A DNA stretch of 64,000 nt from the NCBI GenBank assembly GCA_022843945.1, contig JALHMR010000011.1:62001-126000 (forward strand). Reading direction: 5' to 3'. Source of the stretch: Rhodospirillaceae bacterium (GTDB lineage Bacteria > Pseudomonadota > Alphaproteobacteria > CACIAM-22H2). Shown here piece after piece: positions 1-64,000 of this stretch (positions are counted from its first letter, which is position 1; every line of letters begins with the position of its first letter). The notes under the pieces are model-generated. The model ran no database searches. It saw only the letters and a list, made by a program, of their open reading frames with translations, and was not told the DNA's origin. A program made the translations under genes and the position numbers.

Positions 1-1
1 G

Positions 2-796
<795 letters not shown>

Positions 797-890
797 GGAG
801 CGCGCCGTCGGATCTCGACCTTGCGCCGCTCGATCACGCCGGCCGCGTATTGCAGGCCGATCGGGCCGCTCTTGAGCTTCGCTTCCCCGC

Positions 891-1643
891 TCAGCCGCCG
901 CGCAGGGGGATGCGGGCCAGGACGCAGCTGTCGAGGGCCAGGCTGTCGTGATTGGCCATCAGCCGGATTTCCCGCACCACGGTGTCGAGCAGGATCCGGT
1001 CGCGCCAGTCACGCAGGATAAGACGCAAGGCCGTGGCCTCGGTGGCGTCGAGGTGGTCGCGGAAATGGACCAGGCCGACGGTGTAGAGCCCGGTGGGCCG
1101 GCCGCCGGTCAGCGCCTGCAGGTGGCTGACGGGATCGCGCCCATGCCGCGCCTCGGGGACCAGCGGCAGGTAGAGCCGCCCGTGATTCTTGTCGCCCATC
1201 CACGGGCCGGTGAGCCGGGCGCGGAATCGCCGCAGCCTGCGCAGGCGCAAGGTGAGATGTCGGATGGCGGCGTCGCTGTGCTGGCGCTGCAGGTGGCTGC
1301 GGATGGTGGCATGCAGCACGGGGCGGCGGCGTTCCTGCAGGTCCCAGGCGATCTTGGGCGCGAAGGGGGCGGCGCGCAGCCGGGTCATCAGTCGCCGATA
1401 GGCCGGGCTGGCGTCGAGTGCTTCGGCGTCGACCGGCACGACCAGGGCGCGGCTGGGCGGGGTGAACCAGCCCATGTCGTAAGGCTCCCCCGGCTTGCTG
1501 CTGATGACGTCGGGGTGTTCGGGCGCGATGAGCGGCAGGTGGCAGAGCCGGTAGGAGTCATCGAGCGGCAGGGCGGCGCCGGGCGCGAACCTGTAGGCGA
1601 GGGCGCGGTAGCGGAGCTGATGCGGACGGATGAATTCGGTCAT
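891..1643 (-). CDS. Hypothetical protein, faint 2H-phosphoesterase-like pattern
   Basis: A 250-residue protein I do not recognise with confidence. It has no signal peptide and no membrane segment and is rich in Arg, Leu and His. An LHATI motif near residue 110 and a C-terminal stretch ending DSCVLARIPL recall the layout of 2'-5' RNA ligase/2H phosphoesterase proteins, but the second HxT motif is not in the expected place, so this is only a guess. It is transcribed away from the VOC-protein gene, with about 70 bp between the two starts, so they may share a divergent promoter region. The open frame and alphaproteobacterial codon use support a real gene. Confidence 0.55.
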   Translation of the reverse strand: MTEFIRPHQLRYRALAYRFAPGAALPLDDSYRLCHLPLIAPEHPDVISSKPGEPYDMGWFTPPSRALVVPVDAEALDASPAYRRLMTRLRAAPFAPKIAWDLQERRRPVLHATIRSHLQRQHSDAAIRHLTLRLRRLRRFRARLTGPWMGDKNHGRLYLPLVPEARHGRDPVSHLQALTGGRPTGLYTVGLVHFRDHLDATEATALRLILRDWRDRILLDTVVREIRLMANHDSLALDSCVLARIPLRGG

Positions 1644-1715
1644 GGGACGTGGGCATGTAGCGTCTTTCCCGGAGACGGAAAAGCGCTAAAATGCCCGGGA
1701 CCTCAGGAGGAAACC

Positions 1716-2240
1716 ATGCCGCTCGAAAAACTGGAGCACTACACCGTCCGCAGTCTCGATATGGAGAAGACGCGCGACTTCTACCGCGACGTCTGCGGCC
1801 TCAAGGTCGGCCCCCGCCCGCCTTTGGATTTCGCGGGCTGGTGGCTTTATTGCGGGAAGACACCGGTCGTGCATCTGGTGCCGCTCGACAACCCGATCGC
1901 CATCCGCGGCGAGGTCAATGTGCCCGACGTCAATAACGGCGCGGCGCCGGGCAGCGGGGCGGTCGATCACCTGGCCTTCAGCGCCAGCGACGTTCAGGGC
2001 ATGAAGCGCCATCTCAAGAAGAAGGGCGTGCCGTTCAAGGAGCGCATCCAGGCTGGCGGCTTCCTCCACCAGATCTTCCTCGACGACCCCAACGGCGTCA
2101 CCGTCGAGCTCAACTACCATACCAAGAAGCTCAAGCAGCTCACCGCCAGGGGCGCCTCGATGGGCTCGGCGATCAAGCGCGGCACCGCCAAGAAGAAGGC
2201 CGCGAACGGCCGCCCATCCGCCACCAAGAAGCGCGCCTGA
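1716..2240 (+). CDS. VOC (glyoxalase/bleomycin resistance) family protein with basic tail
   Basis: The protein has 174 residues. The start was chosen at the ATG 5 bases after a GGAGG ribosome-binding site (1706-1710); the frame stays open far upstream, but that part is a shadow of the opposite gene. It begins LEHYTVRSLDMEKTRDFY and contains DHLAFSASDV and FLDDPNGVTVELNY, the typical paired beta-alpha-beta-beta-beta units of vicinal oxygen chelate enzymes, with His and Glu residues placed as metal ligands. The last 25 or so residues are a Lys/Ala/Arg-rich tail that is not part of the fold. The stop overlaps the start of the next gene (TGATG), so the two are probably co-translated. Substrate unknown: lyase, dioxygenase or resistance protein are all possible. 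Confidence 0.8.
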   Translation: MPLEKLEHYTVRSLDMEKTRDFYRDVCGLKVGPRPPLDFAGWWLYCGKTPVVHLVPLDNPIAIRGEVNVPDVNNGAAPGSGAVDHLAFSASDVQGMKRHLKKKGVPFKERIQAGGFLHQIFLDDPNGVTVELNYHTKKLKQLTARGASMGSAIKRGTAKKKAANGRPSATKKRA

Positions 2241-3262
2241 TGCTGCGCACGACGATCGCCGGCAGCCTGCCCAAGCCGGGCTGGCTGGCCGAGACCGAGA
2301 AGCTGTGGCCGGCCTGGCGCCTCGAGGGCAAGGCGCTGGAGGAAGCCAAGCGCGACGCCATCCTCGCCGCCCTCAAGATGCAGGAGACGGCCGGCATCGA
2401 CATCATCACCGACGGCGAGATGCCGCGGCAGCATTTCGTGCACGGTTTCCTCGAGAAGGTCTCAGGGATAGACTTCCAGAACCGCCAGACCATCGGCATC
2501 CGCAACGACCGCTACAAGGCGGTCTGTCCGACAGTCACCGGCCCGATCAAGCGCGCCGGCTCGGTGCATGGCGAGGAGGTGCGCTGGGCCCGCGCCAACA
2601 CGAAGAACAAGCTCAAATTCACCCTGCCCGGGCCGATGACCATCGTCGATACCCTGGCCGACGACCACTACAAGGACCGCGGCAAGATGGCCATGGCCTT
2701 CGCCGAGGCGCTCAACGAGGAGGCCAAGGATCTCGACGCCGCCGGTGTCGATGTCATCCAGTTCGACGAGCCGGCCTTCAACGTCTATGGCGACGAGGTG
2801 GCCGAGTGGGGCGTGGCCGCGCTCGAGCGCGCCGCCAAGGGCCTCAAGGCGACCACAGCGGTGCATATCTGCTACGGCTACGGCATCAAGGCCAACACCG
2901 ACTGGAAGGCCACGCTGGGCACGCAGTGGCGCCAGTACGAATCCGTCTTCCCGCTGCTGGCCAAGAGCAGCATCCAGCAGGTCTCGCTCGAGGCGATCCA
3001 CTCGAAGGTGCCGCTCGAGCTCATCGGCCTGCTCGAGGGCAAGGACGTGCTGGCCGGCGCCATCGACGTCGCCTCCAATACGGTCGAGACGCCGGAGGAG
3101 GTCGCCGCCGCGATCAAGGCCGCCATGAAATACGTGGCGCCCGAGAAGCTCTTTCCCTGCACCAATTGCGGCATGGCGCCGATGCCGCGCGACGTCGCCG
3201 CGGCCAAGCTCAAGGCGCTGGCCGCCGGCGCCGCCCTGGTGCGCAAAGAACTGGGACGCTGA
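2240..3262 (+). CDS. MetE-type methyltransferase, C-terminal catalytic domain only (copy 1)
   Basis: This 340-residue protein corresponds to the C-terminal catalytic barrel of cobalamin-independent methionine synthase; full MetE is about 750 residues, so the N-terminal domain is absent. The residues matching the MetE zinc ligands are present: H209 and C211 (in HICYGYG), E251 (in SLEAIH) and C310 (in CTNCGMAPM). It opens with an AGSLPKP substrate-binding-type loop. Family members transfer a methyl group from a folate or another donor to a thiol, classically homocysteine. Core-only proteins often use other donors, so the donor here is open. It is translationally coupled to the VOC protein upstream. 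Family call is strong; the exact reaction is inferred. Confidence 0.82.
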   Translation: MLRTTIAGSLPKPGWLAETEKLWPAWRLEGKALEEAKRDAILAALKMQETAGIDIITDGEMPRQHFVHGFLEKVSGIDFQNRQTIGIRNDRYKAVCPTVTGPIKRAGSVHGEEVRWARANTKNKLKFTLPGPMTIVDTLADDHYKDRGKMAMAFAEALNEEAKDLDAAGVDVIQFDEPAFNVYGDEVAEWGVAALERAAKGLKATTAVHICYGYGIKANTDWKATLGTQWRQYESVFPLLAKSSIQQVSLEAIHSKVPLELIGLLEGKDVLAGAIDVASNTVETPEEVAAAIKAAMKYVAPEKLFPCTNCGMAPMPRDVAAAKLKALAAGAALVRKELGR

Positions 3263-3302
3263 ACCGGCGTTACTGATCGGCGGGGGCGGAAGGAGGAGTC
3301 AT

Positions 3303-3959
3303 ATGGACGGCACCGCGACCCGTATCGCCAGCGCGCGCGAGGTGATGGCGCTGGGGCCCTTCATCCCGGTGGTCACCATCGACGAGGCCGACCACGCGGC
3401 CGAGCTGGCCCGCGCCCTGCTGGCCGGCGGCCTGCGCACGGTCGAGGTCACCCTGCGCACGCCCCAGGCGCTCGACGCCATCCACGCCATTGCCGCCCAG
3501 GTGCCGGAGATCGTGGTGGGGGCCGGCACCCTGCTCGGCGCGGCCGATATCACCCGGGCCCGCAAGGCCGGCGCGCGCTTCGGCGTCAGCCCCGGCCTGA
3601 CGCCGCAGGTGGCCGAGGCCGCGCGGGCGGCCAACTTTCCGCTGCTGCCGGGCGCGGTCACCGCCTCGGAGATCATGGCGGCGCGCGAGCATGGCTTCAC
3701 GGCGCTCAAGTTCTTTCCCGCCAAGGCGGCGGGCGGGCTCGACGCGCTCAAGAATTTCGTGCCGGTCTTCGCCGACGTGGTGTTCTGCCCGACCGGCGGC
3801 ATCGGCCTGGCCGACGGGCCGAGCTTCCTCGCCCTGCCCAACGTGCCGTGCTACGGCAGCGCCTGGGTGGCGACGGCCGAGCTGATCCGGGCACGCGACT
3901 GGAAGACCATCACCGAGAACGCCCGGAAAGCGGCGGCGCAGAAACCGGCTAAGGCTTAG
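3303..3959 (+). CDS. eda: 2-dehydro-3-deoxy-phosphogluconate aldolase (KDPG/KHG aldolase family)
   Basis: A 218-residue protein of normal length for the family. Visible family motifs are VEVTLRTPQAL with the catalytic Glu, GAGTLL, the Schiff-base lysine in LKFFPAK, and CPTGGIGL near the phosphate site. The enzyme cleaves 2-keto-3-deoxy-6-phosphogluconate to pyruvate and glyceraldehyde 3-phosphate in the Entner-Doudoroff route, and some members cleave 4-hydroxy-2-oxoglutarate. A ribosome-binding site (GGAGGAG) lies just before the ATG. It follows the MetE-like gene by 40 bp and may share its transcript. A PfkB sugar kinase 1.5 kb downstream on the other strand could supply the substrate, but that is only inference from proximity. 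Confidence 0.85.
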   Translation: MDGTATRIASAREVMALGPFIPVVTIDEADHAAELARALLAGGLRTVEVTLRTPQALDAIHAIAAQVPEIVVGAGTLLGAADITRARKAGARFGVSPGLTPQVAEAARAANFPLLPGAVTASEIMAAREHGFTALKFFPAKAAGGLDALKNFVPVFADVVFCPTGGIGLADGPSFLALPNVPCYGSAWVATAELIRARDWKTITENARKAAAQKPAKA

Positions 3960-4008
3960 AGCCGAACCACCGGAGCAGTGGTGTATCGCCAGGGGGACGC
4001 CCGGGGAC

Positions 4009-4524
4009 ATGGTGACCGCTACACACAATGCCCGCATGCTGGCGCGCTACAACGCCTGGGCCGACGCCCGCATCATCGACGGTGTCGCGTCCCTGCCGCC
4101 GGGCGAGGCGGAGAAACAGCGTACGACCCTGTTCAAGACGATGATCGGCACGCTCAACCACAACTACGTCGTCGACCTGATTTGGCAGGCGCATCTCGAG
4201 GGCCGCGATCACGGCTTCAAGGCACGCAACATGGTGCTGCATGCCGAGCTCCCGGCGCTGCGCCAGGCGCAGGCCACCGTCGATGCCTGGTACATCGCCT
4301 GGAGCGACGCCCAGACCGAGGCCTCGCTGGCCGAGAAGCTGGATTTCCGCTTCATCTCCGGCAAGGCCTGCCGCATGACCCGCCTGGAGATGCTGCAGCA
4401 CGTCGTCACCCACACGGCCTATCACCGCGGCTGGGTGGCCCAGATGTTCTTCGAGGTCCCGGCCAAGGCCCCGGACACCGACCTGTCGGTCTTCCTGGGC
4501 GAGGTCGCGCCGGACTGGGAGTAG
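4009..4524 (+). CDS. DinB-family four-helix bundle protein
   Basis: A 171-residue protein with the DinB pattern: an N-terminal YNAWAD helix, a first His in TLNHNYVVD (about residue 50), and the pair HTAYHRG near residues 134-138. These three histidines form the divalent-metal site of the DinB/YfiT superfamily. Members act in thiol-dependent transferase or detoxification reactions (bacillithiol or mycothiol transferases, glutathione-linked relatives), while many are uncharacterised. It has no signal peptide, so it is cytoplasmic. It follows the aldolase by 49 bp and precedes a cupin gene on the same strand, so the three may be one transcript. Family assignment is good; substrate is unknown. 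Confidence 0.8.
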   Translation: MVTATHNARMLARYNAWADARIIDGVASLPPGEAEKQRTTLFKTMIGTLNHNYVVDLIWQAHLEGRDHGFKARNMVLHAELPALRQAQATVDAWYIAWSDAQTEASLAEKLDFRFISGKACRMTRLEMLQHVVTHTAYHRGWVAQMFFEVPAKAPDTDLSVFLGEVAPDWE

Positions 4525-4559
4525 AAGAAGCCCCGCGAATGGCGTGATAGGATTTGCGC

Positions 4560-4994
4560 ATGCAGGCAGCAACAAAATGGCGGGCCGGCGTCACGGTGGT
4601 CCGGGCCGCCGCTCTCGACCAGGCGCTGCGCGGCCCGTCCGGAAGCGGGCGTGCCACGGTGTTTGATTTCGCCGGCAGCGGCGGGGATAAAACCTGGATC
4701 GGCATGGCCACCGTGCCGCCGCAGGCCAAGACCGGCGCCCATCACCATGGCCGTCACGAGGTGGCGATCTATGTCGTGAACGGGCGGAGCGAGATCCGCT
4801 GGGGCGAACGGCTGGAATTCGCCGCCGATATCGGGCCGGGCGACGCGGTGTATTTCGCGCCCCACGTGCCGCATCAGGAGTTCAACCCCGACTCCGCCGA
4901 GCCGGCGGTTTTCCTGGTGGTGCGCAGCGACGACGAACGGATCGCGATCAAACTCGACGCCGTGCCCGTCGAGACGCCTGAGACCGTCTTCTGA
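4560..4994 (+). CDS. Cupin-domain protein
   Basis: The protein has 144 residues from the ATG at 4560. A TTG two codons upstream is in frame, but the ATG is the simpler start. The central part shows a complete cupin motif 1, with the metal-ligand cluster GAHHHGRHEVAIYVVNG, and motif 2 with PHQEFN after GPGDAVYFAPHVP. The pattern fits a single-domain metal-binding beta barrel. Proteins like this are isomerases, dioxygenases, or small-molecule sensors without DNA-binding parts. No neighbour fixes the role. It converges with the ferritin-like gene, the two stops being about 33 bp apart. Confidence 0.8.
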   Translation: MQAATKWRAGVTVVRAAALDQALRGPSGSGRATVFDFAGSGGDKTWIGMATVPPQAKTGAHHHGRHEVAIYVVNGRSEIRWGERLEFAADIGPGDAVYFAPHVPHQEFNPDSAEPAVFLVVRSDDERIAIKLDAVPVETPETVF

Positions 4995-5027
4995 ATCAAG
5001 GTCCAGCGCCACGTCGGCGCTTGAGGC

Positions 5028-5336
5028 CTATTCCTTCTCCGCCTTGTGCTCGACCTCGAGGATGTCGCCCTTCGAGAACAGGTAGGTCTTCAGCTGCTGG
5101 CCGAAGTCCTCGTCGTTGCGCCGCAGCCATTCGAGCACCATCGCCGCGTGCTCGATCTCTTCGCGCATGTTGTGCAGCAGGACTCCCTTGAGCATCGCGT
5201 CGTCGCAGTCGTCGGCCCGCTGGCGATACCAGTCGGCGGCCTCCAGCTCCTCCATCAGCGAGACGATGGCCTGGTGCATTGCCAGGGTTTTCTTGCTCAG
5301 GCGTTCGCGCGGCGCGTGCAGACCTTCGCTGGACAT
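5028..5336 (-). CDS. Encapsulated-ferritin-like protein (EncFtn family), no encapsulin nearby
   Basis: A short two-helix ferritin-like protein of 102 residues. The start is placed at the ATG 8 bases after GGGAG; two in-frame ATGs up to 5357 lack a clear ribosome site. Its sequence resembles the encapsulin cargo ferritins described from Rhodospirillum rubrum: the residues matching the ferroxidase site, E30, E60 and H63 (in EEIEHAAM), and the entry-site E29, E32 and W36 (in MEELEAADWY) are all present, followed by the family hallmark EWLRRND. Such proteins form open decamers that oxidise Fe(II) and usually need an encapsulin shell for storage. The C-terminus (EVEHKAEKE) shows no recognisable encapsulation peptide and no shell gene is in the window. 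Confidence 0.8.
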   Translation of the reverse strand: MSSEGLHAPRERLSKKTLAMHQAIVSLMEELEAADWYRQRADDCDDAMLKGVLLHNMREEIEHAAMVLEWLRRNDEDFGQQLKTYLFSKGDILEVEHKAEKE

Positions 5337-5422
5337 CGAGGACACTCCCATTGCCATGAACCAAAGCCTGAGCCTACACGGCGCCGCGCTGCCGGCAAGG
5401 GAGCATCAGGGGAGGGCGCGGC

Positions 5423-6325
5423 TCAGGCGCCGGCCAGGAAACGCCGCACCTCGTCGCGGGTCGGCGACCCGTCCACGCCGCCAAACCGCGTGCATTTGAG
5501 CGCCGCCGCGGCGCAGGCGAAGCGCGCGGCCTGCTCGACGCTCATCGACTCTGCCAGGCCGAGCGTGAAGGCGCCGTGGAAGGTGTCGCCGGCGCCGAGC
5601 GTATCGACCGCCTCGACCTGGGGAGCCGGCACATGGCGTACGCTTCCGTCTTCGATCCAGCGGAACCCTTGCGCGCCCACCGTGACCCCGATGAAGCCCG
5701 ACAGCTTCCGCGCCATGGCCAGCAGGCCGGCATCGATGTCCTCGCTGCCGGCAAAGGCGATCAGCGCCGGCTGGGCGAACACGACATGGCTGGCGCGCGG
5801 CGCCAGGTCGGCCAGGATCTCGGCCGGCGTTGTATCGGCATCGAGCACGGTGCGCACGCCGCGCGCCCGCGCCGCGTCGAGCACCTGTGCCGCACCGGCC
5901 GGCCAGCGCGTGTCGACCAGCGCCGCCGCGAACCGGCCGATGGTCGTGACCGGCAGCCAGTCGGGATCGGCATCCAGCGCGCCGTCATAGTAGGGCACGA
6001 CCAGGCGTTCGCCATCGGCCTGCACCAGAATGGTGGACAAGGTCGAGCGGCCGCCGGCGACGCGCCGCACATGCTGAACGTCAAGGCCGGCGGCGGCCAG
6101 CGCGGCGACGATACGCCGGCCGGTTTCGTCCTCGCCGACCCGTCCCCAGTACTCGACCGCGCCACCGAGGCGCGCCATGGCACGAGCCCCGTTCGAGGCC
6201 GTGCCGCCGGCGGTCTCGACGCAGGCTTCCGCCAGCACCTTGGCCGGTGCCGGTGGAATCTTCGCGACCTTGAGGATCGTATCCCAGGTCGGCGCGCCGA
6301 CCGCGAGGAGGAGGGGAGAGGTCAT
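5423..6325 (-). CDS. PfkB-family carbohydrate kinase
   Basis: A 300-residue protein with both PfkB signatures: a glycine-rich GGTASNGARAMARLGG region near residue 40 and the C-terminal DTLGAGDTFHGAF motif near residue 240, whose Asp is the catalytic base and whose GAGD forms the anion hole. The family phosphorylates sugars or nucleosides with ATP: ribokinase, fructokinase, KDG kinase and sulfofructose kinase are the nearest types. Specificity cannot be read from the sequence. The KDPG aldolase gene 1.5 kb away would fit a 2-keto-3-deoxygluconate kinase, but it is on the other strand with unrelated genes between, so this is weak. Confidence 0.82.
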   Translation of the reverse strand: MTSPLLLAVGAPTWDTILKVAKIPPAPAKVLAEACVETAGGTASNGARAMARLGGAVEYWGRVGEDETGRRIVAALAAAGLDVQHVRRVAGGRSTLSTILVQADGERLVVPYYDGALDADPDWLPVTTIGRFAAALVDTRWPAGAAQVLDAARARGVRTVLDADTTPAEILADLAPRASHVVFAQPALIAFAGSEDIDAGLLAMARKLSGFIGVTVGAQGFRWIEDGSVRHVPAPQVEAVDTLGAGDTFHGAFTLGLAESMSVEQAARFACAAAALKCTRFGGVDGSPTRDEVRRFLAGA

Positions 6326-6341
6326 TGGTCGGCACCTCTAG

Positions 6342-6486
6342 TCCCTCTCCGCCACGAAGTGGGGGAGAGGGAAGGGGCCCGTCGCATTAGCGACGGGAAG
6401 GGTGAGGTGGCTCTGGCGCTTTGCAGCCCACCTCACCCGCTCGCTAGCGCTCGCACCCTCTCCCCCCGCAAGCGGGCGGAGAGAGT
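6342..6486. repeat. Palindromic intergenic repeat cluster
   Basis: Several hairpins are packed between the PfkB and MetE-like genes: CCCTCTCC pairs with GGAGAGGG around a short loop (6343-6371), CCGTCGC pairs with GCGACGG around ATTA, and GGGTGAGGTGG (from about 6400) pairs with CCACCTCACCC (to 6438). The CTCACCC and CCCTCTCCCC words recur in the other intergenic repeats of this window. This looks like a dispersed REP-type element, which may also stop transcription after the MetE-like gene on the minus strand. Confidence 0.7.
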
Positions 6487-6494
6487 TGGTTTAC

Positions 6495-7613
6495 TCAGCC
6501 CCAGACCTCGCGCGCGGTCTCGACCACCAGGCGCAGCTTGGCGATCTGCTCGTCGAGGCTCAGCGCGTTGCCGTCGACCGTCGAGGAGAAGCCGCATTGG
6601 GGCGACAGGCAGAGCTGGTCGAGGGGCACGAACTTCGCCGCCTGGTCGATGCGGCGCTTGAGGTCGTCCTTCTTCTCCAGGGCGCCCTTCTTGGTGGTGA
6701 CCAGGCCGAGGATGACCATCTTGCCCTTGGGCACGAAGCGCAGCGGCTCGAAGCCGCCCGAGCGGGCATCGTCGTATTCGAGGAAGAAGCCGTCGACCTT
6801 GAGCTGGCTGAACAGCGCCTCGGCGACGAAGTCGTAGCCGCCCTCGGCCACCCAGGAGGAACGGAAATTGCCGCGGCACATATGTGTGCACACCGTCATG
6901 TCGGCGGGCTTCTTCGCCAGGGCGCCGTTGATCAGCTTGATATAGATCTTGTGCTGGTGCTCGGCGTCGCCGCCGAGCTGCTTGATGTGCTCGCGCTGCG
7001 TCGGATCGTTGAGATAGGCGAGGCTGGTATCGTCCATCTGCAGGTAGGTGCAGCCGAGCTTGTAGAGGCCTTCGACCTCATCGGCATAGGCCTTGGACAG
7101 GTCGGTCCAGAACGCCTCCATCTGCGGATAGATCGTGGCATCGATGGCCGCCCGCCCGCCGCGGTAATGCATCATCGAGGGTGAGGGAATGGTGAGCTTC
7201 GGCGTCGCCTTGGTCGTGGCCGATTTGAGGAACTTGAACTCCTCGCCGAAGATCGTCTTCTCGAGCTTGAGCTTGCCGGTGACCTTGAGGGCGGCGGGCG
7301 TGAACTCGATCACCCCTTGCGCGTTCTTGAACTGGACCTTGAGGTTGTCCTGCACCTTGGTCACGCCGCCGACCTGGTAGAGGAAATCCATATGCCAGGA
7401 GCCGCGGCGGATCTCGCCGTCGGTCGCCACCTGCAGCCCGATATCCTCCTGCATCTTGACCGCGTCGCGGATCGCTTGGTCCTCGACCTTGCGCAGGGCC
7501 GCCGCATCGAGCTTGCCCTGCTTGTGGTCCTCGCGCGCCTGCAGGACCTCCTTGGAGCGCAGCAGGCTGCCGACATGGTCGGCGCGGAAGGGCGGGCGGG
7601 TACGGGCGGTCAT
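6495..7613 (-). CDS. MetE-type methyltransferase, catalytic domain only (copy 2)
   Basis: A 372-residue protein similar to the short MetE-like proteins often annotated 5-methyltetrahydropteroyltriglutamate-homocysteine methyltransferase (YxjG/YxjH type). The start was chosen at the second of two close ATGs because AAGGA lies 7 bases before it. The N-terminus RADHVGSLLR is the typical substrate loop, and the four zinc-ligand positions are conserved: H244 and C246 (THMCRGN), E279 (FFLEYDD) and C340 (SPQCGFSS). It lacks the N-terminal half of full MetE. It is divergent from the IclR regulator with 136 bp between the starts, so it is probably controlled by it. Methyl donor is unknown. Confidence 0.83.
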   Translation of the reverse strand: MTARTRPPFRADHVGSLLRSKEVLQAREDHKQGKLDAAALRKVEDQAIRDAVKMQEDIGLQVATDGEIRRGSWHMDFLYQVGGVTKVQDNLKVQFKNAQGVIEFTPAALKVTGKLKLEKTIFGEEFKFLKSATTKATPKLTIPSPSMMHYRGGRAAIDATIYPQMEAFWTDLSKAYADEVEGLYKLGCTYLQMDDTSLAYLNDPTQREHIKQLGGDAEHQHKIYIKLINGALAKKPADMTVCTHMCRGNFRSSWVAEGGYDFVAEALFSQLKVDGFFLEYDDARSGGFEPLRFVPKGKMVILGLVTTKKGALEKKDDLKRRIDQAAKFVPLDQLCLSPQCGFSSTVDGNALSLDEQIAKLRLVVETAREVWG

Positions 7614-7677
7614 CGGCATTTCCTTCTCTGGCGAAAACCCGGCGTGGGACGCCGGTTGTGGGAGACGTAAGTTTTTT

Positions 7678-7692
7678 TGAAACACAGTTCCA
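7678..7692. promoter_or_regulatory. Candidate IclR operator
   Basis: TGAAAC-ACA-GTTCCA is an imperfect 15-bp inverted repeat (5 of 6 arm positions pair) in the AT-richer centre of the divergent region between the MetE-like gene and the IclR gene. IclR-type operators are commonly short palindromes of this GAAA/TTCC type. The adjacent AAAATTTT (about 7693-7699) may be part of a promoter. Position and symmetry support it; binding has not been shown. Confidence 0.4.
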
Positions 7693-7749
7693 AAATTTTG
7701 ACAAGGTGGCGAGGGGAGGGTATCAAGGTCCCGAGTGGAGGGCACCGCG

Positions 7750-8604
7750 ATGGCCCGCAGCGCAGCACATTCTAAGCCACGCCGTCTTGCGCGAATACAG
7801 GGGGGCTCCGGCGACACCGTTTCGGCGCTGGCCCGCGGCCTGGCGATCCTGCAGTGCTTCGCCGAGGCGCCCCAGTCCGCCAATCACGGGCCGCTCACCC
7901 ACGGCGAGCTGTCGCGGCGGACGGGCATTCCCAAGCCGACGGTGACGCGCCTGGTGGCGACCCTGGTTGCCGAGGGCTACCTCAAGCCGGATCGAGACAG
8001 CGAACGCTACGGCTTGGCGGCCGGCGTCATGATGCTGGCGCGCGCCTTTCTGTCCGGCCTCGACGTGCGAGCGGCAGCGCGGCCCCATATGCAGGCACTG
8101 GCCGAGGAGTTCGATGCCTCGGTCTATCTCGCGGTCTGCGATGAGCCGGAAATGGTGGTGATCGAGGCCTGCCGTTCGCGGACCGCGGCGCTCACCTCGC
8201 GGCTCGATATCGGCAGCCGGGTGGCGCTTCTGCGCTCGGCCCTGGGTCGTGCCTATCTTGGCGCGATCGATGCAGCCGCCCGCGAATCCCTGCTGCGTGC
8301 CTTGCGCAGCAGTGCCGGCAATGGCTGGCGCAAAGAATCGGCCGGGCTCGACGCTGCGCTGCGCGACGCGGCCTTGCGCGGCTACTGCATCTCGCTCGGT
8401 GAATCGCATCCCGATATCAGTGCGGTAGCGGTATCGCTGCAGACATCGTCTGGCGAGATCATGACCCTCAATTGTGGCGGTCCCGCCTTCCGCTTCGGCG
8501 AGGAGCGCCTGCGTCGCCGCGTGGCGCCGCGCCTGGTGGCGACCGCGCGCGTCATTGCCGGAGAGATTGGCGCTGCCGAGCCGCGGCTCGCCGCCAGCGC
8601 CTGA
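7750..8604 (+). CDS. IclR-family transcriptional regulator
   Basis: The protein has 284 residues from the ATG that follows GGAGGG by 7 bases; a GTG 15 bases upstream is less likely. Residues 22-90 form the winged HTH (VSALARGLAILQCF, then LTHGELSRRTGIPKPTVTRL), and the C-terminal 180 residues form the IclR effector domain (LDIGSRVALLRSALGRAYLGA, with RGYCISLGESHPDISAVAV). IclR proteins repress or activate catabolic genes and bind a small metabolite. Divergent MetE-like copy 2 and the downstream dioxygenase, Bug receptor and MetE-like copy 3 are the likely targets. The 18-residue N-terminal basic extension is unremarkable. Confidence 0.88.
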   Translation: MARSAAHSKPRRLARIQGGSGDTVSALARGLAILQCFAEAPQSANHGPLTHGELSRRTGIPKPTVTRLVATLVAEGYLKPDRDSERYGLAAGVMMLARAFLSGLDVRAAARPHMQALAEEFDASVYLAVCDEPEMVVIEACRSRTAALTSRLDIGSRVALLRSALGRAYLGAIDAAARESLLRALRSSAGNGWRKESAGLDAALRDAALRGYCISLGESHPDISAVAVSLQTSSGEIMTLNCGGPAFRFGEERLRRRVAPRLVATARVIAGEIGAAEPRLAASA

Positions 8605-8628
8605 GAATTGTTGTTCGGGAGAGAAACG

Positions 8629-9741
8629 ATGACCGTCACCCAGATTCGCCCTTCCGCTACCGATCCGATGGCCTGGCGGCGCGACTCGTTCCCCAGCCCG
8701 AACGCCTATTCGGTTTCTTTCACCGATGGCGATCGCAACGAGCTGATGGCCAGCCTCGACAATGTCCGCCGCCGCGGCAGAAAGCTGACGCCCGCCGAGG
8801 CCCTGACCCGCGAGGACTTTCCGATCCCCCGGCTGCGCGAGAAGCTGCGCGGCGCCTACGAGCAGGTGCGTTCGGGCCACGGCTTCGTGCTGCTGCGCGG
8901 CCTGCCGATCGACGGGCTGACGGTCGAGGAATTCATCGCCGCGGTATGGGCGGTGGGCACCGGTTTCGGCCACTCGCTCTCGCAGAACGCCGAGGGCGAG
9001 CGCATCGGGCACGTGATCGACGCCACCCAGCAGGAAGCCACGCCGCGCATGTTCCGCAGCAATCTCGAGCTGCGCCTGCACACCGACGTGACGGCGATGA
9101 TCGCGCTCGCCTGCTGGCACAAGTCGCAGAGCGGCGGGGCCAGCTTCCTGGCCAGCGCCGTCACCATCCACGACGAGATCAAGCGCCGGGCGCCGCATCT
9201 CCTGGCGCCGCTCTACAACGGCTTCCACTATCACCGGCTGGGCGAGGAAGGACCGGGCGAGGAGACCGCCACGCCCTACCGCATGCCGGTCTTCGCCATC
9301 GTCAATGGGCAGCTGAGCTGCCGCTACCAGCGCGCCGGGCTTGCCGCCGGCCATCGCGAGCGCGGCGTGCCCCTCACCGAAACGGAGATCGAGGCGCTCG
9401 ACATGTTCGACGAGGTGGCCAGGATGCCGGAGCATCGCCTCGCCTTCCATCTCGAGCGTGGCGACATGGTGGTGATCAACAACTACACGGTGCTGCACGC
9501 GCGCACCAAGTTCACCGAGTTCGCCGAGCCCGAGCGCCGCCGCCACCTGGTGCGGCTGTGGCTCGATGCCGAGGGCTTCCGCGCCGTGCCACCCGAGCTC
9601 AACCTCTTCGCTGAGAACGGCGTGCCCCGGCAGGAGGGACGCACCTGCACCTTCGATTTCAAGAAGCTCTATGGCGACGACCCACGGGCCACCGGTGGGA
9701 TGCCGAGCATCGAGCTGAGCGAGACCGATACGGGCCGCTGA
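8629..9741 (+). CDS. TauD/TfdA-type Fe(II)/2-oxoglutarate dioxygenase
   Basis: The protein has 370 residues from the ATG preceded by GGGAGAG; an upstream in-frame TTG is not needed. The 2-His-1-carboxylate facial triad is visible as H151-x-D153 (in HTDV) and H290 (in LHART), and the arginine of RRHLVRLWLD is placed to bind 2-oxoglutarate. It resembles the gamma-butyrobetaine/TauD branch, in particular the alphaproteobacterial group with GFVLLRGLP near the N-terminus. Such enzymes hydroxylate a substrate and often release a sulfonate, amine or methyl group from it. It lies 25 bp after iclR and before a solute receptor, so its substrate is probably imported by that receptor. Confidence 0.85.
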   Translation: MTVTQIRPSATDPMAWRRDSFPSPNAYSVSFTDGDRNELMASLDNVRRRGRKLTPAEALTREDFPIPRLREKLRGAYEQVRSGHGFVLLRGLPIDGLTVEEFIAAVWAVGTGFGHSLSQNAEGERIGHVIDATQQEATPRMFRSNLELRLHTDVTAMIALACWHKSQSGGASFLASAVTIHDEIKRRAPHLLAPLYNGFHYHRLGEEGPGEETATPYRMPVFAIVNGQLSCRYQRAGLAAGHRERGVPLTETEIEALDMFDEVARMPEHRLAFHLERGDMVVINNYTVLHARTKFTEFAEPERRRHLVRLWLDAEGFRAVPPELNLFAENGVPRQEGRTCTFDFKKLYGDDPRATGGMPSIELSETDTGR

Positions 9742-9780
9742 GGCTATAAGAGCGAGAAGCTCTGCGATGGGAGGAAAACG

Positions 9781-10746
9781 ATGATGAAGCTTGCCGGCGC
9801 GGCCCTGGCCGCGCTCACCCTGCTGGGTGCCGCCGATGTCGCGGCCCAGGCCTACCCCACCCGCCCGGTGCGCATGATCGTGCCGTTCCCGCCCGGCGGC
9901 GCCACCGACATCATCGCCCGCCTGGTCTCCGACCGCCTGACCGAGATGTGGGGCCAGACGGTGCTGGTCGACTACAAGCCGGGGGCCGGTACCATCGTCG
10001 GCACCGAGGTCGTCGCCAAGGCGCCGGCCGATGGCTACACCATGGGCATGGTGATCACCGCGCACGTGCTCAATCCGAGCCTGCGCAAGGAGATGCCTTA
10101 CGACACGCTCAAGGATCTCACCGGCGTCTCGCTGGTGGCCGTCTCGCACATCGTCATCACGGCCACCAATGCGCTGCCGGCCAACAACATCCAGGAGCTG
10201 ATCGCCTACGCCAAGGCCAATCCCGGCAAGCTCAACTACGCCTCGCCGGGCACCGGTACGGCCATGCATCTGACAGGCGAGCTGCTCAACTCCATGGCCG
10301 GGATCAAGATCGTCCACGTGCCCTACCGCGGCGGCGCCGCGGCCTATCCCGACGTGATCAGCGGCCGCATTGAGCTGCAGATCGATCCGATCCAGGCTTC
10401 GATGCAGAACATCGATGCCAAGCAGGTCAAGGCGCTGGCCATCGCCAGCCCGCAGCGGGCACCCAGCGCGCCCAACATCCCGACCGTGGCGGAGACGCTG
10501 CCGGGCTTCACGGTGATGAGCATCTCCGGCCTGGTCATGCCGGCGGCGACGCCGCGCGACATCGTGCGCAAGGTCCACGCCGATGTGCGCAAGGTGCTGG
10601 ACATTCCCGAGCTCAAGACCCGCATGGGCGGGCTGGGTATGGAGGCCACGGCCTCCGGCTCGCCGGAGGAGTTCGATGCCTTCATCCGCGCCGAGATCGC
10701 CAAATGGGCCGAGGTGGTGAAATCCTCCGGCATGCAGCTCGACTGA
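9781..10746 (+). CDS. Bug/TctC-type periplasmic solute receptor
   Basis: A 321-residue protein with an N-terminal signal peptide (MMKLAGAALAALTLLGA, cleavage after VAAQA) followed by the family start YPTRPVRMIVPFPPGGATD. Further motifs are GAGTIVGTEVVAKAPADGYT and VPYRGGAAAYPDVISGRI. These receptors serve tripartite tricarboxylate transporters or act as sensors, and bind small carboxylates and related ligands. TctA and TctB membrane genes are not in the window. The gene sits in the iclR-dioxygenase-bug-metE-like array with short gaps, which suggests that it captures the substrate of that pathway. Confidence 0.9.
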   Translation: MMKLAGAALAALTLLGAADVAAQAYPTRPVRMIVPFPPGGATDIIARLVSDRLTEMWGQTVLVDYKPGAGTIVGTEVVAKAPADGYTMGMVITAHVLNPSLRKEMPYDTLKDLTGVSLVAVSHIVITATNALPANNIQELIAYAKANPGKLNYASPGTGTAMHLTGELLNSMAGIKIVHVPYRGGAAAYPDVISGRIELQIDPIQASMQNIDAKQVKALAIASPQRAPSAPNIPTVAETLPGFTVMSISGLVMPAATPRDIVRKVHADVRKVLDIPELKTRMGGLGMEATASGSPEEFDAFIRAEIAKWAEVVKSSGMQLD

Positions 10747-10776
10747 GACAACCGACCCGACAAAAAAGGAAACACC

Positions 10777-12039
10777 GTGATCCGCAGTGACAAGCGCATT
10801 ATGACGACGCATGCCGGCGCCCTGCCGCGCAGCCAGGAACTGCGCGAGATGATCTTCGCGCGCGCCGACGGCAAGCCCATCGACCGCGAGGCGCTCAACG
10901 CCCGGCTGCGCGCCGAGGTGGCCGAGGTGGTGCGGAAACAGGTTGAGTGCGGCATCGACAGCATCAACGACGGCGAAGTCGGCAAGACCAATTTCACCAA
11001 CTACGTACGCGAGCGCCTGAGCGGCTTCGAGACGCGCATGCTCAAGCCCGGCGAGGGCCCGCCGCCGCTGTCCATTGCCAGCCGCGAGATGGCCAAGTTC
11101 TCCGGCTTCTTCAACAAGGGCGGCAAGGGCTTCGGCGGCTTCGCCGGGGCGGGTCCCAGCCGGCCGCAGGTCTTCTGCGTCTCGCCGCTCAAGTTCACCG
11201 GCCACGCGGCGCTGCAGGAGGAGCTGGCCTGCTTCAAGATGGCGCTGGCCGGCGTCAAGGTGGCCGAGGCCTACCTGCCGGCCAACACGCCGGGCACGAT
11301 CGAGCACTGGCTGCGCAACGACTACTACAAGAGCGACGAGGAGTTCCTGTTCGCCATCGCCGACGCCATGCGCGAGGAATACAAGGCGATCGTCGATGCC
11401 GGGTTCCTGCTGCAGATCGACGACCCGGACCTGCCGGACGGCTGGCAGATGTACCCCGACATGTCGGTGAAGGACTATCGCAAGTACGCCACCCTGCGCG
11501 TCGAGGCGCTGAACCATGCCCTGCGCGGCATCCCGCGCGAGAAGGTCCGACTGCATGTCTGCTGGGGCAGCTTCCACGGACCGCACGAGAACGACATCCC
11601 CTTGCGCGAGATCATCGACATCGTCTTCAAGGTGCCGGCCAGCAGCTACTCGATCGAGGCCTCGAACCCGCGCCACGAGCACGAATGGAACGTGTTCGAG
11701 GAGGTCGAGGTGCCGGAGGGGGCGGTGCTGATCCCGGGCGTGGTCGGGCACTGCACCGATTTCATCGAGCATCCCGAGCTGGTGGCCGAGCGCCTGGTCC
11801 GCTACGCCAACCTGGTGGGCCGCGAGAACGTCATGGCCGGCACCGATTGCGGCCTCGGGCCCCGTGTGGGTCATGAATCCATCGCCTGGGCGAAGCTCAC
11901 TTCCATCGCCGAGGGCGCGCGCCTGGCCAGCAAGAGGCTCTGGGCGAAGCCGGCGAAGGGCAAGGCGAAAGCGAAAGCAAAGCCGAAAGCCAAGACCAAG
12001 AAACGCGCTCCGAAGAAAGCGAAGCGCGGGCGGCGCTAG
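10777..12039 (+). CDS. MetE-type methyltransferase, catalytic domain only, with Lys-rich tail (copy 3)
   Basis: The protein has 420 residues and a GTG start after an AAGGA site. MTTHAGALPRS is the N-terminal substrate loop. The zinc-ligand equivalents are H260 and C262 (LHVCWGS), E294 (SIEASNP) and C358 (TDCGLGP). It differs clearly from copies 1 and 2, with a large insertion around residues 90-150. From about residue 390 it ends in a repetitive Lys/Ala/Pro/Arg tail like a histone H1 tail, absent from the catalytic fold. The genomic link with a TauD-type dioxygenase and a Bug receptor suggests a catabolic methyl transfer rather than ordinary methionine synthesis; that is inference. It overlaps the end of the converging MTHFR gene by 4 bp. 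Confidence 0.83.
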   Translation: MIRSDKRIMTTHAGALPRSQELREMIFARADGKPIDREALNARLRAEVAEVVRKQVECGIDSINDGEVGKTNFTNYVRERLSGFETRMLKPGEGPPPLSIASREMAKFSGFFNKGGKGFGGFAGAGPSRPQVFCVSPLKFTGHAALQEELACFKMALAGVKVAEAYLPANTPGTIEHWLRNDYYKSDEEFLFAIADAMREEYKAIVDAGFLLQIDDPDLPDGWQMYPDMSVKDYRKYATLRVEALNHALRGIPREKVRLHVCWGSFHGPHENDIPLREIIDIVFKVPASSYSIEASNPRHEHEWNVFEEVEVPEGAVLIPGVVGHCTDFIEHPELVAERLVRYANLVGRENVMAGTDCGLGPRVGHESIAWAKLTSIAEGARLASKRLWAKPAKGKAKAKAKPKAKTKKRAPKKAKRGRR

Positions 12040-12953
12040 ACGGCGCCTAGTCCTAGAGAATGGGCCCAGGCGGCGGTGCGCTTGAGCCCGCCGAAGGAGA
12101 ACAGGTGGAGGCCGGCGATGCCCAGCGCGGCATCATCGGCATTCGCCGCCGCCAGCTCCTGAATCAGCGCGTCGGGTGTGGATTCGCTCAGAATCCGGGC
12201 GATGGCCGGTCCGCGCAGAGTCAGCGCCCGCACCGAATTGCCCACGCCGCAGCGCAGAGCATATTTCATCAGGGTGGTGATACTGGCCGGCCCGGCCAGG
12301 CCGACGCGCACCGGTGCCGCGATGCCGCGGGCGCGCAAGGCGCGCAGCCAGCCCAGGATCGGCGCCGCCTCGAAGCAGAACTGGGTGACGATCTGCACCT
12401 CGAGCCCCTGGTCGCGGGCCCGGGCGAGCTTGCCGTCGAGGGCCGCCGCCAGCGCCGCCGGCCCGATGCGCGGATGCCCTTCCGGATAGCCGGCGATGCC
12501 GATGCGCTTGATGCCGTACTTGGCGAACAGGCCCGTCTCCAGCATCTGCAGGCTGGACTCGTAGGGTCCGACCGGGCGGTCGACGTCGCCGCCGATGGTC
12601 AGGCAGCGGGAGACGCCGGCCTCGCCGGCGAGGCGCGCCAGGAAATCGGCAAGCTGGGTGTAGCTGGCGAGATAGCGCGCCCCGACATGCGGCACGGGGA
12701 CTAGCCCGCCGGCGCGCAGCTTCGCCGCGGCGGCGATCGTGCGGTGATGTGTGTCGCCGGGCACCCAGTTGATGTAGACCTCGGTGCCGGCGGGCAGGGT
12801 CTCGCCGGCGGCGTCGAGGGCCTTGGCATCGCGCGAGGAGACTTCGAGCGAGTAGCCGCGCAGCAGCGCGCGGGCGGATACCGGCGGCGCTTGCGTCCCG
12901 GTCAGGGTCTGGTCGACCGGCAACGGTCTAATCGCGCTTGCGCGAGATGACAT
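12036..12953 (-). CDS. Methylenetetrahydrofolate reductase (MetF) family protein
   Basis: A 305-residue barrel protein with MTHFR features: YINWVPGDTHHRTIAAAAKLR, then VPVPHVGARYL, LTIGGDVDRPVGPYESS, and VQIVTQFCFEA, which match the FAD- and folate-binding strands of MetF, although the protein is a divergent member. The reaction would be reduction of 5,10-methylene-THF to 5-methyl-THF, the methyl donor for MetE-like enzymes. The ATG lies inside the end of the methyltransferase gene upstream (26-bp overlap), so the two are translationally coupled. Some relatives act on other methyl-folate reactions in demethylation pathways, so the direction in vivo is open. Confidence 0.78.
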   Translation of the reverse strand: MSSRASAIRPLPVDQTLTGTQAPPVSARALLRGYSLEVSSRDAKALDAAGETLPAGTEVYINWVPGDTHHRTIAAAAKLRAGGLVPVPHVGARYLASYTQLADFLARLAGEAGVSRCLTIGGDVDRPVGPYESSLQMLETGLFAKYGIKRIGIAGYPEGHPRIGPAALAAALDGKLARARDQGLEVQIVTQFCFEAAPILGWLRALRARGIAAPVRVGLAGPASITTLMKYALRCGVGNSVRALTLRGPAIARILSESTPDALIQELAAANADDAALGIAGLHLFSFGGLKRTAAWAHSLGLGAV

Positions 12954-14370
12954 AGGATTCGTCCCAGAACCACAGCCCGCCGTGTTTCATCAGCACGTCG
13001 CGCGTCGCTTCGAGATAGCGCCGGTCGCTGATCACGCCTTCGAGCCGCGCATCCTCGATCTGCGCCACGTAGACCGCCGCGTTCCACGCCGCGAACAGGG
13101 TCGAGGTGCCGATGGCGTTGCTGATCTCGTTGGGCAGGGTGTGCATGTCGTAGCGGAACAGCGAGCGGCCGTCGGCATAGGCGTTGAAGTTGAGGTCGCG
13201 GCCGGCCGTGCCGAGCTCGGCCTTCACCGCCTTGAGCAGCTGGTGGCGGTCGTGCTGGAAGGGATTCTCGCCCGGCCAGACCCTCTGGATGATCTCCAGG
13301 CCCGGGTCGTCGCCATGCGAGTGGATGCCGAGCAGGCGGCCCCCGGGACCCAGCGCGCGGGCCAGCGGCGCCACCACGCGGCGTGCCTTGAAGTCGATGG
13401 GGGCGCGCGCCCGGTAGGGCTGTGAGGCCATGACCAGGTCGTAGTCGGCGCGCGTCGCACCCGGCCGCGGGATGACGGAGTCGAGCAGGAAGCGATGGTC
13501 CTCGCGGTAGAGGATGAGCACCACCGGCCGCTCGTAGACGGGATTGCCGCTCTTGGGGCTGACATGGGCGCGCCAGTTCTCCGCCAGGAAAGGCTGCAGG
13601 GCGGTGATCTGCTCCTCGAAGTCGCGCGAGGTGTTGCCGGTGAGCGCCACTTCGCGCCAGACGAGGCTCGAGGCCGCGGTGACCGAGTTGGGCACCAGCC
13701 ACGGCGCCTCGTTGTAATTGAGGTTGGTGATCACCGTGACCGTCGCCGGATGCTCGAAGAAGCGGTCGGGCATCTTCTCCAGGGTCAGGCGCACGTCCTC
13801 GAGGCTGATCTCCTTGCCGACGATGTAGAAGGGCATCGCCGGGAAGCGCTGGTGCATGGCGCGCATGACGCGGGTGAGCACCGTGCCGTCGCCGACACCG
13901 GCATCGAACATGCGCAAGGCCGGCGGGCGCGGATGCAGGTTGGCGAGCTCCAGCCCGACGCGCTGCGCCACCACCCATTTCTCGCTGCAGGTGTTGACGA
14001 AGAGCAGGTATTTCTGCCGGTTGTCGAAGAAGCGGAAATTGCGCTCCGGGTTTTCCGTCCCGGCGGCCGGCAGGGTCGTCTTGGCCTCGGCCTTGATCTC
14101 GCTCCTGGCATGCTCCGCGCGGGCGGCGGTGGCGCGCGCCGTGGTGGCCGGCGGCACGATCAGCGGGCGATGCCCGTTGCCGCCGCGGCCGGGATGGTCG
14201 GCGATGTAGGTGCGCACGCGCGCCAGGGTCTCGGTGGTGATGCGCCCGCCGTAGCGCAGGCGGTTGACGAACTTGCCGTCGTTGACGGCGAGCCGTCCGA
14301 AGGTGGATTCGGCCATGCCGGTGCGCCGGCAGTAATCCGAGATCTCGACAAGCAGGTGCTGTGCGTCCAC
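12928..14370 (-). CDS. SAM-dependent methyltransferase with N-terminal HTH-like domain
   Basis: The protein has 480 residues. Residues 1-60 (ISDYCRRTGMAESTFGRL, then VNDGKFVNRL) look like a compact helix-turn-helix of a type I recognise from several alphaproteobacterial proteins. After a basic linker, residues 110-480 hold a class I SAM methyltransferase fold with motif I FDAGVGDGTVL near residue 155. Later segments include VITNLNYNEAPWL, placed like motif IV, and a large C-terminal part ending LWFWDESYVISRK. The substrate is unknown. It is coupled to the MTHFR-family gene downstream, so its role may lie in methyl-group metabolism; the HTH could give self-regulation or only be structural. Confidence 0.75.
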   Translation of the reverse strand: MDAQHLLVEISDYCRRTGMAESTFGRLAVNDGKFVNRLRYGGRITTETLARVRTYIADHPGRGGNGHRPLIVPPATTARATAARAEHARSEIKAEAKTTLPAAGTENPERNFRFFDNRQKYLLFVNTCSEKWVVAQRVGLELANLHPRPPALRMFDAGVGDGTVLTRVMRAMHQRFPAMPFYIVGKEISLEDVRLTLEKMPDRFFEHPATVTVITNLNYNEAPWLVPNSVTAASSLVWREVALTGNTSRDFEEQITALQPFLAENWRAHVSPKSGNPVYERPVVLILYREDHRFLLDSVIPRPGATRADYDLVMASQPYRARAPIDFKARRVVAPLARALGPGGRLLGIHSHGDDPGLEIIQRVWPGENPFQHDRHQLLKAVKAELGTAGRDLNFNAYADGRSLFRYDMHTLPNEISNAIGTSTLFAAWNAAVYVAQIEDARLEGVISDRRYLEATRDVLMKHGGLWFWDESYVISRKRD

Positions 14371-14481
14371 GGCGATCCGTCCCCTTCCGAGCCGTCACGG
14401 CGCCGGTCGGGACCGGCTGCGTCGTGCAGGCTTCTTGGGGTCAATTCCACACCCCGGCCGGCCAGCGGTCAACTACAACCC

Positions 14482-14623
14482 ATCCCACGCGGGTAGTGGG
14501 ATAAATTTGTGGGCAAATGCCCAAGCCAATTTAAACGAGATATATCAGCAGAAGTAGCCGGGAACCCTGATTCGGCCGAGCCCATTCTGAAGGTTGGCCA
14601 GGGTTGTGGGCTTTATCCCACTA
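14482..14623. repeat. Spaced inverted repeats of ATCCCAC/GTGGGAT
   Basis: In the 250-bp region between the methyltransferase start and the MFS stop, ATCCCAC (14482-14488) and GTGGGAT (14496-14502) form a small hairpin. A longer arm TAGTGGGATAAA (14494-14505) is matched perfectly by TTTATCCCACTA (14612-14623), which runs into the MFS stop codon. The three copies of the same 7-mer could be a regulator site array for the methyltransferase gene, whose promoter must lie here, or a transcription end for the MFS gene. Confidence 0.45.
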
Positions 14624-15811
14624 ATCGCGCGCCAGCCGGCGGAAGACGACCGCGATGGTCAGGCCGGCGACCAGGAAGGCGAGTCCCATCGGCACCGCCG
14701 TGTGCAGCGGTACGACCGCCAGGACGAGCGTCGCCACCGCCGCCCCCATCATCTGCAGGAAGCTGCCGATGCCGGCGGCGGCGCCGGCCAGATGCGGATG
14801 CACGCTCACCCCGCCGGCATAGGCATTGGGCATGATCAGGCCGTTGCTGAAACCCATGATGATCAGCGGTCCGATCACCGCCCAGGGCACGTCGAAGCCG
14901 GCGAGGACCAGCAGGATCAGGATGGCGCCCGAGACGATGTGCCCTGTTCCGCCGAAGAGGATCAGCCGGTCGATGCCGAGGGTGGAGGAATAGCGGCTGG
15001 ACAGAAAACTGCCGGCGAAGAAGCCGAGCGGCGGCACGGCATTGTAGAAGCCGAAGACGTCCGGCCGCACGCCCATGAAGTCGATCAGGATGATGGGTGC
15101 CGCGGCGATGAAGCTGTAAAAGGTGATGCCACCGCAGGCCGTGGCCAGGGCGTAGCCGAGGAAGCGCCGGACGCGCAGCAGGGCGGCGAAGCTCATGGCG
15201 AAGCCGCGCAGCATGCTGACCTGGTTCTGCAGGTTTGTATTGGTCTCGGGCAGCAGGGCGATGGCGCCGATCAGCAGCGCCGAGAACACCGTCACCAGCC
15301 AGAAATTGGCCCGCCAGCCGAAGCCGACATGGAGCCAGCCGCCGACGATCGGCGCCAGAATGGGCACGAGGGTCACCGCCATGGCCAGCACCGCCATGGC
15401 GCGCGCCGTGCCGTCGCGATCGAAGAGGTCGCGCACCATGGCGCGGGCGATAACGATGCCGGCGCACGAGCCCAGCGCCTGGAACACCCGCCCGACATAG
15501 AGCGCCTCGACCGTGTCCGACAGCGCGCCGATGGCGCTGCCGGCGACGCACAGGCCGGTGCCGGCGAGCAGCACGCTGCGCCGGCCGAAGCGGTCGGAGA
15601 GCGGCCCGACGATCAAGGTACTGGCGCCGAAGGCGACGAGGAACACGGTGAGGGTGAGCTGGATCTGCCCGACGGGGACGCCGAGGTCGCGCGCCATGTC
15701 GGGGATCGAGGGGATGTAGATCGCCGAGGCGAGCAGGCCGAGGGCCGCGGCGCCGACCAGGATGGGCAGCGTGAGGCGTGGAGAAGGGGTCGGCATGCGC
15801 GCTACAGGCAT
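14621..15811 (-). CDS. Bcr/CflA-type multidrug MFS transporter
   Basis: The protein has 396 residues with about 12 hydrophobic segments, from the ATG after a G-rich site; a TTG 8 codons upstream and an ATG 5 codons downstream are also possible. SAIYIPSIPDMARDLGV in TM1 and GPLSDRFGRRSVLLAG in the TM2-TM3 loop are hallmarks of the Bcr/CflA drug:H+ antiporters of the inner membrane, as is the ARAMVRDLFDRDG loop. Export of bicyclomycin, sulfonamides or other small molecules is typical, but the substrate cannot be read. It stands alone on its strand and is divergent from the HupE-like gene. Confidence 0.87.
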   Translation of the reverse strand: MPVARMPTPSPRLTLPILVGAAALGLLASAIYIPSIPDMARDLGVPVGQIQLTLTVFLVAFGASTLIVGPLSDRFGRRSVLLAGTGLCVAGSAIGALSDTVEALYVGRVFQALGSCAGIVIARAMVRDLFDRDGTARAMAVLAMAVTLVPILAPIVGGWLHVGFGWRANFWLVTVFSALLIGAIALLPETNTNLQNQVSMLRGFAMSFAALLRVRRFLGYALATACGGITFYSFIAAAPIILIDFMGVRPDVFGFYNAVPPLGFFAGSFLSSRYSSTLGIDRLILFGGTGHIVSGAILILLVLAGFDVPWAVIGPLIIMGFSNGLIMPNAYAGGVSVHPHLAGAAAGIGSFLQMMGAAVATLVLAVVPLHTAVPMGLAFLVAGLTIAVVFRRLARD

Positions 15812-15899
15812 ACGCCCCCCATCCGGCCTTGCCAACAGGCATGCATCGCAACAAGGCGGCTCTGTTGCCTGTCTTACGGGCTTATGTCAGCACTGGCGC

Positions 15900-16964
15900 G
15901 TGAAGCTCCTCCCGGCTGTGCTCGCCTGCCTGCTGGCGGTTCCTGGCCTCATCGGGCCGGCCGCCGCGCACAAGACGAACCTCACGACCGGCCGTATCGT
16001 GGTCGACGGCGCGGCTATCCACTATCGCCTGACCGTCTCAGCCCACGATCTGGCGGTGATCCTCGACATCCCGACGGACCTCAGCGCGCCGGTCCCGATG
16101 GAACGCTTCGCCGCGCGGCTCGATCTCCTGCGCGAATATCTCGACGAGCAGCTGCGTGTCGCGGGCGACGGCATCCCGTGTCCCCGGACCGCGCTGACCG
16201 TCGACTATCGCCGCCTGCCCGACGATCTCGTGCTCGAGGTCGAATACGAATGCGCGGCGCCGCCGCAGCTTCTGGGCATCGGTTACCGCCTGTTCTTCGG
16301 TGTCGATCCGGGCCACCGGGCGATCGGCACGATCGACGCCGGGCGCGGCCGGCAGCAATACCTGCTCGACCGCAACACCACCGGGATCGAGGTCGGCGTC
16401 GCAGCGCGCAGCGCGCTCGCCAGCTTCGGTCGCACCGTCCTGCTCGGCGTCGAGCACATCCTGATCGGCATCGACCACGTGCTGTTCGTGGTCGCCTTGC
16501 TGCTCGGCGGCGGGCGGTTCTGGGCCCTGGTCAAGATCGTCACGGCCTTCACCGCGGCGCATTCGCTGACCCTGGCGCTGGCCTGGTTCGGCCTCGTCGA
16601 CCTTCCCGGCCGCCTGGTCGAAAGCCTGATCGCCGCCAGCGTCGCCTATGTCGCGCTGGAGAACGCGCTGGGCCGCGGCAGGGGCCATCGCTGGCTGCTC
16701 GCTCTGGGCTTCGGCCTGGTGCACGGCCTCGGCTTCTACGGCGTGCTCAGCGAGCTCGAGTTGGAACCGCAGAGCACCGTCCGCACCCTGCTGGCCTTCA
16801 ACCTGGGTGTCGAGCTGGGGCAGCTCGCGATCCTCGCGCTGCTGTTCCCGCTGCTCACCTGGGCGATGGAGCGGCCATGGTACCGGCGCGCGGCGCTCTG
16901 GGGGTCGCTGGGCATCCTCGCCGTGGCGCTGGTCTGGCTGGGGGAGCGGGCGTTCCCGGCCTGA
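15900..16964 (+). CDS. HupE/UreJ-family membrane protein
   Basis: The protein has about 354 residues. The start is uncertain: a GTG at 15900 gives a good signal peptide (LLPAVLACLLAVPGLIGPAAA), but the ribosome site is poor. Residues 22-170 form a soluble periplasmic beta domain; the rest has six or so membrane helices with the HupE signature GVEHILIGIDHVLFVVALLL, then VTAFTAAHSLTLALA and GFGLVHGLGFYGVL. The His residues in these helices suggest a metal (Ni or Co) permease, as proposed for HupE/UreJ. No hydrogenase or urease genes are visible in the window. Confidence 0.8.
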   Translation: MKLLPAVLACLLAVPGLIGPAAAHKTNLTTGRIVVDGAAIHYRLTVSAHDLAVILDIPTDLSAPVPMERFAARLDLLREYLDEQLRVAGDGIPCPRTALTVDYRRLPDDLVLEVEYECAAPPQLLGIGYRLFFGVDPGHRAIGTIDAGRGRQQYLLDRNTTGIEVGVAARSALASFGRTVLLGVEHILIGIDHVLFVVALLLGGGRFWALVKIVTAFTAAHSLTLALAWFGLVDLPGRLVESLIAASVAYVALENALGRGRGHRWLLALGFGLVHGLGFYGVLSELELEPQSTVRTLLAFNLGVELGQLAILALLFPLLTWAMERPWYRRAALWGSLGILAVALVWLGERAFPA

Positions 16965-16977
16965 TGGCCGGCAAAAG

Positions 16978-17051
16978 TGGAGCGGGTGAAGGGAATCGAA
17001 CCCTCGTCGTAAGCTTGGGAAGCTTCTGCTCTACCATTGAGCTACACCCGC
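16978..17051 (-). tRNA. tRNA-Gly(CCC)
   Basis: A 74-nt cloverleaf on the minus strand: acceptor GCGGGTG/CACCCGC, D arm GCTC-AATGGTA-GAGC, anticodon loop TTCCCAA with anticodon CCC, T arm AGGGTTCGATTCCCT, discriminator T and an encoded CCA end. It fits bacterial tRNA-Gly isoacceptors closely; the first anticodon-stem pair (G-A) is imperfect. It reads GGG codons, which are used in this GC-rich genome. Confidence 0.93.
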
Positions 17052-17137
17052 GAGCCCAAGTCGAACCCTTATAGGAGAAGCGGCGCGGCTGTTCAAGTAA
17101 AGGCGGCTCAAGGCGGCTGGCATGCCGGCCGGGCTTG

Positions 17138-18906
17138 TTACGAGGCGGCGATCGGCGGGCCGTCAAAACGGCAAAGAATGCGCCCGCCGCTGGTCGCGCC
17201 GTATAGCGTCACGCCTCCCGGCTCGCTCGAGCCGGCATAGGCGACCCAGCCGCCGCGATCCGGCAACCCGTCGAGGGGTACGCGCGGTGGCAGGATCAGC
17301 CGGGGAAACCACTCGCCGACGCCCATCGCCACGCCGCCTGGCGACACCGCCAGAACCATCAGTTCCGGTGCCTCGACGAGATCCGCCCAGTAACCCCACA
17401 GGCGGACGCCGCCTTGGACCTGGCGCGTGCCGCTGAGCCGCCCGTTGCAGGGGGCGATGGCGCCATCGAGACTGGGCAACGGTCTGCCGATGGCGCGGGT
17501 CAGCTCACGGTCAAGCGGCGGCAGCCCCTTGTCGCGAAGCCACGCGCGCACTGCTGGACTCTGCTCATAGTCGAGCTCCTGGGCGCTGGCGTACTCGGTC
17601 TCGCGGACGAAGGCGAGAAAGGCGAGGTTACCGAGCCTGACCTCGTGTTTGAACGTGATCTGGCGAAGCCCCGACTGAACGTCGAGTGGAATGAGCAGCA
17701 GGATTGTCGCCAGCCCCGCCCCGACGCCTGCACGAAGCAACCAGGGGCCGCGGCGCCGGCCGGCGGCCCAGGCCAGACGAGCCGAAATCGCCGCCCAGAA
17801 CACCATGGTGGCCATGTAATCCGAAGACTTTGCCAGCGGCGTCCAGGGCGTGGGCGGCGGAGGCTGATGCTTGATGACCGAGGTGACGACCCAGCCAAGG
17901 GAAAACACGATGACGCCGAGGATGGCGATCTTGCCACGGTCCCGTGGCGGCCGGAGAAGCGCGCTGATGCCTATGGCGGTGCTGGCGAGGAGCGCGCCGG
18001 TACCGATGACGATGGCGAAAGGAACCGAGAGTTGCGAGAGCGGAGTGACGAACAGGACGCTGGCAACCGGCGCGCCGATGACTGTGACCAGGGACTTCAC
18101 GAAGTGAAAAGGATCGAGCAGGTTGGCGAAGCCGCCGCGACCATGGCCGAAGAACCCGGAAGTGCCGGCAAAAAAGACCGTCAAGGTCGCGGCCCCGACG
18201 AGCAGAATGGCGAACTGGGTTCTGAACGAAGAACGGGTCAGCAACGCGGTGACGACCAATGCCGGCCAAACCAGGAGCCCGGGTGCTCCGGTGTAGGTGG
18301 TGGTGATCGCCAACGACAGCACCGCGACGAGCAGCGTCTTGCGCCGCGCCGCCATCGGCTCGGTTTCCTGCCGTGCGAACATGAAGAACGTCAGGGCCGC
18401 GAGCAGCAAGGTCAGTGGCACCCACGCGCGGTAAGGCCAGACGAAGCCCTCTGCGTTGGTCAGCGCCAAGACGAGAGCGAGGGCCATGGCGTAGGCCAAA
18501 CGCCAGGCGACCGCGTCGTGCCCCAGGCGACCGCGTCGTGCCCCAGGCGACGGGGAATGGCGCGTGCAAGATAGATGAAGAAGCCACCGAGGGCGGTCAG
18601 CAAGATGACAAAACCCGACCAATAGCGGCCACCAAACACGCTCATATCGGCATAAGTCAGGAGGCTGACGACCACCATTCGATGATTCTCGTATTGCATC
18701 CAGGCCGCAGGCAGAATCCCTCCTTGCGCGACAATGTTGCCCAGGAATATCCAGGTGTCGTGGCTGGGCAGGGTGACCCGACCCAGCGTCAGAAACACAA
18801 GCGCCAGCGCGGCATGTAGGCCCGCGAGAACCAGGCAGCCATAGGACAGCAGGTTGAGGCCGGTACCTCGCTCCTGTCCCCAGCGCAGAAGCGCTGGCGC
18901 TCTCAA
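17138..18906 (-). pseudogene. Multi-pass membrane protein gene broken by a 20-bp tandem duplication
   Basis: Two overlapping frames together make one protein of about 580 residues. The N-terminal frame (start 18906) runs to about residue 126 with LARAIPRRLGHDAVAW; the second frame carries on with the same LGHDAVAW and then RLAYAMALALVLALT up to the stop at 17138. Between them is a 20-bp unit repeated 2.45 times (18503-18551). Removing one copy joins the frames exactly, so the duplication is what breaks the gene. The product has about 10 hydrophobic helices and an early YENHRMVVVSLLTYAD motif like the EHR-type loop of polytopic glycosyltransferase-like (GT-C) proteins. It could be a recent mutant, a phase-variable gene or an assembly error. 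Confidence 0.8.
18503..18551. repeat. 20-bp tandem duplication inside a membrane protein gene
   Basis: The unit ccaggcgaccgcgtcgtgcc occurs at 18503-18522 and 18523-18542, followed by the first 9 bases again (18543-18551). A single-copy ancestor would already have carried the 9-bp word twice, 20 bp apart, which is a natural substrate for slippage. Twenty is not a multiple of three, so copy number sets the reading frame. Confidence 0.95.
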
Positions 18907-19150
18907 GAGGGGCTCCTCTGCTGAGCCGGATGATGCATCGCTTCGTCTCTGGGCATCTCCGGGAATGAAGCAGCACTCATAGGGCCGTGGCCGCTAGCGT
19001 AGAGAGAAAGCCTGAATCGGAACGCCAGCAGCCTAAATACAGGGTGGCTTCATCTTTCGCCAGCCTTCGACAAGCCGTTCCAGGTTCGATCGCTAGCAGA
19101 GGGAGCGCGATAGACGAGGCCGTGCGGGCAGAGTAAGACCCTCCTGTCCC

Positions 19151-19660
19151 ATGGCCTCGCGCGACGACAATGTCATCCCGATCCCGACCCCACCGAGCGG
19201 TGAGCCGCATCCCAGGATCGCGCGCATGATCGCCTATTGGCGCGAGATCGCGCCGGGCGCGGGCCTCTTGCCGGGCAAGCAGCACTTCAATCCGATGCGT
19301 GTCCCCGACCTGCTGCCGAACCTCTGGCTGCTCGACGTGGTGCGGGAAGAAGAGGGGCGCTTGCGTTACCGCTTCCGGCTGGTTGGAGACGCTCTGATCG
19401 ATTCCGGGGCGCCGTTCCGCAAGGGGCTGTTCGTCGATGAGCTCGGCGACCAGATCGACCAGGCGGCGGCAAAGGCCCTTCATGACCGCGTGGTCGAAAC
19501 CCGCCAGCCCGACTGGCGTCGCGGCCCGCCCATCGTCAAGCACCTGAAGTTCATCGCGCTGCTCGAGCGCGTGCTCCTGCCGCTGGCCGAGGACGGAAGG
19601 ACGGTCGACTACATCCTGGCAATGACCGTCTTCTATCAGATGGATGGGCGGATTATCTGA
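19151..19660 (+). CDS. PAS-domain protein (PAS_5 type)
   Basis: A 169-residue protein made of little more than one domain. RMIAYWREIAPGAGLLPGKQHFNPM and DLLPNLWLLDVV (read as separate blocks) are typical of the small alphaproteobacterial PAS_5 proteins, followed by RYRFRLVGDALIDSGAPFRKG. These bind a small ligand or act as sensors, but have no output domain; no partner kinase or cyclase is adjacent. Upstream, 240 bp contains no gene I can see and presumably holds the promoter. Family call is good and the role unknown. Confidence 0.8.
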   Translation: MASRDDNVIPIPTPPSGEPHPRIARMIAYWREIAPGAGLLPGKQHFNPMRVPDLLPNLWLLDVVREEEGRLRYRFRLVGDALIDSGAPFRKGLFVDELGDQIDQAAAKALHDRVVETRQPDWRRGPPIVKHLKFIALLERVLLPLAEDGRTVDYILAMTVFYQMDGRII

Positions 19661-19744
19661 CGCTGGCTTGCTAGGCCTCTACACGGATATTTTATTTCCT
19701 GCCGGCGCTCCGGAATGCGAAGGTCGCTCGCAGGAGACCCAAGC

Positions 19745-20701
19745 ATGCCGCCGCCTTCCGCCCTGGCCGAGAAAACGCTCGATCCGCGCAAATTCCGCGA
19801 TCCCCGGATCACCGCCAAAGGGGATCGCCGGGCCCACGTCGCGCTGCGCCGCTTGCGCACCCTGTGGTTCAACACCGGCACGCTGTGCAATCTCACCTGC
19901 CGCAACTGCTACATCGAATCCTCGCCGACCAACGATCGGCTGGCCTATCTGACCGCGGCTGAGGTGAATGGCTACCTCGACGAGATCGAGCGCGACCGGC
20001 TGGGCACGGAGGAGATCGGCTTCACCGGCGGCGAGCCGTTCATGAACCCCGAGCTCTGCGCCATGCTCGACGACTGTCTGGCGCGTGGCTTCCGGGTGCT
20101 GGTCCTGACCAACGCGATGAAGCCGATGATGAAGGTCAAGGACGCGCTGCTGGCCGTGCAGGCGCGGGCCGGTGGCCGGCTGACCGTCCGTGTGTCGATC
20201 GACCATTACAGCCGCGACCTGCACGAGCTCGAGCGCGGCAGGCGCAGCTGGGCCCCGGCCCTCGCCGGCCTGCGCTGGCTGGTCGATAACGGTTTCAGCG
20301 TGCATATCGCCGGCCGCACCTTCAGCGGCCAGAACGAGACCGAGATCCGCCAGGGCTTCGCCCGCCTGTTCGCCAGCGAAAATCTGGCGATCGAGGCCGC
20401 CGACAGCCAGAGCCTCGTGGTCTTTCCCGAGATGGACGCGCGCGCCGACGTGCCGGAGATCACGGAAGCGTGCTGGGGCATCCTCAACCTGTCGCCCGAT
20501 GCCATGATGTGCGCCTCGTCGCGCATGGTGGTGAAGCGCAAGGCTGCCGGTCGTCCGGCGGTGCTGGCCTGCACGCTGCTGCCTTACGATCCGCAATTCG
20601 AGCTTGGCGCCACGCTGGCGGAAGCCTCCGGCGCGGTGCCGCTCAACCACCCGCATTGCGCCAAGTTCTGCGTGCTCGGCGGCGGCTCGTGCAGCAAGTG
20701 A
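19745..20701 (+). CDS. Radical SAM protein
   Basis: The protein has 318 residues from the ATG that follows AGGAG by 8 bases; an ATG 10 codons upstream lacks this. The [4Fe-4S] motif CxxxCxxC is C48, C52 and C55 (TLCNLTCRNCY), preceded by RTLWFNTGTLC. GFTGGEPFMNPEL is the SAM-binding GGE motif. Extra cysteines near the end (C305, C309, C316 in CAKFCVLGGGSC, and C259) could ligate an auxiliary cluster, as in SPASM-type or similar enzymes. Substrate unknown. Only a 104-bp palindromic repeat separates it from a metallophosphoesterase on the same strand, which suggests a joint function. Confidence 0.85.
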   Translation: MPPPSALAEKTLDPRKFRDPRITAKGDRRAHVALRRLRTLWFNTGTLCNLTCRNCYIESSPTNDRLAYLTAAEVNGYLDEIERDRLGTEEIGFTGGEPFMNPELCAMLDDCLARGFRVLVLTNAMKPMMKVKDALLAVQARAGGRLTVRVSIDHYSRDLHELERGRRSWAPALAGLRWLVDNGFSVHIAGRTFSGQNETEIRQGFARLFASENLAIEAADSQSLVVFPEMDARADVPEITEACWGILNLSPDAMMCASSRMVVKRKAAGRPAVLACTLLPYDPQFELGATLAEASGAVPLNHPHCAKFCVLGGGSCSK

Positions 20702-20707
20702 CGAAAC

Positions 20708-20805
20708 GCCCCCTCACCCTAACCCTCTCCCCGAAAGGGAGAGGGGATCAGAAAGAAACCCCCTCGCCCCCCGTCCTCGGGGGGAGAGGGTAGGGTGAGG
20801 GGGGC
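20708..20805. repeat. Long inverted repeat between radical SAM and phosphoesterase genes
   Basis: The left arm GCCCCCTCACCCTAACCCTC (from 20708, continuing TCCCC) is matched almost perfectly by the right arm ending at 20805, with an inner hairpin CTCTCCCC-GAAA-GGGAGAGG. The right arm runs up to the ATG of the phosphoesterase gene and takes the place of its ribosome-binding site. It belongs to the same CTCACCC family as the other intergenic repeats here. Confidence 0.85.
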
Positions 20806-21672
20806 ATGACCGTCCTCACCCTCGGCACCCTCGAAGGCCCCGTCCTCGTCTTCGGCGGGCCTTACGGCAACCTCGAGGCGACGCAGGCGCTGCGCGCCGC
20901 CGCCACGCGCCATGGCATCGCCGCCAGCAATATCATCTGCACCGGCGATATCGTCGCGTACGGCGCCGATCCGCAGGCGGTGACGGATCTGATCCGCGAC
21001 TGGGGCTGCGCCGTGGTCATGGGCAACTGCGAGGAGTCGCTCGCCGCCGATGCCGAAGATTGCGGCTGCAACTTCAACGAAGGCTCGGCCTGCGCCGCGC
21101 TCTCGGCGCGGTGGTTCGCCGCCACCCGCCGCGACCTCGATACTGAATCGAAACGCTGGATGGGCGCGCTGCCGCGCCGGATCGACTTCAGGCTCGCTGG
21201 AAGACGGTTCGCGGCCGTACATGGTTCGCCCTCCCAGATCAGTGACTGGGTCTTTGCCTCGACAGCGACTGCTGCGAAGCAGGCGGAGATCGGCGTCACC
21301 GGTGCCGACGGCATCATCGCCGGCCATTGCGGCCTGCCGTTTACCGACATCGCGGGCGACAAGCTCTGGCACAACTCGGGCGCGCTGGGCATGCCGGCCA
21401 ACGATGGTACGTCGCGGGTCTGGTACTCGGTCCTGACGCCAACGGCCGACGGGCTCGACATCGCCCACCATTCGCTGGACTACGATCACCCGGTCGCCGC
21501 CGCCAAGATGAAGACGCGGGGCTATCCCGCGGAATACGCCGAGTGCCTGGGGACCGGCCTGTGGCCCTCCTGCGATATCCTGCCGGCTGCTGAAGCAGCG
21601 GTGCGGGGCCGCAGGCTGTCGCCCCAGCCGCGGCGCTGGCTTGCCATCGCTTCGCCCATCGCCGCGGAATAA
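20806..21672 (+). CDS. Atypical metallophosphoesterase-family protein
   Basis: A 288-residue protein with the calcineurin-like phosphoesterase plan, but with changed metal motifs. The usual first motif (GDxHGN) is GGPYGN at residues 17-22, lacking both Asp and His; motif II is intact (TGD48IVAYG); GNHE is GNCEE (N74, C75); HGSPS and AGHCGLPF match the last two motifs. CGCNF near residue 84 adds two Cys. The pattern GGPYxN looks like a stable subfamily rather than decay, because the rest is well kept. It may bind one metal, use Cys ligands, or be non-catalytic. It follows the radical SAM gene and precedes the metZ riboswitch. Confidence 0.75.
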   Translation: MTVLTLGTLEGPVLVFGGPYGNLEATQALRAAATRHGIAASNIICTGDIVAYGADPQAVTDLIRDWGCAVVMGNCEESLAADAEDCGCNFNEGSACAALSARWFAATRRDLDTESKRWMGALPRRIDFRLAGRRFAAVHGSPSQISDWVFASTATAAKQAEIGVTGADGIIAGHCGLPFTDIAGDKLWHNSGALGMPANDGTSRVWYSVLTPTADGLDIAHHSLDYDHPVAAAKMKTRGYPAEYAECLGTGLWPSCDILPAAEAAVRGRRLSPQPRRWLAIASPIAAE

Positions 21673-21685
21673 GCCCAACCAGCGC

Positions 21686-21714
21686 TTGACAGAAATGCCC
21701 GTGTCGTCTTTATT
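21686..21714 (+). promoter_or_regulatory. Sigma70-type promoter of metZ
   Basis: A perfect TTGACA -35 box (21686-21691), a 17-base spacer and a weaker -10 TTTATT (21709-21714) place the transcript start at about 21720, right at the first base of the riboswitch. The match of promoter to aptamer position supports it. Confidence 0.7.
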
Positions 21715-21718
21715 GGCC

Positions 21719-21776
21719 GCACGTGGTGATTTGAGCCGACCGGCTTGCGGGCCACGTTAAAGAAACCGCTAAAATG
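21719..21776 (+). ncRNA. SAM-II riboswitch upstream of metZ
   Basis: The segment matches the SAM-II (metA motif) consensus: P1 arm ACGTGG (21721-21726) pairs with CCACGT (21752-21757); the conserved loop TGATTTGAGCC and the CCGGCTTGCGG segment lie between them; GTTAAAGAAACCGCTAAAA follows as the A-rich and pseudoknot part. SAM-II riboswitches bind S-adenosylmethionine and shut off methionine biosynthesis genes in Alphaproteobacteria. The location 81 bp before metZ, directly after a promoter, fits. Sequence identity to the consensus is clear by eye. Confidence 0.93.
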
Positions 21777-21794
21777 GTCGGAGGCCCTTTTAGC
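21768..21794 (+). promoter_or_regulatory. Antiterminator linking SAM-II aptamer and terminator
   Basis: GCTAAAA (21768-21774), the 3' pseudoknot strand of the aptamer, is perfectly complementary to TTTTAGC (21788-21794), the foot of the terminator stem. Without SAM this 7-bp helix can form and spoil the terminator; with SAM the GCTAAAA strand is tied up in the aptamer. The mechanism is inferred from complementarity. Confidence 0.6.
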
Positions 21795-21819
21795 CCTGAC
21801 CTGCTCGGTCGGGGCTTTT
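21792..21819 (+). terminator. Rho-independent terminator of the metZ leader
   Basis: AGCCCTGACC (21792-21801) pairs with GGTCGGGGCT (21807-21816), ten pairs with one G-U, around the loop TGCTC, followed by TTTTG. It lies between the SAM-II aptamer and the metZ ribosome site, so it would end transcription when SAM is bound. Confidence 0.8.
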
Positions 21820-21856
21820 GCGTTTCTGGCCAAACAGAAGCGACGCGGAGACGACC

Positions 21857-23077
21857 ATGGCTGACGGCAAGGATTTCGTAGGCGGCAAGCCGAGCAAAGG
21901 CACATTGCGCAAGCGCACCCAGGCGGTGCGCGGCGGCCTGCGGCGTACCGAGATGGACGAGACCGCCGAGGCGATGTTTCTCACCTCCGGCTACGTCTAC
22001 GATTCGGCCGAGGTGGCCGAGAAGGCCTTCCTGCCCGGCGGCAGCAACAACCGCTTCGTCTACTCGCGCTACGGCAATCCCACCGTGCAGATGTTCGAGG
22101 AGCGCCTGCGCCTGATCGAGGGCGCCGAGGCCGTGCGCGGCACCTCGAGCGGCATGGCCGCGGTCTTCGCCTCGCTGATGTGCCAGGTCAAGGCCGGCGA
22201 CCGCGTCGTCGCCAGCCGCGCGCTGTTCGGATCGTGTCACTACATCTGCTCGGAGCTGCTGCCGCGCTACGGCGTCGAATCGGTCTTCGTCGATGGCGGC
22301 GACCTGAAGCAGTGGGAGCAGGCGCTGTCGAAGAAGACCCGCGCCGTGTTCCTGGAGACGCCCTCGAACCCGATGCTCGACATCATCGACCTGCGCAAGG
22401 TTGCCGAGATGGCGCACGCCGCCGGCGCGCGGGTCGTGGTCGACAACGTGTTCGCGACACCGCTGCTGCAGAAGCCGCTGCAGCTCGGCGCCGACGTCGT
22501 CGTCTACTCGGCGACCAAGCACATCGACGGCCAGGGCCGCACGCTCGGCGGCGCGGTGCTCGGCAGCCGGGCCTTCATCGAGGACGAGCTTTCGAATTTC
22601 CTCAAGCACACCGGCCCCTCCTTGAGCCCGTTCAACGCCTGGGTGCTGCTCAAGGGGCTGGAGACGCTCGACCTGCGCCTGACGGCGCAGTGCCAGGCGG
22701 CGCTCAACATCGCGCGCTTCCTCGAATCCCATCCCAAGATCAAGCGCGCCCTCTATCCGATGCTGCCGTCGCATCCGCAGGCGGCGCTGGCGGCCACGCA
22801 GATGTCGGCCGGCGGCACGGTCGTCACCCTCGAGGTGAAGGGCGGCAAGGAAGCGGCCTTCAGGTTCCTCAACGCGCTGACCCTGGTAGACATCTCGAAC
22901 AATCTCGGCGATTCGAAGAGCCTGGTCTGCCACCCGGCGACGACCACGCATCAGCGTGTCGGGCCGGAGGAGCGGGCGCGCCTGGGCATCACCGACGGCG
23001 TCGTCCGCCTTTCGGTCGGGCTCGAGGACGAGGCCGACCTGCGCGAAGACCTCGAACAGGCCCTCTCTGCCGCCTGA
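21857..23077 (+). CDS. metZ: O-succinylhomoserine sulfhydrylase
   Basis: A 406-residue Cys/Met-metabolism PLP enzyme. The ATG follows GGAG by 6 bases; upstream in-frame codons lie in the leader. PLP lysine K221 sits in YSATKHIDGQGR; other family blocks are RYGNPTVQMFEERL, GTSSGMAAVF, and ETPSNPMLDIIDL. The enzyme makes homocysteine from O-succinylhomoserine and sulfide, directly feeding methionine synthase. The choice of MetZ over MetB/MetC/MetY rests on the SAM-II leader and on the typical alphaproteobacterial sequence start (LRKRTQAVRGGLRRTEMDET). Regulated by SAM through the riboswitch. Confidence 0.9.
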   Translation: MADGKDFVGGKPSKGTLRKRTQAVRGGLRRTEMDETAEAMFLTSGYVYDSAEVAEKAFLPGGSNNRFVYSRYGNPTVQMFEERLRLIEGAEAVRGTSSGMAAVFASLMCQVKAGDRVVASRALFGSCHYICSELLPRYGVESVFVDGGDLKQWEQALSKKTRAVFLETPSNPMLDIIDLRKVAEMAHAAGARVVVDNVFATPLLQKPLQLGADVVVYSATKHIDGQGRTLGGAVLGSRAFIEDELSNFLKHTGPSLSPFNAWVLLKGLETLDLRLTAQCQAALNIARFLESHPKIKRALYPMLPSHPQAALAATQMSAGGTVVTLEVKGGKEAAFRFLNALTLVDISNNLGDSKSLVCHPATTTHQRVGPEERARLGITDGVVRLSVGLEDEADLREDLEQALSAA

Positions 23078-23095
23078 GGGTCAGGCTTGAGGGTG

Positions 23096-23123
23096 GGCTC
23101 GGCCTTGCGTCGGAGGCCGGGCC
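23096..23123 (+). terminator. Possible hairpin terminator after metZ
   Basis: GGCTCGGCCT (23096-23105) pairs with AGGCCGGGCC (23114-23123), ten pairs with one G-U. There is no T-run after it, so it may be only a pause or Rho-type end, or a 3' stabilising hairpin. Confidence 0.35.
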
Positions 23124-23141
23124 GCCTAAATATGGGGTCGC

Positions 23142-23534
23142 ATGTATAGCGCCACGACCCGTTCGATCGCCGTCACGGTGAAGCCGGTCTATCTCGAAGA
23201 CCAGTCCAGCCCGCGCGACAATCACTATGTCTGGGCCTATCACGTGCGCATCGAGAATCGCGGGGGCAATACGGTCCAGCTGCGCAGCCGTTACTGGCAC
23301 ATCACGGACGCGCTTGGCCGGGTGCAGGAGGTGCGGGGTGCGGGCGTGGTCGGCGAGCAGCCCGTGCTCAAGCCGGGTCAGGCGTTCGAGTACACCAGCG
23401 GCACGCCTTTACCCACGCCCTCGGGCATCATGACCGGCACTTACCAGATGGAAACGGAGGGGGGCGAGCACTTCGACATTGCGATTCCACCCTTTTCCCT
23501 CGATAGCCCGCACCAGGCCGCCCGTCTTAACTAA
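23142..23534 (+). CDS. apaG: ApaG family protein
   Basis: A 130-residue protein of the usual ApaG length, one fibronectin-III-like beta sandwich. Diagnostic blocks are [42 protein letters not shown], and [16 protein letters not shown]. ApaG is linked to cobalt/magnesium resistance in enteric bacteria and related domains sit in F-box proteins; a biochemical activity is not settled. It lies alone between metZ and folE on the same strand. Confidence 0.93.
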
Positions 23535-23540
23535 ATAAAT

Positions 23541-23562
23541 GCGCGTTAATACGTGCGTTTTT
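23541..23562 (+). terminator. Candidate terminator after apaG
   Basis: GCGCG (23541-23545) and CGTGC (23552-23556) can pair (one G-U) around TTAATA, followed by GTTTTT. The stem is short, so this is tentative; the surrounding 50 bases are unusually AT-rich and may instead carry the folE promoter. Confidence 0.4.
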
Positions 23563-23604
23563 GCGGCAGTTGGGTAAGTAAGTTTTAACTAGGGTTCTAT
23601 ATCC

Positions 23605-24294
23605 ATGCGTCGATACCCTTCCGCTCCCTCCGAGGACACCCCCGTGAAGACGTCGACCGTTGTTAAAGCCGCTCCCCGCGACGTTAAGGCTCTTGCCGCG
23701 TCGACCAAGCCCTCGCGCCAGGAAGCCCAGGCCGCGATCCGCACGCTGCTGCGCTGGGCCGGCGATGACCCGGATCGCGAAGGCCTGCTCGGCACACCCG
23801 AGCGCGTCGTGCGCGCCTATGAGGAATGGTTCGGCGGCTACGATGTCGACCCGGTCGATCTCCTGCAGCGTACCTTCGAGGAGACCGAGGGTTACGACGA
23901 GATGGTCGTGCTGCGCGATATCCGCTTCGAATCGCATTGCGAGCATCACATGGCGGCGATCATCGGCAAGGCGCATATCGCTTACCTGCCGGAGCGCCGC
24001 GTAGTCGGCATCTCCAAGCTCGCCCGCCTGATCGAGGTCTACGCCAAGCGTCTCCAGATCCAGGAGAAGATGACGGCGCAGATCGCCAACACGCTCAACG
24101 ACGTGCTGCAGCCCAAGGGTGTCGCCGTCGTCATCGAGGCAGCGCACCAGTGCATGACCACACGTGGTGTTCACAAGGCCGGCGTCACCATGGTGACCAG
24201 CCGCATGCTCGGCGCCTTCCGCGACGACGCCTCGACCCGCCGCGAGTTCCTGTCGATCATCGGCAACCCGACCAGCAGCGCCGGCGGGGACTAA
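23605..24294 (+). CDS. folE: GTP cyclohydrolase I (type IA)
   Basis: The frame gives 229 residues from the ATG at 23605. A GTG at 23644 has a better ribosome site (GAGGA, 7 bases before it) and would give 216 residues; the family core starts well after both. Zinc ligands C112 and H115 (ESHCEHHMA) and C183 (HQCMTTRG) are present, with the catalytic His in the TTRGVHKAG block also there. The enzyme turns GTP into dihydroneopterin triphosphate, the first step of folate synthesis. Folate supply matches the many folate-linked methyltransferase genes in the window, although they are not one operon. Confidence 0.94.
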
Positions 24295-24432
24295 GCCCTC
24301 ACCAGGGCGTGAGCGTTTCCTAACGCGTAACGCTTGCTAGCTCGGACGCGGCCGACTGGCGCGTGAGCGCGGGCGAGCGTCTGAACTTTCTTCGCGCTGG
24401 ACCCCGGCCGCCTTCGAGGTAAGAGTAGGCGG

Positions 24433-25629
24433 ATGCAACAAGCCTCCGCGTCAGCACGGCCCGAGACCGTCTCCTCGATCGAGATGATCCGACGCCTGGT
24501 GGCGTTCGACACCGTCTCGGCCAAATCGAATCTCGCTCTCATCGACTACGTGCGCGGCTATCTCGCCGCGCATGGCATCGAGTCGCGCCTGGTCCCCGAC
24601 GAGACCGGCAAGAAGGCCAACCTCTTCGCCACCATCGGTCCCGCGGCCGAGGGCGGTGTGGCGCTCGCCGGCCATACCGACGTGGTGCCAGTCGAGGGCC
24701 AGCCCTGGACCTCCGATCCCTTCGTGCTGCGCGAGGCGGGTGGGCTTCTTTACGGCCGCGGCACCTCGGACATGAAGAGCTTCATCGCCATCGCTCTCGC
24801 CATGGTGCCGCAACTCAAGGCGAAGCCCCTCAAGCGGCCCCTCCATCTCTGCCTGAGCTACGACGAGGAGATCGGCTGCTTCGGCATGCCGCGCCTCCTG
24901 GCCAAGCTCGGCCGCGAGCTGCCCAAGCCGGCGCTGGCCATCATCGGCGAGCCGACCGAGATGAAGGTGGTGCACGCGCATAAAGGCGTGTGGTCGCAGA
25001 GCACGACGATCACCGGCCGGGACGGGCATTCGAGCGCGCCGCAGCGCGGCGCCAACGCCATCCTCTACATGGGCCGCTTCATCGCCTATCTCGAGCAGCT
25101 CGGTGCACGTCTGCGCGAGCGGGGTGCTGCCGGCAGCCCGCCCGGGCTGGAGTTCGATCCGCCCTGGACGACCATCGGCATGGGGGGCATCCGCGGCGGT
25201 ACCGCCTTCAACATCATTGCCCGCCAGTGCACGCTCGACTGGGAGTTCCGCATGCTTCCCGGTATCGATGCGGCCGCCATCCGCGCCGAAATCGATACCT
25301 GGCTGGAGACGGAGCTGCTGCCGGAAATGCGCCGCGCCGCACCCGAGGCGAGCATCGTCACCGAGGCCGTCGCCGCCGTGCCCGCGCTGCAGCCGGAGGA
25401 GAACGGGGCGGCCGAGACGCTCTGCCTGCGCCTGACCGGTGCCAACCGGGCGGTGACCGCGGCCTTCACCTCGGAGGCCGGGCAGTTCCAGGCGGCAGGT
25501 ATCTCGGCGGTGATGTGTGGGCCGGGCTCGATCGCCCAGGCCCATCAGCCCGACGAGTTCATCGCCACGGAGCAGGTGGCCGCCTGCGAGAAATTCCTCT
25601 CCGGCCTGGCGGACTGGGCCTCAACTTAG
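24433..25629 (+). CDS. argE: Acetylornithine deacetylase
   Basis: A 398-residue M20-family metallohydrolase. GHTDVVPVEGQPWTSDPF and YGRGTSDMKSF carry the first zinc His, the bridging Asp and the catalytic Asp; YDEEIGCFGMP holds the catalytic Glu and a further ligand. Sequence blocks around EPTEMKVVHAHKG favour ArgE over DapE. It releases acetate from N-acetylornithine in arginine synthesis. argF and argD lie 4 kb downstream on the other strand. The 138 bp before it hold nothing I can identify apart from the likely promoter. Confidence 0.85.
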   Translation: MQQASASARPETVSSIEMIRRLVAFDTVSAKSNLALIDYVRGYLAAHGIESRLVPDETGKKANLFATIGPAAEGGVALAGHTDVVPVEGQPWTSDPFVLREAGGLLYGRGTSDMKSFIAIALAMVPQLKAKPLKRPLHLCLSYDEEIGCFGMPRLLAKLGRELPKPALAIIGEPTEMKVVHAHKGVWSQSTTITGRDGHSSAPQRGANAILYMGRFIAYLEQLGARLRERGAAGSPPGLEFDPPWTTIGMGGIRGGTAFNIIARQCTLDWEFRMLPGIDAAAIRAEIDTWLETELLPEMRRAAPEASIVTEAVAAVPALQPEENGAAETLCLRLTGANRAVTAAFTSEAGQFQAAGISAVMCGPGSIAQAHQPDEFIATEQVAACEKFLSGLADWAST

Positions 25630-25631
25630 AC

Positions 25632-25699
25632 CTCATCCTTCGAGACCCCCACGCAGACCTCACCCTGAGGTGCGAGCGAAGCGAGCCTCGAAGGGTTCT
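25632..25699. repeat. Palindromic intergenic repeat
   Basis: The converging gap between argE and the lipoprotein gene holds CCTCACCCTGAGGTGCGAGC, then GAAGCGAGCCTCGAAGGG, with CCTTCGAG at its left. The same CTCACCCTGAGGTGCGAGC / GCCTCGAAGGG words return near 43.7 kb and 48.2 kb. It probably works as a bidirectional transcription end. Confidence 0.7.
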
Positions 25700-26305
25700 T
25701 CAGCGCATCACCACGAACTGCGCGAGGTTGGCCTTGATCTGACGGTCCATCTCGGCGTTGAGGTCGTTCATCATCGCCTCGATTAGGTCGAAGAAGACCT
25801 TGTCGCGGTCGTTGACCGTGATGCCCTCGGGGACCGTGCGCGAGCGCGAGGCCCAGGCGCTGGCCGTGCCGGCGCGGAAATTGCCGCGCTCCTCGCGGAT
25901 CTCCAGCACCGCCGAGAGCACGCCGTCGTAGCGCTGGGTCTGGTCGGTGGTGAAGGCGCCGCGCAGGCCGGGCGTGCGCGGCAGCTCGGCCTCGGTCACC
26001 TTGGCGTCCTGGATGACGAAGCGGGCGAAGCGGCCGGGCCTGCCGGTCGCGGCCAGGCGGTCCTGCCCCCAGCGCCGCAGGATCTGTTCCGGCGGCGTGG
26101 GGAAGAGGTGGTCGACGTTCGGGCTGGTGAACGGCGCCTTGTACTCGGACACGATATCGACCCGTGCCACGTCGAGGGTGAACTGGCCGAGATGGCCGTA
26201 GGTCAGGTCCGGAAAGCGCGGGCGCGGCGGCTGGGTCGAGCAGGCGGCGAGCGCGCCGCCCGCCAGAAGGACCGACAGGGCGGTGCGGCGGGAAATCAGG
26301 GTCAT
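25700..26305 (-). CDS. Lipoprotein of unknown function
   Basis: The protein has 201 residues from the ATG at 26305; an upstream in-frame ATG at 26368 would put 21 odd residues before the signal. It starts MTLISRRTALSVLLAGG and has a clear lipobox, ALAAC, with Cys near residue 21. The mature part (FPDLTYGHLGQFTLDVARVD, FARFVIQDAKVTEAELP, GVLSAVLEIREERG) resembles conserved alphaproteobacterial outer-membrane or periplasmic lipoproteins with no known role. It follows the MFS gene by 71 bp on the same strand and could be co-transcribed with it. Confidence 0.7.
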   Translation of the reverse strand: MTLISRRTALSVLLAGGALAACSTQPPRPRFPDLTYGHLGQFTLDVARVDIVSEYKAPFTSPNVDHLFPTPPEQILRRWGQDRLAATGRPGRFARFVIQDAKVTEAELPRTPGLRGAFTTDQTQRYDGVLSAVLEIREERGNFRAGTASAWASRSRTVPEGITVNDRDKVFFDLIEAMMNDLNAEMDRQIKANLAQFVVMR

Positions 26306-26375
26306 GTCTCGCAGGCCTCGAATCGCTTGAACCGCGACGATTGTGGGCGGCCGATTGTGGCGTTTCAAGGGCGCA

Positions 26376-27989
26376 TCACTCAGTGGTGCGGAAGCGTGAG
26401 TGCTGGACGATGACGATGGTGGCCAGCGGCAGGGCGACGGTCAGCCCGGTGACCACGATCAGCAGCCAGCCGAGCTCGCCATAGTCGGCCGGCACGATGA
26501 CGGCACCGGTGGCCCGGTCGCGCACCTCGCGGGTCACCACGATGATCTCGTTGAGGTGCCTTGTTCCCAGGCTGCTGGCGGCCAGCGCGAGGTTGGTGAA
26601 CGAGGCCATGACCGCGAAGAACGTCGCCTTGAGATGGGCCGGCGCGTTCTTGGCGATCCAGGCCAGCATCGGGATCATCGAGATCTGGCCGAGCGGAGAC
26701 TCCAGGGCAGTATCAATGAGCGCAATGAAACGCGCGTCGACGATGCCGCCGGTCAGCCGCGAGGTCCATTCGTGCAGCCCGTAGGCCAGGCCGATCATCG
26801 GCAGCATGAGGATGCCGCCCGCCAAGGTGAGGATGACGACCACGTCGGCGATCGAGCGCCGGGCCATGAAGGGACGCAGCACCAGCATGCCGGCCAGGGT
26901 CAGCGCCGAGGTGATCAGGCTGAGCAGCGAGAGGAACTGCTCGTCGAAGCCGAGCACGTCGATCTGCCACCAGCCGATGCCGGGGCCGGGCAGGGGCACG
27001 GCGCGGAAGACGAAGATGACGACGGCGGTGCCGATCAGCGGGTTGCGCACCGCGGGGCTGAGCTCGCGCAGCAGCTGAGCCATCAGGAACAGCACCACGG
27101 CCATCGAGCCGGCGAAGATGATCTCCTGGTTGAAGGGGAGGTCGGCGATGCCGAGCCCGATGGTGACCACCGCGAAGGCCAGGCCGCCGCCCAGGATCCA
27201 CCAGTTCGGCCGGGTCACGTCGCCGTGGCTTTCGAGCCTCTCGGCCGCGAGCGCGCCCCCCGCCCGGCGCAGCCGGGCGGCACGATGACGCTTGATCAGC
27301 GCGGCGAGGATCACGCCCGCCACCGACAGCGCCGGGATGATCAGCGCCAGGAGGTAGATGCGCGCGTAGATCGCCGGCTTCTCGCTCTCCGCGATCTCGC
27401 CGGAGAACATCCAGATATTGACCAGCGCCACCGCCACCGTGCCGGAGATGATGGCGATGCGGCCCAGGGTCTGCATGGTCGTGTGCATCGCCTTGATGGT
27501 CGCTTCCGGGTAGGGCCGTCCCTGGTCGTCGACCACCGGCACGGCCTCGACGGTCATCGCGTCGGCGACCACGTCCTGCAGCACGTAGCCGACCGGCCCC
27601 AGCACCACGCTGATCACGTACCAGGCCTCGAGCGACATCACCGGCGCCATGTGCTGCGGAGTGGCGATCAGCCCGTACATGATGGCGATGCTCAGCGCCA
27701 GAAGTGCCGCCCCCAGCCAGACCAGCGCCGCCTTCCAGCGCCAGATCAGGTCGACGAAATGCCCGAGCGGCATTTTCAGCGTCCAGGGGATGCCCGCCCA
27801 GAAGGTCAGCCCGGCGAGGAAGGCCGCGGTGAAGCCGAAATGCTCCTTGACGAAGAAGGTGCCGACGATGGCGGTCAGGCCGGAGACGCCCGCCGCCATG
27901 TAGACCATCAACGGCGGCAGGTAGGAGAAGCGGAACTGCCGCGCCAGGTCGAGAAAGGTGGCGTCGAGCCAGCGGGTGACGATGCTCAA
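26376..27989 (-). CDS. Major facilitator-type permease, large variant
   Basis: A 537-residue protein with about 14 hydrophobic segments. The N-terminal part GVSGLTAIVGTFFVKEHFGF, then GIPWTLKMPLGHFVDL, recalls the BT1 (folate-biopterin transporter) branch of the MFS, and a cytoplasmic loop of about 50 residues (AALIKRHRAARLRRAGGAL) separates two halves. A folate/pterin substrate would fit folE and the folate-linked enzymes nearby, but the similarity I can see is weak and other substrates are possible. Inner membrane. The opposite strand is open over the same stretch, as is common in GC-rich genes. Confidence 0.65.
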   Translation of the reverse strand: MSIVTRWLDATFLDLARQFRFSYLPPLMVYMAAGVSGLTAIVGTFFVKEHFGFTAAFLAGLTFWAGIPWTLKMPLGHFVDLIWRWKAALVWLGAALLALSIAIMYGLIATPQHMAPVMSLEAWYVISVVLGPVGYVLQDVVADAMTVEAVPVVDDQGRPYPEATIKAMHTTMQTLGRIAIISGTVAVALVNIWMFSGEIAESEKPAIYARIYLLALIIPALSVAGVILAALIKRHRAARLRRAGGALAAERLESHGDVTRPNWWILGGGLAFAVVTIGLGIADLPFNQEIIFAGSMAVVLFLMAQLLRELSPAVRNPLIGTAVVIFVFRAVPLPGPGIGWWQIDVLGFDEQFLSLLSLITSALTLAGMLVLRPFMARRSIADVVVILTLAGGILMLPMIGLAYGLHEWTSRLTGGIVDARFIALIDTALESPLGQISMIPMLAWIAKNAPAHLKATFFAVMASFTNLALAASSLGTRHLNEIIVVTREVRDRATGAVIVPADYGELGWLLIVVTGLTVALPLATIVIVQHSRFRTTE

Positions 27990-28142
27990 GGCGCGGCGCT
28001 CCGTTATGCTTCCGGGAGATAGAGGCAGGGCTACCCCGCCGGGCGCTGACGGTCAACCGTGAGGCTTGATCCAGGTCAATGAGGCGCGCCGGGGTGCCGC
28101 TATCGTCAGCCTGCCGGCTCACCGGCGGAGGAGGCGATCCCG

Positions 28143-28487
28143 ATGCGCATCTGTCTGAAAACGGCGTCCCTGGGCCTACTGCTGGCGCTGGCGCCGCTCC
28201 CCCCGGCGAGCGCCCAGCTCGCGCTGCCGACCGGCGACGTCAATCGCGGCCGCAGCTTCGCGCTCCAGGCCTGCAGCGTCTGCCACGTCGTGGCGCCGGA
28301 GCAGCTGGTGCTGCGGCGCATCGCGCGCCAGCCCAGTTTCAGCGCCATCGCCAATGCCGAGGGCATGAACGGCATGAAGCTGCAGGCGATACTCACCACG
28401 CCGCATCCGATCATGCCGAACCTCATCCTCACGCCCGAGGAAGCGGCGAACGTCATTGCCTACATCATGAGCCTGCGCGGGCGCTGA
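28143..28487 (+). CDS. Small periplasmic class I cytochrome c
   Basis: A 114-residue precursor: a signal peptide with LGLLLALAPLPPASA, then a single heme-binding CxxCH motif, C44-S-V-C47-H48. M91 in HPIMPNL is the probable distal ligand, and EEAANVIAYIMSL is the typical C-terminal helix. It would carry electrons in the periplasm; the partner is not clear from the neighbours (an MFS permease divergent, hslO converging). Confidence 0.85.
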   Translation: MRICLKTASLGLLLALAPLPPASAQLALPTGDVNRGRSFALQACSVCHVVAPEQLVLRRIARQPSFSAIANAEGMNGMKLQAILTTPHPIMPNLILTPEEAANVIAYIMSLRGR

Positions 28488-28502
28488 ACGGCCTGGCCGC
28501 AC

Positions 28503-29474
28503 TTACGGGGAAGAAGACTCGCGCAAGGCGGCGAGATCGCCGTCATCGAACAGGTGAACGCGGTTGCAGAACTCGCAGCGCACCTCGACCTTGCCGTCGA
28601 CCTTGAGATGCTCGACGTCGTCGGCGGGCAGCGACTGCAGCACGTTGGCCACGCGCTCTCTCGAGCAGCGGCAGCGATGCTCGACCGCGGTCGGCCGGTA
28701 GATCTTGACCCCTTCCGCCAGGAACAGCCGGTCCACCAGCTTCCAGGCCGGCAGGTCGGGATCCACGAGCTCGGCGCTGGTCGCGCTGCCGGCCAGCATC
28801 AGGGCGCGGCGCCAGTTATCCTCGTCGTCCTCGGCCAGCAGGTCGACCACCCGCGTCGCCTCGCGGCCCTCGTCCGAGCCTTGGGCGTTCTCGGGCGGCA
28901 GGCGCTGCACCATCAAGGCGCCGGCGCGCCACGACCGGCCGCCGCCGGGCCGGTCGCGGGCCACGGCCGCCACTTTCAGCCCCGCCTGGAACTGCTCCGA
29001 CTGGCGGAAATAGTGATGCGCGCATTCGGCCAGCGTGGCGCCGGTGAGCTCGACGATGCCCTGGTAGCGCTCGGTGTCCTGGCCCTGGTCGACGGTGAAG
29101 GCGAGGTAGCCGGCGCCGAACAGGCGCGGCACCGAGGGCTGGCCCTCGCCGAGTGCTGCCACTTTGTCAGCATCGAACATGGCGTAGCCGCGCACGGCGC
29201 CGTCGGTGGTGACGTCGGCCACCATCATGCGCACCGGCCCGTCGCCCTTGATCTGCAGATTGAACACGCCCTCGTATTTGAGCGTGGCGGCCAGCGCCGC
29301 GGAGAGCGCCACCATCTCGGCCAGGGCGGTCGCCACGGGCAAGGGATAATCGTGCTGGCCGAGGATGGCGTCGACCGACGCCCCGAGCCGCACCAGCCGG
29401 CCGCGCAGCCCGGAGGGCTCGATCTGGAACGGCAGCACGATGTCGTCGGTCGGGATGTTGGAGAGGGTGTTCAC
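28503..29474 (-). CDS. hslO: Redox-regulated chaperone Hsp33
   Basis: A 323-residue protein of family length. The C-terminal zinc switch is complete: C268-x-C270 (HRCRCSRERV) and C300-x-x-C303 (VRCEFCNRV), with 29 residues between the pairs as in Hsp33. The N-terminal domain shows TLKYEGVFNLQIKGDGPV, then MMVADVTTDGAVRGYA. When oxidised, the four Cys form disulfides, release zinc and turn the protein into an ATP-independent holdase in the cytoplasm. It lies 201 bp after argF on the same strand; a palindromic repeat lies between. Confidence 0.94.
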   Translation of the reverse strand: MNTLSNIPTDDIVLPFQIEPSGLRGRLVRLGASVDAILGQHDYPLPVATALAEMVALSAALAATLKYEGVFNLQIKGDGPVRMMVADVTTDGAVRGYAMFDADKVAALGEGQPSVPRLFGAGYLAFTVDQGQDTERYQGIVELTGATLAECAHHYFRQSEQFQAGLKVAAVARDRPGGGRSWRAGALMVQRLPPENAQGSDEGREATRVVDLLAEDDEDNWRRALMLAGSATSAELVDPDLPAWKLVDRLFLAEGVKIYRPTAVEHRCRCSRERVANVLQSLPADDVEHLKVDGKVEVRCEFCNRVHLFDDGDLAALRESSSP

Positions 29475-29539
29475 GAGAGGATGTTACCGCAAGAAGGACT
29501 GTATGTAGGCAGGGCGGTGACGAGGCTCAACCGTGGGCG

Positions 29540-29594
29540 TACCCCTCACCCGCTCGCTGCCGCTCGCGACCTCTCCCGCAAGGGGAGAGGTTAG
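29540..29594. repeat. Palindromic intergenic repeat after argF
   Basis: CCTCACCCGCTCGCTGCCGC, then TCGCGACCTCTCCC-GCAA-GGGGAGAGG, forms a strong hairpin at its right end and shares the CTCACCCGCTCGC word with the repeat at 6.4 kb. It sits between argF and hslO, so it could end or weaken the arg transcript. Confidence 0.65.
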
Positions 29595-29675
29595 TAGTGC
29601 AGAGCAGCCGCCGGCAGCTTGTCGCGCAGCGACTAGCGAGAGGCGGCTCCGGAGAAGAGGGCCTGACGCGACGCG

Positions 29676-30644
29676 TCAGGTCATACACCAGGCGAGGATG
29701 CCTTTCTGGATGTGCAGGCGGTTCTCGGCCTCGTCCCAGACGATGGATTGCGGGCCGTCGATCACGCCGTCGGTCACTTCCTCGCCGCGATGGGCGGGCA
29801 GGCAGTGCATGAACACGGCGTCGGGCCGCGCCAAGCCCATCAGCCGCTCGTCGACGCGGAAGGGGGCCAGCATGTTGTGCCGGCGCTCGCGCGCCGCCTT
29901 GCTCTTCTCCTTGGCATCGGAGCCCGCCATGTCGGCGTCGTCGCCCATCGACACCCAGGTGTCGGTGACCACGCAATGCGCGCCCTTGACCGCATGCTCG
30001 GGATTGCTGCTGACCTCGATCGAGGCGCCCTCTTTCTTGGCCCAGGCGACCAGATCGCTGGGCGGCTTCAGGCTGTCCGGGCAGGCGAGGCGCAGGTCGA
30101 AGCGGAACCTGGCCGCCGCCTGGATCCACGAGCCGGCCATGTTGTTGCCGTCGCCCGACCAGGCGATGGTCTTGCCGGCGATCGGCCCGCGATGCTCCTC
30201 GAAGGTCATGACGTCGGCCATCACCTGGCAGGGATGCGTGCGGTCGGTCAGGCCGTTGATCACCGGCACCGTCGCGTGCCGGGCCAGCTCGGTCAGGTTC
30301 TCGGCCTTGGTGGTGCGGATCATGATGGCGTCGACGTAGCGCGACAGCACCCGCGCCGTGTCGGCGATGGTCTCACCGCGGCCGAGCTGGGTGTCGTGGT
30401 TGGTCAGGATGATCGCCTCGCCGCCGAGCTGGCGGATGCCGACCTCGAACGACACGCGGGTGCGGGTCGAGGGCTTCTCGAAGATCATGGCCAGCGTCTT
30501 GCCGGCGAGCGGGCGCATCTCGCCATTGGGCGGATGCTTGCGCTTATACGCCGTGCCCAGCGCGAGGATCTCGCGCAGGGTGCCCTGATCGAATCGGTCG
30601 AGGTCGAGGAAATGCCTCGGGGCGGGTTTCGGTGCGGGACTCAT
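29676..30644 (-). CDS. argF: Ornithine carbamoyltransferase
   Basis: A 322-residue protein with the carbamoyl-phosphate site [11 protein letters not shown], the HPCQ motif in [17 protein letters not shown] and the ornithine-binding [13 protein letters not shown]. These identify ornithine rather than aspartate transcarbamoylase. It makes citrulline from ornithine and carbamoyl phosphate in the cytoplasm. The start lies 1 bp after the argD stop, so argD-argF is an operon with probable translational coupling. Between argF and hslO lie about 200 bp with a palindromic repeat. Confidence 0.95.
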
Positions 30645-30645
30645 G

Positions 30646-31875
30646 TCAGCCGGCCTTGCGAGGAGCCTCGGGCTTAGAGGCTTTTCGCAGCTCGGCGCAG
30701 GCCTTCTCGATCAGGTCGGTGGCCTCGTTGATATGCTGCGCCTCGATGATCAGGGGCGGCAGCAGGCGCACGACATTGTCGCCGGCCATCGCCGTCAGCA
30801 GCCCCGCCTGGCGGAAGGCCGCGGCGACGTCGCCGTTGGGCAGCCGGCACTTGAGGCCGAGCAGCAGCCCTTGCCCGCGCACTTCCTCGAAGATGTCGCT
30901 GTTCCTGTCGACCAGCATGGCGAGCTGTTGCCGGAGATGACTGGCCACCTGCTGAACCCCGTCGAGGAAACCGGGAGCGAGCATCAGGTCCAGAACGGCA
31001 TTGCCGACCGCGGTGGCCAGCGGGTTGCCGCCATAGGTCGAGCCGTGCGTGCCCGGCGTCATGCCCTGCGCCGCGTTGGCGGTCGCCATGAAGGCGCCGA
31101 TCGGGTAGCCGTTGCCCAGCGCTTTGGCCACCGCCATGACGTCGGGTGTGACACCCGTCCATTCATGGGCGAAGAGCTTGCCGCTGCGGCCCATGCCGGT
31201 CTGGATCTCGTCCATGGCCAGCAGCAGCCCGTGCTTGTCGCAGAGCGCACGAAGCCCCCGCAGGAACTCCGGCGTGAAAGCACGGATGCCGCCCTCGCCC
31301 TGGATCGGCTCGATCAGGACACCGGCGGTCTCCGGCGTGATGGCGGCCTCGACCTCTTTCAGGGTCGCGGTGGCCGGCACCTGGTCGAAGCCCTCGACCC
31401 TCGGCCCGAAGCCCTCGAGGTATTTCTCCTGCCCGCCGGCGGCGAGTGCGGCCATCGAGCGGCCGTGGAAGGCGCCCTCGAAGGTGATGAGGCGATAGCG
31501 CTCCGGATGACCGACGGCGCTCTGGTACTTGCGCACCAGCTTGATGGTGCCCTCGATCGCCTCGGTGCCGGAATTGGTGAAGAACACCGTGTCGGCGAAA
31601 CTCGCCTCGACCAGCCGCTTGGCCAGCGTCTCGCCCTCCGGAATGCGGTGCAGGTTGGAGACGTGCCAGGCCTTCTTCGCCTGGGTCTCCAGCGCCTTCA
31701 CCAGGTAGGGGTGGCAATGGCCGAAGGCGGTGACCGCGATGCCGCAGGCGAAATCCAGGTAACGTCGGCCGTCGACCCCGTACAGATAAACGCCATCGCC
31801 CTTTTCAAAGGCGATGTCGATCCTCCGGTAGGTCGGCATCACGGCCGGGATCGCCCCGGATTGCGCGGCAGTCAC
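30646..31875 (-). CDS. argD: Acetylornithine aminotransferase
   Basis: The protein has 409 residues from a GTG that follows AGGAG by 7 bases; the frame is open further upstream, but the family usually starts close to [15 protein letters not shown]. Class III aminotransferase features: [42 protein letters not shown] and the PLP lysine in [15 protein letters not shown]. It moves an amino group from glutamate to N-acetylglutamate semialdehyde; some ArgD proteins also serve lysine synthesis. It is the first gene of argDF. Confidence 0.93.
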
Positions 31876-32073
31876 GTCCACTCTCCTCGATAAATCAGGG
31901 GCTTGGCGCCCGGACCCAGCGTCCGGCCGCGAAGCCCCGGAAAACAAAGGCACTATCGGCCGGAGGCCGGGGCGAAGTCAACGAAAGCGGGGAGGGGTGG
32001 TTGGGGCCGCAATTGGGCCACAGAGGCGATGGTAAGGTTGCCAGGCGAGGGTCACGAGCAGGGTAGAGGGGCG

Positions 32074-32463
32074 ATGCATCGGATTGGGGTCGTCAGAGTT
32101 TTCGCAGCGCTGTTGCTTGCCGCGTGCGCCGGCGAGCCGCAGTCAGCCCGCCTCGATATTGATCAGAAACCTGTTCGCGGATGGTTGGACGACACGGCGC
32201 CCACGAGCACTAGATATGGCCCGCCAAGGCCAACCCCTCTTCAGGAAATCGACGCTCTGGATGTCGATGACATCACGAAAGAAAAACTGCGGCTCCGCTG
32301 GCAGATCAGTCAGCTTTCGGTGCGCCTCGATCGCGTCAGGACGGTGAAGGCCACGTCATCGCAAAACGACCCTCCCTGGTATGCGCAGGCGTTGGAGAAC
32401 GAAGAAGCGCGCACAAGCCGAGAATTGGATCGCCTTAGGGCTCTCCTCAAGTCGATAGAGTAG
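32074..32463 (+). CDS. Small lipoprotein, function unknown
   Basis: The protein has 129 residues from the ATG after GAGGGG. A short signal VVRVFAALLLAAC with Cys near residue 17 gives a lipobox. The rest is hydrophilic: a Pro-rich part (RYGPPRPTPLQEID) and a C-terminal half that looks helical and possibly coiled-coil (KLRLRWQISQLSVRLDRV and ELDRLRALLKSIE). I know no family. Base composition is less GC-rich than its neighbours, as in the toxin-antitoxin region that follows, so it may belong to the same acquired stretch. Confidence 0.65.
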   Translation: MHRIGVVRVFAALLLAACAGEPQSARLDIDQKPVRGWLDDTAPTSTRYGPPRPTPLQEIDALDVDDITKEKLRLRWQISQLSVRLDRVRTVKATSSQNDPPWYAQALENEEARTSRELDRLRALLKSIE

Positions 32464-32507
32464 CGGCGTCGGCAGCGGCATGACGATGTCCCGCCACCAC
32501 TAGGAGG

Positions 32508-32542
32508 AAATTGGCAGGTGTCGGGGTCAGAGTGAATTCCGC
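32508..32542. repeat. Direct repeat flanking the PIN module, left copy
   Basis: AAATTGGC, then a few variable bases, then GGGGTCAGAGTGAATTCCGC. A matching copy lies at 33259-33292. The pair encloses the PIN toxin and its antitoxin exactly. Confidence 0.75.
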
Positions 32543-32555
32543 AGGAGAGTCCGCG

Positions 32556-32984
32556 TCAGGTCTTGTCGTCGGTTTGCCGTTCAATCATCCGAACGTACTC
32601 GGCCGGCGTGACGATCCGGACGCCTCGCCACGGATCGAGGGCGAGAAGATCGTCATCGCTGGAAACAATGACCTCCGCTCCCGCGGCGAGAGCCAATTCC
32701 AGGTACTTGTTGTCTTTCGGGTCGCGGCAATCGCGAACCGGCTCGGTGGGACGGAACGAGAGCGCCGCCGCGGCAAGAAGCTGCAGAATGCGTTCGCCAC
32801 GCCCGTCGGCGAGGTACTGGTGAAACTTCGGGCGTGCGAACACCGCCCGGATCTCGCCTTCTACGTCGGGCGACAGGCAGAGCGTTGCCTTCGTGCGGGC
32901 AAGCAGCAGGGCGCGCTCGGGAGTCGAATCCGCCTTCAACAACGCGCCGACGATGGAACTCGCGTCAAAGACGACGTTCGGCAT
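32556..32984 (-). CDS. PIN-domain toxin of a type II toxin-antitoxin module
   Basis: A 142-residue protein with the acidic Mg-binding residues of PIN ribonucleases: D7 in VVFDASSIVGALL, the middle acidic pair in CRDPKDNKYLELALA and the last in IVSSDDDLLALDPWRGV. The sequence belongs to the large group annotated as putative toxin-antitoxin toxin, PIN family. It would cleave RNA. Its start lies 20 bp inside the antitoxin gene, so expression is coupled. Confidence 0.88.
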   Translation of the reverse strand: MPNVVFDASSIVGALLKADSTPERALLLARTKATLCLSPDVEGEIRAVFARPKFHQYLADGRGERILQLLAAAALSFRPTEPVRDCRDPKDNKYLELALAAGAEVIVSSDDDLLALDPWRGVRIVTPAEYVRMIERQTDDKT

Positions 32985-33207
32985 TGTACGCCGCGAGCTC
33001 GGCGTCGATGTCCTTGTCGTTCAGTCCCGCCCGGCGTGCCGAACCCTTGGCGTCGGCGATCAGGGCGGCGAGCGGATCGTTGGCGGGTGTTCCCGGCCGC
33101 AGGAGATCGCTCACCAGTTTGCCGACCTTCTCGCGCCGTGCCTCGTCCTGCAAAGCCTCTGCGGCCTCGCGCGACAAGGGAAGCGGAACCATCACCACAT
33201 CAGCCAT
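32965..33207 (-). CDS. Antitoxin partner of the PIN toxin
   Basis: An 80-residue acidic/basic protein in front of, and overlapping, the PIN gene. The first 40 residues (VPLPLSREAAEALQDEARR, then VGKLVSDLL) look like a ribbon-helix-helix or similar DNA-binding dimer; the C-terminal part ending NDKDIDAELAAYNAERR would wrap the toxin. The DKDIDAELAAYN tail is common in antitoxins of PIN toxins. It probably represses its own operon; no clear palindrome was found upstream. Confidence 0.8.
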   Translation of the reverse strand: MADVVMVPLPLSREAAEALQDEARREKVGKLVSDLLRPGTPANDPLAALIADAKGSARRAGLNDKDIDAELAAYNAERRL

Positions 33208-33258
33208 CGCCTGTCTCCTGAGGGCCTATCCTACCACAAGGCGGGTCGCGCAACTTCG

Positions 33259-33292
33259 AAATTGGCGAAATTGGGGTCAGAGTGAGATTCGC
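33259..33292. repeat. Direct repeat flanking the PIN module, right copy
   Basis: AAATTGGC, a short variable part, then GGGGTCAGAGTGAGATTCGC. It matches the left copy at 32508-32542 in order and orientation, with 13 identical bases in the core GGGGTCAGAGTGA. Confidence 0.75.
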
Positions 33293-33334
33293 GCTTAGTT
33301 GTGCCCCCGCAGACGATGAGGCGCCGCCGCGGGC

Positions 33335-33667
33335 CTAAGGGCTGACGACGGTAAGCTCGCCGCGCTTTGATCTGGTCGGGCCCTTCTTGTGCGGCGCGGT
33401 GGTGATCTTCACGTTCCAGCCAAGCGCCAGCAACCAACGCGCCAGGCGATCGATCGTGACGCTCGTCAGGCGGCCGCGCAGCACTTTCGACAGGGTGCCC
33501 TGCTCGGTTCCGCAAATCCGCGCGGCCTCGCTCTGGGTCAGGTTGCGTTGCCTGATCGCCCGGGCGACCACGGTGATGAGGTCCGACTTGACCGCCAGCG
33601 TTTCGGCCTCCGCAGCGTCGAAGCCGATATCGGCAAATACGTTGCCGCTGCTCCTGGTGATCTTCAT
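33335..33667 (-). CDS. HigA-like antitoxin (XRE-type helix-turn-helix)
   Basis: A 110-residue protein with an XRE HTH in the middle (RNLTQSEAARICGTEQGTLSKVL) followed by LTSVTIDRLARWLLALG, typical of the antitoxins that follow Gp49-type HigB toxins. Its ATG overlaps the TGA of the ancestral toxin frame (ATGA). The protein looks intact. It should bind the two palindromes upstream of the toxin gene. Confidence 0.85.
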   Translation of the reverse strand: MKITRSSGNVFADIGFDAAEAETLAVKSDLITVVARAIRQRNLTQSEAARICGTEQGTLSKVLRGRLTSVTIDRLARWLLALGWNVKITTAPHKKGPTRSKRGELTVVSP

Positions 33668-34013
33668 TTGCCGTGCTCCTCGTCTATCTTCTTTGCCCTG
33701 GCCAGGCGGGTTTCAATCCGCGCCTTGATCTCCTTCGGTATGGCCTTCCCTTTTTTCGACTTTTTCTGATGCGAATCCAAAACATACACGCCGTGCTTAG
33801 TTTCGCGGCATAGACGACCCGATAGGACTCGCCAGCGAACTTTTCCCGCAGCTCGAACACGCCCGACCCGAATTGGCCAAGAGGTTTCGCGATGGCCGGC
33901 GTCAGCCCGTTCTGGACGAAGCGCAATCCCGCCCCCAGGGTGCGCTTGGCCGCTTTTGGAAAGGCAGAAAGGTCTTCCTTGCTGCTTCCCAGCCAGATCA
34001 GCGGCCTCGTCAT
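33664..34013 (-). pseudogene. HigB-like toxin (phage Gp49 family), frameshifted
   Basis: From the ATG at 34013 the frame reads MTRPLIWLGSSKEDLSAFP, then FELREKFAGESYRVVYAAKL, the standard Gp49/HigB-type toxin. After KL (about 33797-33803, CTAAG) it runs into a wrong frame with basic junk to 33684. In the next frame the proper C-terminus HGVYVLDSHQKKSKKGKAIP, then ARIETRLARAKKIDEEHGK, continues to a TGA that overlaps the antitoxin start. One missing base, where CTNAAG is expected, explains it. The toxin, an RNase of the RelE fold, would be inactive. Confidence 0.85.
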
Positions 34014-34014
34014 G

Positions 34015-34032
34015 TATGGCAAATTTGCCATA
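34015..34032. promoter_or_regulatory. higBA operator 1
   Basis: TATGGCA-AATT-TGCCATA, a perfect 18-bp palindrome directly before the toxin ATG. It shares its arms with operator 2. Confidence 0.7.
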
Positions 34033-34045
34033 TGGTCAAGTGTCC

Positions 34046-34067
34046 ATTATGGTAAATATACCATAAT
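34046..34067. promoter_or_regulatory. higBA operator 2
   Basis: ATTATGGTA-AATA-TACCATAAT has perfect 9-bp arms. The core TATGGTA-AATA-TACCATA matches operator 1 except for a C/T change, and the two centres are 33 bp apart, about three helical turns. Together they should be the autoregulatory sites of the antitoxin. Confidence 0.7.
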
Positions 34068-34100
34068 ACCTACCGCAGTTCGGGCGTGTCGACCAGGCAG

Positions 34101-34925
34101 TTATGCGGCTTCGCGCTTCGAGTCCGCCACGCCTGCCTTCCCCGCCACCACCTGTTTCAGCTCCAGCACCTCGATCGGGCATTTCGGCCAGTTGTGCTCC
34201 CAGCAGACGATCAGGTCGCAGCCGTTCGGATCGTGGCGGTGATCGCGGAAATTGCGGCTCTGGAATTCGAGCTCGATCCGTACCCGCTCCCAGGTCTTGC
34301 CGACCCGTCGCTTGGCCTCGCAGTCGGGAAAGCCGGCGGTGAGACTCTCGACCGCGAAACCCAGCTCCGTCGCGAGAGCGGCAAACAGGAACAGCACGCC
34401 CTGCTCGTTCACCGGCGTGTGCAGCAGGCCGCGGAAATTCAGCGGGTCACCGTATTGCCGCCCGCCGACCGGCGTCCATTCCGGCCCCTGGCGCGGGATG
34501 CGGCCGGGCACGCGGTGCGCCTTGAGCGCCCCGGCATGGGGAAATGCGGGGTCGTGCTTCTCCTGCCATTGGCGGAAGGCGCGCAGGGACTTGGACCAGC
34601 CCCCGAAGCGCTGCTCGTAGGTCGACAAGGCATAGCGACAGACGCGGGCGAAGCGTACGCGGGTGACCAGGCCCTTCTCGGCGCGGAACACATCGGCCAT
34701 GGCCAGCATCAGATCGTCGTTGTCGACGCGCAGGTTCTGCAGATAGGTGGTCAGCCCGGCCGCGCGCAGCAGCTCGTTGTAGCCGTCGAAGTGCTTGAGC
34801 ACCTGATAGATGTTGATGCCGGTCAGCCGCTGGAAGCGCCCTTGGGTCACTGGCCGGCCGCGCAGCCGCCTGGCCACGCTTTTCATCTTGGCGATCAGGG
34901 TCTTGCGATTAAGCGGGGCAGGCAT
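34101..34925 (-). CDS. Putative nuclease with two homing-endonuclease-associated repeats (copy A)
   Basis: The protein has 274 residues from the ATG whose context matches that of the paralogue at 49.8 kb; an ATG 11 codons upstream falls in the regulatory palindrome. Residues 10-58 and about 70-121 are two similar helical repeats (RRLRGRPVTQGRFQRLTG, FDGYNELLRAAGL; then LVTRVRFARV, FGGWSKSLRAFRQW) like the HNR repeats found with homing endonucleases, which probably bind DNA. The C-terminal half ends HDPNGCDLIVCWEHNW, then EVLELK: D237 and E255-x-K257 fit a PD-(D/E)xK nuclease core. No partner methylase is adjacent. It is probably a restriction-like or mobile nuclease; the function is inferred. 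Confidence 0.7.
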   Translation of the reverse strand: MPAPLNRKTLIAKMKSVARRLRGRPVTQGRFQRLTGINIYQVLKHFDGYNELLRAAGLTTYLQNLRVDNDDLMLAMADVFRAEKGLVTRVRFARVCRYALSTYEQRFGGWSKSLRAFRQWQEKHDPAFPHAGALKAHRVPGRIPRQGPEWTPVGGRQYGDPLNFRGLLHTPVNEQGVLFLFAALATELGFAVESLTAGFPDCEAKRRVGKTWERVRIELEFQSRNFRDHRHDPNGCDLIVCWEHNWPKCPIEVLELKQVVAGKAGVADSKREAA

Positions 34926-34935
34926 TCCGGGCCTC

Positions 34936-34948
34936 AGACGTTTCGTCT
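34936..34948. promoter_or_regulatory. Palindrome before nuclease copy A
   Basis: AGACG-TTT-CGTCT, a perfect inverted repeat 10 bases before the start codon. A palindrome of the same kind (CCAGAC/GTCTGG) lies at the same place before copy B, so it is a likely operator or leader hairpin at the ribosome site. Confidence 0.6.
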
Positions 34949-34978
34949 TTAGTGACATAGGCAGGCCCGCCCGACATT

Positions 34979-35012
34979 CCAGCGTTCAAAATGCCTATAG
35001 ACATTTGTCTAC
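34979..35012. promoter_or_regulatory. Conserved operator/promoter block of nuclease copy A
   Basis: On the gene's strand this reads GTAGACAAATGTCTATAGGC, then ATTTTGAACGCTGG. It contains the inverted repeat TAGACA-AA-TGTCTA. The block recurs, nearly base for base, upstream of copy B at 49675-49710, while the surrounding DNA differs. It is therefore a shared control element. Confidence 0.75.
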
Positions 35013-35077
35013 TTGGGCTCGGCCCGGGACTGGGGCCCCGCCTTGGATTGCCGCCGGGCTTCCACTACGGTTGCGCG

Positions 35078-36097
35078 GTGACCAACCCCTTCAAGCCTTT
35101 ACTCCTCGGAGCGGCGCTGGCCCTGGCGGTGTTTCCGGCCTTGGCCCAGGACGGCCCGATCCGCCTGCTCGACGTGGCGCCCTTGTCGGGCGAAGGCGAC
35201 CAGTGGCGCGACGGGGTCGAGCTGGCCCTGCGCGAGATCGGCGCGCGCGGCGGCATCCTCGGCCGGCCAGTCCTGGTCACCCACAGCGACCTGGTCACGC
35301 GCAGCGATACGCTGAGCGGAAAGCCGGACCTCGTCCTGATGCTCACGCCCGCCATGTCCGAAACGGGGGGTGCGGCCGAGGCGCCGCGTCTCAGCGTGCG
35401 TCCGGAGGCGCCGCTCGCCCGGCTCGCCGACTACGCGGCAGCAGGCCTGAAGGCGCGTTCGGTGGCGGTGGCGAGCCTGTCCGCCGACGACCGCGCCGCG
35501 CTGTCGGCGCGCCTCGCCGCGCGCAGCCTGCGCCTGACCGAGATCACCGTCGAGCCGCAGCAGGTGGATTTCTCCGCCGCGGTCATCCGCATCAAGAATT
35601 CGGACGCCGAGGCGCTGATCCTGCTGCTGCCCGAAACCGAGGCGGTTCGCCTGCTGCAGGAGCTCCGCCGCCAGGGCTACGACAAGCCGATCCTCGGCGG
35701 GACGGGGCTGCTCGCGCCGTCGTTCCTCGAGCGGACGGGGGACACGGCCAACGGGGTGCGCGCTCTCGCCGGGCTGGAGCCGGGCACGCCGATCCCGGCG
35801 ATCCGCGACTTCGTGCGCAAGTATCAGCAGACCTATCGCACGGCCCCTGGCCCGGCCGCGCTGCGCGGCTATGCGGCGCTCTACGCCGCGAAGGTCGTGG
35901 CCGCGAAAGCCGGGCGGCTCGATCGCGCGAGCGTCGCCGCGGCGCTCAAGGACACGCGCTTCGACGCCCGGGCCGAGCCCGGCCTGCTGCTCGACGCCGT
36001 CGCGGACGAGAGCGGCACGCTCGCTCCCCAGACCCTGGTCTTCGAGATCCGCGACCGCCAGCCGGTGATTGTCGACAGTGTGCCGGGCGCTCAGTAG
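35078..36097 (+). CDS. Branched-chain amino acid-type ABC solute-binding protein
   Basis: The protein has 339 residues from the GTG at 35078, which opens a signal peptide PLLLGAALALAVFPALA. The longer frame from 34991 begins in the operator of the nuclease gene and has no signal. The mature part follows the Leu/Ile/Val-binding (type I periplasmic) plan: IRLLDVAPLSGEG, then ALREIGARGGILGRPV near the start, and later VDFSAAVIRIKNSDAEALIL and YDKPILGGTG. It is shorter than usual in the hinge region (LVTRSDTLSGKPDLVLML). No permease or ATPase gene of this type is next to it, so it is an orphan receptor. Confidence 0.75.
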   Translation: MTNPFKPLLLGAALALAVFPALAQDGPIRLLDVAPLSGEGDQWRDGVELALREIGARGGILGRPVLVTHSDLVTRSDTLSGKPDLVLMLTPAMSETGGAAEAPRLSVRPEAPLARLADYAAAGLKARSVAVASLSADDRAALSARLAARSLRLTEITVEPQQVDFSAAVIRIKNSDAEALILLLPETEAVRLLQELRRQGYDKPILGGTGLLAPSFLERTGDTANGVRALAGLEPGTPIPAIRDFVRKYQQTYRTAPGPAALRGYAALYAAKVVAAKAGRLDRASVAAALKDTRFDARAEPGLLLDAVADESGTLAPQTLVFEIRDRQPVIVDSVPGAQ

Positions 36098-36100
36098 CGC

Positions 36101-36211
36101 TCGTCGCCCCGGCGCAGGCCGGGGTCCAGTCTTTCCGGAGAACAAGGGCGCGAAGCGCGGCCTTCGTGCTGGATCCCGGATCATCGCGCGCTGCGCACGC
36201 TCGTCCGGGAC
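36101..36211. repeat. Palindromic intergenic repeat (GTCACCCC / GGTCC type)
   Basis: CGCCCCGGCGCAGGCCGGGG, then TCCAGT, opens the block and GCTGGATCCCGGATCATCGC, GCGCTGCGCACGC, TCGTCCGGGAC closes it. It is related to the repeats at 48.1 and 51.9 kb. It fills the converging gap between the solute-binding protein and the ABC-2 permease. Confidence 0.65.
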
Positions 36212-36220
36212 TGCGCGCCG

Positions 36221-37048
36221 CTAGGCGCGCAGCTTGTACCCCGTCCGGAACATCCAGTGGCAGAGGGCGAAGAGCGCCGCGTCGGCGGCCACCAGGATGA
36301 CGATGCCGAGCGTCAGGTTGCTGTCGGCATGGCCGATGAAGCCGTAGCGGAAGCCGTCGATCATGTAGAAGAACGGATTCCACAGCGCGATCTCGTGCCA
36401 GGGCGGCGGCAGGCGGTCGATCGTGTAGAAGGTGCCGGAGAGAAAGGCCGCCGGTGTCACCACGAAATTGGTCACCGCCGCGATGTGGTCGAACTTCTCC
36501 GACCACACGCCGCCGGCGACACCGAGCAGCGAGAGCAGCAGCGAGGCGGCGAGGCCGTGGAACAGGATGAAGCCGAGGTGCTCCACGTGCAGCGGCACGA
36601 AGGGCAGCAGGCAGAGGCTGACCGTGAGGCCGACCACCAGCCCGCGCGCCACGCCGCCGGCGGCGAAGCCCAGGGTCAGCTCGGTCGCCGAGAGCGGCGG
36701 CATCAGCGAGTCGACGATGTTGCCCTGGACCTTGGAGATGACCATCGACGAGGAGGTGTTGGCAAAGGCGTTCTGGGCCATGGCCATGATGATCAGGCCG
36801 GGCGCCAGGAACTCGGCGAAGCTCACCCCGCCGACCTCGCGCACCGCCCCGCCCAGGGCCAGCGCGAAGACGGCGAGCAGCAGCAGGGTGGTGACCACCG
36901 GCGCCAGCACCGTCTGGGTATAGACCTTCAAGAAGCGCCGCACCTCGCGCGACGTCAGCGTCCACAGGCCGAGCCAGTTGAGCAGTCCGTAGCGGCGCGG
37001 CTCCGGCGCCGCGGCCAGCGCCGGCCGTTCAGGAGTCGTGTCGGGCAT
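36221..37048 (-). CDS. ABC-2-type transporter permease
   Basis: The protein has 275 residues from the ATG at 37048; the frame continues into the recX region, but that is antisense shadow. It has six membrane helices of the ABC-2 type with LAPVVTTLLLLAVFALALGG, GLIIMAMAQNAFANTSSSM, SKVQGNIVDSLMPPLSATE and NPFFYMIDGFRYGFIG, the last close to the NodJ/DrrB/YadH signature. It would export a lipid, drug or polysaccharide with an ATPase, which is not in the window. The start is divergent from recX with about 54 bp between. Confidence 0.85.
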   Translation of the reverse strand: MPDTTPERPALAAAPEPRRYGLLNWLGLWTLTSREVRRFLKVYTQTVLAPVVTTLLLLAVFALALGGAVREVGGVSFAEFLAPGLIIMAMAQNAFANTSSSMVISKVQGNIVDSLMPPLSATELTLGFAAGGVARGLVVGLTVSLCLLPFVPLHVEHLGFILFHGLAASLLLSLLGVAGGVWSEKFDHIAAVTNFVVTPAAFLSGTFYTIDRLPPPWHEIALWNPFFYMIDGFRYGFIGHADSNLTLGIVILVAADAALFALCHWMFRTGYKLRA

Positions 37049-37102
37049 GAGCCGGACGATAGGCCGCTCTTTATCGGGTCGCAAGCAGGCTAGAATGCCG
37101 TG

Positions 37103-37666
37103 ATGCGCGCCCGCCAAGGCCCTCGAAAGATTCCCGATACCGGCCTGCCGGCGCTGGAGCGGGCGGCGCTGCATTACCTCGAGCGCTATGCCAGCTCCGC
37201 CGCGAATCTGCGCCGGGTGCTGATGCGCCGCGTCGACCAGGCGGCGCGGGCTGGCATGATCGAACGAGCGGATGGCGCGACGCGCGTCGGCGCGGTGATC
37301 GACAAGCTCGTGGCGCGGCGGCTGCTCGACGACAAGGCCTATGCCGAGGGCCGCGCGCGCAGCCTCAGCCGCCAGGGCCGCTCGAAATCCGTCATCGCCC
37401 GGCGGCTGCAGGTCAAGGGCGTGGCCGGCGAGGCGCTCGACGGCGCCCTGGCGGCGCTGGCCGAAGAAGGACATTCCGACCTCGCCGGTGCCCTGAAGCT
37501 GGCGCGCAAGCGCCGCCTCGGACCGTTCCGCCCCAAGGCCGAACGCCAGGAACGCCGTCAGCGCGACATGGCCGCACTGGGCCGCGCCGGCTTCTCCTTC
37601 GAGATCGCGCGCAAGGTGATCGAGGCCGAATCGGCGGAAGCGATCGAGGAAGAGATCGAAAATTGA
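37103..37666 (+). CDS. recX: RecX-family regulatory protein
   Basis: The protein has 187 residues from the ATG; a GTG just before it is also possible. The RecX three-helix repeats are visible: LERAALHYLERYASSAANLRR, then VIDKLVARRLLDDKAYAEGRARSLSRQGRS and VIARRLQVKGVAGEALDGAL. RecX binds RecA filaments and limits their activity. The alphaproteobacterial form is diverged, as here. recA is not in the window. A strong hairpin follows the stop. Confidence 0.82.
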   Translation: MRARQGPRKIPDTGLPALERAALHYLERYASSAANLRRVLMRRVDQAARAGMIERADGATRVGAVIDKLVARRLLDDKAYAEGRARSLSRQGRSKSVIARRLQVKGVAGEALDGALAALAEEGHSDLAGALKLARKRRLGPFRPKAERQERRQRDMAALGRAGFSFEIARKVIEAESAEAIEEEIEN

Positions 37667-37668
37667 TC

Positions 37669-37713
37669 GTCACCCCGGACAAGCGACGCTGACGGGTCGC
37701 TGTCCGGGGTGAC
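37669..37713 (+). terminator. Terminator hairpin after recX
   Basis: GTCACCCCGGAC (37669-37680) pairs with GTCCGGGGTGAC (37702-37713), extended inside by AGCGAC/GTCGCT, followed by ATTCTTT. It would end recX transcription; the same GTCACCCCGG arms occur in the longer intergenic repeats, so it may be a cut-down member. Confidence 0.75.
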
Positions 37714-37733
37714 ATTCTTTCAGGCCACGGCGC

Positions 37734-38180
37734 CTACCGTTTCTCCGACCCAGTCTTCGTCGCCCGCAACAGATTGTCGCGCAGCCGGGTCACCGTCTTC
37801 TGCACGGCGGGGAACTCGTCGCCGAGGCCGATGGCGCCCACCAGCGGCGCGCCGAGATCCTTGTCGACCAGGCGGCGGCCGGCCGGGGTCAGGCTGATCC
37901 GCACCTGCCGTTCGTCGGCGGGATCGCGTTGCCGCCGGATATAGCCCGTCGTCTCCAGCTTCTTCAGGAGCGGCGTCAGCGTGTTGGATTCGAGGAACAG
38001 CTTCTCGCCCAGCGCCCCGACGGTCTGGTCGTCCTCCTCGGCCAGCGCCACCAGCGCGATGTACTGGGTGTAGGACAGGCCGACCTTGTCGAGGATCGGC
38101 TTGTAGGCCCGGCCAAAGGCCAGGTTGGCCGAGTAGACGGCAAAGCACAGGAAATTCGAGAGTTTTCGGGCCATGGGCAT
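37734..38180 (-). CDS. ohrR: OhrR, MarR-family organic-peroxide sensor
   Basis: A 148-residue MarR protein. C12 in LSNFLCFAVYSANLAFGRAY is the reactive cysteine of OhrR, and YTQYIALVAL with a winged HTH (KLFLESNTLTPLLKKLETTG, then RRQRDPADERQVRISLT) completes the family picture. Oxidation of C12 by organic hydroperoxide releases the repressor from DNA. It is divergent from ohr, with two palindromic sites between. A second ATG two codons in is an equal candidate for the start. Confidence 0.92.
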   Translation of the reverse strand: MPMARKLSNFLCFAVYSANLAFGRAYKPILDKVGLSYTQYIALVALAEEDDQTVGALGEKLFLESNTLTPLLKKLETTGYIRRQRDPADERQVRISLTPAGRRLVDKDLGAPLVGAIGLGDEFPAVQKTVTRLRDNLLRATKTGSEKR

Positions 38181-38223
38181 ACCTGTGTAAGACGGCGGCG
38201 GGTTGATCTCAATATATATCGTA

Positions 38224-38238
38224 TCCGATTAAATCGGA
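38224..38238. promoter_or_regulatory. OhrR operator 1
   Basis: TCCGATT-A-AATCGGA, a perfect 15-bp palindrome close to the ohrR start. It shares the CCGAT half-site with operator 2. Confidence 0.75.
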
Positions 38239-38243
38239 AGTGC

Positions 38244-38272
38244 TTGACAAGCATCCCGGCCTCCCCTATTTA
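38244..38272 (+). promoter_or_regulatory. Candidate ohr promoter
   Basis: A perfect TTGACA -35 box (38244-38249), 17-base spacer and weak -10 TATTTA (38267-38272). It lies between the two operators, so repressor bound at either one would block it. Confidence 0.55.
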
Positions 38273-38278
38273 CACCGC

Positions 38279-38295
38279 ATCCGATTAGATCGGAT
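38279..38295. promoter_or_regulatory. OhrR operator 2
   Basis: ATCCGAT-TAG-ATCGGAT has perfect 7-bp arms just downstream of the presumed ohr -10 box. The sequence ATCGGATACGATA here is the exact reverse complement of TATCGTATCCGAT at operator 1 (38217-38229), so the whole control region is mirror-symmetric. Confidence 0.75.
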
Positions 38296-38328
38296 ACGAT
38301 ATAACTTCAGATGGAAGGGATCACCCCC

Positions 38329-38739
38329 ATGACCGAGCGCGTTGTTTTCTCCGGCACCACCCACAACACCAGCGGCCGCAACGGCGGCACCCGCAGCCGC
38401 GACGGCTTCCTCGACCTGCAGATGGCCGAGCCGCACCCGGCCGCCGAGAACCTCTTCGGCGCCGCCTGGTCGGCCTGCTACATGGGCGCCATCCAGCTCT
38501 CCGCCGCCCAGCGCAAGATCAAGCTCCCGGCCGACCTGGCTGTCGATGCCAGGATCGACCTGGTCCTCGACAAGGGCGCCTATTTCCTGCGCGCGGATCT
38601 CAAGGTCAGCGTCCCGGGTATCGAGCCCGAACTGGCCCAGGAACTGATCGAGGCGGCGCATCTGATCTGCCCGTACTCCAAGGCCGTCCACGGCAACATC
38701 GACGTGACGACCACCCTTGTCGAACCGGCCCTGGTCTGA
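38329..38739 (+). CDS. ohr: Organic hydroperoxide resistance protein
   Basis: The protein has 136 residues from the ATG 8 bases after GAAGGGA; an ATG 18 bases upstream is less likely. The two redox cysteines are C50 (WSACYMGAIQ) and C114 (HLICPYSKA), and the N-terminal GRNGGTRSRDG is typical. Ohr reduces organic and lipid hydroperoxides with lipoyl-linked electrons in the cytoplasm. It is controlled by the divergent ohrR. Confidence 0.95.
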   Translation: MTERVVFSGTTHNTSGRNGGTRSRDGFLDLQMAEPHPAAENLFGAAWSACYMGAIQLSAAQRKIKLPADLAVDARIDLVLDKGAYFLRADLKVSVPGIEPELAQELIEAAHLICPYSKAVHGNIDVTTTLVEPALV

Positions 38740-38869
38740 ACCGACCCTCCCGGGGCCCCGCCCAGTCCTTTTCCTCGCGCGCGTAGCCGCCACACCAACC
38801 CTACGCGCGCGAGAATAAGGAAGTCGGCGTGCGAGCCCCGGGATGGCTCGCGAGCGATAGAGGACTGTC

Positions 38870-39943
38870 ATGAACCGCCGCCTTTTTCTCACCGCGCTGC
38901 TCGGCAGCGCCATCGGAGTGCCCCTCGTGACTTCGAACACCTTCACCCCGCCTTTCACCGCCGCGCTGGCGCAATGGGTCGGGGGCGGCCGGGTGCCGTC
39001 CTTCGCCGGCGCCACGGCCTGGCTCAACTCGCCGCCGCTCGACATGGCGAGTCTGCGCGGCAAGGTCGTGCTGGTCGATTTCTGGACCTATACCTGCATC
39101 AACTGGCTGCGCACCTACCCTTACGTCCGCGCCTGGGCGGAGAAGTACCGGGACCGCGGGCTGGTGGTCATCGGCGTGCACGCGCCCGAATTCTCCTTCG
39201 AGAAGAACCTCGATAACGTCCGCCGCGCCGTGGCGGAGCGGAAGCTCGATTACCCGGTCGCGGTCGACAACGACCAGGCGATCTGGCGCGCCTTCGATAA
39301 CCACTATTGGCCGGCGCTCTACATGATCGATGCGCAGGGCCGCCTCCGCCACCACCATTTCGGCGAAGGCAGCTACGAGCAGTCGGAGCGGGTGCTGCAG
39401 CAGCTGCTGGAAGAGGCCGGCAACAACGATATCGGTGAGACGCTGGTCTCGGTCGAGGCCGGCGGCATCGAAGCCGCTGCCGACTGGCGCAGCCTGCGCT
39501 CGCCCGAGAACTATCTCGGTGCCGCGCGCACGGAAGGCTTTGCCTCGCCCGGCGGCCTCGTGCCCCATCAGGCGCACCCCTACGCCGCGCCGGCGCAATT
39601 GCGCCTCAACCACTGGGCGCTGGCGGGCAACTGGACGGTCGAGGGCGAGGCCGCGCGGCTGAACGCGGCCGGCGGCCGGGTCGTCAACCGTTTCCAGGCT
39701 CGCGACCTGCACCTCGTCCTGGTGTCCGCCGTGCCGGGTCAGCCCATCCGCTTCCGCGTCAGGCTCGATGGAGCGGCACCGGGCGCCGACCATGGCATCG
39801 ACATCGACGCCGAAGGCCGGGGAACAATCGAGGCGCCGCGCCTCTACCAGCTCGTGCGCCAGTCAGGCCCGGTCGCCGCGCGGAATTTCGAGATCGAGTT
39901 CCTCGATCCCGGCGTGCGCGCCTACGCTTTTACTTTTGGCTGA
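38870..39943 (+). CDS. Exported thioredoxin-fold protein with a single active-site Cys
   Basis: A 357-residue protein with a Tat- or Sec-like signal (MNRRLFLTALLGSAIG). The thioredoxin-like domain (to about 195) has LRGKVVLVDFWTYTCINW, where C76 takes the first position of CxxC and W79 the second, so no disulfide pair is possible. LVVIGVHAPEFSFEKN and NHYWPALYMIDAQG (cis-Pro) keep the fold. The C-terminal 150 residues form a beta-rich domain with LNHWALAGNWTVEGE, like the C-terminus of DipZ-related redoxins. It could be a peroxidase or a binding protein rather than a disulfide reductase. It follows ohr by 130 bp. Confidence 0.78.
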   Translation: MNRRLFLTALLGSAIGVPLVTSNTFTPPFTAALAQWVGGGRVPSFAGATAWLNSPPLDMASLRGKVVLVDFWTYTCINWLRTYPYVRAWAEKYRDRGLVVIGVHAPEFSFEKNLDNVRRAVAERKLDYPVAVDNDQAIWRAFDNHYWPALYMIDAQGRLRHHHFGEGSYEQSERVLQQLLEEAGNNDIGETLVSVEAGGIEAAADWRSLRSPENYLGAARTEGFASPGGLVPHQAHPYAAPAQLRLNHWALAGNWTVEGEAARLNAAGGRVVNRFQARDLHLVLVSAVPGQPIRFRVRLDGAAPGADHGIDIDAEGRGTIEAPRLYQLVRQSGPVAARNFEIEFLDPGVRAYAFTFG

Positions 39944-39969
39944 CGGGCACCTGCGGCTGAGGATTTCCG

Positions 39970-40302
39970 ATGACCGGACATGATCTCTCCGCCGCGGTTC
40001 ATGCCTACGAGCATGGCCTGAGGGCCGTTGCGGCGACGGGCCGCCGCCTCGACATCCTCGATGAGCGGTTGCTGGACTACGGCGCCCCAAGGACTCCAAG
40101 AGGGGGCCGGCGCGCGGCCGTCCTGCCGCCGCCCTGGGTCCCGCGCGGGCCCGAGCGCCTCGAACATGCGATCGCCGCGCCGACGGCCACCGCGTTCAGG
40201 CTGGGCTTCGGCTTTGCCGCCGGCGCCGGGCTCTTCCGGCTCCTGGTGCTGGCTGGGGTCGGCGTGCTGTTGCTGGCGGCAGCCGGCACCGCGGGGCTCT
40301 AA
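39970..40302 (+). CDS. Small hypothetical membrane-anchored protein
   Basis: A 110-residue protein that I do not recognise. The N-terminal 70 residues are soluble with a helical stretch (VHAYEHGLRAVAATGRRLDIL) and a Pro/Arg-rich linker; residues about 72-108 are hydrophobic (LLVLAGVGVLLLAAAG) and make one or two membrane helices at the C-terminus. It lies 26 bp after the redoxin gene and overlaps the converging MscS gene by 4 bp. An operon with the redoxin is likely. Confidence 0.55.
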   Translation: MTGHDLSAAVHAYEHGLRAVAATGRRLDILDERLLDYGAPRTPRGGRRAAVLPPPWVPRGPERLEHAIAAPTATAFRLGFGFAAGAGLFRLLVLAGVGVLLLAAAGTAGL

Positions 40303-42521
40303 GAACCCGGCGCGACCGGCAGCGCCTTGGTCTCGCCGATGATGCGGATCGTGCGGTGCGGGAAGGGGATGTCGATTCCCTCGCGGTCGAAGGCGGCCTT
40401 GATCCGCTGGTTGAAGGCGCGCTGCACCTGCCACTGCTTGCCCGGCAGGGTGCGCATGCGACCCTTAACAGTGATCGCCGAATCGCCAAAGGTGTCGAGG
40501 CCGGAGAATTCGAGATCGCCGGTGATGAAGGGGCCGAGCTCCGGATCGGCGCGCAGCTCCGTCGCCTCCTTGACCAGCACCTCGCGCACCCGGTTGACGT
40601 CCGACTCGTAACCCACCCCGAGCTCGAACACGGCGAAGGAGAAGTCGCGCGTCATATTCGTAATCGTTTTAATCTCGCTAAACGGCACGGTGTGCACATG
40701 CCCGGCGAAGTCGCGCAGGCGCACGGTGCGCATCGAGATCTCCTCGACCACGCCGCTGAGGTCGGCGATCTTGACCACGTCGCCGACGGCGAAGGAATCC
40801 TCGATCAGGTTGGCGATGCCCTCGATCAGGTTCTTGACCAGGGTCTGGGCGCCGAGACCGACGGCCAGGCCGACGACGCCGGCGCCGGCGATCAGCGGCG
40901 CGATGTTGATGCCGATCTCCGAGAGGATGATCATGGCCACGAAGACGCAGAGCACCGCCAGCAAAGCGCGCTGGGCCAGCGTGATCAGGGTGCGCACCCG
41001 CAGGCTGCGACGGGTGGGCGAGGCGCCGAAGGCGCGGCTGGCGTAGCGGTCGAGCACCGCGTTGATGCTCTCCCAGAGCACCACGGTGATGACCACGATC
41101 AGCGCGATCGAGACCACGCTGGTGCCGATGCGCTGGCCGGCGGGCGAAGTCAGCCAGTCGAAGGAGCGGATGCCCCAGGCCTGCAGAATCACCGAGGCGG
41201 CGAAGCCGTAGGCGGCGATGACGATGGCCAGGTTGAAGATCTGCAGGTAGCGGTTGGCGCGGATCTCCAGGGCGGGCAAGCGCTGGCGGATCTCGTCGGT
41301 GATGCGGAAGACATACGCCAGCCCGCCCTGCGCCAGGCGCACCGCGAGGCGCGCCGCCACCAGGGCGACGGCGGTGATCAGCGTGGCGCGGATGACGAAG
41401 AACGGGCCACCATCGGGGTGGAAGATCCAGACCGCGAAGACGATGGCCACGTAGAGGATGGCGGCGACGTGCCAGTACTCGGCGGCCAGGCGCTTGGTGC
41501 CGCGCATCGCCTCCGAGGGCGGCGCCTCGGGCAGCTCGCCGTCGATCGGCGAGGGGGCGCGCGGGGCGGCGATGGCCTGGGCCACCGGCTGGCGGTTCTG
41601 CAGGATCAAGATCACCGTCAGCAGGCCGATGATCACGCCGATCGAGCGCAGCAGGAAGCGGTGGCCGGCGCTCGGGATGCCGATGAGCAGCGCCGCCTCC
41701 GCTATGAAGTATCCATAGACCGCGATATTCGTCAGCCGCCTGGCCCAGATATGCAGGTAGGCCGCGGTCTCGTCGGTGAGCGGCAGCGGGCGCAGGGCCG
41801 CCACCTGGGGCGACAGCACGATGCCGACCACCACCATGATGGCGCGGGCCAGTAGGTTGGCGTTGATCAGGGCCAGCGCCACGAGCCGCGCCACGCGGCT
41901 GGGCTCGGTGAAGGTCAGCGTGCCGAAGGCCACGGCGGCGAAGACGATCACCGGCACGACAGAGACCAGCGCGTAGAGCACGCCGTAGGGCAACCGCGCC
42001 CAGCGGTCGCAACCCGCGCAGCGCGTTTCGATCCAGCGCCGCGGCCCGCGCAGCAACCGGTTGGCAATGTACTCGGCCAGCCAGCCGGCGAAGAGGACAC
42101 CGAGGACGGTGGCGAAGATCTCGATCAGCCGCTTGCGGTTGCGCTCGTCGGAGATCTCGTCCTGGAGCCAGCCGTAGAGCTTGGGCGCATCGGCCACGAA
42201 AGCCGCGGCGCGCAGCAGCGCTTCGCCGATGTCGGCGACCTTCTCCGATAGGCCCTCCAGGAGACGCGACGCCAGGCGGTCCTGCTCCAGCGGGCTGGAG
42301 GGCTCGGTGGCCTGCTGCGCCTGCACCAGGCCGCGCAGGTCGCGGATGAAGCGCTCGCGCGCCTCGGGATTCTCCAGCGTGGCGAGCAGCCGGTCGATCT
42401 CCGAGCGGCTGAGCGCCGCCGCGGCATCCGACGACGGGGCGTCCTGCGCCAGGGCGGGGCCAAGAAGCGGCAGGAGAAGGAGGAGGGCGAGGCCGAAGCG
42501 TCGCAGGAAAGGTCCGATCAT
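40299..42521 (-). CDS. Large MscS-family mechanosensitive channel
   Basis: A 740-residue protein with a signal peptide (FGLALLLLLPLLGPALAQ), an N-terminal periplasmic helical domain of about 130 residues, roughly ten membrane helices, and the MscS core near residues 540-720: IAPLIAGAGVVGLAVGLGAQTLVKNLI is the pore helix, followed by SFAVGDVVKIADLSGVVEEI, the signature beta domain, and a cytoplasmic part. The protein belongs to the larger MscK/YbdG-type group. It opens on osmotic downshock. It stands alone on its strand. Confidence 0.9.
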   Translation of the reverse strand: MIGPFLRRFGLALLLLLPLLGPALAQDAPSSDAAAALSRSEIDRLLATLENPEARERFIRDLRGLVQAQQATEPSSPLEQDRLASRLLEGLSEKVADIGEALLRAAAFVADAPKLYGWLQDEISDERNRKRLIEIFATVLGVLFAGWLAEYIANRLLRGPRRWIETRCAGCDRWARLPYGVLYALVSVVPVIVFAAVAFGTLTFTEPSRVARLVALALINANLLARAIMVVVGIVLSPQVAALRPLPLTDETAAYLHIWARRLTNIAVYGYFIAEAALLIGIPSAGHRFLLRSIGVIIGLLTVILILQNRQPVAQAIAAPRAPSPIDGELPEAPPSEAMRGTKRLAAEYWHVAAILYVAIVFAVWIFHPDGGPFFVIRATLITAVALVAARLAVRLAQGGLAYVFRITDEIRQRLPALEIRANRYLQIFNLAIVIAAYGFAASVILQAWGIRSFDWLTSPAGQRIGTSVVSIALIVVITVVLWESINAVLDRYASRAFGASPTRRSLRVRTLITLAQRALLAVLCVFVAMIILSEIGINIAPLIAGAGVVGLAVGLGAQTLVKNLIEGIANLIEDSFAVGDVVKIADLSGVVEEISMRTVRLRDFAGHVHTVPFSEIKTITNMTRDFSFAVFELGVGYESDVNRVREVLVKEATELRADPELGPFITGDLEFSGLDTFGDSAITVKGRMRTLPGKQWQVQRAFNQRIKAAFDREGIDIPFPHRTIRIIGETKALPVAPGS

Positions 42522-42570
42522 GCGGTGGGCAATCTAGCGCGGGGCTTCCGGTCTGTCAGCCGCGGCAGTG

Positions 42571-42678
42571 GCCCTCACCCTTCGAGACGCGGCCGAAGAC
42601 GGCCGCTCCTCAGGGTGAGGGCTTTTTCTTAGTCCTCGTCCTGAGGAGGGCCCTTCTGAGGGCCCGTCTCGAAGGACG
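42571..42678. repeat. Two palindromic repeats between the MscS and BtuF-like genes
   Basis: GCCCTCACCC (from 42571) pairs with GGGTGAGGGC (to 42622), with an inner GGCCG-AAGA-CGGCC stem, followed by TTTTTCTT. A second hairpin of CTGAGGAGGGCCC/TTCTGAGGGCCC type follows. The first looks like a terminator for the + strand, but no gene runs into it from that side. Confidence 0.7.
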
Positions 42679-42680
42679 AA

Positions 42681-43604
42681 TCACGCAGCAGCGCGAACAA
42701 ACGCCGTCCCTTCGTGACCGAAGCGGAAGGTCGCCGGATGCAGCATCTCCGCCAGTATTTCCAGCGAATCGGCCAGCCGCGGGCCGGGGCGGTTGAAGTA
42801 CTGGTTGCCGTCGACCAGCCAGACCTGGTGCTCGCGCACGGCGCGCAAGCGCTGCCATTCCGGCCTGGCGGTCAGGGCCGGCATCTCCTCGCGGGTGCGC
42901 GCGATGTCGAAGCCGCAAGGCAGGACGACGATGACATCGGGGTCGGACGCGACCAGGGCGTCCAGGGTCATCCAGGGCGAATGCTTCCCGGCCTCGCCGA
43001 ACAGGTTCTCCCCGCCGGCCATGGCGACCAGCTCCGGCATCCAGTTGCCTGCCGCCATCAGCGGCTCGATCCACTCGATGCAGGCGACGCGGCGGCGCGG
43101 CAGCTCCGCGGCGCGCAGCGCGATCGTGCTCATGCGGGCTTCCATGCCGGCGACCAGCGCCGCACCCGCGGCAGGACGATCGATCGCCTCGGCCACGCGC
43201 AGGATATCGGCTACGACATCAGCCAACCCGTCGGGCTTGAGCGAGACGATCCGCGGCCGCTGGCCGGTCCAGCTGGCGAGCGCCTCGACCACGTCGTTCT
43301 CCGACACGGCGCAGACCTCGCACTGGGTCTGGGTGACGATGATCTCCGGCGCTAGCGCTCGCAACGCCTCGGCCTCGACCCGGTAGACCGAGAGCGCCTG
43401 CTCGAGTAGCGCCTTGACGTCGCGGTCGATGGCCGCACTCGGCCGGTTGGTGTCGAGCTTGGGCGCGGTGACCGCCGGCAGCGCGGCGACGTCGGGCGGG
43501 AAATCGCATTCGTGGCTGCGCGCCACCAGCCGGTCGCGCGCCCCCAGGGCGCAGACGATCTCGGTGGCGCTGGCCAGCAGCGAGGCGATGCGGGGACCCG
43601 TCAT
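42681..43604 (-). CDS. Cobalamin-binding (BtuF-like) protein without signal peptide
   Basis: A 307-residue TroA/BtuF-fold protein. MTGPRIASLLASATEIVCALG, then LVARSHECDFPPDV near the start and TQTQCEVCAVSE in the middle are typical of the corrinoid/iron-complex binding family, as are GLADVVADILRVAEAI and GGENLFGEAGKHSPWM. The protein has no signal peptide or lipobox, so it looks cytoplasmic, like the solitary members often annotated cobalamin-binding protein. No BtuC or BtuD is near. Binding of B12 is inferred from the family. Confidence 0.75.
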   Translation of the reverse strand: MTGPRIASLLASATEIVCALGARDRLVARSHECDFPPDVAALPAVTAPKLDTNRPSAAIDRDVKALLEQALSVYRVEAEALRALAPEIIVTQTQCEVCAVSENDVVEALASWTGQRPRIVSLKPDGLADVVADILRVAEAIDRPAAGAALVAGMEARMSTIALRAAELPRRRVACIEWIEPLMAAGNWMPELVAMAGGENLFGEAGKHSPWMTLDALVASDPDVIVVLPCGFDIARTREEMPALTARPEWQRLRAVREHQVWLVDGNQYFNRPGPRLADSLEILAEMLHPATFRFGHEGTAFVRAAA

Positions 43605-43633
43605 AGCCTTCGTCTAGCGCTGATTCGCGGCGT

Positions 43634-43665
43634 TTGACAGGGCCAAGCGTGGGCCGCCATATAGG
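43634..43665 (+). promoter_or_regulatory. Candidate promoter of the NMT1-type ABC operon
   Basis: TTGACA (43634-43639) is followed 18-20 bases later by CATATA/TATAGG (43658-43665). It points toward the solute-receptor gene 140 bp downstream, with a palindromic repeat between. Tentative. Confidence 0.35.
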
Positions 43666-43678
43666 GATCAACGAAATC

Positions 43679-43785
43679 ACCTCATGCTGAGGTGCGCCAC
43701 GTCAGTGGCGCCTCGAAGCATGGCCACCCTTCGAGGCTCGCCCTGAAGGGCTCGCACCTCAGGGTGAGGTTGGTTTTAAGGTCAA
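43679..43785. repeat. Palindromic repeat in the leader of the ABC operon
   Basis: CCTCATGCTGAGGTGCGCCA, CGTCAGTGGCGCCTCGAAGC, then ACCCTTCGAGGCTCGCCCTG and GCTCGCACCTCAGGGTGAGG make several interlocking hairpins. The block lies between the presumed promoter and the solute-receptor gene, so it would be in the mRNA leader. Confidence 0.7.
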
Positions 43786-43807
43786 CAATAACGTTGGGGT
43801 TAACGCC

Positions 43808-44833
43808 ATGATCCTCTCCCGCTTTGCCGGCCTTGCCGCTCTCGTTGCCCTGCTCGCGCTCGACGCGAGCGGCGCACATGCGCAGCAGATGCAGAAGGTC
43901 ACCGTCGGCCTGCTGAAGCTGTCGTCGTCGGGCGCGGTGATGATCGCCAGGGAGAAGGGCTATTTCCGCGAGCAGGGGCTCGACGCCGATCTCAAGTTCT
44001 TCACCGCCGCGCAGCAGGTGCCGGTGGCCGTGACCTCGGGCGACGCCGATTTCGGCGTCACCGGCCTGACCGCGGGCTTCTACAATCTCGCCGGCCGCGG
44101 CGCGCTCAAGATCATCGGCGCCCAGAGCCGCGAGGAGAAGGGCTACCAGCTCAACGCCTACATGGTGACCAACAAGGCGGCCGAGGGCGGCTTCGCCAAT
44201 CTCAAGGATTTCGCCGGCAAGCGCCTGGCGATCACCACGACGGGCTCGACCTTCCACTACTCGATCGGCATCCTCGCCGCGAAATACGGCTTTGACGTCA
44301 AGAGCGTGACCCTGGTGCCGCTGCAGTCGCTGCCCAACATGGCCGCCGCCTTCAAGGGTGCCCAGGTCGACGCGACCATCGCGCCCGTGACCGTGGCGCG
44401 CCAGCTCGAGGCCGAGGGCGCGGGGAAAATCATAGGCTGGGTCGGGGATGAGACGCCGTGGCAGCTCGGCGCCCTGTTCACCAGCCCGAAGCTGATCACC
44501 GAGAAGCGAGCGACGGTCGAGAAGTTCGTGCGCGCCTATGCCAAGGGGGCGCGCGACTATCACCTCGCCTTCAACGCCCGCGATAAAGGGCAAGAGGTGC
44601 GCGGGCCCGGCTACGACGAGGCCATCGCCCTCCTCGCCAAGTCGCTGGAGCAGCCGGTCGAGCGCGTGCGCGTCGGCCTGCCCTATGTCGATCCCGAGGC
44701 GCGGCTCAATGTCGGCGACGTCTACAACCAGGTGGCGTTCTGGCAGAGCGTGGCGTTGGTCGACCGCACCGTGGACGCCAAGGCGATCCTCGACCTCTCC
44801 TTCGTCAAGGGCCACTTCAACCTGCCGAAGTGA
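43808..44833 (+). CDS. NMT1/SsuA-type ABC solute-binding protein
   Basis: A 341-residue precursor with signal peptide LAALVALLALDASGAHAQ. The mature start VTVGLLKLSSSGAVMIAREKGYFREQGLD is the family hallmark, with DFGVTGLTAGFYNLAGRG and GSTFHYSIGILAAKYG later. Such receptors bind sulfonates, nitrate, thiamine precursors or aromatic acids in the periplasm. It heads an operon with an ATPase and a permease. The three hairpins after its stop may keep receptor mRNA levels above those of the other subunits. Confidence 0.88.
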   Translation: MILSRFAGLAALVALLALDASGAHAQQMQKVTVGLLKLSSSGAVMIAREKGYFREQGLDADLKFFTAAQQVPVAVTSGDADFGVTGLTAGFYNLAGRGALKIIGAQSREEKGYQLNAYMVTNKAAEGGFANLKDFAGKRLAITTTGSTFHYSIGILAAKYGFDVKSVTLVPLQSLPNMAAAFKGAQVDATIAPVTVARQLEAEGAGKIIGWVGDETPWQLGALFTSPKLITEKRATVEKFVRAYAKGARDYHLAFNARDKGQEVRGPGYDEAIALLAKSLEQPVERVRVGLPYVDPEARLNVGDVYNQVAFWQSVALVDRTVDAKAILDLSFVKGHFNLPK

Positions 44834-44935
44834 CCATACAGTGGCGCAACGCGCCATCTGTATGGTCATCACCGGGCCTGACCCGGTGATCCATGGCGCC
44901 GCGTCGCGATGGATGCCCGGATCAAGTCCGGGCAT
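44832..44935 (+). repeat. Three consecutive hairpins between receptor and ATPase genes
   Basis: Hairpin 1 GACCATACAGTGGCGC-AAC-GCGCCA-T-CTGTATGGTC (44832-44867) overlaps the receptor stop; hairpin 2 ATCACCGGG/CCCGGTGAT (44868-44890); hairpin 3 ATGCCCGGA/TCCGGGCAT (44913-44935). All stems are perfect apart from one bulge. They fill the 123-bp gap inside the operon. Confidence 0.85.
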
Positions 44936-44956
44936 GACATTTAGAGAGAACCTGCC

Positions 44957-45730
44957 GTGGAACTGATCGTCCAGGGGATCAGCCACCGCTACGGCGACAT
45001 CGTCGCGCTCGACGGCATCGACCTCGAGGTGCGCGAGGGCGAGACCTTGGCGCTGATCGGCCCGTCGGGCTGCGGCAAGTCGACCCTGCTCGGCATCATG
45101 GGCGGCATCCTGGCGCCGAGCGCCGGCAGCGTGCTGGTCCGGGGCGCGGTGCCGGCCGGCTCGCTCAATCCGCAGACCTATATCTTCCAGGACTTCGCGC
45201 TGCTGCCCTGGCGCACGGTCGAGGGCAATATAGCGCTGGCCCTGGAGCATCACGGCCTGCCGGCAGCCGAGTGCCAGGCGCGGATCGCCGATGTGCTGGC
45301 CCGCACCGGCCTCGCCGAGTTCCGCCAGGCCTTTCCCAAGCAGCTGTCCGGCGGCATGCGCCAGCGCGTCGGCATCGCCCGGGCACTGGCGGTCAAGCCG
45401 GCGATCCTGCTGATGGACGAGCCGCTCTCGGCCCTCGATGCCCAGACGCGCGAGCTGCTGATGGAGGATTTCCTGGCGCTCTGGCTGCGCGAGCGCATCA
45501 CAGCGGTCTACGTGACGCATAACCTGCAGGAGGCGTTGCGCCTGGCCGACCGGGTCTGCGTGCTCTCGCGCCGGCCGGGGCGGGTGCGCGAGATCGTCTC
45601 GATCGACATGCCGCAGGCCGAGCGTGTCACACCCGCGGCGCAGGCGCATCTTGCCGGCCTGCACGACCGGCTGTGGCGCCTGATCAAGGCCGAGGCGCAG
45701 GTCGCCGAGCGCGAGGTTGTCGATGTCTGA
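44957..45730 (+). CDS. ABC transporter ATPase (SsuB/TauB type)
   Basis: A 257-residue ATPase. Walker [10 protein letters not shown] near residue 38, Q-loop FQDFALLPWRTVEGN, signature LSGGMRQRVGIARAL, Walker B ILLMDEPLSALD and the H-loop VYVTHNLQEAL are all intact. The sequence is of the nitrate/sulfonate/taurine type. It drives the permease encoded next; the stop overlaps the permease start by 8 bp. Confidence 0.93.
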   Translation: MELIVQGISHRYGDIVALDGIDLEVREGETLALIGPSGCGKSTLLGIMGGILAPSAGSVLVRGAVPAGSLNPQTYIFQDFALLPWRTVEGNIALALEHHGLPAAECQARIADVLARTGLAEFRQAFPKQLSGGMRQRVGIARALAVKPAILLMDEPLSALDAQTRELLMEDFLALWLRERITAVYVTHNLQEALRLADRVCVLSRRPGRVREIVSIDMPQAERVTPAAQAHLAGLHDRLWRLIKAEAQVAEREVVDV

Positions 45731-46511
45731 AGCGCGGCCGGTCACCTTCCGCGGCGGCGGCTTCGTCGTCGTGCCCAAGAAGGGCGCCGCCCTCGTCGCC
45801 TTCGTTGGTCTGATCGCGCTCTGGGAAGTCTCGGTGCGCTTCGGCTGGATCAGCCCGATCTTTTTGCCGTCACCGACCAGCGTCGTCGAAGCCTTCTGGG
45901 AACTCGCGGTCAGCGGCACCTTGTGGCTGCATATCGGGCAGTCGCTCAAGCGCCTGCTCGGCGGCTGGACGCTGGGCACGGTCGGCGGGCTGGCCCTGGG
46001 CTTTGCCATCGGCGTGTGGTCGCTGTCGCGCGCCGTCGGCCTGCCGCTGGTCTCGGCGCTGTTTCCCATCCCGAAAATCGCGCTGCTGCCGCTTCTGATT
46101 CTTTGGCTGGGCATCGGCGAGACCTCGAAGGTGGCGACCATCGCCTTGGGCGTCTTCTTCCCCACGGTCATCGCCACCTTCAGCGCCATCGACGGCGTGC
46201 CGCGCAACCTCATCCGCATGGGCCAGAGCTTCAACCTTCCGGCCGCCGACGTGCTGCGCAAGATCGTGCTGCCCGGCGCCCTGCCGGGCATCCTCGCCGG
46301 TTTCCGCATCACCGCCTCGATCGGCCTGATCCTGCTGGTCTCGGCCGAGATGATCGGCGCCGAGCACGGCATCGGCGCCTTCATCCTGCAGGCCGGCAAC
46401 CTGATGCAGACCGACCAGCTGCTGGCCGGCGTGGTCATGCTCTCGGTGCTGGGCCTGCTGATCGGCACCGGCCTCAACCGCCTCGAACGCCGGCTGCTGC
46501 GATGGCGGTAG
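45723..46511 (+). CDS. ABC transporter permease (SsuC/TauC type)
   Basis: The protein has 262 residues from the ATG after GAGG; an in-frame TTG two codons upstream is unlikely. Six membrane helices, with the EAA loop that contacts the ATPase as GVPRNLIRMGQSFNLPAADV, then VLPGALPGILAGFRITAS. FLPSPTSVVEAFWELAVSG at the start is typical of the family. It completes the receptor-ATPase-permease set. The substrate is unknown; the FAD oxidoreductase downstream may act on it. Confidence 0.9.
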   Translation: MSEARPVTFRGGGFVVVPKKGAALVAFVGLIALWEVSVRFGWISPIFLPSPTSVVEAFWELAVSGTLWLHIGQSLKRLLGGWTLGTVGGLALGFAIGVWSLSRAVGLPLVSALFPIPKIALLPLLILWLGIGETSKVATIALGVFFPTVIATFSAIDGVPRNLIRMGQSFNLPAADVLRKIVLPGALPGILAGFRITASIGLILLVSAEMIGAEHGIGAFILQAGNLMQTDQLLAGVVMLSVLGLLIGTGLNRLERRLLRWR

Positions 46512-46565
46512 AGATTTCTGCGATGCTTAAGCCGCGCAGCTCCTATCAGCGGCGGGCGGTGTAAT

Positions 46566-46763
46566 TTGCGTTGGCGTTGGCCATGGCCGCCTCCCAGCCG
46601 AGGAGACATTCTCGCCATCGTCGTCGCGGTGGCAGTCTTGGCCGTCCTCGGCGTGTCGATCTCGTATCCTGAGAGGCGGGTTAACTGGGGATTTGGACCA
46701 GAGTGGCTTTGCAACAGAATCGCGCTAGGCGATCTGGTTTGCGTTAAGAAGCCCACTCCATAG
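46566..46763 (+). CDS. Small membrane protein with conserved C-terminal Cys pair
   Basis: A 65-residue protein with a TTG start. One membrane helix (DILAIVVAVAVLAVLGVSI) is followed by the short outside tail NWGFGPEWLCNRIALGDLVC, then VKKP. The pattern GFGPxWxC...VCxK recurs in small proteins of Rhizobiales that I recall as hypothetical. The two Cys could form a disulfide in the periplasm. Located between the ABC permease and the FAD oxidoreductase, with no clear link to either. Confidence 0.6.
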   Translation: MRWRWPWPPPSRGDILAIVVAVAVLAVLGVSISYPERRVNWGFGPEWLCNRIALGDLVCVKKPTP

Positions 46764-46773
46764 AAGCGCTGGC

Positions 46774-48069
46774 ATGGCGATAGATATTCCGCCCACCCGA
46801 ATCACTCGCCGTTTAGGTGACGCACCGGCAAAGCGTCTGTCGGCCGATTTTTGCGTGCTGGGCTCCGGCATCTCCGGCATCTCGGCCGCGCTCGAGGCCG
46901 CCCAGCTCGGCCGGCGCGTGGTGCTGGTCGATTCAGGCCCGCAGCTCGGCGGCCAGTCGACCGGCTCGATCATCGGCACCTTCTGCGGCCTCTATGCCAA
47001 CGGCCCGAACCCCAGGCTGGTGACGCATGGCATTGCCGAGACGCTCTTGCGCGACCTCAAGGCGACGGGCGACGCCTTCGAGCGGGTGAGCCAGCGCAAC
47101 ACGGTCATAGTCATGTACCGCGTGGCCGCACTTCAGCGCTGGATCGAGGAGGCGGTGCGCCAGGCGAAGATCGACGTGGTGCTCAGCGCCAATCTCACCA
47201 GCGTACAGCGCGCCGGGCGGCGGATCGCGGCGCTGGAGCTGGCCACGCGCTACGGCGCGATGGAGGTGACCGCCACCGGCTTCGTCGATGCCTCGGGCGA
47301 CGCCGCACTCGCCTGGACCGCCGGCCTGTCGTGCCGCGAGGCCACCGCGCCGGTCTTCGGCACGGTGATGTGCACGCTCGAAGGGGCGGATCACGCGGCG
47401 CTCAACGCCATGGGGCTGGCCGCCATCCACCAGCGGCTGGAACAGAAGGCCGCGCAGTATGGCCTGGTGCGCCACGACGGCTTCGTCTTCGCGCCCCCTC
47501 AGGGGGACGAGGTGCTGGTCAACATGACGCACATTGAAACACCGCTGGACGCGGTGGGCATGAGTCGAACGCTTCTCGACGGCCGGGCCCAGGTCGATGC
47601 GCTGCTCGTTTTCCTGCGTGCCGAGTTCCCGCCGGTCTTCGGCAAGGCGCGCGTCCGTGCTTACGGATTGCCCGGCATCCGCCAGACCCGGGGCATCGTC
47701 GGCGCCTATCAGCTCTTGCTCGACGACGTGCGGCAGGAGAAGCGCTTTCCCGACACCATCGCCCGCTGCTCCTGGCCGGTCGAGTTCCACGACCGCGCCG
47801 AAGGCGTCCACTGGGAGCAGTTCGGCGACGACCACATGCACTACGTCCCCTTGCGCAGCCTGGTCCACGCGGAAGCCGACAACCTGGTCGCCGCCGGGCG
47901 CTGCATCGACGCCGATCCGGTGGCGCTGTCCTCGGTGCGGGTCATGGGGCCCTGTATCGCCATGGGGGCGGCCGCGGCCCATGCGCTCGATCTTGCCGGC
48001 TCGGGGTCGGCGCATCAGGTGGATATCGCGGCGCTGCAGAAGCGGCTGAAGGCCAATCTCGAAGACTAA
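46774..48069 (+). CDS. FAD-dependent oxidoreductase
   Basis: A 431-residue protein with an N-terminal Rossmann FAD site, ADFCVLGSGISGISAALEAA, and RRVVLVDSGPQLGGQSTGS, the FAD_oxidored type related to succinate-dehydrogenase/fumarate-reductase-like flavoproteins. DASGDAALAWTAGL near residue 175 and GRCIDADPVALSSVRVMG, then CIAMGAAAAHA near the end are the rest of the family pattern. No signal peptide, so cytoplasmic. The substrate is probably an organic acid or other compound brought in by the ABC transporter upstream, but that is only a guess. Confidence 0.82.
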   Translation: MAIDIPPTRITRRLGDAPAKRLSADFCVLGSGISGISAALEAAQLGRRVVLVDSGPQLGGQSTGSIIGTFCGLYANGPNPRLVTHGIAETLLRDLKATGDAFERVSQRNTVIVMYRVAALQRWIEEAVRQAKIDVVLSANLTSVQRAGRRIAALELATRYGAMEVTATGFVDASGDAALAWTAGLSCREATAPVFGTVMCTLEGADHAALNAMGLAAIHQRLEQKAAQYGLVRHDGFVFAPPQGDEVLVNMTHIETPLDAVGMSRTLLDGRAQVDALLVFLRAEFPPVFGKARVRAYGLPGIRQTRGIVGAYQLLLDDVRQEKRFPDTIARCSWPVEFHDRAEGVHWEQFGDDHMHYVPLRSLVHAEADNLVAAGRCIDADPVALSSVRVMGPCIAMGAAAAHALDLAGSGSAHQVDIAALQKRLKANLED

Positions 48070-48077
48070 GGATAATC

Positions 48078-48259
48078 GTCACCCCGGCGAAAGCCGGGGC
48101 CCAGTCTTCATAAGAAAAACCTCATGCTGAGGAGCGCCGCTTCCGAGCGGCGCGTCTCGAAGCATGACGGCTCCTCACCCTTCGAGGCTCGCTTACGCTC
48201 GCACCTCAGGGTGAGGCCGTTTTTTTATGGGACTGGACCCCGGCTTTCGCCGGGGTGAC
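48078..48259. repeat. Composite nested palindromic element
   Basis: Outer arms GTCACCCCGGCGAAAGCCGG, GGCCCAGTC (48078-48106) and GACTGGACCCCGGCTTTCGC, CGGGGTGAC (48231-48259) match as an inverted repeat in 28 of 29 positions. Between them lies a second repeat of the other family (CCTCATGCTGAGGAGCGCCG, then CCTTCGAGGCTCGC and CTCGCACCTCAGGGTGAGG). It occupies most of the 274 bp between the FAD oxidoreductase and the molybdopterin oxidoreductase genes. Confidence 0.85.
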
Positions 48260-48343
48260 GATCTGATTTGTTGTGCCCCGCCTCGCGAAGCTGTGACCAG
48301 GGCCGGGATACCCGTTAGCGCGCTGGCACCCTATATTCCCGGC

Positions 48344-49012
48344 ATGCCCAACGACGACGACATCCTCGGCTCGGTCAAACCCAAGCTGGTCGAGAGCAAG
48401 CAGAAATGGGCCCGCGAGGGCCGGCTGCTGACCGGCACCACGGCCGATCCGGCGGTGCGCCTGCCGCCGGGCCAGCGCGAGGTGAAGAACTGGCCGGTGC
48501 TCGATCTCGGCGTGCAGCCGCCGATCGACACCGACAAGTGGCGCCTGGCGGTGGGCGGCATGGTCGAGAACCCGGTGGTCTGGAACTGGGCCGACTTCAA
48601 CGCCCAGCCGCAGGCCCGCCGGCAGTCCGACATCCACTGCGTCACCGCCTGGTCGCGCTTCGACAACACCTGGGACGGTGTGGCGGCGCAGCACCTGCTG
48701 GACATCGTCAAGCCGACGCGCGAGGCCAAGTTCGTCGTCCAGCATTCCTATGACGGCTACACGACGAACGTGCCGCTGGAGTTGTTTGCTGCCGAAGCAA
48801 CCATCCTGGCCACGCGCTGGGAGGGCCAGCCGATCAGCCGGGAGCATGGCGGGCCGATGCGCCTGATCCTGCCGCGCCTCTATTTATGGAAGAGCGCCAA
48901 GTGGCTGCGCCGCCTCGAATTCATCAACCGCGACCGCCCCGGCTACTGGGAGGAGCGCGGCTATCACAACCTGGGCGATCCCTGGCTCGAGCAGCGCTAT
49001 AGTCAGACCTGA
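48344..49012 (+). CDS. Molybdopterin-dependent oxidoreductase (sulfite-oxidase fold)
   Basis: A 222-residue protein containing just the Mo-pterin domain of the sulfite oxidase family. C99 in SDIHCVTAWSRFDNTWDG is the molybdenum-ligating cysteine. Further blocks are LPPGQREVKNWPVLDLG at the start, WRLAVGGMVENPVVWNW, and HGGPMRLILPRLYLWKSAKW. No signal peptide is visible, unlike MsrP (YedY). The ATG was chosen at MPNDDD; the region upstream is a palindromic repeat. The electron acceptor is unknown. The stop overlaps an ATG of the glutathione peroxidase gene (TGATG). Confidence 0.87.
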   Translation: MPNDDDILGSVKPKLVESKQKWAREGRLLTGTTADPAVRLPPGQREVKNWPVLDLGVQPPIDTDKWRLAVGGMVENPVVWNWADFNAQPQARRQSDIHCVTAWSRFDNTWDGVAAQHLLDIVKPTREAKFVVQHSYDGYTTNVPLELFAAEATILATRWEGQPISREHGGPMRLILPRLYLWKSAKWLRRLEFINRDRPGYWEERGYHNLGDPWLEQRYSQT

Positions 49013-49035
49013 TGGCCGGTGACTGGAGACTGAGC

Positions 49036-49641
49036 ATGATGAAACGGCGGGGGCTGCTGACGGCGTTCCTGGCGGTGGCGACGGGTGTGGCCACGCTCAA
49101 GGACGTGTTTTCCCCGGCGCAGGCTGCCACCCTGCCCAGGGACCGGAAGCGGAGGACCAGCATGACGGGCCATGATTTCGAGTTCGTGTCGATCGACGGC
49201 GACAAGCTTGCCCTCAGCGCCTGGAAGGGCAAGCCGGTGCTGGTGATCAACACCGCCTCGTTCTGCGGCTACACGCGGCAGTACGAGGGCATGGAGGCGC
49301 TGTGGCGCCGCTACAAGGATCGCGGCCTGGTCATGCTCGCCGTGCCGTCGAACGATTTCGGCGGCCAGGAGCCGGGCACAGCGGCCGAGATCAAGACCTT
49401 CTGCGAGACCTACGACGTGTCTTTCCCGCTGTCGCAGAAGGAGGCGGTGATCGGCGCCACGGCGCACCCGTTCTACCGCTGGGTGGTCTCGGAGCTGGGC
49501 GAGGACGCCGCGCCGAAGTGGAACTTCCACAAGTACCTGATCGACGGCGAAGGAATGCTGGTCGGCGCCTGGCCGTCACGCGTCACGCCGGAGTCCAAGG
49601 AAATCACCGACGCGGTCGAAGGCGCGCTGCCCAAGAGCTGA
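49036..49641 (+). CDS. Glutathione peroxidase family protein, exported
   Basis: The protein has 201 residues from the ATG that follows GGAG by 7 bases; an ATG at 49012 overlaps the upstream stop and adds 8 residues. It starts MMKRRGLLTAFLAVATGVAT, a signal peptide. C77 in INTASFCGYT is the peroxidatic cysteine, VPSNDFGGQEPG carries the Gln and KWNFHKYLIDGEG the Trp and Asn of the tetrad. It reduces hydroperoxides, probably with thioredoxin, in the periplasm. It is coupled to the molybdopterin enzyme. Confidence 0.9.
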   Translation: MMKRRGLLTAFLAVATGVATLKDVFSPAQAATLPRDRKRRTSMTGHDFEFVSIDGDKLALSAWKGKPVLVINTASFCGYTRQYEGMEALWRRYKDRGLVMLAVPSNDFGGQEPGTAAEIKTFCETYDVSFPLSQKEAVIGATAHPFYRWVVSELGEDAAPKWNFHKYLIDGEGMLVGAWPSRVTPESKEITDAVEGALPKS

Positions 49642-49674
49642 CGGCTCCGCGATCTCGCCCCGGAGCGATCGCGC

Positions 49675-49710
49675 GTAGACAAATGTCTATAGACAAATTG
49701 AACGCTGGAA
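49675..49710. promoter_or_regulatory. Conserved operator/promoter block of nuclease copy B
   Basis: GTAGACAAATGTCTATAGAC, then AAATTGAACGCTGGAA. It contains TAGACA-AA-TGTCTA and, overlapping, the perfect 12-bp palindrome TGTCTATAGACA, so three half-sites in a row. Nearly the same block precedes copy A at 34979-35012. Confidence 0.75.
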
Positions 49711-49736
49711 TTGCGGCCCCGGCGGCCTATCTGTGT

Positions 49737-49753
49737 CCAGACAAACCGTCTGG
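49737..49753. promoter_or_regulatory. Palindrome before nuclease copy B
   Basis: CCAGAC-AAACC-GTCTGG, perfect 6-bp arms, 8 bases before the start codon; in the same place as the AGACG/CGTCT palindrome of copy A. Confidence 0.6.
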
Positions 49754-49761
49754 AGCCTGCC

Positions 49762-50658
49762 ATGCCTGGAACCCCTGATCGCAAGACCTTGCCTGATCGC
49801 AAAAGCTTGATCTCAAAGCTGAAATCGGCGGCACGGCAGCTCGGCAAGAAGCCCATCAGCCGGGACGAGTTGCGCCTCGTAGCCGGTGTCAGCCATTACC
49901 AGATCCGCCGGCATTTCGACACATACAACGACCTGCTGCGGGCGGCGGGGCTGCCGCCCGTGCCGAACCAGCGGATCGCTGATGAAGACCTCCTGCGCGA
50001 GCTGGCGGCGGTATTTCGCCGGGAGAACGGATTGGTCACCTACCTGCGCTTCGGCAAGGCAAGCCGGTTTTCCACCTCGATCTACCAGCGCCGCTGGGGC
50101 TGCTGGTCGAGAACTCTGCGCGCCTTCCGCCAATGGCAGAAACAACATGACCCGGAGTTTCCCTATGCCGACCAGATCGATGCCTTCCGCGCGCGAGGCC
50201 GCGTCCCCGGCGATAACAGCAGGAAATGGACGGGTCTCGGCGGCCGCCGCTACGGCGAGGCGCTGAACTTCCGCGGCCTGCTGCACGCACCCGTCAACGA
50301 GCACGGCGTCATTTTCCTCTTCGCCATCTTGGCCGCTGAACTCGGGTTTCTCATTGAAAGTCTGACCAAGGAGTTTCCCGACTGCGAGGCCAAGCGCCGC
50401 GTCGGCAAGGGCTGGGAACGGGTGCGCATCGAGTTCGAGTACGAGAGTCGCAACTTTCGCGACCACGGGCACGACCCGAAGGGCTGCGATCTCATCGTTT
50501 GCTGGGAGCACAACTGGCCGCAATGTCCGATCGAGGTGCTGGAGTTGAAGGCGGCCGTGGAAAATTCTTCCGTCCGCCACGGTGTGCCGCCTGCTCTTAC
50601 GGGGACTCAAATGTATCGGGACAATGTTCGCCGCGACACGGCTCCGCGGCGGCGATAA
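49762..50658 (+). CDS. Putative nuclease with two homing-endonuclease-associated repeats (copy B)
   Basis: The protein has 298 residues from the ATG whose surroundings match copy A. It is homologous to the 274-residue protein at 34.1 kb over the full length: two HNR-like repeats (RQLGKKPISRDELRLVAG, FDTYNDLLRAAGL; LVTYLRFGKA, WGCWSRTLRAFRQW), then the conserved GLLHAPVNEHGVIFLFAILA, DCEAKRRVGKGWERVRIEFE and HDPKGCDLIVCWEHNW, EVLELK with the D...ExK residues of a PD-(D/E)xK nuclease. It has an extra C-terminal tail of about 35 residues. Both copies keep all likely catalytic residues, so both may be active. Confidence 0.72.
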   Translation: MPGTPDRKTLPDRKSLISKLKSAARQLGKKPISRDELRLVAGVSHYQIRRHFDTYNDLLRAAGLPPVPNQRIADEDLLRELAAVFRRENGLVTYLRFGKASRFSTSIYQRRWGCWSRTLRAFRQWQKQHDPEFPYADQIDAFRARGRVPGDNSRKWTGLGGRRYGEALNFRGLLHAPVNEHGVIFLFAILAAELGFLIESLTKEFPDCEAKRRVGKGWERVRIEFEYESRNFRDHGHDPKGCDLIVCWEHNWPQCPIEVLELKAAVENSSVRHGVPPALTGTQMYRDNVRRDTAPRRR

Positions 50659-50667
50659 AGTCCGGGC

Positions 50668-51837
50668 ATGACCGAGTTCGGCCGCGCCCTCCGCTCCCGT
50701 TTCCTGCTCGATCCCGAGATCACCTTCCTCAATCATGGCTCGTTCGGCACCATCCCGCGCGAGGTCTTCGCCGTGGCCGACGGGGTGCGCCAGCGCTTCG
50801 AGGCCAATCCCGACCGCTTCATCCGCGAGATCCTGCCCGGCGCCCTGCGCGAGGCGGCCGCCCGCATGGCGGAGTTCGTCCACGCGGCGCCCGCGGACGT
50901 GACCTTCGTCGACAACGCCACGGCCGGCGCCAACACGGTGCTGCGCGCCCTCGACTTCCAGCCGAACGACGAGATCCTGACCACCACCCATGCCTACGGC
51001 GCGGTGATCAACGCCATCCGCTACGTCGCCGGGCGCAGCGGCGCCAAGGTCGTCGAGGCGCCGGTGCCCCTGCCGGCGCTGAGCGCCGATGCCATCTTCG
51101 AGCCGATCGCCGCCGGCTTCAGCCCGCGCACCAAGCTGCTGGTCATCGACCACATCACCTCGGCCACGGCGATGATCTTCCCGGTCGAGCGCCTGGTGAA
51201 GCATGCACGCGAGCGCGGCGTGCGGGTGATGATCGACGGGGCGCACGTGCCCGGCCACCTGCCGCTCGATGTACCGAAGATCGGCGCCGACTGGTATTTC
51301 GGCAACTGCCACAAATGGCTGTTCAGCCCGCGCGGCTGCGCCTTCTTCTGGGCCTCGCCGGAGGCGCAAACGCTGATCCATCCGCTGTCGATCTCGCATG
51401 GCTACGGCAAGGGCTTCATCGAGGAGTTCGACTGGACGGGGACCCGCGACCCGGCACCCTTTCTCTCCGTCCCGGCCGGAATCGATTTCCATCGCTCCCT
51501 GGGCGAGGCGAAGGTGCGCGACCACAACCGCGCCCTGGCCCTGGCGGCCGGCCAGCGCATGGCCCAGCGCTGGGGCGAGCCGATGAATGCGGCCCCCGAA
51601 CTGCTCGGCGCCATGGTTGGCGTGCGCCTGCCCGAGCGCTGGCAGAGATACGGGGCCCCGGTGCGCGACACGGCGCGCAAGCTGACCGTCGCCATCGCGC
51701 AAGCGCACCGCATCAACCTCAACATCATGCCCTTCGAGGGCGCGTTGTGGTGCCGGGTCTCGGCCCAGGTCTACAACGAGATGAGCGACTACGACGCGGT
51801 CGTGGCCTTCGCCGAGACCGATCCGCCCCCCGCTTGA
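50668..51837 (+). CDS. Class V PLP aminotransferase (isopenicillin-N-epimerase-like)
   Basis: A 389-residue PLP enzyme. ITFLNHGSFGTIPREVF at the start, TFVDNATAGANTVLRAL, VMIDGAHVPGHLPLD and the PLP lysine K216 in FGNCHKWLFSPRGCAF are the marks of the CefD-like class V group, which includes epimerases, cysteine desulfurase-like lyases and transaminases. The reaction is not known. It begins 9 bp after the nuclease gene, but the two probably have unrelated functions. Confidence 0.85.
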   Translation: MTEFGRALRSRFLLDPEITFLNHGSFGTIPREVFAVADGVRQRFEANPDRFIREILPGALREAAARMAEFVHAAPADVTFVDNATAGANTVLRALDFQPNDEILTTTHAYGAVINAIRYVAGRSGAKVVEAPVPLPALSADAIFEPIAAGFSPRTKLLVIDHITSATAMIFPVERLVKHARERGVRVMIDGAHVPGHLPLDVPKIGADWYFGNCHKWLFSPRGCAFFWASPEAQTLIHPLSISHGYGKGFIEEFDWTGTRDPAPFLSVPAGIDFHRSLGEAKVRDHNRALALAAGQRMAQRWGEPMNAAPELLGAMVGVRLPERWQRYGAPVRDTARKLTVAIAQAHRINLNIMPFEGALWCRVSAQVYNEMSDYDAVVAFAETDPPPA

Positions 51838-51866
51838 CGCTGGCAAAAGCCGCCTCTAGGTAATCC

Positions 51867-51983
51867 GTCACCCCCGCGAAAGCGGGGGTCCAGACTCAGC
51901 AGGATTGAAGGTGCGCGAAGCGCGCCACTTCATGCTGGACCCCGGATCGGCGCTCGCTAGCGCTCGCTGGTCCGGGGTGACGA
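51867..51983. repeat. Palindromic intergenic repeat before glpK
   Basis: GTCACCCCCGCGAAAGCGGG, GGTCCAGACT opens the block, with hairpin CCCCCGC-GAAA-GCGGGGG; CTGGACCCCGGATCGGCGCT, CGCTAGCGCTCGCTGG, TCCGGGGTGACG closes it. It is the same family as 48.1 and 36.1 kb. The glpK promoter must lie in or near this element, as only about 165 bp separate the genes. Confidence 0.75.
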
Positions 51984-52002
51984 ACGTGACAGGGGGAAGC
52001 GA

Positions 52003-53523
52003 ATGGCCGCGAGCATCCTGCTCGCCCTCGACCAGGGCACGACCAGCACGCGCGCCATCCTGTTCGACAGCGACGGCACGGCGCGGGCCTCGGCGCAGGT
52101 CGAGCTGCCGCAGATCTTTCCGCAGCCCGGCTGGGTCGAGCACGATCCCGAGGAGATCTGGCGCGCCACCGTCTCGGTCATGCGGCGCGCTTTGGCCAAT
52201 GCCAAGGTCACGGCCCGGGATATCGCGGCGATCGGCATCACCAACCAGCGCGAGACCACCATCTTGTGGGATCGCGAGAGCGGCAAGCCGATCCACAACG
52301 CCCTGGTCTGGCAGGACCGGCGCACCGCCGACTGGTGTCGCGCCATGGCCAAAAAGGTCGGCGACGAGGAGCTGGGCAAGCGCACCGGCCTGCTCTTCGA
52401 TGCCTATTTCTCCGGCTCGAAGATCGCCTGGCTGCTCGACAACGTTGCCGGAGCGCGCGAAGCGGCGGAGAAAGGGCGCCTCGCTTTCGGCACGGTGGAT
52501 TCGTTTCTGCTCTGGCGCCTGACCGGCGGCAAGGTGCACGCCACCGACGCGACCAATGCCTCGCGTACCATGCTGTTCAACCTGAAGACACAAGCGTGGG
52601 ACGAGACGCTGCTCAAGGCGTTCAAGATTCCGCGCAGCCTTCTGCCGGAGGTGCGCGACAGCGCCGACGATTACGGCGAGGCCGATGCGGCGCATGCCGG
52701 GGCGGCGATCCCCATCCGCGGCATCGCCGGCGATCAGCATGCCGCCACGGTCGGCCAGGCCTGTTTCGAGCCGGGCATGATCAAGAGCACCTACGGTACG
52801 GGCTGTTTCGTCGTGCTCAACACCGGCACCAAGCTCGTGCGCTCCAAGAACCGGCTGCTCAGCACGCTGGCCTATCGCCTGAAGGGCAAGCCGACCTTCG
52901 CCATCGAGGGCAGCATCTTCGTCTCGGGCGCCACCATCCAGTGGCTGCGCGACAGGCTCAAGCTCATCGCCAGCGCCGGCGAGAGCTCCGCCCATGCCAT
53001 GCGCGTCGCCAGCACCGGCGGCGTCTACCTGGTGCCGGCCTTCACCGGGCTGGGTGCGCCCTGGTGGGATCCCGATGCGCGCGCCGCCCTCATCGGCCTG
53101 ACGCGCGACAGCGGCATCTCGGAGATCGTGCGCGCCGGCCTCGAAGCCGTCGCCTACCAGACCCGCGACCTGATGGTGGCGATGAAGGAGGATGGCGCGA
53201 AACTCGCCGCGCTGCGCGTCGATGGCGGCATGGCGGTCAACGACTGGGTGATGCAGTTCCTCGCCGACCAGCTCGCCATCCCGGTGGAGCGGCCGGTGGT
53301 CACCGAGACCACGGCGCTGGGGGCGGCGTACCTGGCAGGGCTGGGGGCCGGGGTCTTCGCCTCGACCGAAGAGATCGCCAAGCGCTGGAAACGCGAACGC
53401 CTGTTCGAGCCCCAGGCCGAGCCCAGGCAGCGCGATGCCCTCTATGCCGGCTGGCAGGACGCCGTGCGGCGGGTGCGCAGTTCGACACCGAGGGGGCCGA
53501 CACCGAGGGGGCCGAAACGATAG
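52003..53523 (+). CDS. glpK: Glycerol kinase
   Basis: A 506-residue FGGY kinase. [17 protein letters not shown] at the start is the phosphate-binding loop, [17 protein letters not shown], then QDRRTADWC follow, and [12 protein letters not shown] and [19 protein letters not shown] (the FGGY signature 2 region) mark glycerol kinase. It phosphorylates glycerol to sn-glycerol 3-phosphate, the substrate of GlpD three genes further on. The last 15 residues contain a small duplication (TPRGP twice). It heads the glp-ugp cluster. Confidence 0.95.
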
Positions 53524-53585
53524 GGTTTGCGAATACCGCCTTCGCCCCGGTAGACTGAAAGCAAGCGAACTTCGGGCGAAAGTTC

Positions 53586-54383
53586 ATGCAGAATCCGACC
53601 ACGCGGCAGGCCGAGATCCTGGCCCTGGCCCGCGTCCAGGGGCAGGTGAGCGTCGACGACCTGGCGTCCCGCTTTTCGGTGACGCCGCAGACCATCCGCA
53701 AGGACCTCAACGATCTCTGCGACCAGCGCCTGCTCAGCCGGGTGCATGGCGGCGCCACGCTCGCCTCGGGTGTCGAGAACCTGCACTACGAGGCAAGGCG
53801 CCAGATCGCGGCCGAGGAGAAGCGGGCCATCGGCGCCGCCGCCGCGGCGCTGATCCCCAACAAGAGCTCGCTGTTCATCAACATCGGCACGACCACCGAG
53901 GAAGTGGCCCGCGCCCTGCGCGGCCACGAGGACCTGCTGGTGATCACCAACAATCTCAACGTCGCCACCATGCTTTACGGGCATCCGCGCATCGACGTGA
54001 TCGTCGCCGGCGGGCCGGTGCGGCGCACCGACGGCGCCGTGGTCGGCGCCAGCGCGGTCGATCTCATCCGCCAGTTCAAGGTCGACACGGCGATCGTCGG
54101 CGCCTCGGCGATCGACGAGGAAGGGGCGCTGCTCGATTTCGACTACCGCGAGGTGCGGGTCAGCCAGGCGATCATGGAGAATGCGCGGCGCGTGATCCTG
54201 GTCGCCGACCGGCTGAAGCTCGAGCGCACGGCACCGGTGCGCATTGCCCATCTGTCGCAGGTCCAGATTTACGTGACCGACCACCTGCCGTCGGCGCGCC
54301 TGCGGGCCCTGTGCGCCACCCACGGGGTGGAGCTGATCGAGGCCGCGCCGGCCCCCGTTCCGATCGGCGACCTAACCGCCTGA
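53586..54383 (+). CDS. glpR: DeoR-family repressor of the glycerol regulon
   Basis: A 265-residue protein: DeoR HTH at residues 5-57 (RQAEILALARVQGQVSVDDL, TPQTIRKDLNDL) and a sugar-phosphate-sensor domain with NIGTTTEEVARALRG, ITNNLNVATMLYG and DYREVRVSQAIMENAR. GlpR proteins are released from DNA by glycerol 3-phosphate. Position between glpK and glpD makes the assignment firm. It probably binds the CGAAA repeats between its own end and glpD. Confidence 0.92.
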   Translation: MQNPTTRQAEILALARVQGQVSVDDLASRFSVTPQTIRKDLNDLCDQRLLSRVHGGATLASGVENLHYEARRQIAAEEKRAIGAAAAALIPNKSSLFINIGTTTEEVARALRGHEDLLVITNNLNVATMLYGHPRIDVIVAGGPVRRTDGAVVGASAVDLIRQFKVDTAIVGASAIDEEGALLDFDYREVRVSQAIMENARRVILVADRLKLERTAPVRIAHLSQVQIYVTDHLPSARLRALCATHGVELIEAAPAPVPIGDLTA

Positions 54384-54441
54384 TTTTTCAGCGCTTTATT
54401 TCGGCAAAGCTTTCGCTTTGGTGCTTGTAGAGCCGTTTATT

Positions 54442-54483
54442 TTCGCTTATTTTAAAATTCGAAAGTAAACGAAAATAAGCGAA
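54442..54483. promoter_or_regulatory. Candidate GlpR operator before glpD
   Basis: CGAAA occurs at 54460 and 54470, and CGAA at 54480, that is, on one face of the helix every 10 bp. In addition TTCGCTTATTTT (54442-54453) is the exact reverse complement of AAAATAAGCGAA (54472-54483). TTTCG/CGAAA half-sites are typical of DeoR/GlpR operators. The region is strongly AT-rich and must also hold the glpD promoter. Confidence 0.7.
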
Positions 54484-54500
54484 TAGGGCTGGGCGCAGTC

Positions 54501-56054
54501 TTGGTCGAACCGGTTTTCGACATCGCCATCATCGGCGGCGGCATCAACGGCTGCGGCATCGCCCGCGAGGCGGCCGGTCGCGGGCGTTCGGTGTTCCTCT
54601 GCGAGCAGGACGACCTTGCCTCGGCGACCTCCTCGGCCTCGACCAAGCTGATCCATGGCGGCCTGCGCTACCTCGAGCATTACGAGTTCCGGCTGGTGCG
54701 CGAGGCGCTGCAGGAGCGCGAGACGCTCTGGGCGATGGCGCCGCACATCATCTGGCCGCTGCGCTTCGTGCTGCCCCACCATTCGGGCCTGCGCCCGGCC
54801 TGGCTCCTACGCCTCGGCCTGTTTCTCTATGACCATATCGGCGGTCGCCAGCGCCTGCCGGGCACGCGCACGCTGGACCTGTCGCGCGACGCCGCCGGCG
54901 AGCCGCTCAAGGGCCTCTACAGCCGCGCCTTCGAATATTCGGATTGCTGGGTCGAGGATGCGCGCCTCGTGGTGCTCAACGCCATGGACGCGGCAGCGCG
55001 CGGTGCGGTCATCCGCACGCGCACGCGCTGCACCGGCGCGGTGCGCGAGGGCGATGGCTGGACCGTCAACCTCGAGGACACACTCAGCGGGCGGCGCGAG
55101 CGCATCAAGGCCCGCACCCTGATCAACGCCGCCGGCCCGTGGGTGGCGCAGATGGCCGGCACGCTGCTCGGCGGCAAGACGCTGGCCGCAGTGCGCCTGG
55201 TGCAGGGCTCGCATATCGTGGTGCGCAAGCTCTTCGACCACGATCGCTGCTACATCTTCCAGAACGAGGACGGCCGCATCGTCTTCGCCATCCCCTACGA
55301 GCGCGATTTCACGCTGATCGGCACGACCGACCGCGACTACCACGGCGATCCCGGCGGACCCAAGGCCAGCGAGGAGGAGATCGCCTATCTGTGCAACGCG
55401 GCGACACACTACTTTTCCCGTCGGGTGACCAGCGCCGACATCGTCTGGACCTATTCCGGCGTGCGGCCGCTCTACGACGACGGCACGGAAGAGGCGCAGG
55501 CCGTGACCCGCGACTACGTGCTGGCCCTCGATGCGGCCGAGGGCGAGCCGGCGCTGCTCAATGTCTACGGCGGCAAGATCACCACCTTCCGCCGCCTGGC
55601 CGAGGCGGCGGTGGAGAAGATCGCACCGTACCTGCCGGGCGCGACACCCAAGGCCGGCTGGACGCGCGGCGCCACGCTGCCCGGCGGCGATTTCCCGGTC
55701 GACGGTTTCGCGCGCCTGGCCAAGGCGATCGCCACCGAGCATCCCTACCTGTCGCCCGAGCATGCAAGGCGCCTGGCGCGGGCCTACGGCACGCGCGCCA
55801 GCCTGGTGCTCAACGGCGGCCGCACGATCGCCGATCTCGGCCGGCGCTTCGGCGCCGACCTGACCGAGCGCGAGGTCGTCTACCTGATGGACAGCGAGTG
55901 GGCGGTGACCGCCGCCGACATTGTCTGGCGCCGCTCCAAACTGGGCTTGCGCATGACCCGCGACGAGATCGCCGGATTGGAAGACTGGATGGCCGCGCGC
56001 CGCGCGCCGCGGGCCGCCGCCGAGGTGCGATCAGCCATGGAGGCGTCGAGATGA
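54501..56054 (+). CDS. glpD: Aerobic glycerol-3-phosphate dehydrogenase
   Basis: The protein has 517 residues with a TTG start; no ATG precedes the FAD site. FDIAIIGGGINGCGIAREAAG is the FAD-binding motif, ASATSSASTKLIHGGLRYLEH is the GlpD signature, and NVYGGKITTFRRLAEAAVEK lies in the second half, before a C-terminal helical domain. It oxidises G3P to dihydroxyacetone phosphate at the membrane and passes electrons to quinone. Regulated by GlpR through the repeats upstream. Confidence 0.95.
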   Translation: MVEPVFDIAIIGGGINGCGIAREAAGRGRSVFLCEQDDLASATSSASTKLIHGGLRYLEHYEFRLVREALQERETLWAMAPHIIWPLRFVLPHHSGLRPAWLLRLGLFLYDHIGGRQRLPGTRTLDLSRDAAGEPLKGLYSRAFEYSDCWVEDARLVVLNAMDAAARGAVIRTRTRCTGAVREGDGWTVNLEDTLSGRRERIKARTLINAAGPWVAQMAGTLLGGKTLAAVRLVQGSHIVVRKLFDHDRCYIFQNEDGRIVFAIPYERDFTLIGTTDRDYHGDPGGPKASEEEIAYLCNAATHYFSRRVTSADIVWTYSGVRPLYDDGTEEAQAVTRDYVLALDAAEGEPALLNVYGGKITTFRRLAEAAVEKIAPYLPGATPKAGWTRGATLPGGDFPVDGFARLAKAIATEHPYLSPEHARRLARAYGTRASLVLNGGRTIADLGRRFGADLTEREVVYLMDSEWAVTAADIVWRRSKLGLRMTRDEIAGLEDWMAARRAPRAAAEVRSAMEASR

Positions 56055-56107
56055 AGGTCTAGCCCCCCGATGCTTGCGTGCCGGTCGGATGATGCTAAGG
56101 TCGCCGC

Positions 56108-56153
56108 AACAAATTGTTCACAAACCCGTCGTCGTGCCGCAACGGCCGACGAC
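56108..56153 (+). promoter_or_regulatory. Palindromes in the ugpB leader
   Basis: AACAA-A-TTGTT (56108-56118) is followed by the hairpin GTCGTCG-T-GCCG-CAA-CGGC-CGACGAC (56128-56153). They lie between glpD and ugpB, 35-80 bases before the ugpB start, and may be a regulator site and an mRNA-protecting hairpin. Confidence 0.4.
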
Positions 56154-56186
56154 CAAACAACAGCAATTCACCTGAGGGAGGTCCCT

Positions 56187-57515
56187 ATGTTTTCTCGCCG
56201 TTTACTCTTGAGCGCTGCCGCCGGCATCGCCCTGATCGCCAGTGCCGGGGCGCAGGCGCAAGCGCCCATCGAAATCCAGTGGTGGCACGCGCTCACCGGC
56301 GCCAATAACGACGTGGTGGTGAAGCTCTCCAACGACTTCAACGCCTCGCAGTCCCAGTACAAGGTCGTGCCCAGCTACAAGGGCAGCTATCCCGACACGA
56401 TGAACGCCGGCATTGCCGCGTTCCGCGCCAACAACGCGCCGCATATCCTGCAGGTGTTCGAGGTCGGCACGGCGACCATGATGGGCGCCCGGGGCGCCAT
56501 CAAGCCGGTGTTCGACGTGATGAAGGAATCGGGCGAGAAGTTCGATCCGAACGCCTACCTGCCTGCCGTCGCCGGTTACTACTCGACCTCGAAGGGCGAG
56601 ATGCTGTCGATGCCGTTCAACAGCTCGACGGCGATCATGTGGTACAACAAGGACGCCTTCAAGAAGGCCAACCTTGATCCCAACAAGCCGCCGAAGACCT
56701 GGCCGGAAGTCTTCGACTACGCCAAGAAGCTGAAGGCTGCCGGCTACGCCACCTGCGGCGTGTCGAACGCCTGGGGCACCTGGCTGCTGCTCGAGCAGTT
56801 CAGCGCCTGGCACAACCTGCCGATCGCCACCAAGGCCAACGGCATGGATGGCTTCGACACCGAGCTGCGCATCAACAGCCCGACCCATGTCCGCCTGCTG
56901 ACCGATCTCGTCGCCCTGCAGAAGGACAAGACCTACGACTACTCGGGCCGCACCAACAACGGCGAAGGCCGCTTCACCAGCGGCGAATGCCCGATCTTCA
57001 TGACCTCGTCGGGCTTCTTCGGCAACGTCAAGGCGAACGCCAAGTTCGACTTCGGCATGTCGACGCTGCCCTACTATCCGGACGTCGCCGGCGCGCCGCA
57101 GAACAGCATCATCGGCGGGGCCAGCCTGTGGGTGATGGGCGGCAAGAAGGCCGACGAGTACAAGGGTGTGGCCAAATTCTTCACCTTCCTCTCGGACACC
57201 GATCGCCAGGCCTGGCTGCACAAGGAAAGCGGCTACCTGCCGATCACCAAGGCCGCCTACGAGAAGGTCAAGGCCGAGGGCTTCTACCAGACCAATCCGG
57301 GTCGCGACGTGCCGGTGATCCAGATGGCGGGCAAGCCGCCGACGGACAACTCGCGCGGCCTGCGTCTGGGCAGCCTGGTGCAGATCCGCGACATGTGGTC
57401 CGAGGAGCTTGAGGCGGCCTTTGCCGGCACCAAGAGCCCGAAGGATGCCCTTGATGCCGCTGTGGCGCGCGGCAACGCCGCGTTGCGGCAGTTCGAGCGT
57501 ACCGTCACGCGCTGA
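56187..57515 (+). CDS. ugpB: sn-glycerol-3-phosphate ABC transporter, binding protein
   Basis: The protein has 442 residues from the ATG after GGGAGG. Signal peptide MFSRRLLLSAAAGIALIASA. The mature protein begins APIEIQWWHALTGANNDVV and has AFRANNAPHILQVFEVGTATMM, PFNSSTAIMWYNKDAF and GRFTSGECPIFMTSSG, closely following UgpB. It captures G3P or glycerophosphodiesters in the periplasm. First of ugpBAEC, next to glpD, so uptake and oxidation of G3P are linked. Confidence 0.93.
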   Translation: MFSRRLLLSAAAGIALIASAGAQAQAPIEIQWWHALTGANNDVVVKLSNDFNASQSQYKVVPSYKGSYPDTMNAGIAAFRANNAPHILQVFEVGTATMMGARGAIKPVFDVMKESGEKFDPNAYLPAVAGYYSTSKGEMLSMPFNSSTAIMWYNKDAFKKANLDPNKPPKTWPEVFDYAKKLKAAGYATCGVSNAWGTWLLLEQFSAWHNLPIATKANGMDGFDTELRINSPTHVRLLTDLVALQKDKTYDYSGRTNNGEGRFTSGECPIFMTSSGFFGNVKANAKFDFGMSTLPYYPDVAGAPQNSIIGGASLWVMGGKKADEYKGVAKFFTFLSDTDRQAWLHKESGYLPITKAAYEKVKAEGFYQTNPGRDVPVIQMAGKPPTDNSRGLRLGSLVQIRDMWSEELEAAFAGTKSPKDALDAAVARGNAALRQFERTVTR

Positions 57516-57575
57516 TGCTCTAACGGGGGGATTCGGGCCGTCCGCGCTTCCACGCGGGCGGCCCGTCCTTGAGCG

Positions 57576-58460
57576 ATGGAAAAACGCGCGATCTACAGCC
57601 ATAAGCTGCTGCCTTATCTGCTGCTCGTGCCGCAGATGGTCGTGGTCATCGTCTTCTTCTACTTTCCGGCGAGCCAGGCGCTCTACCAGTCGTTCCTGCT
57701 CGAGGATGCCTTCGGTCTGCATTCCGAGTTCGTCTGGTTCGAGAATTTCGAGCACGTCCTCAAGGACCCGGATTACTGGCTGTCCTTCGTGGTCACCGCC
57801 ATATTCAGCGTCGCGGTGGCCGGCCTCTCCCTGGCGCTGGCCCTGCTCTTCGCCGTGATGGCCGACGGCCAGATCCGTGGCGCCAACGCCTACAAGACTC
57901 TGATGATCTGGCCCTACGCCGTGGCGCCCGCGGTCGCCGGCGTGCTCTGGCTGTTCATGTTCCAGCCCTCGCTCGGCATCCTGGCGCAGATCATCCGCGA
58001 TCGTTTCGGTGTCGACTGGAACCCGCTGCTCAACGGTACCCACGCCATGCTGCTGGTCATCATGGCCTCGACCTGGAAGCAGATCAGCTACAACTTCCTC
58101 TTCTTCCTCGCCGGCCTGCAATCGATCCCACGCTCGGTGATCGAGGCGGCGGCGATCGACGGCGCCTCGGCGACGCGGCGCTTCTGGACCATCATCTTCC
58201 CGCTGCTCTCGCCGACCGCCTTCTTCCTGCTGGTAGTCAATGTCACCTACGTGTTCTTCGACACCTTCGGCATCATCGATACGATGACCGGCGGCGGCCC
58301 GTCGCAGGCGACGTCGACCCTGGTCTACAAGGTCTATAACGACGGCCGCGCCGGCTCGAATCTCGGCGGCTCGGCGGCGCAGTCGGTGATCCTGATGATC
58401 ATCGTCGTCGCTTTGACGGCGATCCAGTTCAAGTACGTCGAGCGCAAGGTGCACTACTGA
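57576..58460 (+). CDS. ugpA: sn-glycerol-3-phosphate ABC transporter, permease UgpA
   Basis: A 294-residue protein with six membrane helices. [20 protein letters not shown] at the start and the EAA loop [20 protein letters not shown] are of the MalF/UgpA type. It pairs with UgpE, whose start codon overlaps its stop (TGATG). Confidence 0.93.
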
Positions 58461-59308
58461 TGGTCCAGAGCCGGCCCTTTGCCAATCTGGTCGCCCACCT
58501 GGTGCTGTGGCTGGGAATCGGCATCGTCGCGTTCCCGGTCTACCTGACCCTCGTCGCCTCGACCCACGAGGCGTCAGCCATCGCCAACGGCAACATGCCG
58601 CTGTGGTTCGGCGACAACTTCATCGCGAACTACTACAAGACGCTGTTCGTCGGATCGTCGCGCTCGACCCGCACCCTGGTCAGCACCATGATGCTCAACA
58701 GCCTGGTCATGGCTTTGACCATCGCCATCGGCAAGATCGCCATCTCCATCATCTCGGCCTATGCCGTCGTCTATTTCCGCTTTCCCTTCCGCATGGTCTT
58801 CTTCTGGCTGATCTTCATCACCCTGATGCTGCCGGTCGAGGTCCGCATCTTCCCGACCTACAAGATCGTCGCCGATCTCGGCCTGCTCGACTCCTATGCC
58901 GGTCTGACCATCCCGCTGATCGCCTCGGCCACCGCGACGCTGCTCTTCCGGCAGTTCTTCCTGACCATTCCCGACGAGCTGGTAGAAGCCTCGAAGATCG
59001 ACGGGGCTGGCCCCTTGCGCTTCTTCTGGGACACGGTGGTGCCGCTTTCGCGCACCAACATGGCGGCGCTGTTCGTCATCCTGTTCATCTACGGCTGGAA
59101 CCAGTACCTGTGGCCGCTGCTCATCACCACGAGCGGCGACATGCAGACGATCGTCATCGGCATCAAGAAGATGATTACCGTCACCGACGCGCTCACAGAG
59201 TGGGACGTCGTGATGACGACGACCGTGCTCGCCATGCTGCCACCGGTTGCCGTGGTCATCCTGATGCAGCACTGGTTCGTCAAAGGCCTGGTCGACACCG
59301 AGAAGTAG
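58460..59308 (+). CDS. ugpE: sn-glycerol-3-phosphate ABC transporter, permease UgpE
   Basis: A 282-residue protein of the MalG/UgpE type with six membrane helices; the EAA loop is [20 protein letters not shown], and [20 protein letters not shown], then [10 protein letters not shown] is characteristic of UgpE. Translationally coupled to ugpA. Confidence 0.93.
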
Positions 59309-59325
59309 GAAGGGGCGAGGGGAGC

Positions 59326-60393
59326 ATGGCCGAGGTCAATATCGACGGCGTCGTCAAGGCGTTCGGCGAGGTCAAGGTGATCCACGGCGTCGATTGCCGG
59401 ATCGCCGACGGCGAGTTCATCGTCATCCTCGGTCCCTCGGGCTGCGGCAAGTCGACGCTGCTGCGCATCGTCGCCGGGCTGGAGACGCAGACCGGCGGCA
59501 ACATCGAGATCGGCGGCAAGGTCGTCAACAACATCGAACCCAAGGACCGGAACATCGCCATGGTGTTCCAGAACTACGCGCTCTACCCGCACATGTCCGT
59601 GTACGACAACATGGCCTACGGCCTGCGGGTGCGCGGCATGGCCAAGCCCGAGATCGATGTCCGGGTACGCAAGGCGGCCGGTATCCTCAATCTCGGGGAG
59701 CTGCTCGAGCGCAAGCCGCGCCAGCTCTCCGGCGGCCAGCGCCAGCGTGTCGCCATGGGCAGGGCCATCGTGCGTGAGCCGGCGGTGTTCCTGTTCGACG
59801 AGCCGCTATCGAACCTCGACGCCAAGCTGCGCGTGCAGATGCGCATCGAGATCAAGAAGCTGCATCAGACCATCAAGACCACCAGCATCTACGTGACCCA
59901 CGACCAGGTCGAGGCGATGACCCTGGCCGACCGCCTGATCGTGATGAATGCCGGCCGCGCCGAGCAGATCGGCACGCCGATGGATATCTACGCCAAGCCG
60001 GCCACGGTCTACGTCGCCGGCTTCATCGGCTCGCCGGCCATGAACATGCTGCCGGCCAAGCGCGCGGCGGACGGCAAGGGGATCGAGCTGCCCGGCGGCG
60101 CCAAACTCAACCTGACCAAGCCGCTGTCGGGGAGCGGCGACCTCGTCGTCGGCATCCGGCCGGAGCACATCGCCATCGCCCCTGGCGTCTCGGGCGTCTT
60201 CCAGATGAATGTCGACCTGGTCGAGGCGCTGGGCGCCGACACGCTGGTCCACGGCCGTGTCGGCGAGGAGGTGACGCTCACCGTGCGCCTGCCGGGCACG
60301 ACGCGCGTCGCCGCTGGCCAGCGGCTGGCGCTCTCGGTCCCGCCGGAGGAGTTCCACCTGTTCGACGCCGCCAGCGGCCAGCGTCTGAACTGA
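59326..60393 (+). CDS. ugpC: sn-glycerol-3-phosphate ABC transporter, ATPase UgpC
   Basis: The protein has 355 residues from the ATG after GAGGGGAG. The frame is open far upstream over ugpE, but only the part from here is coding. Walker [13 protein letters not shown]-loop [19 protein letters not shown], signature [15 protein letters not shown], Walker [17 protein letters not shown]. The C-terminal TOBE/MalK-like regulatory domain (VGIRPEHI, then [10 protein letters not shown]) is complete. Ends the ugp operon. Confidence 0.94.
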
Positions 60394-60395
60394 CG

Positions 60396-60926
60396 CTACG
60401 CCGCCTTCAGCCGACGCGAGCAACGGCGAACCGACCTCCAGGGCTGGAGGATGCCGCTGGTGTCGGCGAAGGCGCCGGGCTTGAGCGCCAGGGCCAGCAG
60501 CCGCTCCGGATTCTCGCCGGGCATGACGATGCCGTGCCGTTGCGCCGGCGCGAACCCGAAGCGACCGTAGTAATCCTGGTCGCCGACCAGCAGCACGCGG
60601 ACATGCCGGCCCCATTCGGCCATGTCGAGGCTCTCCCGGATCAGTGCCCGGCCGATGCCTTGCCCGGCCAGCGCCGGTTCGACCGCCAGTGGCCCGAGCA
60701 GCAGCGCCGGCAGCTGTTTGGCGCCGATGGTCACCGGCCAGTAGCGGATGGTGCCGGTCACCGCCTCGGCAGTGCCGCGCGCCACCAGGCTGAGGCCGGC
60801 GATCGGCGCCACGTTCTGCCGGTAGCGATACGAGAGTTTCCGGGTCCGCTCGGTCCCGAAGGCCCGGTCGAGCAGGGCATCGATGGCCGGGCCGTCCTCG
60901 GCCCTCTCGGTGGTGATGCTGAACAT
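60396..60926 (-). CDS. GNAT-family N-acetyltransferase
   Basis: The protein has 176 residues from the ATG after GAGGA; a TTG five codons upstream is ignored. LLLGPLAVEPALAGQGIGRALI is the acetyl-CoA binding motif A (Q-x-x-G-x-G), and RVLLVGDQDYYGRFGFAPA the motif B part. The YYGRFGF type belongs to the YhbS-like group of predicted acetyltransferases. Substrate unknown. It converges with ugpC, 2 bp between stops. Confidence 0.87.
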   Translation of the reverse strand: MFSITTERAEDGPAIDALLDRAFGTERTRKLSYRYRQNVAPIAGLSLVARGTAEAVTGTIRYWPVTIGAKQLPALLLGPLAVEPALAGQGIGRALIRESLDMAEWGRHVRVLLVGDQDYYGRFGFAPAQRHGIVMPGENPERLLALALKPGAFADTSGILQPWRSVRRCSRRLKAA

Positions 60927-61148
60927 CGCGAAGTTCCTCAAACGAAAGACGAATCGACGGGGAGGGGCGGGCCCGCGCGGCCCGTCCCGTCATTGCCTTC
61001 GTTGAAGAAGTCGCTGCCGGAAAAGGGGCGTGGTTAGGCCCAGCGCGCCGCTGAACAGCGGCAGGCGGTACGTCGTCGGAGGTTGGCAGCGCGAAGTGTC
61101 ATAGCGCCGGGAAGATAAGGTCGGTGCCGATTCGCGTCAAGGTCGGGT

Positions 61149-62036
61149 TCAGAAGTCGAATTCGGTCCAGATCGGCTGGTGGTCGGAGCCCTTCGCCTCG
61201 TTGTCGATCCAGGCCTTTTTGATGCGCCCGGCGAGCTTCGTGCTGACGTAGCAGAAATCGATGCGCTTGCCGCTGGTCAGGTTGGGGCTGTCGCAGGTCA
61301 GACCCTCGTGCTCGCCGTGGCCAGCGGCCACCCAGGCATCGACGAAGCCGACCCGGTTGTTCATCCGGCCGTATTCGGGCGACCGCGGCCCGACGAACTT
61401 CTCGTAGAGCGGCGAGGTCGGCGGGAAATTGAAATCGCCCATCAGCACCGCGACATCGGGCATCGGCGGCTCGCTCTCGTCGGTCCAGCCGGCGGCCGGG
61501 TTGACATGACCGCCACACCAGGCGCCGCCTTCGGCCGGTGCTTTGGCGTGGATCTCCAGGATACGGTCGACCTGGGGCAGCCTCGTCTCGTCCGAGAGAT
61601 GGGTGAGGTGGATGGAATAGAGACGCAAGGGGCCCGCACCGGTGTTGATCACGCCCTCGACCGCACAGCGCTGCAGGCTGTACTGCTTCGCCCCCGACGC
61701 CACCCCGAACTTCGGCAGCATATGGGTGCGCGAGGAGATGATCGGCTGTTTCGACAGCAGCATGTTGCCGAACTGCTTGCGCCGATGAATGGGATGGCCG
61801 TTGGGGCCCTTCTCGCTTGCATCCATGTCGAGGCCCGGCCCGTAGACCCAGTGATACTCGGGGAGCAGCCGGGCCAGTTCGGCCGGTTGGTCGACCATGC
61901 CGGTGCGCTTGAAGAAACGCTCGACCTCCTGGAAGGCGATGACGTCCGCGCCCTTCACTTCGCCGGCGATGCGGGCGAGGTCGTTGCGGCCGTCTTTGCC
62001 GAAGCCGTATTGCATGTTGTAGCTGACGAAGCGCAT
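61149..62036 (-). CDS. Endonuclease/exonuclease/phosphatase-family hydrolase
   Basis: The protein has 295 residues from the ATG that gives MRFVSYNMQYG; 42 further codons upstream read into the divergent promoter region and lack family sequence. Conserved residues: N in SYNMQYG, Glu in VIAFQEVERF, His in YSIHLTHLSDE, DFN in VLMGDFNFPP and the C-terminal SDHQPIW. It is an Mg-dependent phosphodiesterase or nuclease of the DNase I fold without signal peptide. Substrate not predictable. The 222 bp between it and the acetyltransferase contain no gene I can see. Confidence 0.85.
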   Translation of the reverse strand: MRFVSYNMQYGFGKDGRNDLARIAGEVKGADVIAFQEVERFFKRTGMVDQPAELARLLPEYHWVYGPGLDMDASEKGPNGHPIHRRKQFGNMLLSKQPIISSRTHMLPKFGVASGAKQYSLQRCAVEGVINTGAGPLRLYSIHLTHLSDETRLPQVDRILEIHAKAPAEGGAWCGGHVNPAAGWTDESEPPMPDVAVLMGDFNFPPTSPLYEKFVGPRSPEYGRMNNRVGFVDAWVAAGHGEHEGLTCDSPNLTSGKRIDFCYVSTKLAGRIKKAWIDNEAKGSDHQPIWTEFDF

Positions 62037-62122
62037 CGCCGCGGGGTCTCCCTTGTGGCCGACCGCACGGTAGGCGGAACGTTGCGCTGGCTGCAAGCCC
62101 CGGCGCATTCTAGTCTCCAGCC

Positions 62123-63028
62123 ATGGCTGATCCGAGCGTGCCGGCGCGTACCGGGCTGGCATTTCTGCTTCTCCTGGTGCTCGGCACCAACTGGGGCCTG
62201 GCCTTCTCCCTTTCCAAGTTCGGCCAGCTCGGCGGCATTCGCCCTCTGGGCTATGTCTTCTGGCAGTGCGGCGGCGCCGGGGTGGTGCTGCTGGTGCTCT
62301 GCCTGCTGCGCGGCCGCCTGCCGGCGTTCCAGGCGCGGCATCTGCGCTACTACCTGCTGATGGGCTCGCTCGGCATCGCGGCGCCGGCCGTCAACCTGTT
62401 CGTCGTCATCGGCCACATCCCGGTGGGCGTGATGACGCTGATGATGACCCTGGCGCCGCTGCTCACCTACGGCATCGCCCAGCTCGCCGGCAACGACCGG
62501 TTCGATCTGCGGCGCTTCACGGGAATGATCATCGGCCTGGGTGGCGCCCTGCTGATCGTGCTGCCGGAGGCCAGCCTGCCGTCGCCCGAGATGGTGCCGT
62601 GGGCGGTGCTGGCGATCGTCACGCCGACCCTCTATGCCGCGACCAACGTCTACGCCGCCATGGCCCGGCCCCAGGATGTCGATTCCCTGGCGCTCGCCTC
62701 GGCCATGCTGCTGTCAGCCGGCGTGTCGCTGGCGCCGTTCACGATCCTCAGCGGCAGCTTCTACTGGCCGTCCGCTGCCTTGACCACGGCCGACATCGCG
62801 CTCCTCTGCCACATCTTCGCGGCCAGCCTGGGCTCGCTGCTGTTCTTCGAGATCATCCGCCTGGCCGGCGTCGTGTTCATGTCGCAGGTCGCCTATATCG
62901 TGACCCTGACCGGCATCCTGTGGGGCATGTATTTCTTCGGGGAAGAGCACAGCCACTGGATCTGGACGTCGCTGGTCGCGATCCTGGCTGGTCTGGCCCT
63001 GGTTACCAGCCGCCGGGCCCAGGCCTGA
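62123..63028 (+). CDS. EamA/DMT-family transporter
   Basis: A 301-residue protein with ten membrane helices in two EamA repeats. LVLGTNWGLAFSLSKFGQLG opens the first; TLAPLLTYGIAQLAGNDRFD, then GMIIGLGGALLIVLPE and a second half with HIFAASLGSLLFFEIIRLAG, EEHSHWIWTSLVAILAGLAL complete it. DMT exporters move amino acids, nucleosides or other metabolites out of the cell. It diverges from the EEP-family gene, 86 bp between starts. Confidence 0.87.
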   Translation: MADPSVPARTGLAFLLLLVLGTNWGLAFSLSKFGQLGGIRPLGYVFWQCGGAGVVLLVLCLLRGRLPAFQARHLRYYLLMGSLGIAAPAVNLFVVIGHIPVGVMTLMMTLAPLLTYGIAQLAGNDRFDLRRFTGMIIGLGGALLIVLPEASLPSPEMVPWAVLAIVTPTLYAATNVYAAMARPQDVDSLALASAMLLSAGVSLAPFTILSGSFYWPSAALTTADIALLCHIFAASLGSLLFFEIIRLAGVVFMSQVAYIVTLTGILWGMYFFGEEHSHWIWTSLVAILAGLALVTSRRAQA

Positions 63029-63056
63029 GCTGAAGCCAGGCCTGATCTGAATACGG

Positions 63057-64000
63057 TCAGCCGCTCTTGCGGATGAAGTCGCGGACGTTGGGCAGGATCT
63101 CGCTGCGCCAGCGCCGGCCGTTGAAGATGCCGAAATGGCCGACACCCTTCTGCAGGTGGTGCCGACGCCTGGCGGCCGGGATCGACGGGCAGAGGTCGTG
63201 CGCGGCCACCGTCTGGCCGGCGGCGGAGATGTCGTCGAGCTCACCCTCGACCGTCATCAGGGCGGTGCGCTCGATGGCGTGCGGGTCGACCGCCGTGTTG
63301 CGCCAGCGCATCGTGCCGCGCGGCAGGTCGTGGTCGTGAAAGGCCACCTTGACGGTCTGCAGGAAGAACTCGGCTGGCAGGTCCATGACCGCGAGATATT
63401 CGTCGTAGAAGCGTCGGTGGGCCTCGGCGCTCTCGCCGTCGCCCCGTATCAGGTGGTGGTAGTGCTTCATGGCGGAGCCGAGATGGCGGTCGGCGTTCAT
63501 GGCCATGAAGCCGGTGAGCTGCAGGAAGCCGGGATAGACGCGCCGCATGTACCCGGGATAGATCGCCGGCACGCTCGTGATCACGGACCGCTCGAACCAT
63601 TCGAGCGAGTGTTCCGTGGCGTGGCGATTGACCCGGGTCGGGTTGACGCGCGTGTCGATCGGCCCGCCCATCAGGGTCATCGAGGCCGGCGCGCACGGGC
63701 TCTTGTCGGCGCCGAGGATGGAAGCGGCGGCGAGGACGGGCACCGACGGCTGGCAGACGGCGATGACATGCGTGCCTGGCCCGAGATGCATCAGGAATTC
63801 GATGACGTATTCGACATACGAGTCGAGATCGAAGTCGCCGTGCTTGTGCGGCACCTCGGCGGCGCCGATCCAGTCGGTGATGTAGACGTCGTGATCGGGC
63901 AGCAGGCCGGCGACGGTGTCGCGCAGCAGGGTGGCGTAGTGCCCCGACATCGGCGCGACCAGCAGCACCCGCGGATCGTCGCGGGTCGTGTCGCGCTCGA
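63057..64000 (-). CDS. phaZ: Intracellular polyhydroxyalkanoate depolymerase, N-terminus off-window
   Basis: The frame is open to the right edge and shows 313 residues of about 400-430 expected. PRVLLVAPMSGHYATLLRDT, then DWIGAAEVPHKHGDFDLDSY and VIAVCQPSVPVLAAASIL (the nucleophile Cys or Ser elbow, here CQPS) are typical of the PhaZ1 group, as is the C-terminal VGHFGIFNGRRWR with the catalytic His. It releases hydroxybutyrate from stored granules. The organism therefore stores PHB; no other pha genes are in view. Confidence 0.9.
   Translation of the reverse strand, partial: ERDTTRDDPRVLLVAPMSGHYATLLRDTVAGLLPDHDVYITDWIGAAEVPHKHGDFDLDSYVEYVIEFLMHLGPGTHVIAVCQPSVPVLAAASILGADKSPCAPASMTLMGGPIDTRVNPTRVNRHATEHSLEWFERSVITSVPAIYPGYMRRVYPGFLQLTGFMAMNADRHLGSAMKHYHHLIRGDGESAEAHRRFYDEYLAVMDLPAEFFLQTVKVAFHDHDLPRGTMRWRNTAVDPHAIERTALMTVEGELDDISAAGQTVAAHDLCPSIPAARRRHHLQKGVGHFGIFNGRRWRSEILPNVRDFIRKSG

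Follow-up and report, generated by a model that had tools for sequence, protein, structure and literature searches.

Structure of the locus

On the minus strand of the window, the 64,000-nucleotide stretch of DNA analysed here, a gene of 1.77 kb runs from a TTG start codon at 18906 to a stop at 17138 and is divided between two reading frames. Its 5' part (18460..18906, minus strand) encodes two predicted membrane helices, between which lies an outer loop bearing the motifs D-T-W and E-N-H-R, and its 3' part (17138..18502, minus strand) encodes, in the other frame, the remaining membrane helices and a C-terminal domain. Start signals are intact, with an AGAGGAG sequence resembling a Shine-Dalgarno (SD) site just upstream of the TTG. 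Just 3' of the region coding for the second helix lies a perfect 20-bp tandem duplication of 2.45 copies (18503..18551, minus strand). The unit CCAGGCGACCGCGTCGTGCC begins at 18503 and 18523 and is followed by a partial copy at 18543-18551; the 9-bp sequence CCAGGCGAC thus occurs at 18503, 18523 and 18543 as a direct repeat bordering the unit. Head-to-tail copies are 100% identical over the 49-bp array, with 29/29 overlapping bases in agreement, and a 29-base self-match at lag 20 is expected about 4e-12 times by chance in 64 kb. The array also has the highest TRF score in the window (98, the runner-up reaching 75). The coordinates, unit and copy number given in the original prediction, namely two copies plus 9 bases, are right.

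The upstream frame, which encodes PRRLGHDAVAW, leaves register after the duplication and terminates at 18460, yielding an ORF of 148 codons; the downstream frame encodes RLGHDAVAWRLAYAMALAL. When both frames were read throughout the 1.77-kb gene, no other stop or frameshift was found beyond the duplication. Loss of one 20-bp unit would restore the frame, joining the RRLGHDAVAW reading to the downstream frame as had been proposed. The further proposal that slippage could add or remove a copy holds for removal in terms of the frame, but gain of one unit (+40 bp in total) would not restore it and gain of two (+60 bp) would be needed.

A survey of 1.26 Mb (about 23% of the same genome) for perfect duplications with a unit of at least 12 bp and not a multiple of 3 returned three frame-changing cases in all, including the array at 18503-18551, which is the only one to disrupt a gene internally. 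The second, at L060 7042-7085, has a 17-bp unit in 2.6 copies with a border repeat; it covers the stop codon of an ORF of 572 codons that looks GGDEF/EAL-like by eye, and each unit carries a stop. The third, with a 16-bp unit, is apparently intergenic.

Comparison with homologues

An intact paralogue of 546 residues is encoded elsewhere in the same genome, on contig C44. In tblastn alignments, its residues 19-116 match the window in frame -2 as far as 18535 and its residues 108-544 match in frame -1 from 18541. Residue 108 maps to both 18561 and 18541, a distance of exactly 20 bp, and the junction contains no further gap; the duplication alone therefore accounts for the frame switch. Three distant homologues belonging to a different order of the phylum (L090, L093 and L094) align to these two frames as well, and a profile combining them with the paralogue scores 68.5 bits against the downstream frame and 29.9 bits against the upstream frame. 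Because the paralogue and all three distant homologues match both frames, the extra 20 bp is best regarded as a derived insertion, with translation ending at 18460 as a result. The paralogue lacks exactly these 20 bp and no similar array occurs in any of the four homologues examined, which points, indirectly, to a single-copy ancestor through homologues of roughly 20-36% identity rather than through an orthologue. The homologues (the paralogue and the L090 group) are single proteins, not split ORFs, and lack the extra 20 bp. The earlier statement that a polytopic membrane protein gene is broken by the duplication is supported.

Identity of the encoded protein

Hydropathy analysis places helices at residues 16-46 and 95-118 of the upstream part, flanking an outer loop of about 50 residues that contains the motifs LPSHDTW (SHDTW) and YENHRM (ENHRM); some eight more helices and then a C-terminal domain follow in the downstream part. 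At the equivalent place the distant homologues carry VPYGDSWD or a similar motif and HNEHR, followed by FGG or FGD, with GDSWD and HNEHR in the loop of L090. The L090 gene is flanked by a short-chain-dehydrogenase-like gene on one side and an epimerase-like gene on the other (read by eye). The paralogue adjoins a family 2 glycosyltransferase (GT2, PF00535) with C-terminal hydrophobic stretches. Such GT2 proteins usually partner GT-C enzymes whose substrates are polyprenyl-phosphate sugars. Two helices around a D-x-W outer loop, many further helices, a C-terminal domain and a GT2 gene beside the paralogue all resemble the GT-C glycosyltransferases paired with GtrB/ArnC/DPM1-like GT2 proteins. 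Unlike those enzymes, the window copy has no adjoining GT2 gene, and its protein gave no match in Pfam, NCBIfam, PHROGs or PDB sequences. A single-sequence structure prediction of the downstream part was too poor to use (pLDDT 41). Since the loop motifs and the paralogue's GT2 neighbour are set against the lack of any curated-family or structure match, a GT-C-like membrane glycosyltransferase is a plausible and reasonable identity, no more, and the earlier assignment to this class holds to that extent.

Loci L002, L090, L093 and L094 make up an orphan GT-C-like family marked by D-x-W and (H)NEHR motifs in the outer loop; it is sparsely distributed across the phylum, and Pfam, NCBIfam and PDB sequences returned no match to it. 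At the paralogue locus (L069 5797-9838), the GT2 gene and a radical SAM/SPASM gene come after the intact gene. A radical SAM gene likewise lies within about 1 kb of the window copy, a gene type common to both loci.

Distribution and genomic setting

Just downstream of the broken gene lies a tRNA-Gly (CCC) gene (16978..17051, minus strand). In another member of the family (G012, locus L096), tRNA-Gly(CCC) adjoins a divergent gene for a Cys/Met-metabolism PLP enzyme, whereas in the window (17138-21672) genes of these two kinds are 4.7 kb apart. The intervening block contains the broken gene, a PAS_5 gene, a radical SAM gene and a gene for a calcineurin-like phosphoesterase. Third-position GC is 0.69 and 0.82 in the two gene pieces, 0.85-0.92 in the neighbours and 0.72 in the paralogue. 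Together with the G012 comparison, this lower third-position GC would fit a 4.7-kb block that may be a gained segment. Insertion of an island into the 3' end of tRNA-Gly was considered and ruled out, as the broken gene lies on the 5' side of the tRNA. A SAM-alpha riboswitch (RF00521, 68.9 bits) is found at 21713-21793, upstream of the Cys/Met-metabolism enzyme gene.

No orthologue of the gene was detected in 60 related genomes. These include the only further genome from the genus and another 21 from the family, all lacking a detectable relative. Nor was an orthologue found in 384 other genomes sampled from the class, where profile searches scored the best three candidates per genome, in pattern scans of genomic and viral contigs, or on the plasmids searched. 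The broken gene is accessory.

Origin and effect of the duplication

In the single-copy form of the gene, two copies of CCAGGCGAC would lie 20 bp apart, and replication slippage, or an equivalent event, that mispaired them would generate exactly this 20-bp duplication. A short direct repeat bordering the unit is the standard signature of duplications made by slippage. The insertion would shift the frame of an accessory GT-C-like gene and bring translation to a stop at 18460, after the first two helices; the truncated product would retain the outer-loop motifs and lose most of the membrane domain. Because the 148-codon ORF keeps only these two helices, loss of the protein's function in this genome is the most likely outcome. 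The event looks recent, since no other lesion is seen in the gene. The process seems to be active elsewhere in the genome, as the 17-bp, 2.6-copy duplication with a border repeat lies where it does no harm, at the 3' end of a different gene. Overall, a recent, accidental and in principle reversible knock-out by slippage is the probable explanation, and clearly a better one than an artefact or a selected switch.

For duplications of this kind, reversibility in principle is established by published cases. In the penA gene of Burkholderia thailandensis, de novo repeats with the same direct-repeat layout reverted at 9.3e-7 and 3.6e-5 in two alleles, the longer repeat more often (PMC4169377). As in the window, these are two-unit in-gene duplications with a short border repeat, their units span 9-60 bp, and they are revertible; the penA cases, however, were selected as in-frame changes of enzyme activity (PMC4169377), whereas the window holds a 20-bp frame-breaker. 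Microhomology-mediated duplications in ssp1 of fission yeast, reviewed in PMC13207564, likewise involve a microhomology pair, duplication of one unit and a premature stop, but they are eukaryotic and were seen as reversible variants, while the window duplication is bacterial. As for any short tandem duplication, loss of one unit could revert the window allele more frequently than point mutations revert. A literature search on deletion rate as a function of repeat length in E. coli found nothing direct.

Other explanations are considerably less probable than an accidental knock-out. The first, a rather unlikely one, is an assembly or consensus error, the real genome having one unit and an intact gene. 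It would fit a draft assembly of 82 contigs and a gene otherwise undamaged, and a consensus drawn from mixed alleles could have followed the longer path. Nevertheless, an ordinary short read is longer than the 49-bp array and would presumably span it, which makes an artefact less likely, and perfect frame-breaking duplications are not in excess in the 1.26 Mb of the same assembly.

Slightly less probable again is a phase-variable switch, in which frequent gain and loss of the 20-bp unit would toggle a surface sugar under selection. Surface glycosyltransferases are typical targets of phase variation, the 29 bp of homology between copies would favour unit loss, and the penA reversion rates show that such alleles can revert. 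Capsule genes of Streptococcus pneumoniae are reported to be switched by short, spontaneous and reversible in-gene duplications (Waite 2001, 2003, as cited in PMC4243769 and PMC4022640). There, as here, a short duplication turns a glycan-synthesis gene off, but in the pneumococcal case switching was observed in culture, whereas the window offers one static sequence. Against this reading, contingency loci have a many-unit tract or an unusually mutable site, and the array has two units and ordinary microhomology. Direct-repeat pairs of at least 9 bp with a spacing of 10-100 bp number 111 in the window versus 63.5 in Markov-shuffled DNA, 28 of the 111 would alter the frame if duplicated, and 9-bp microhomology is ordinary in this GC-rich DNA. 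Special enrichment of the locus in microhomology was ruled out, the gene having two other 9-bp pairs with spacings of 33 and 75, both multiples of 3. With no array in the four homologues, an accessory gene and no orthologue found to show recurrence, the on/off switch raised in the original prediction is not supported. That a two-unit microhomology duplication here is a natural, often reversing switch of an orphan GT-C-like surface glycosyltransferase in an alphaproteobacterium is quite doubtful.

Least probable, and very much so, is that the gene remains functional with both copies of the unit, by ribosomal frameshifting or as two coupled ORFs (the 148-codon N part and a downstream restart): both frames are open across the overlap and the nearest in-frame ATG 3' of the duplication (18485..18487, minus strand) would let the stop at 18460 and a restart at 18487 overlap, but that restart is unsupported, neither a slippery sequence at the junction nor a clear SD before the ATG is evident by eye, the homologues are single proteins, and the break between helices 2 and 3 separates the outer-loop motifs from the remainder.

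Implications

The locus cleanly captures how a short duplication, reversible in principle, can break a gene, and such duplication-broken genes get annotated as two ORFs. As it stands, it amounts to a single, ordinary mutation of an accessory gene; if toggling were true, duplication-based phase variation would extend to another bacterial group.
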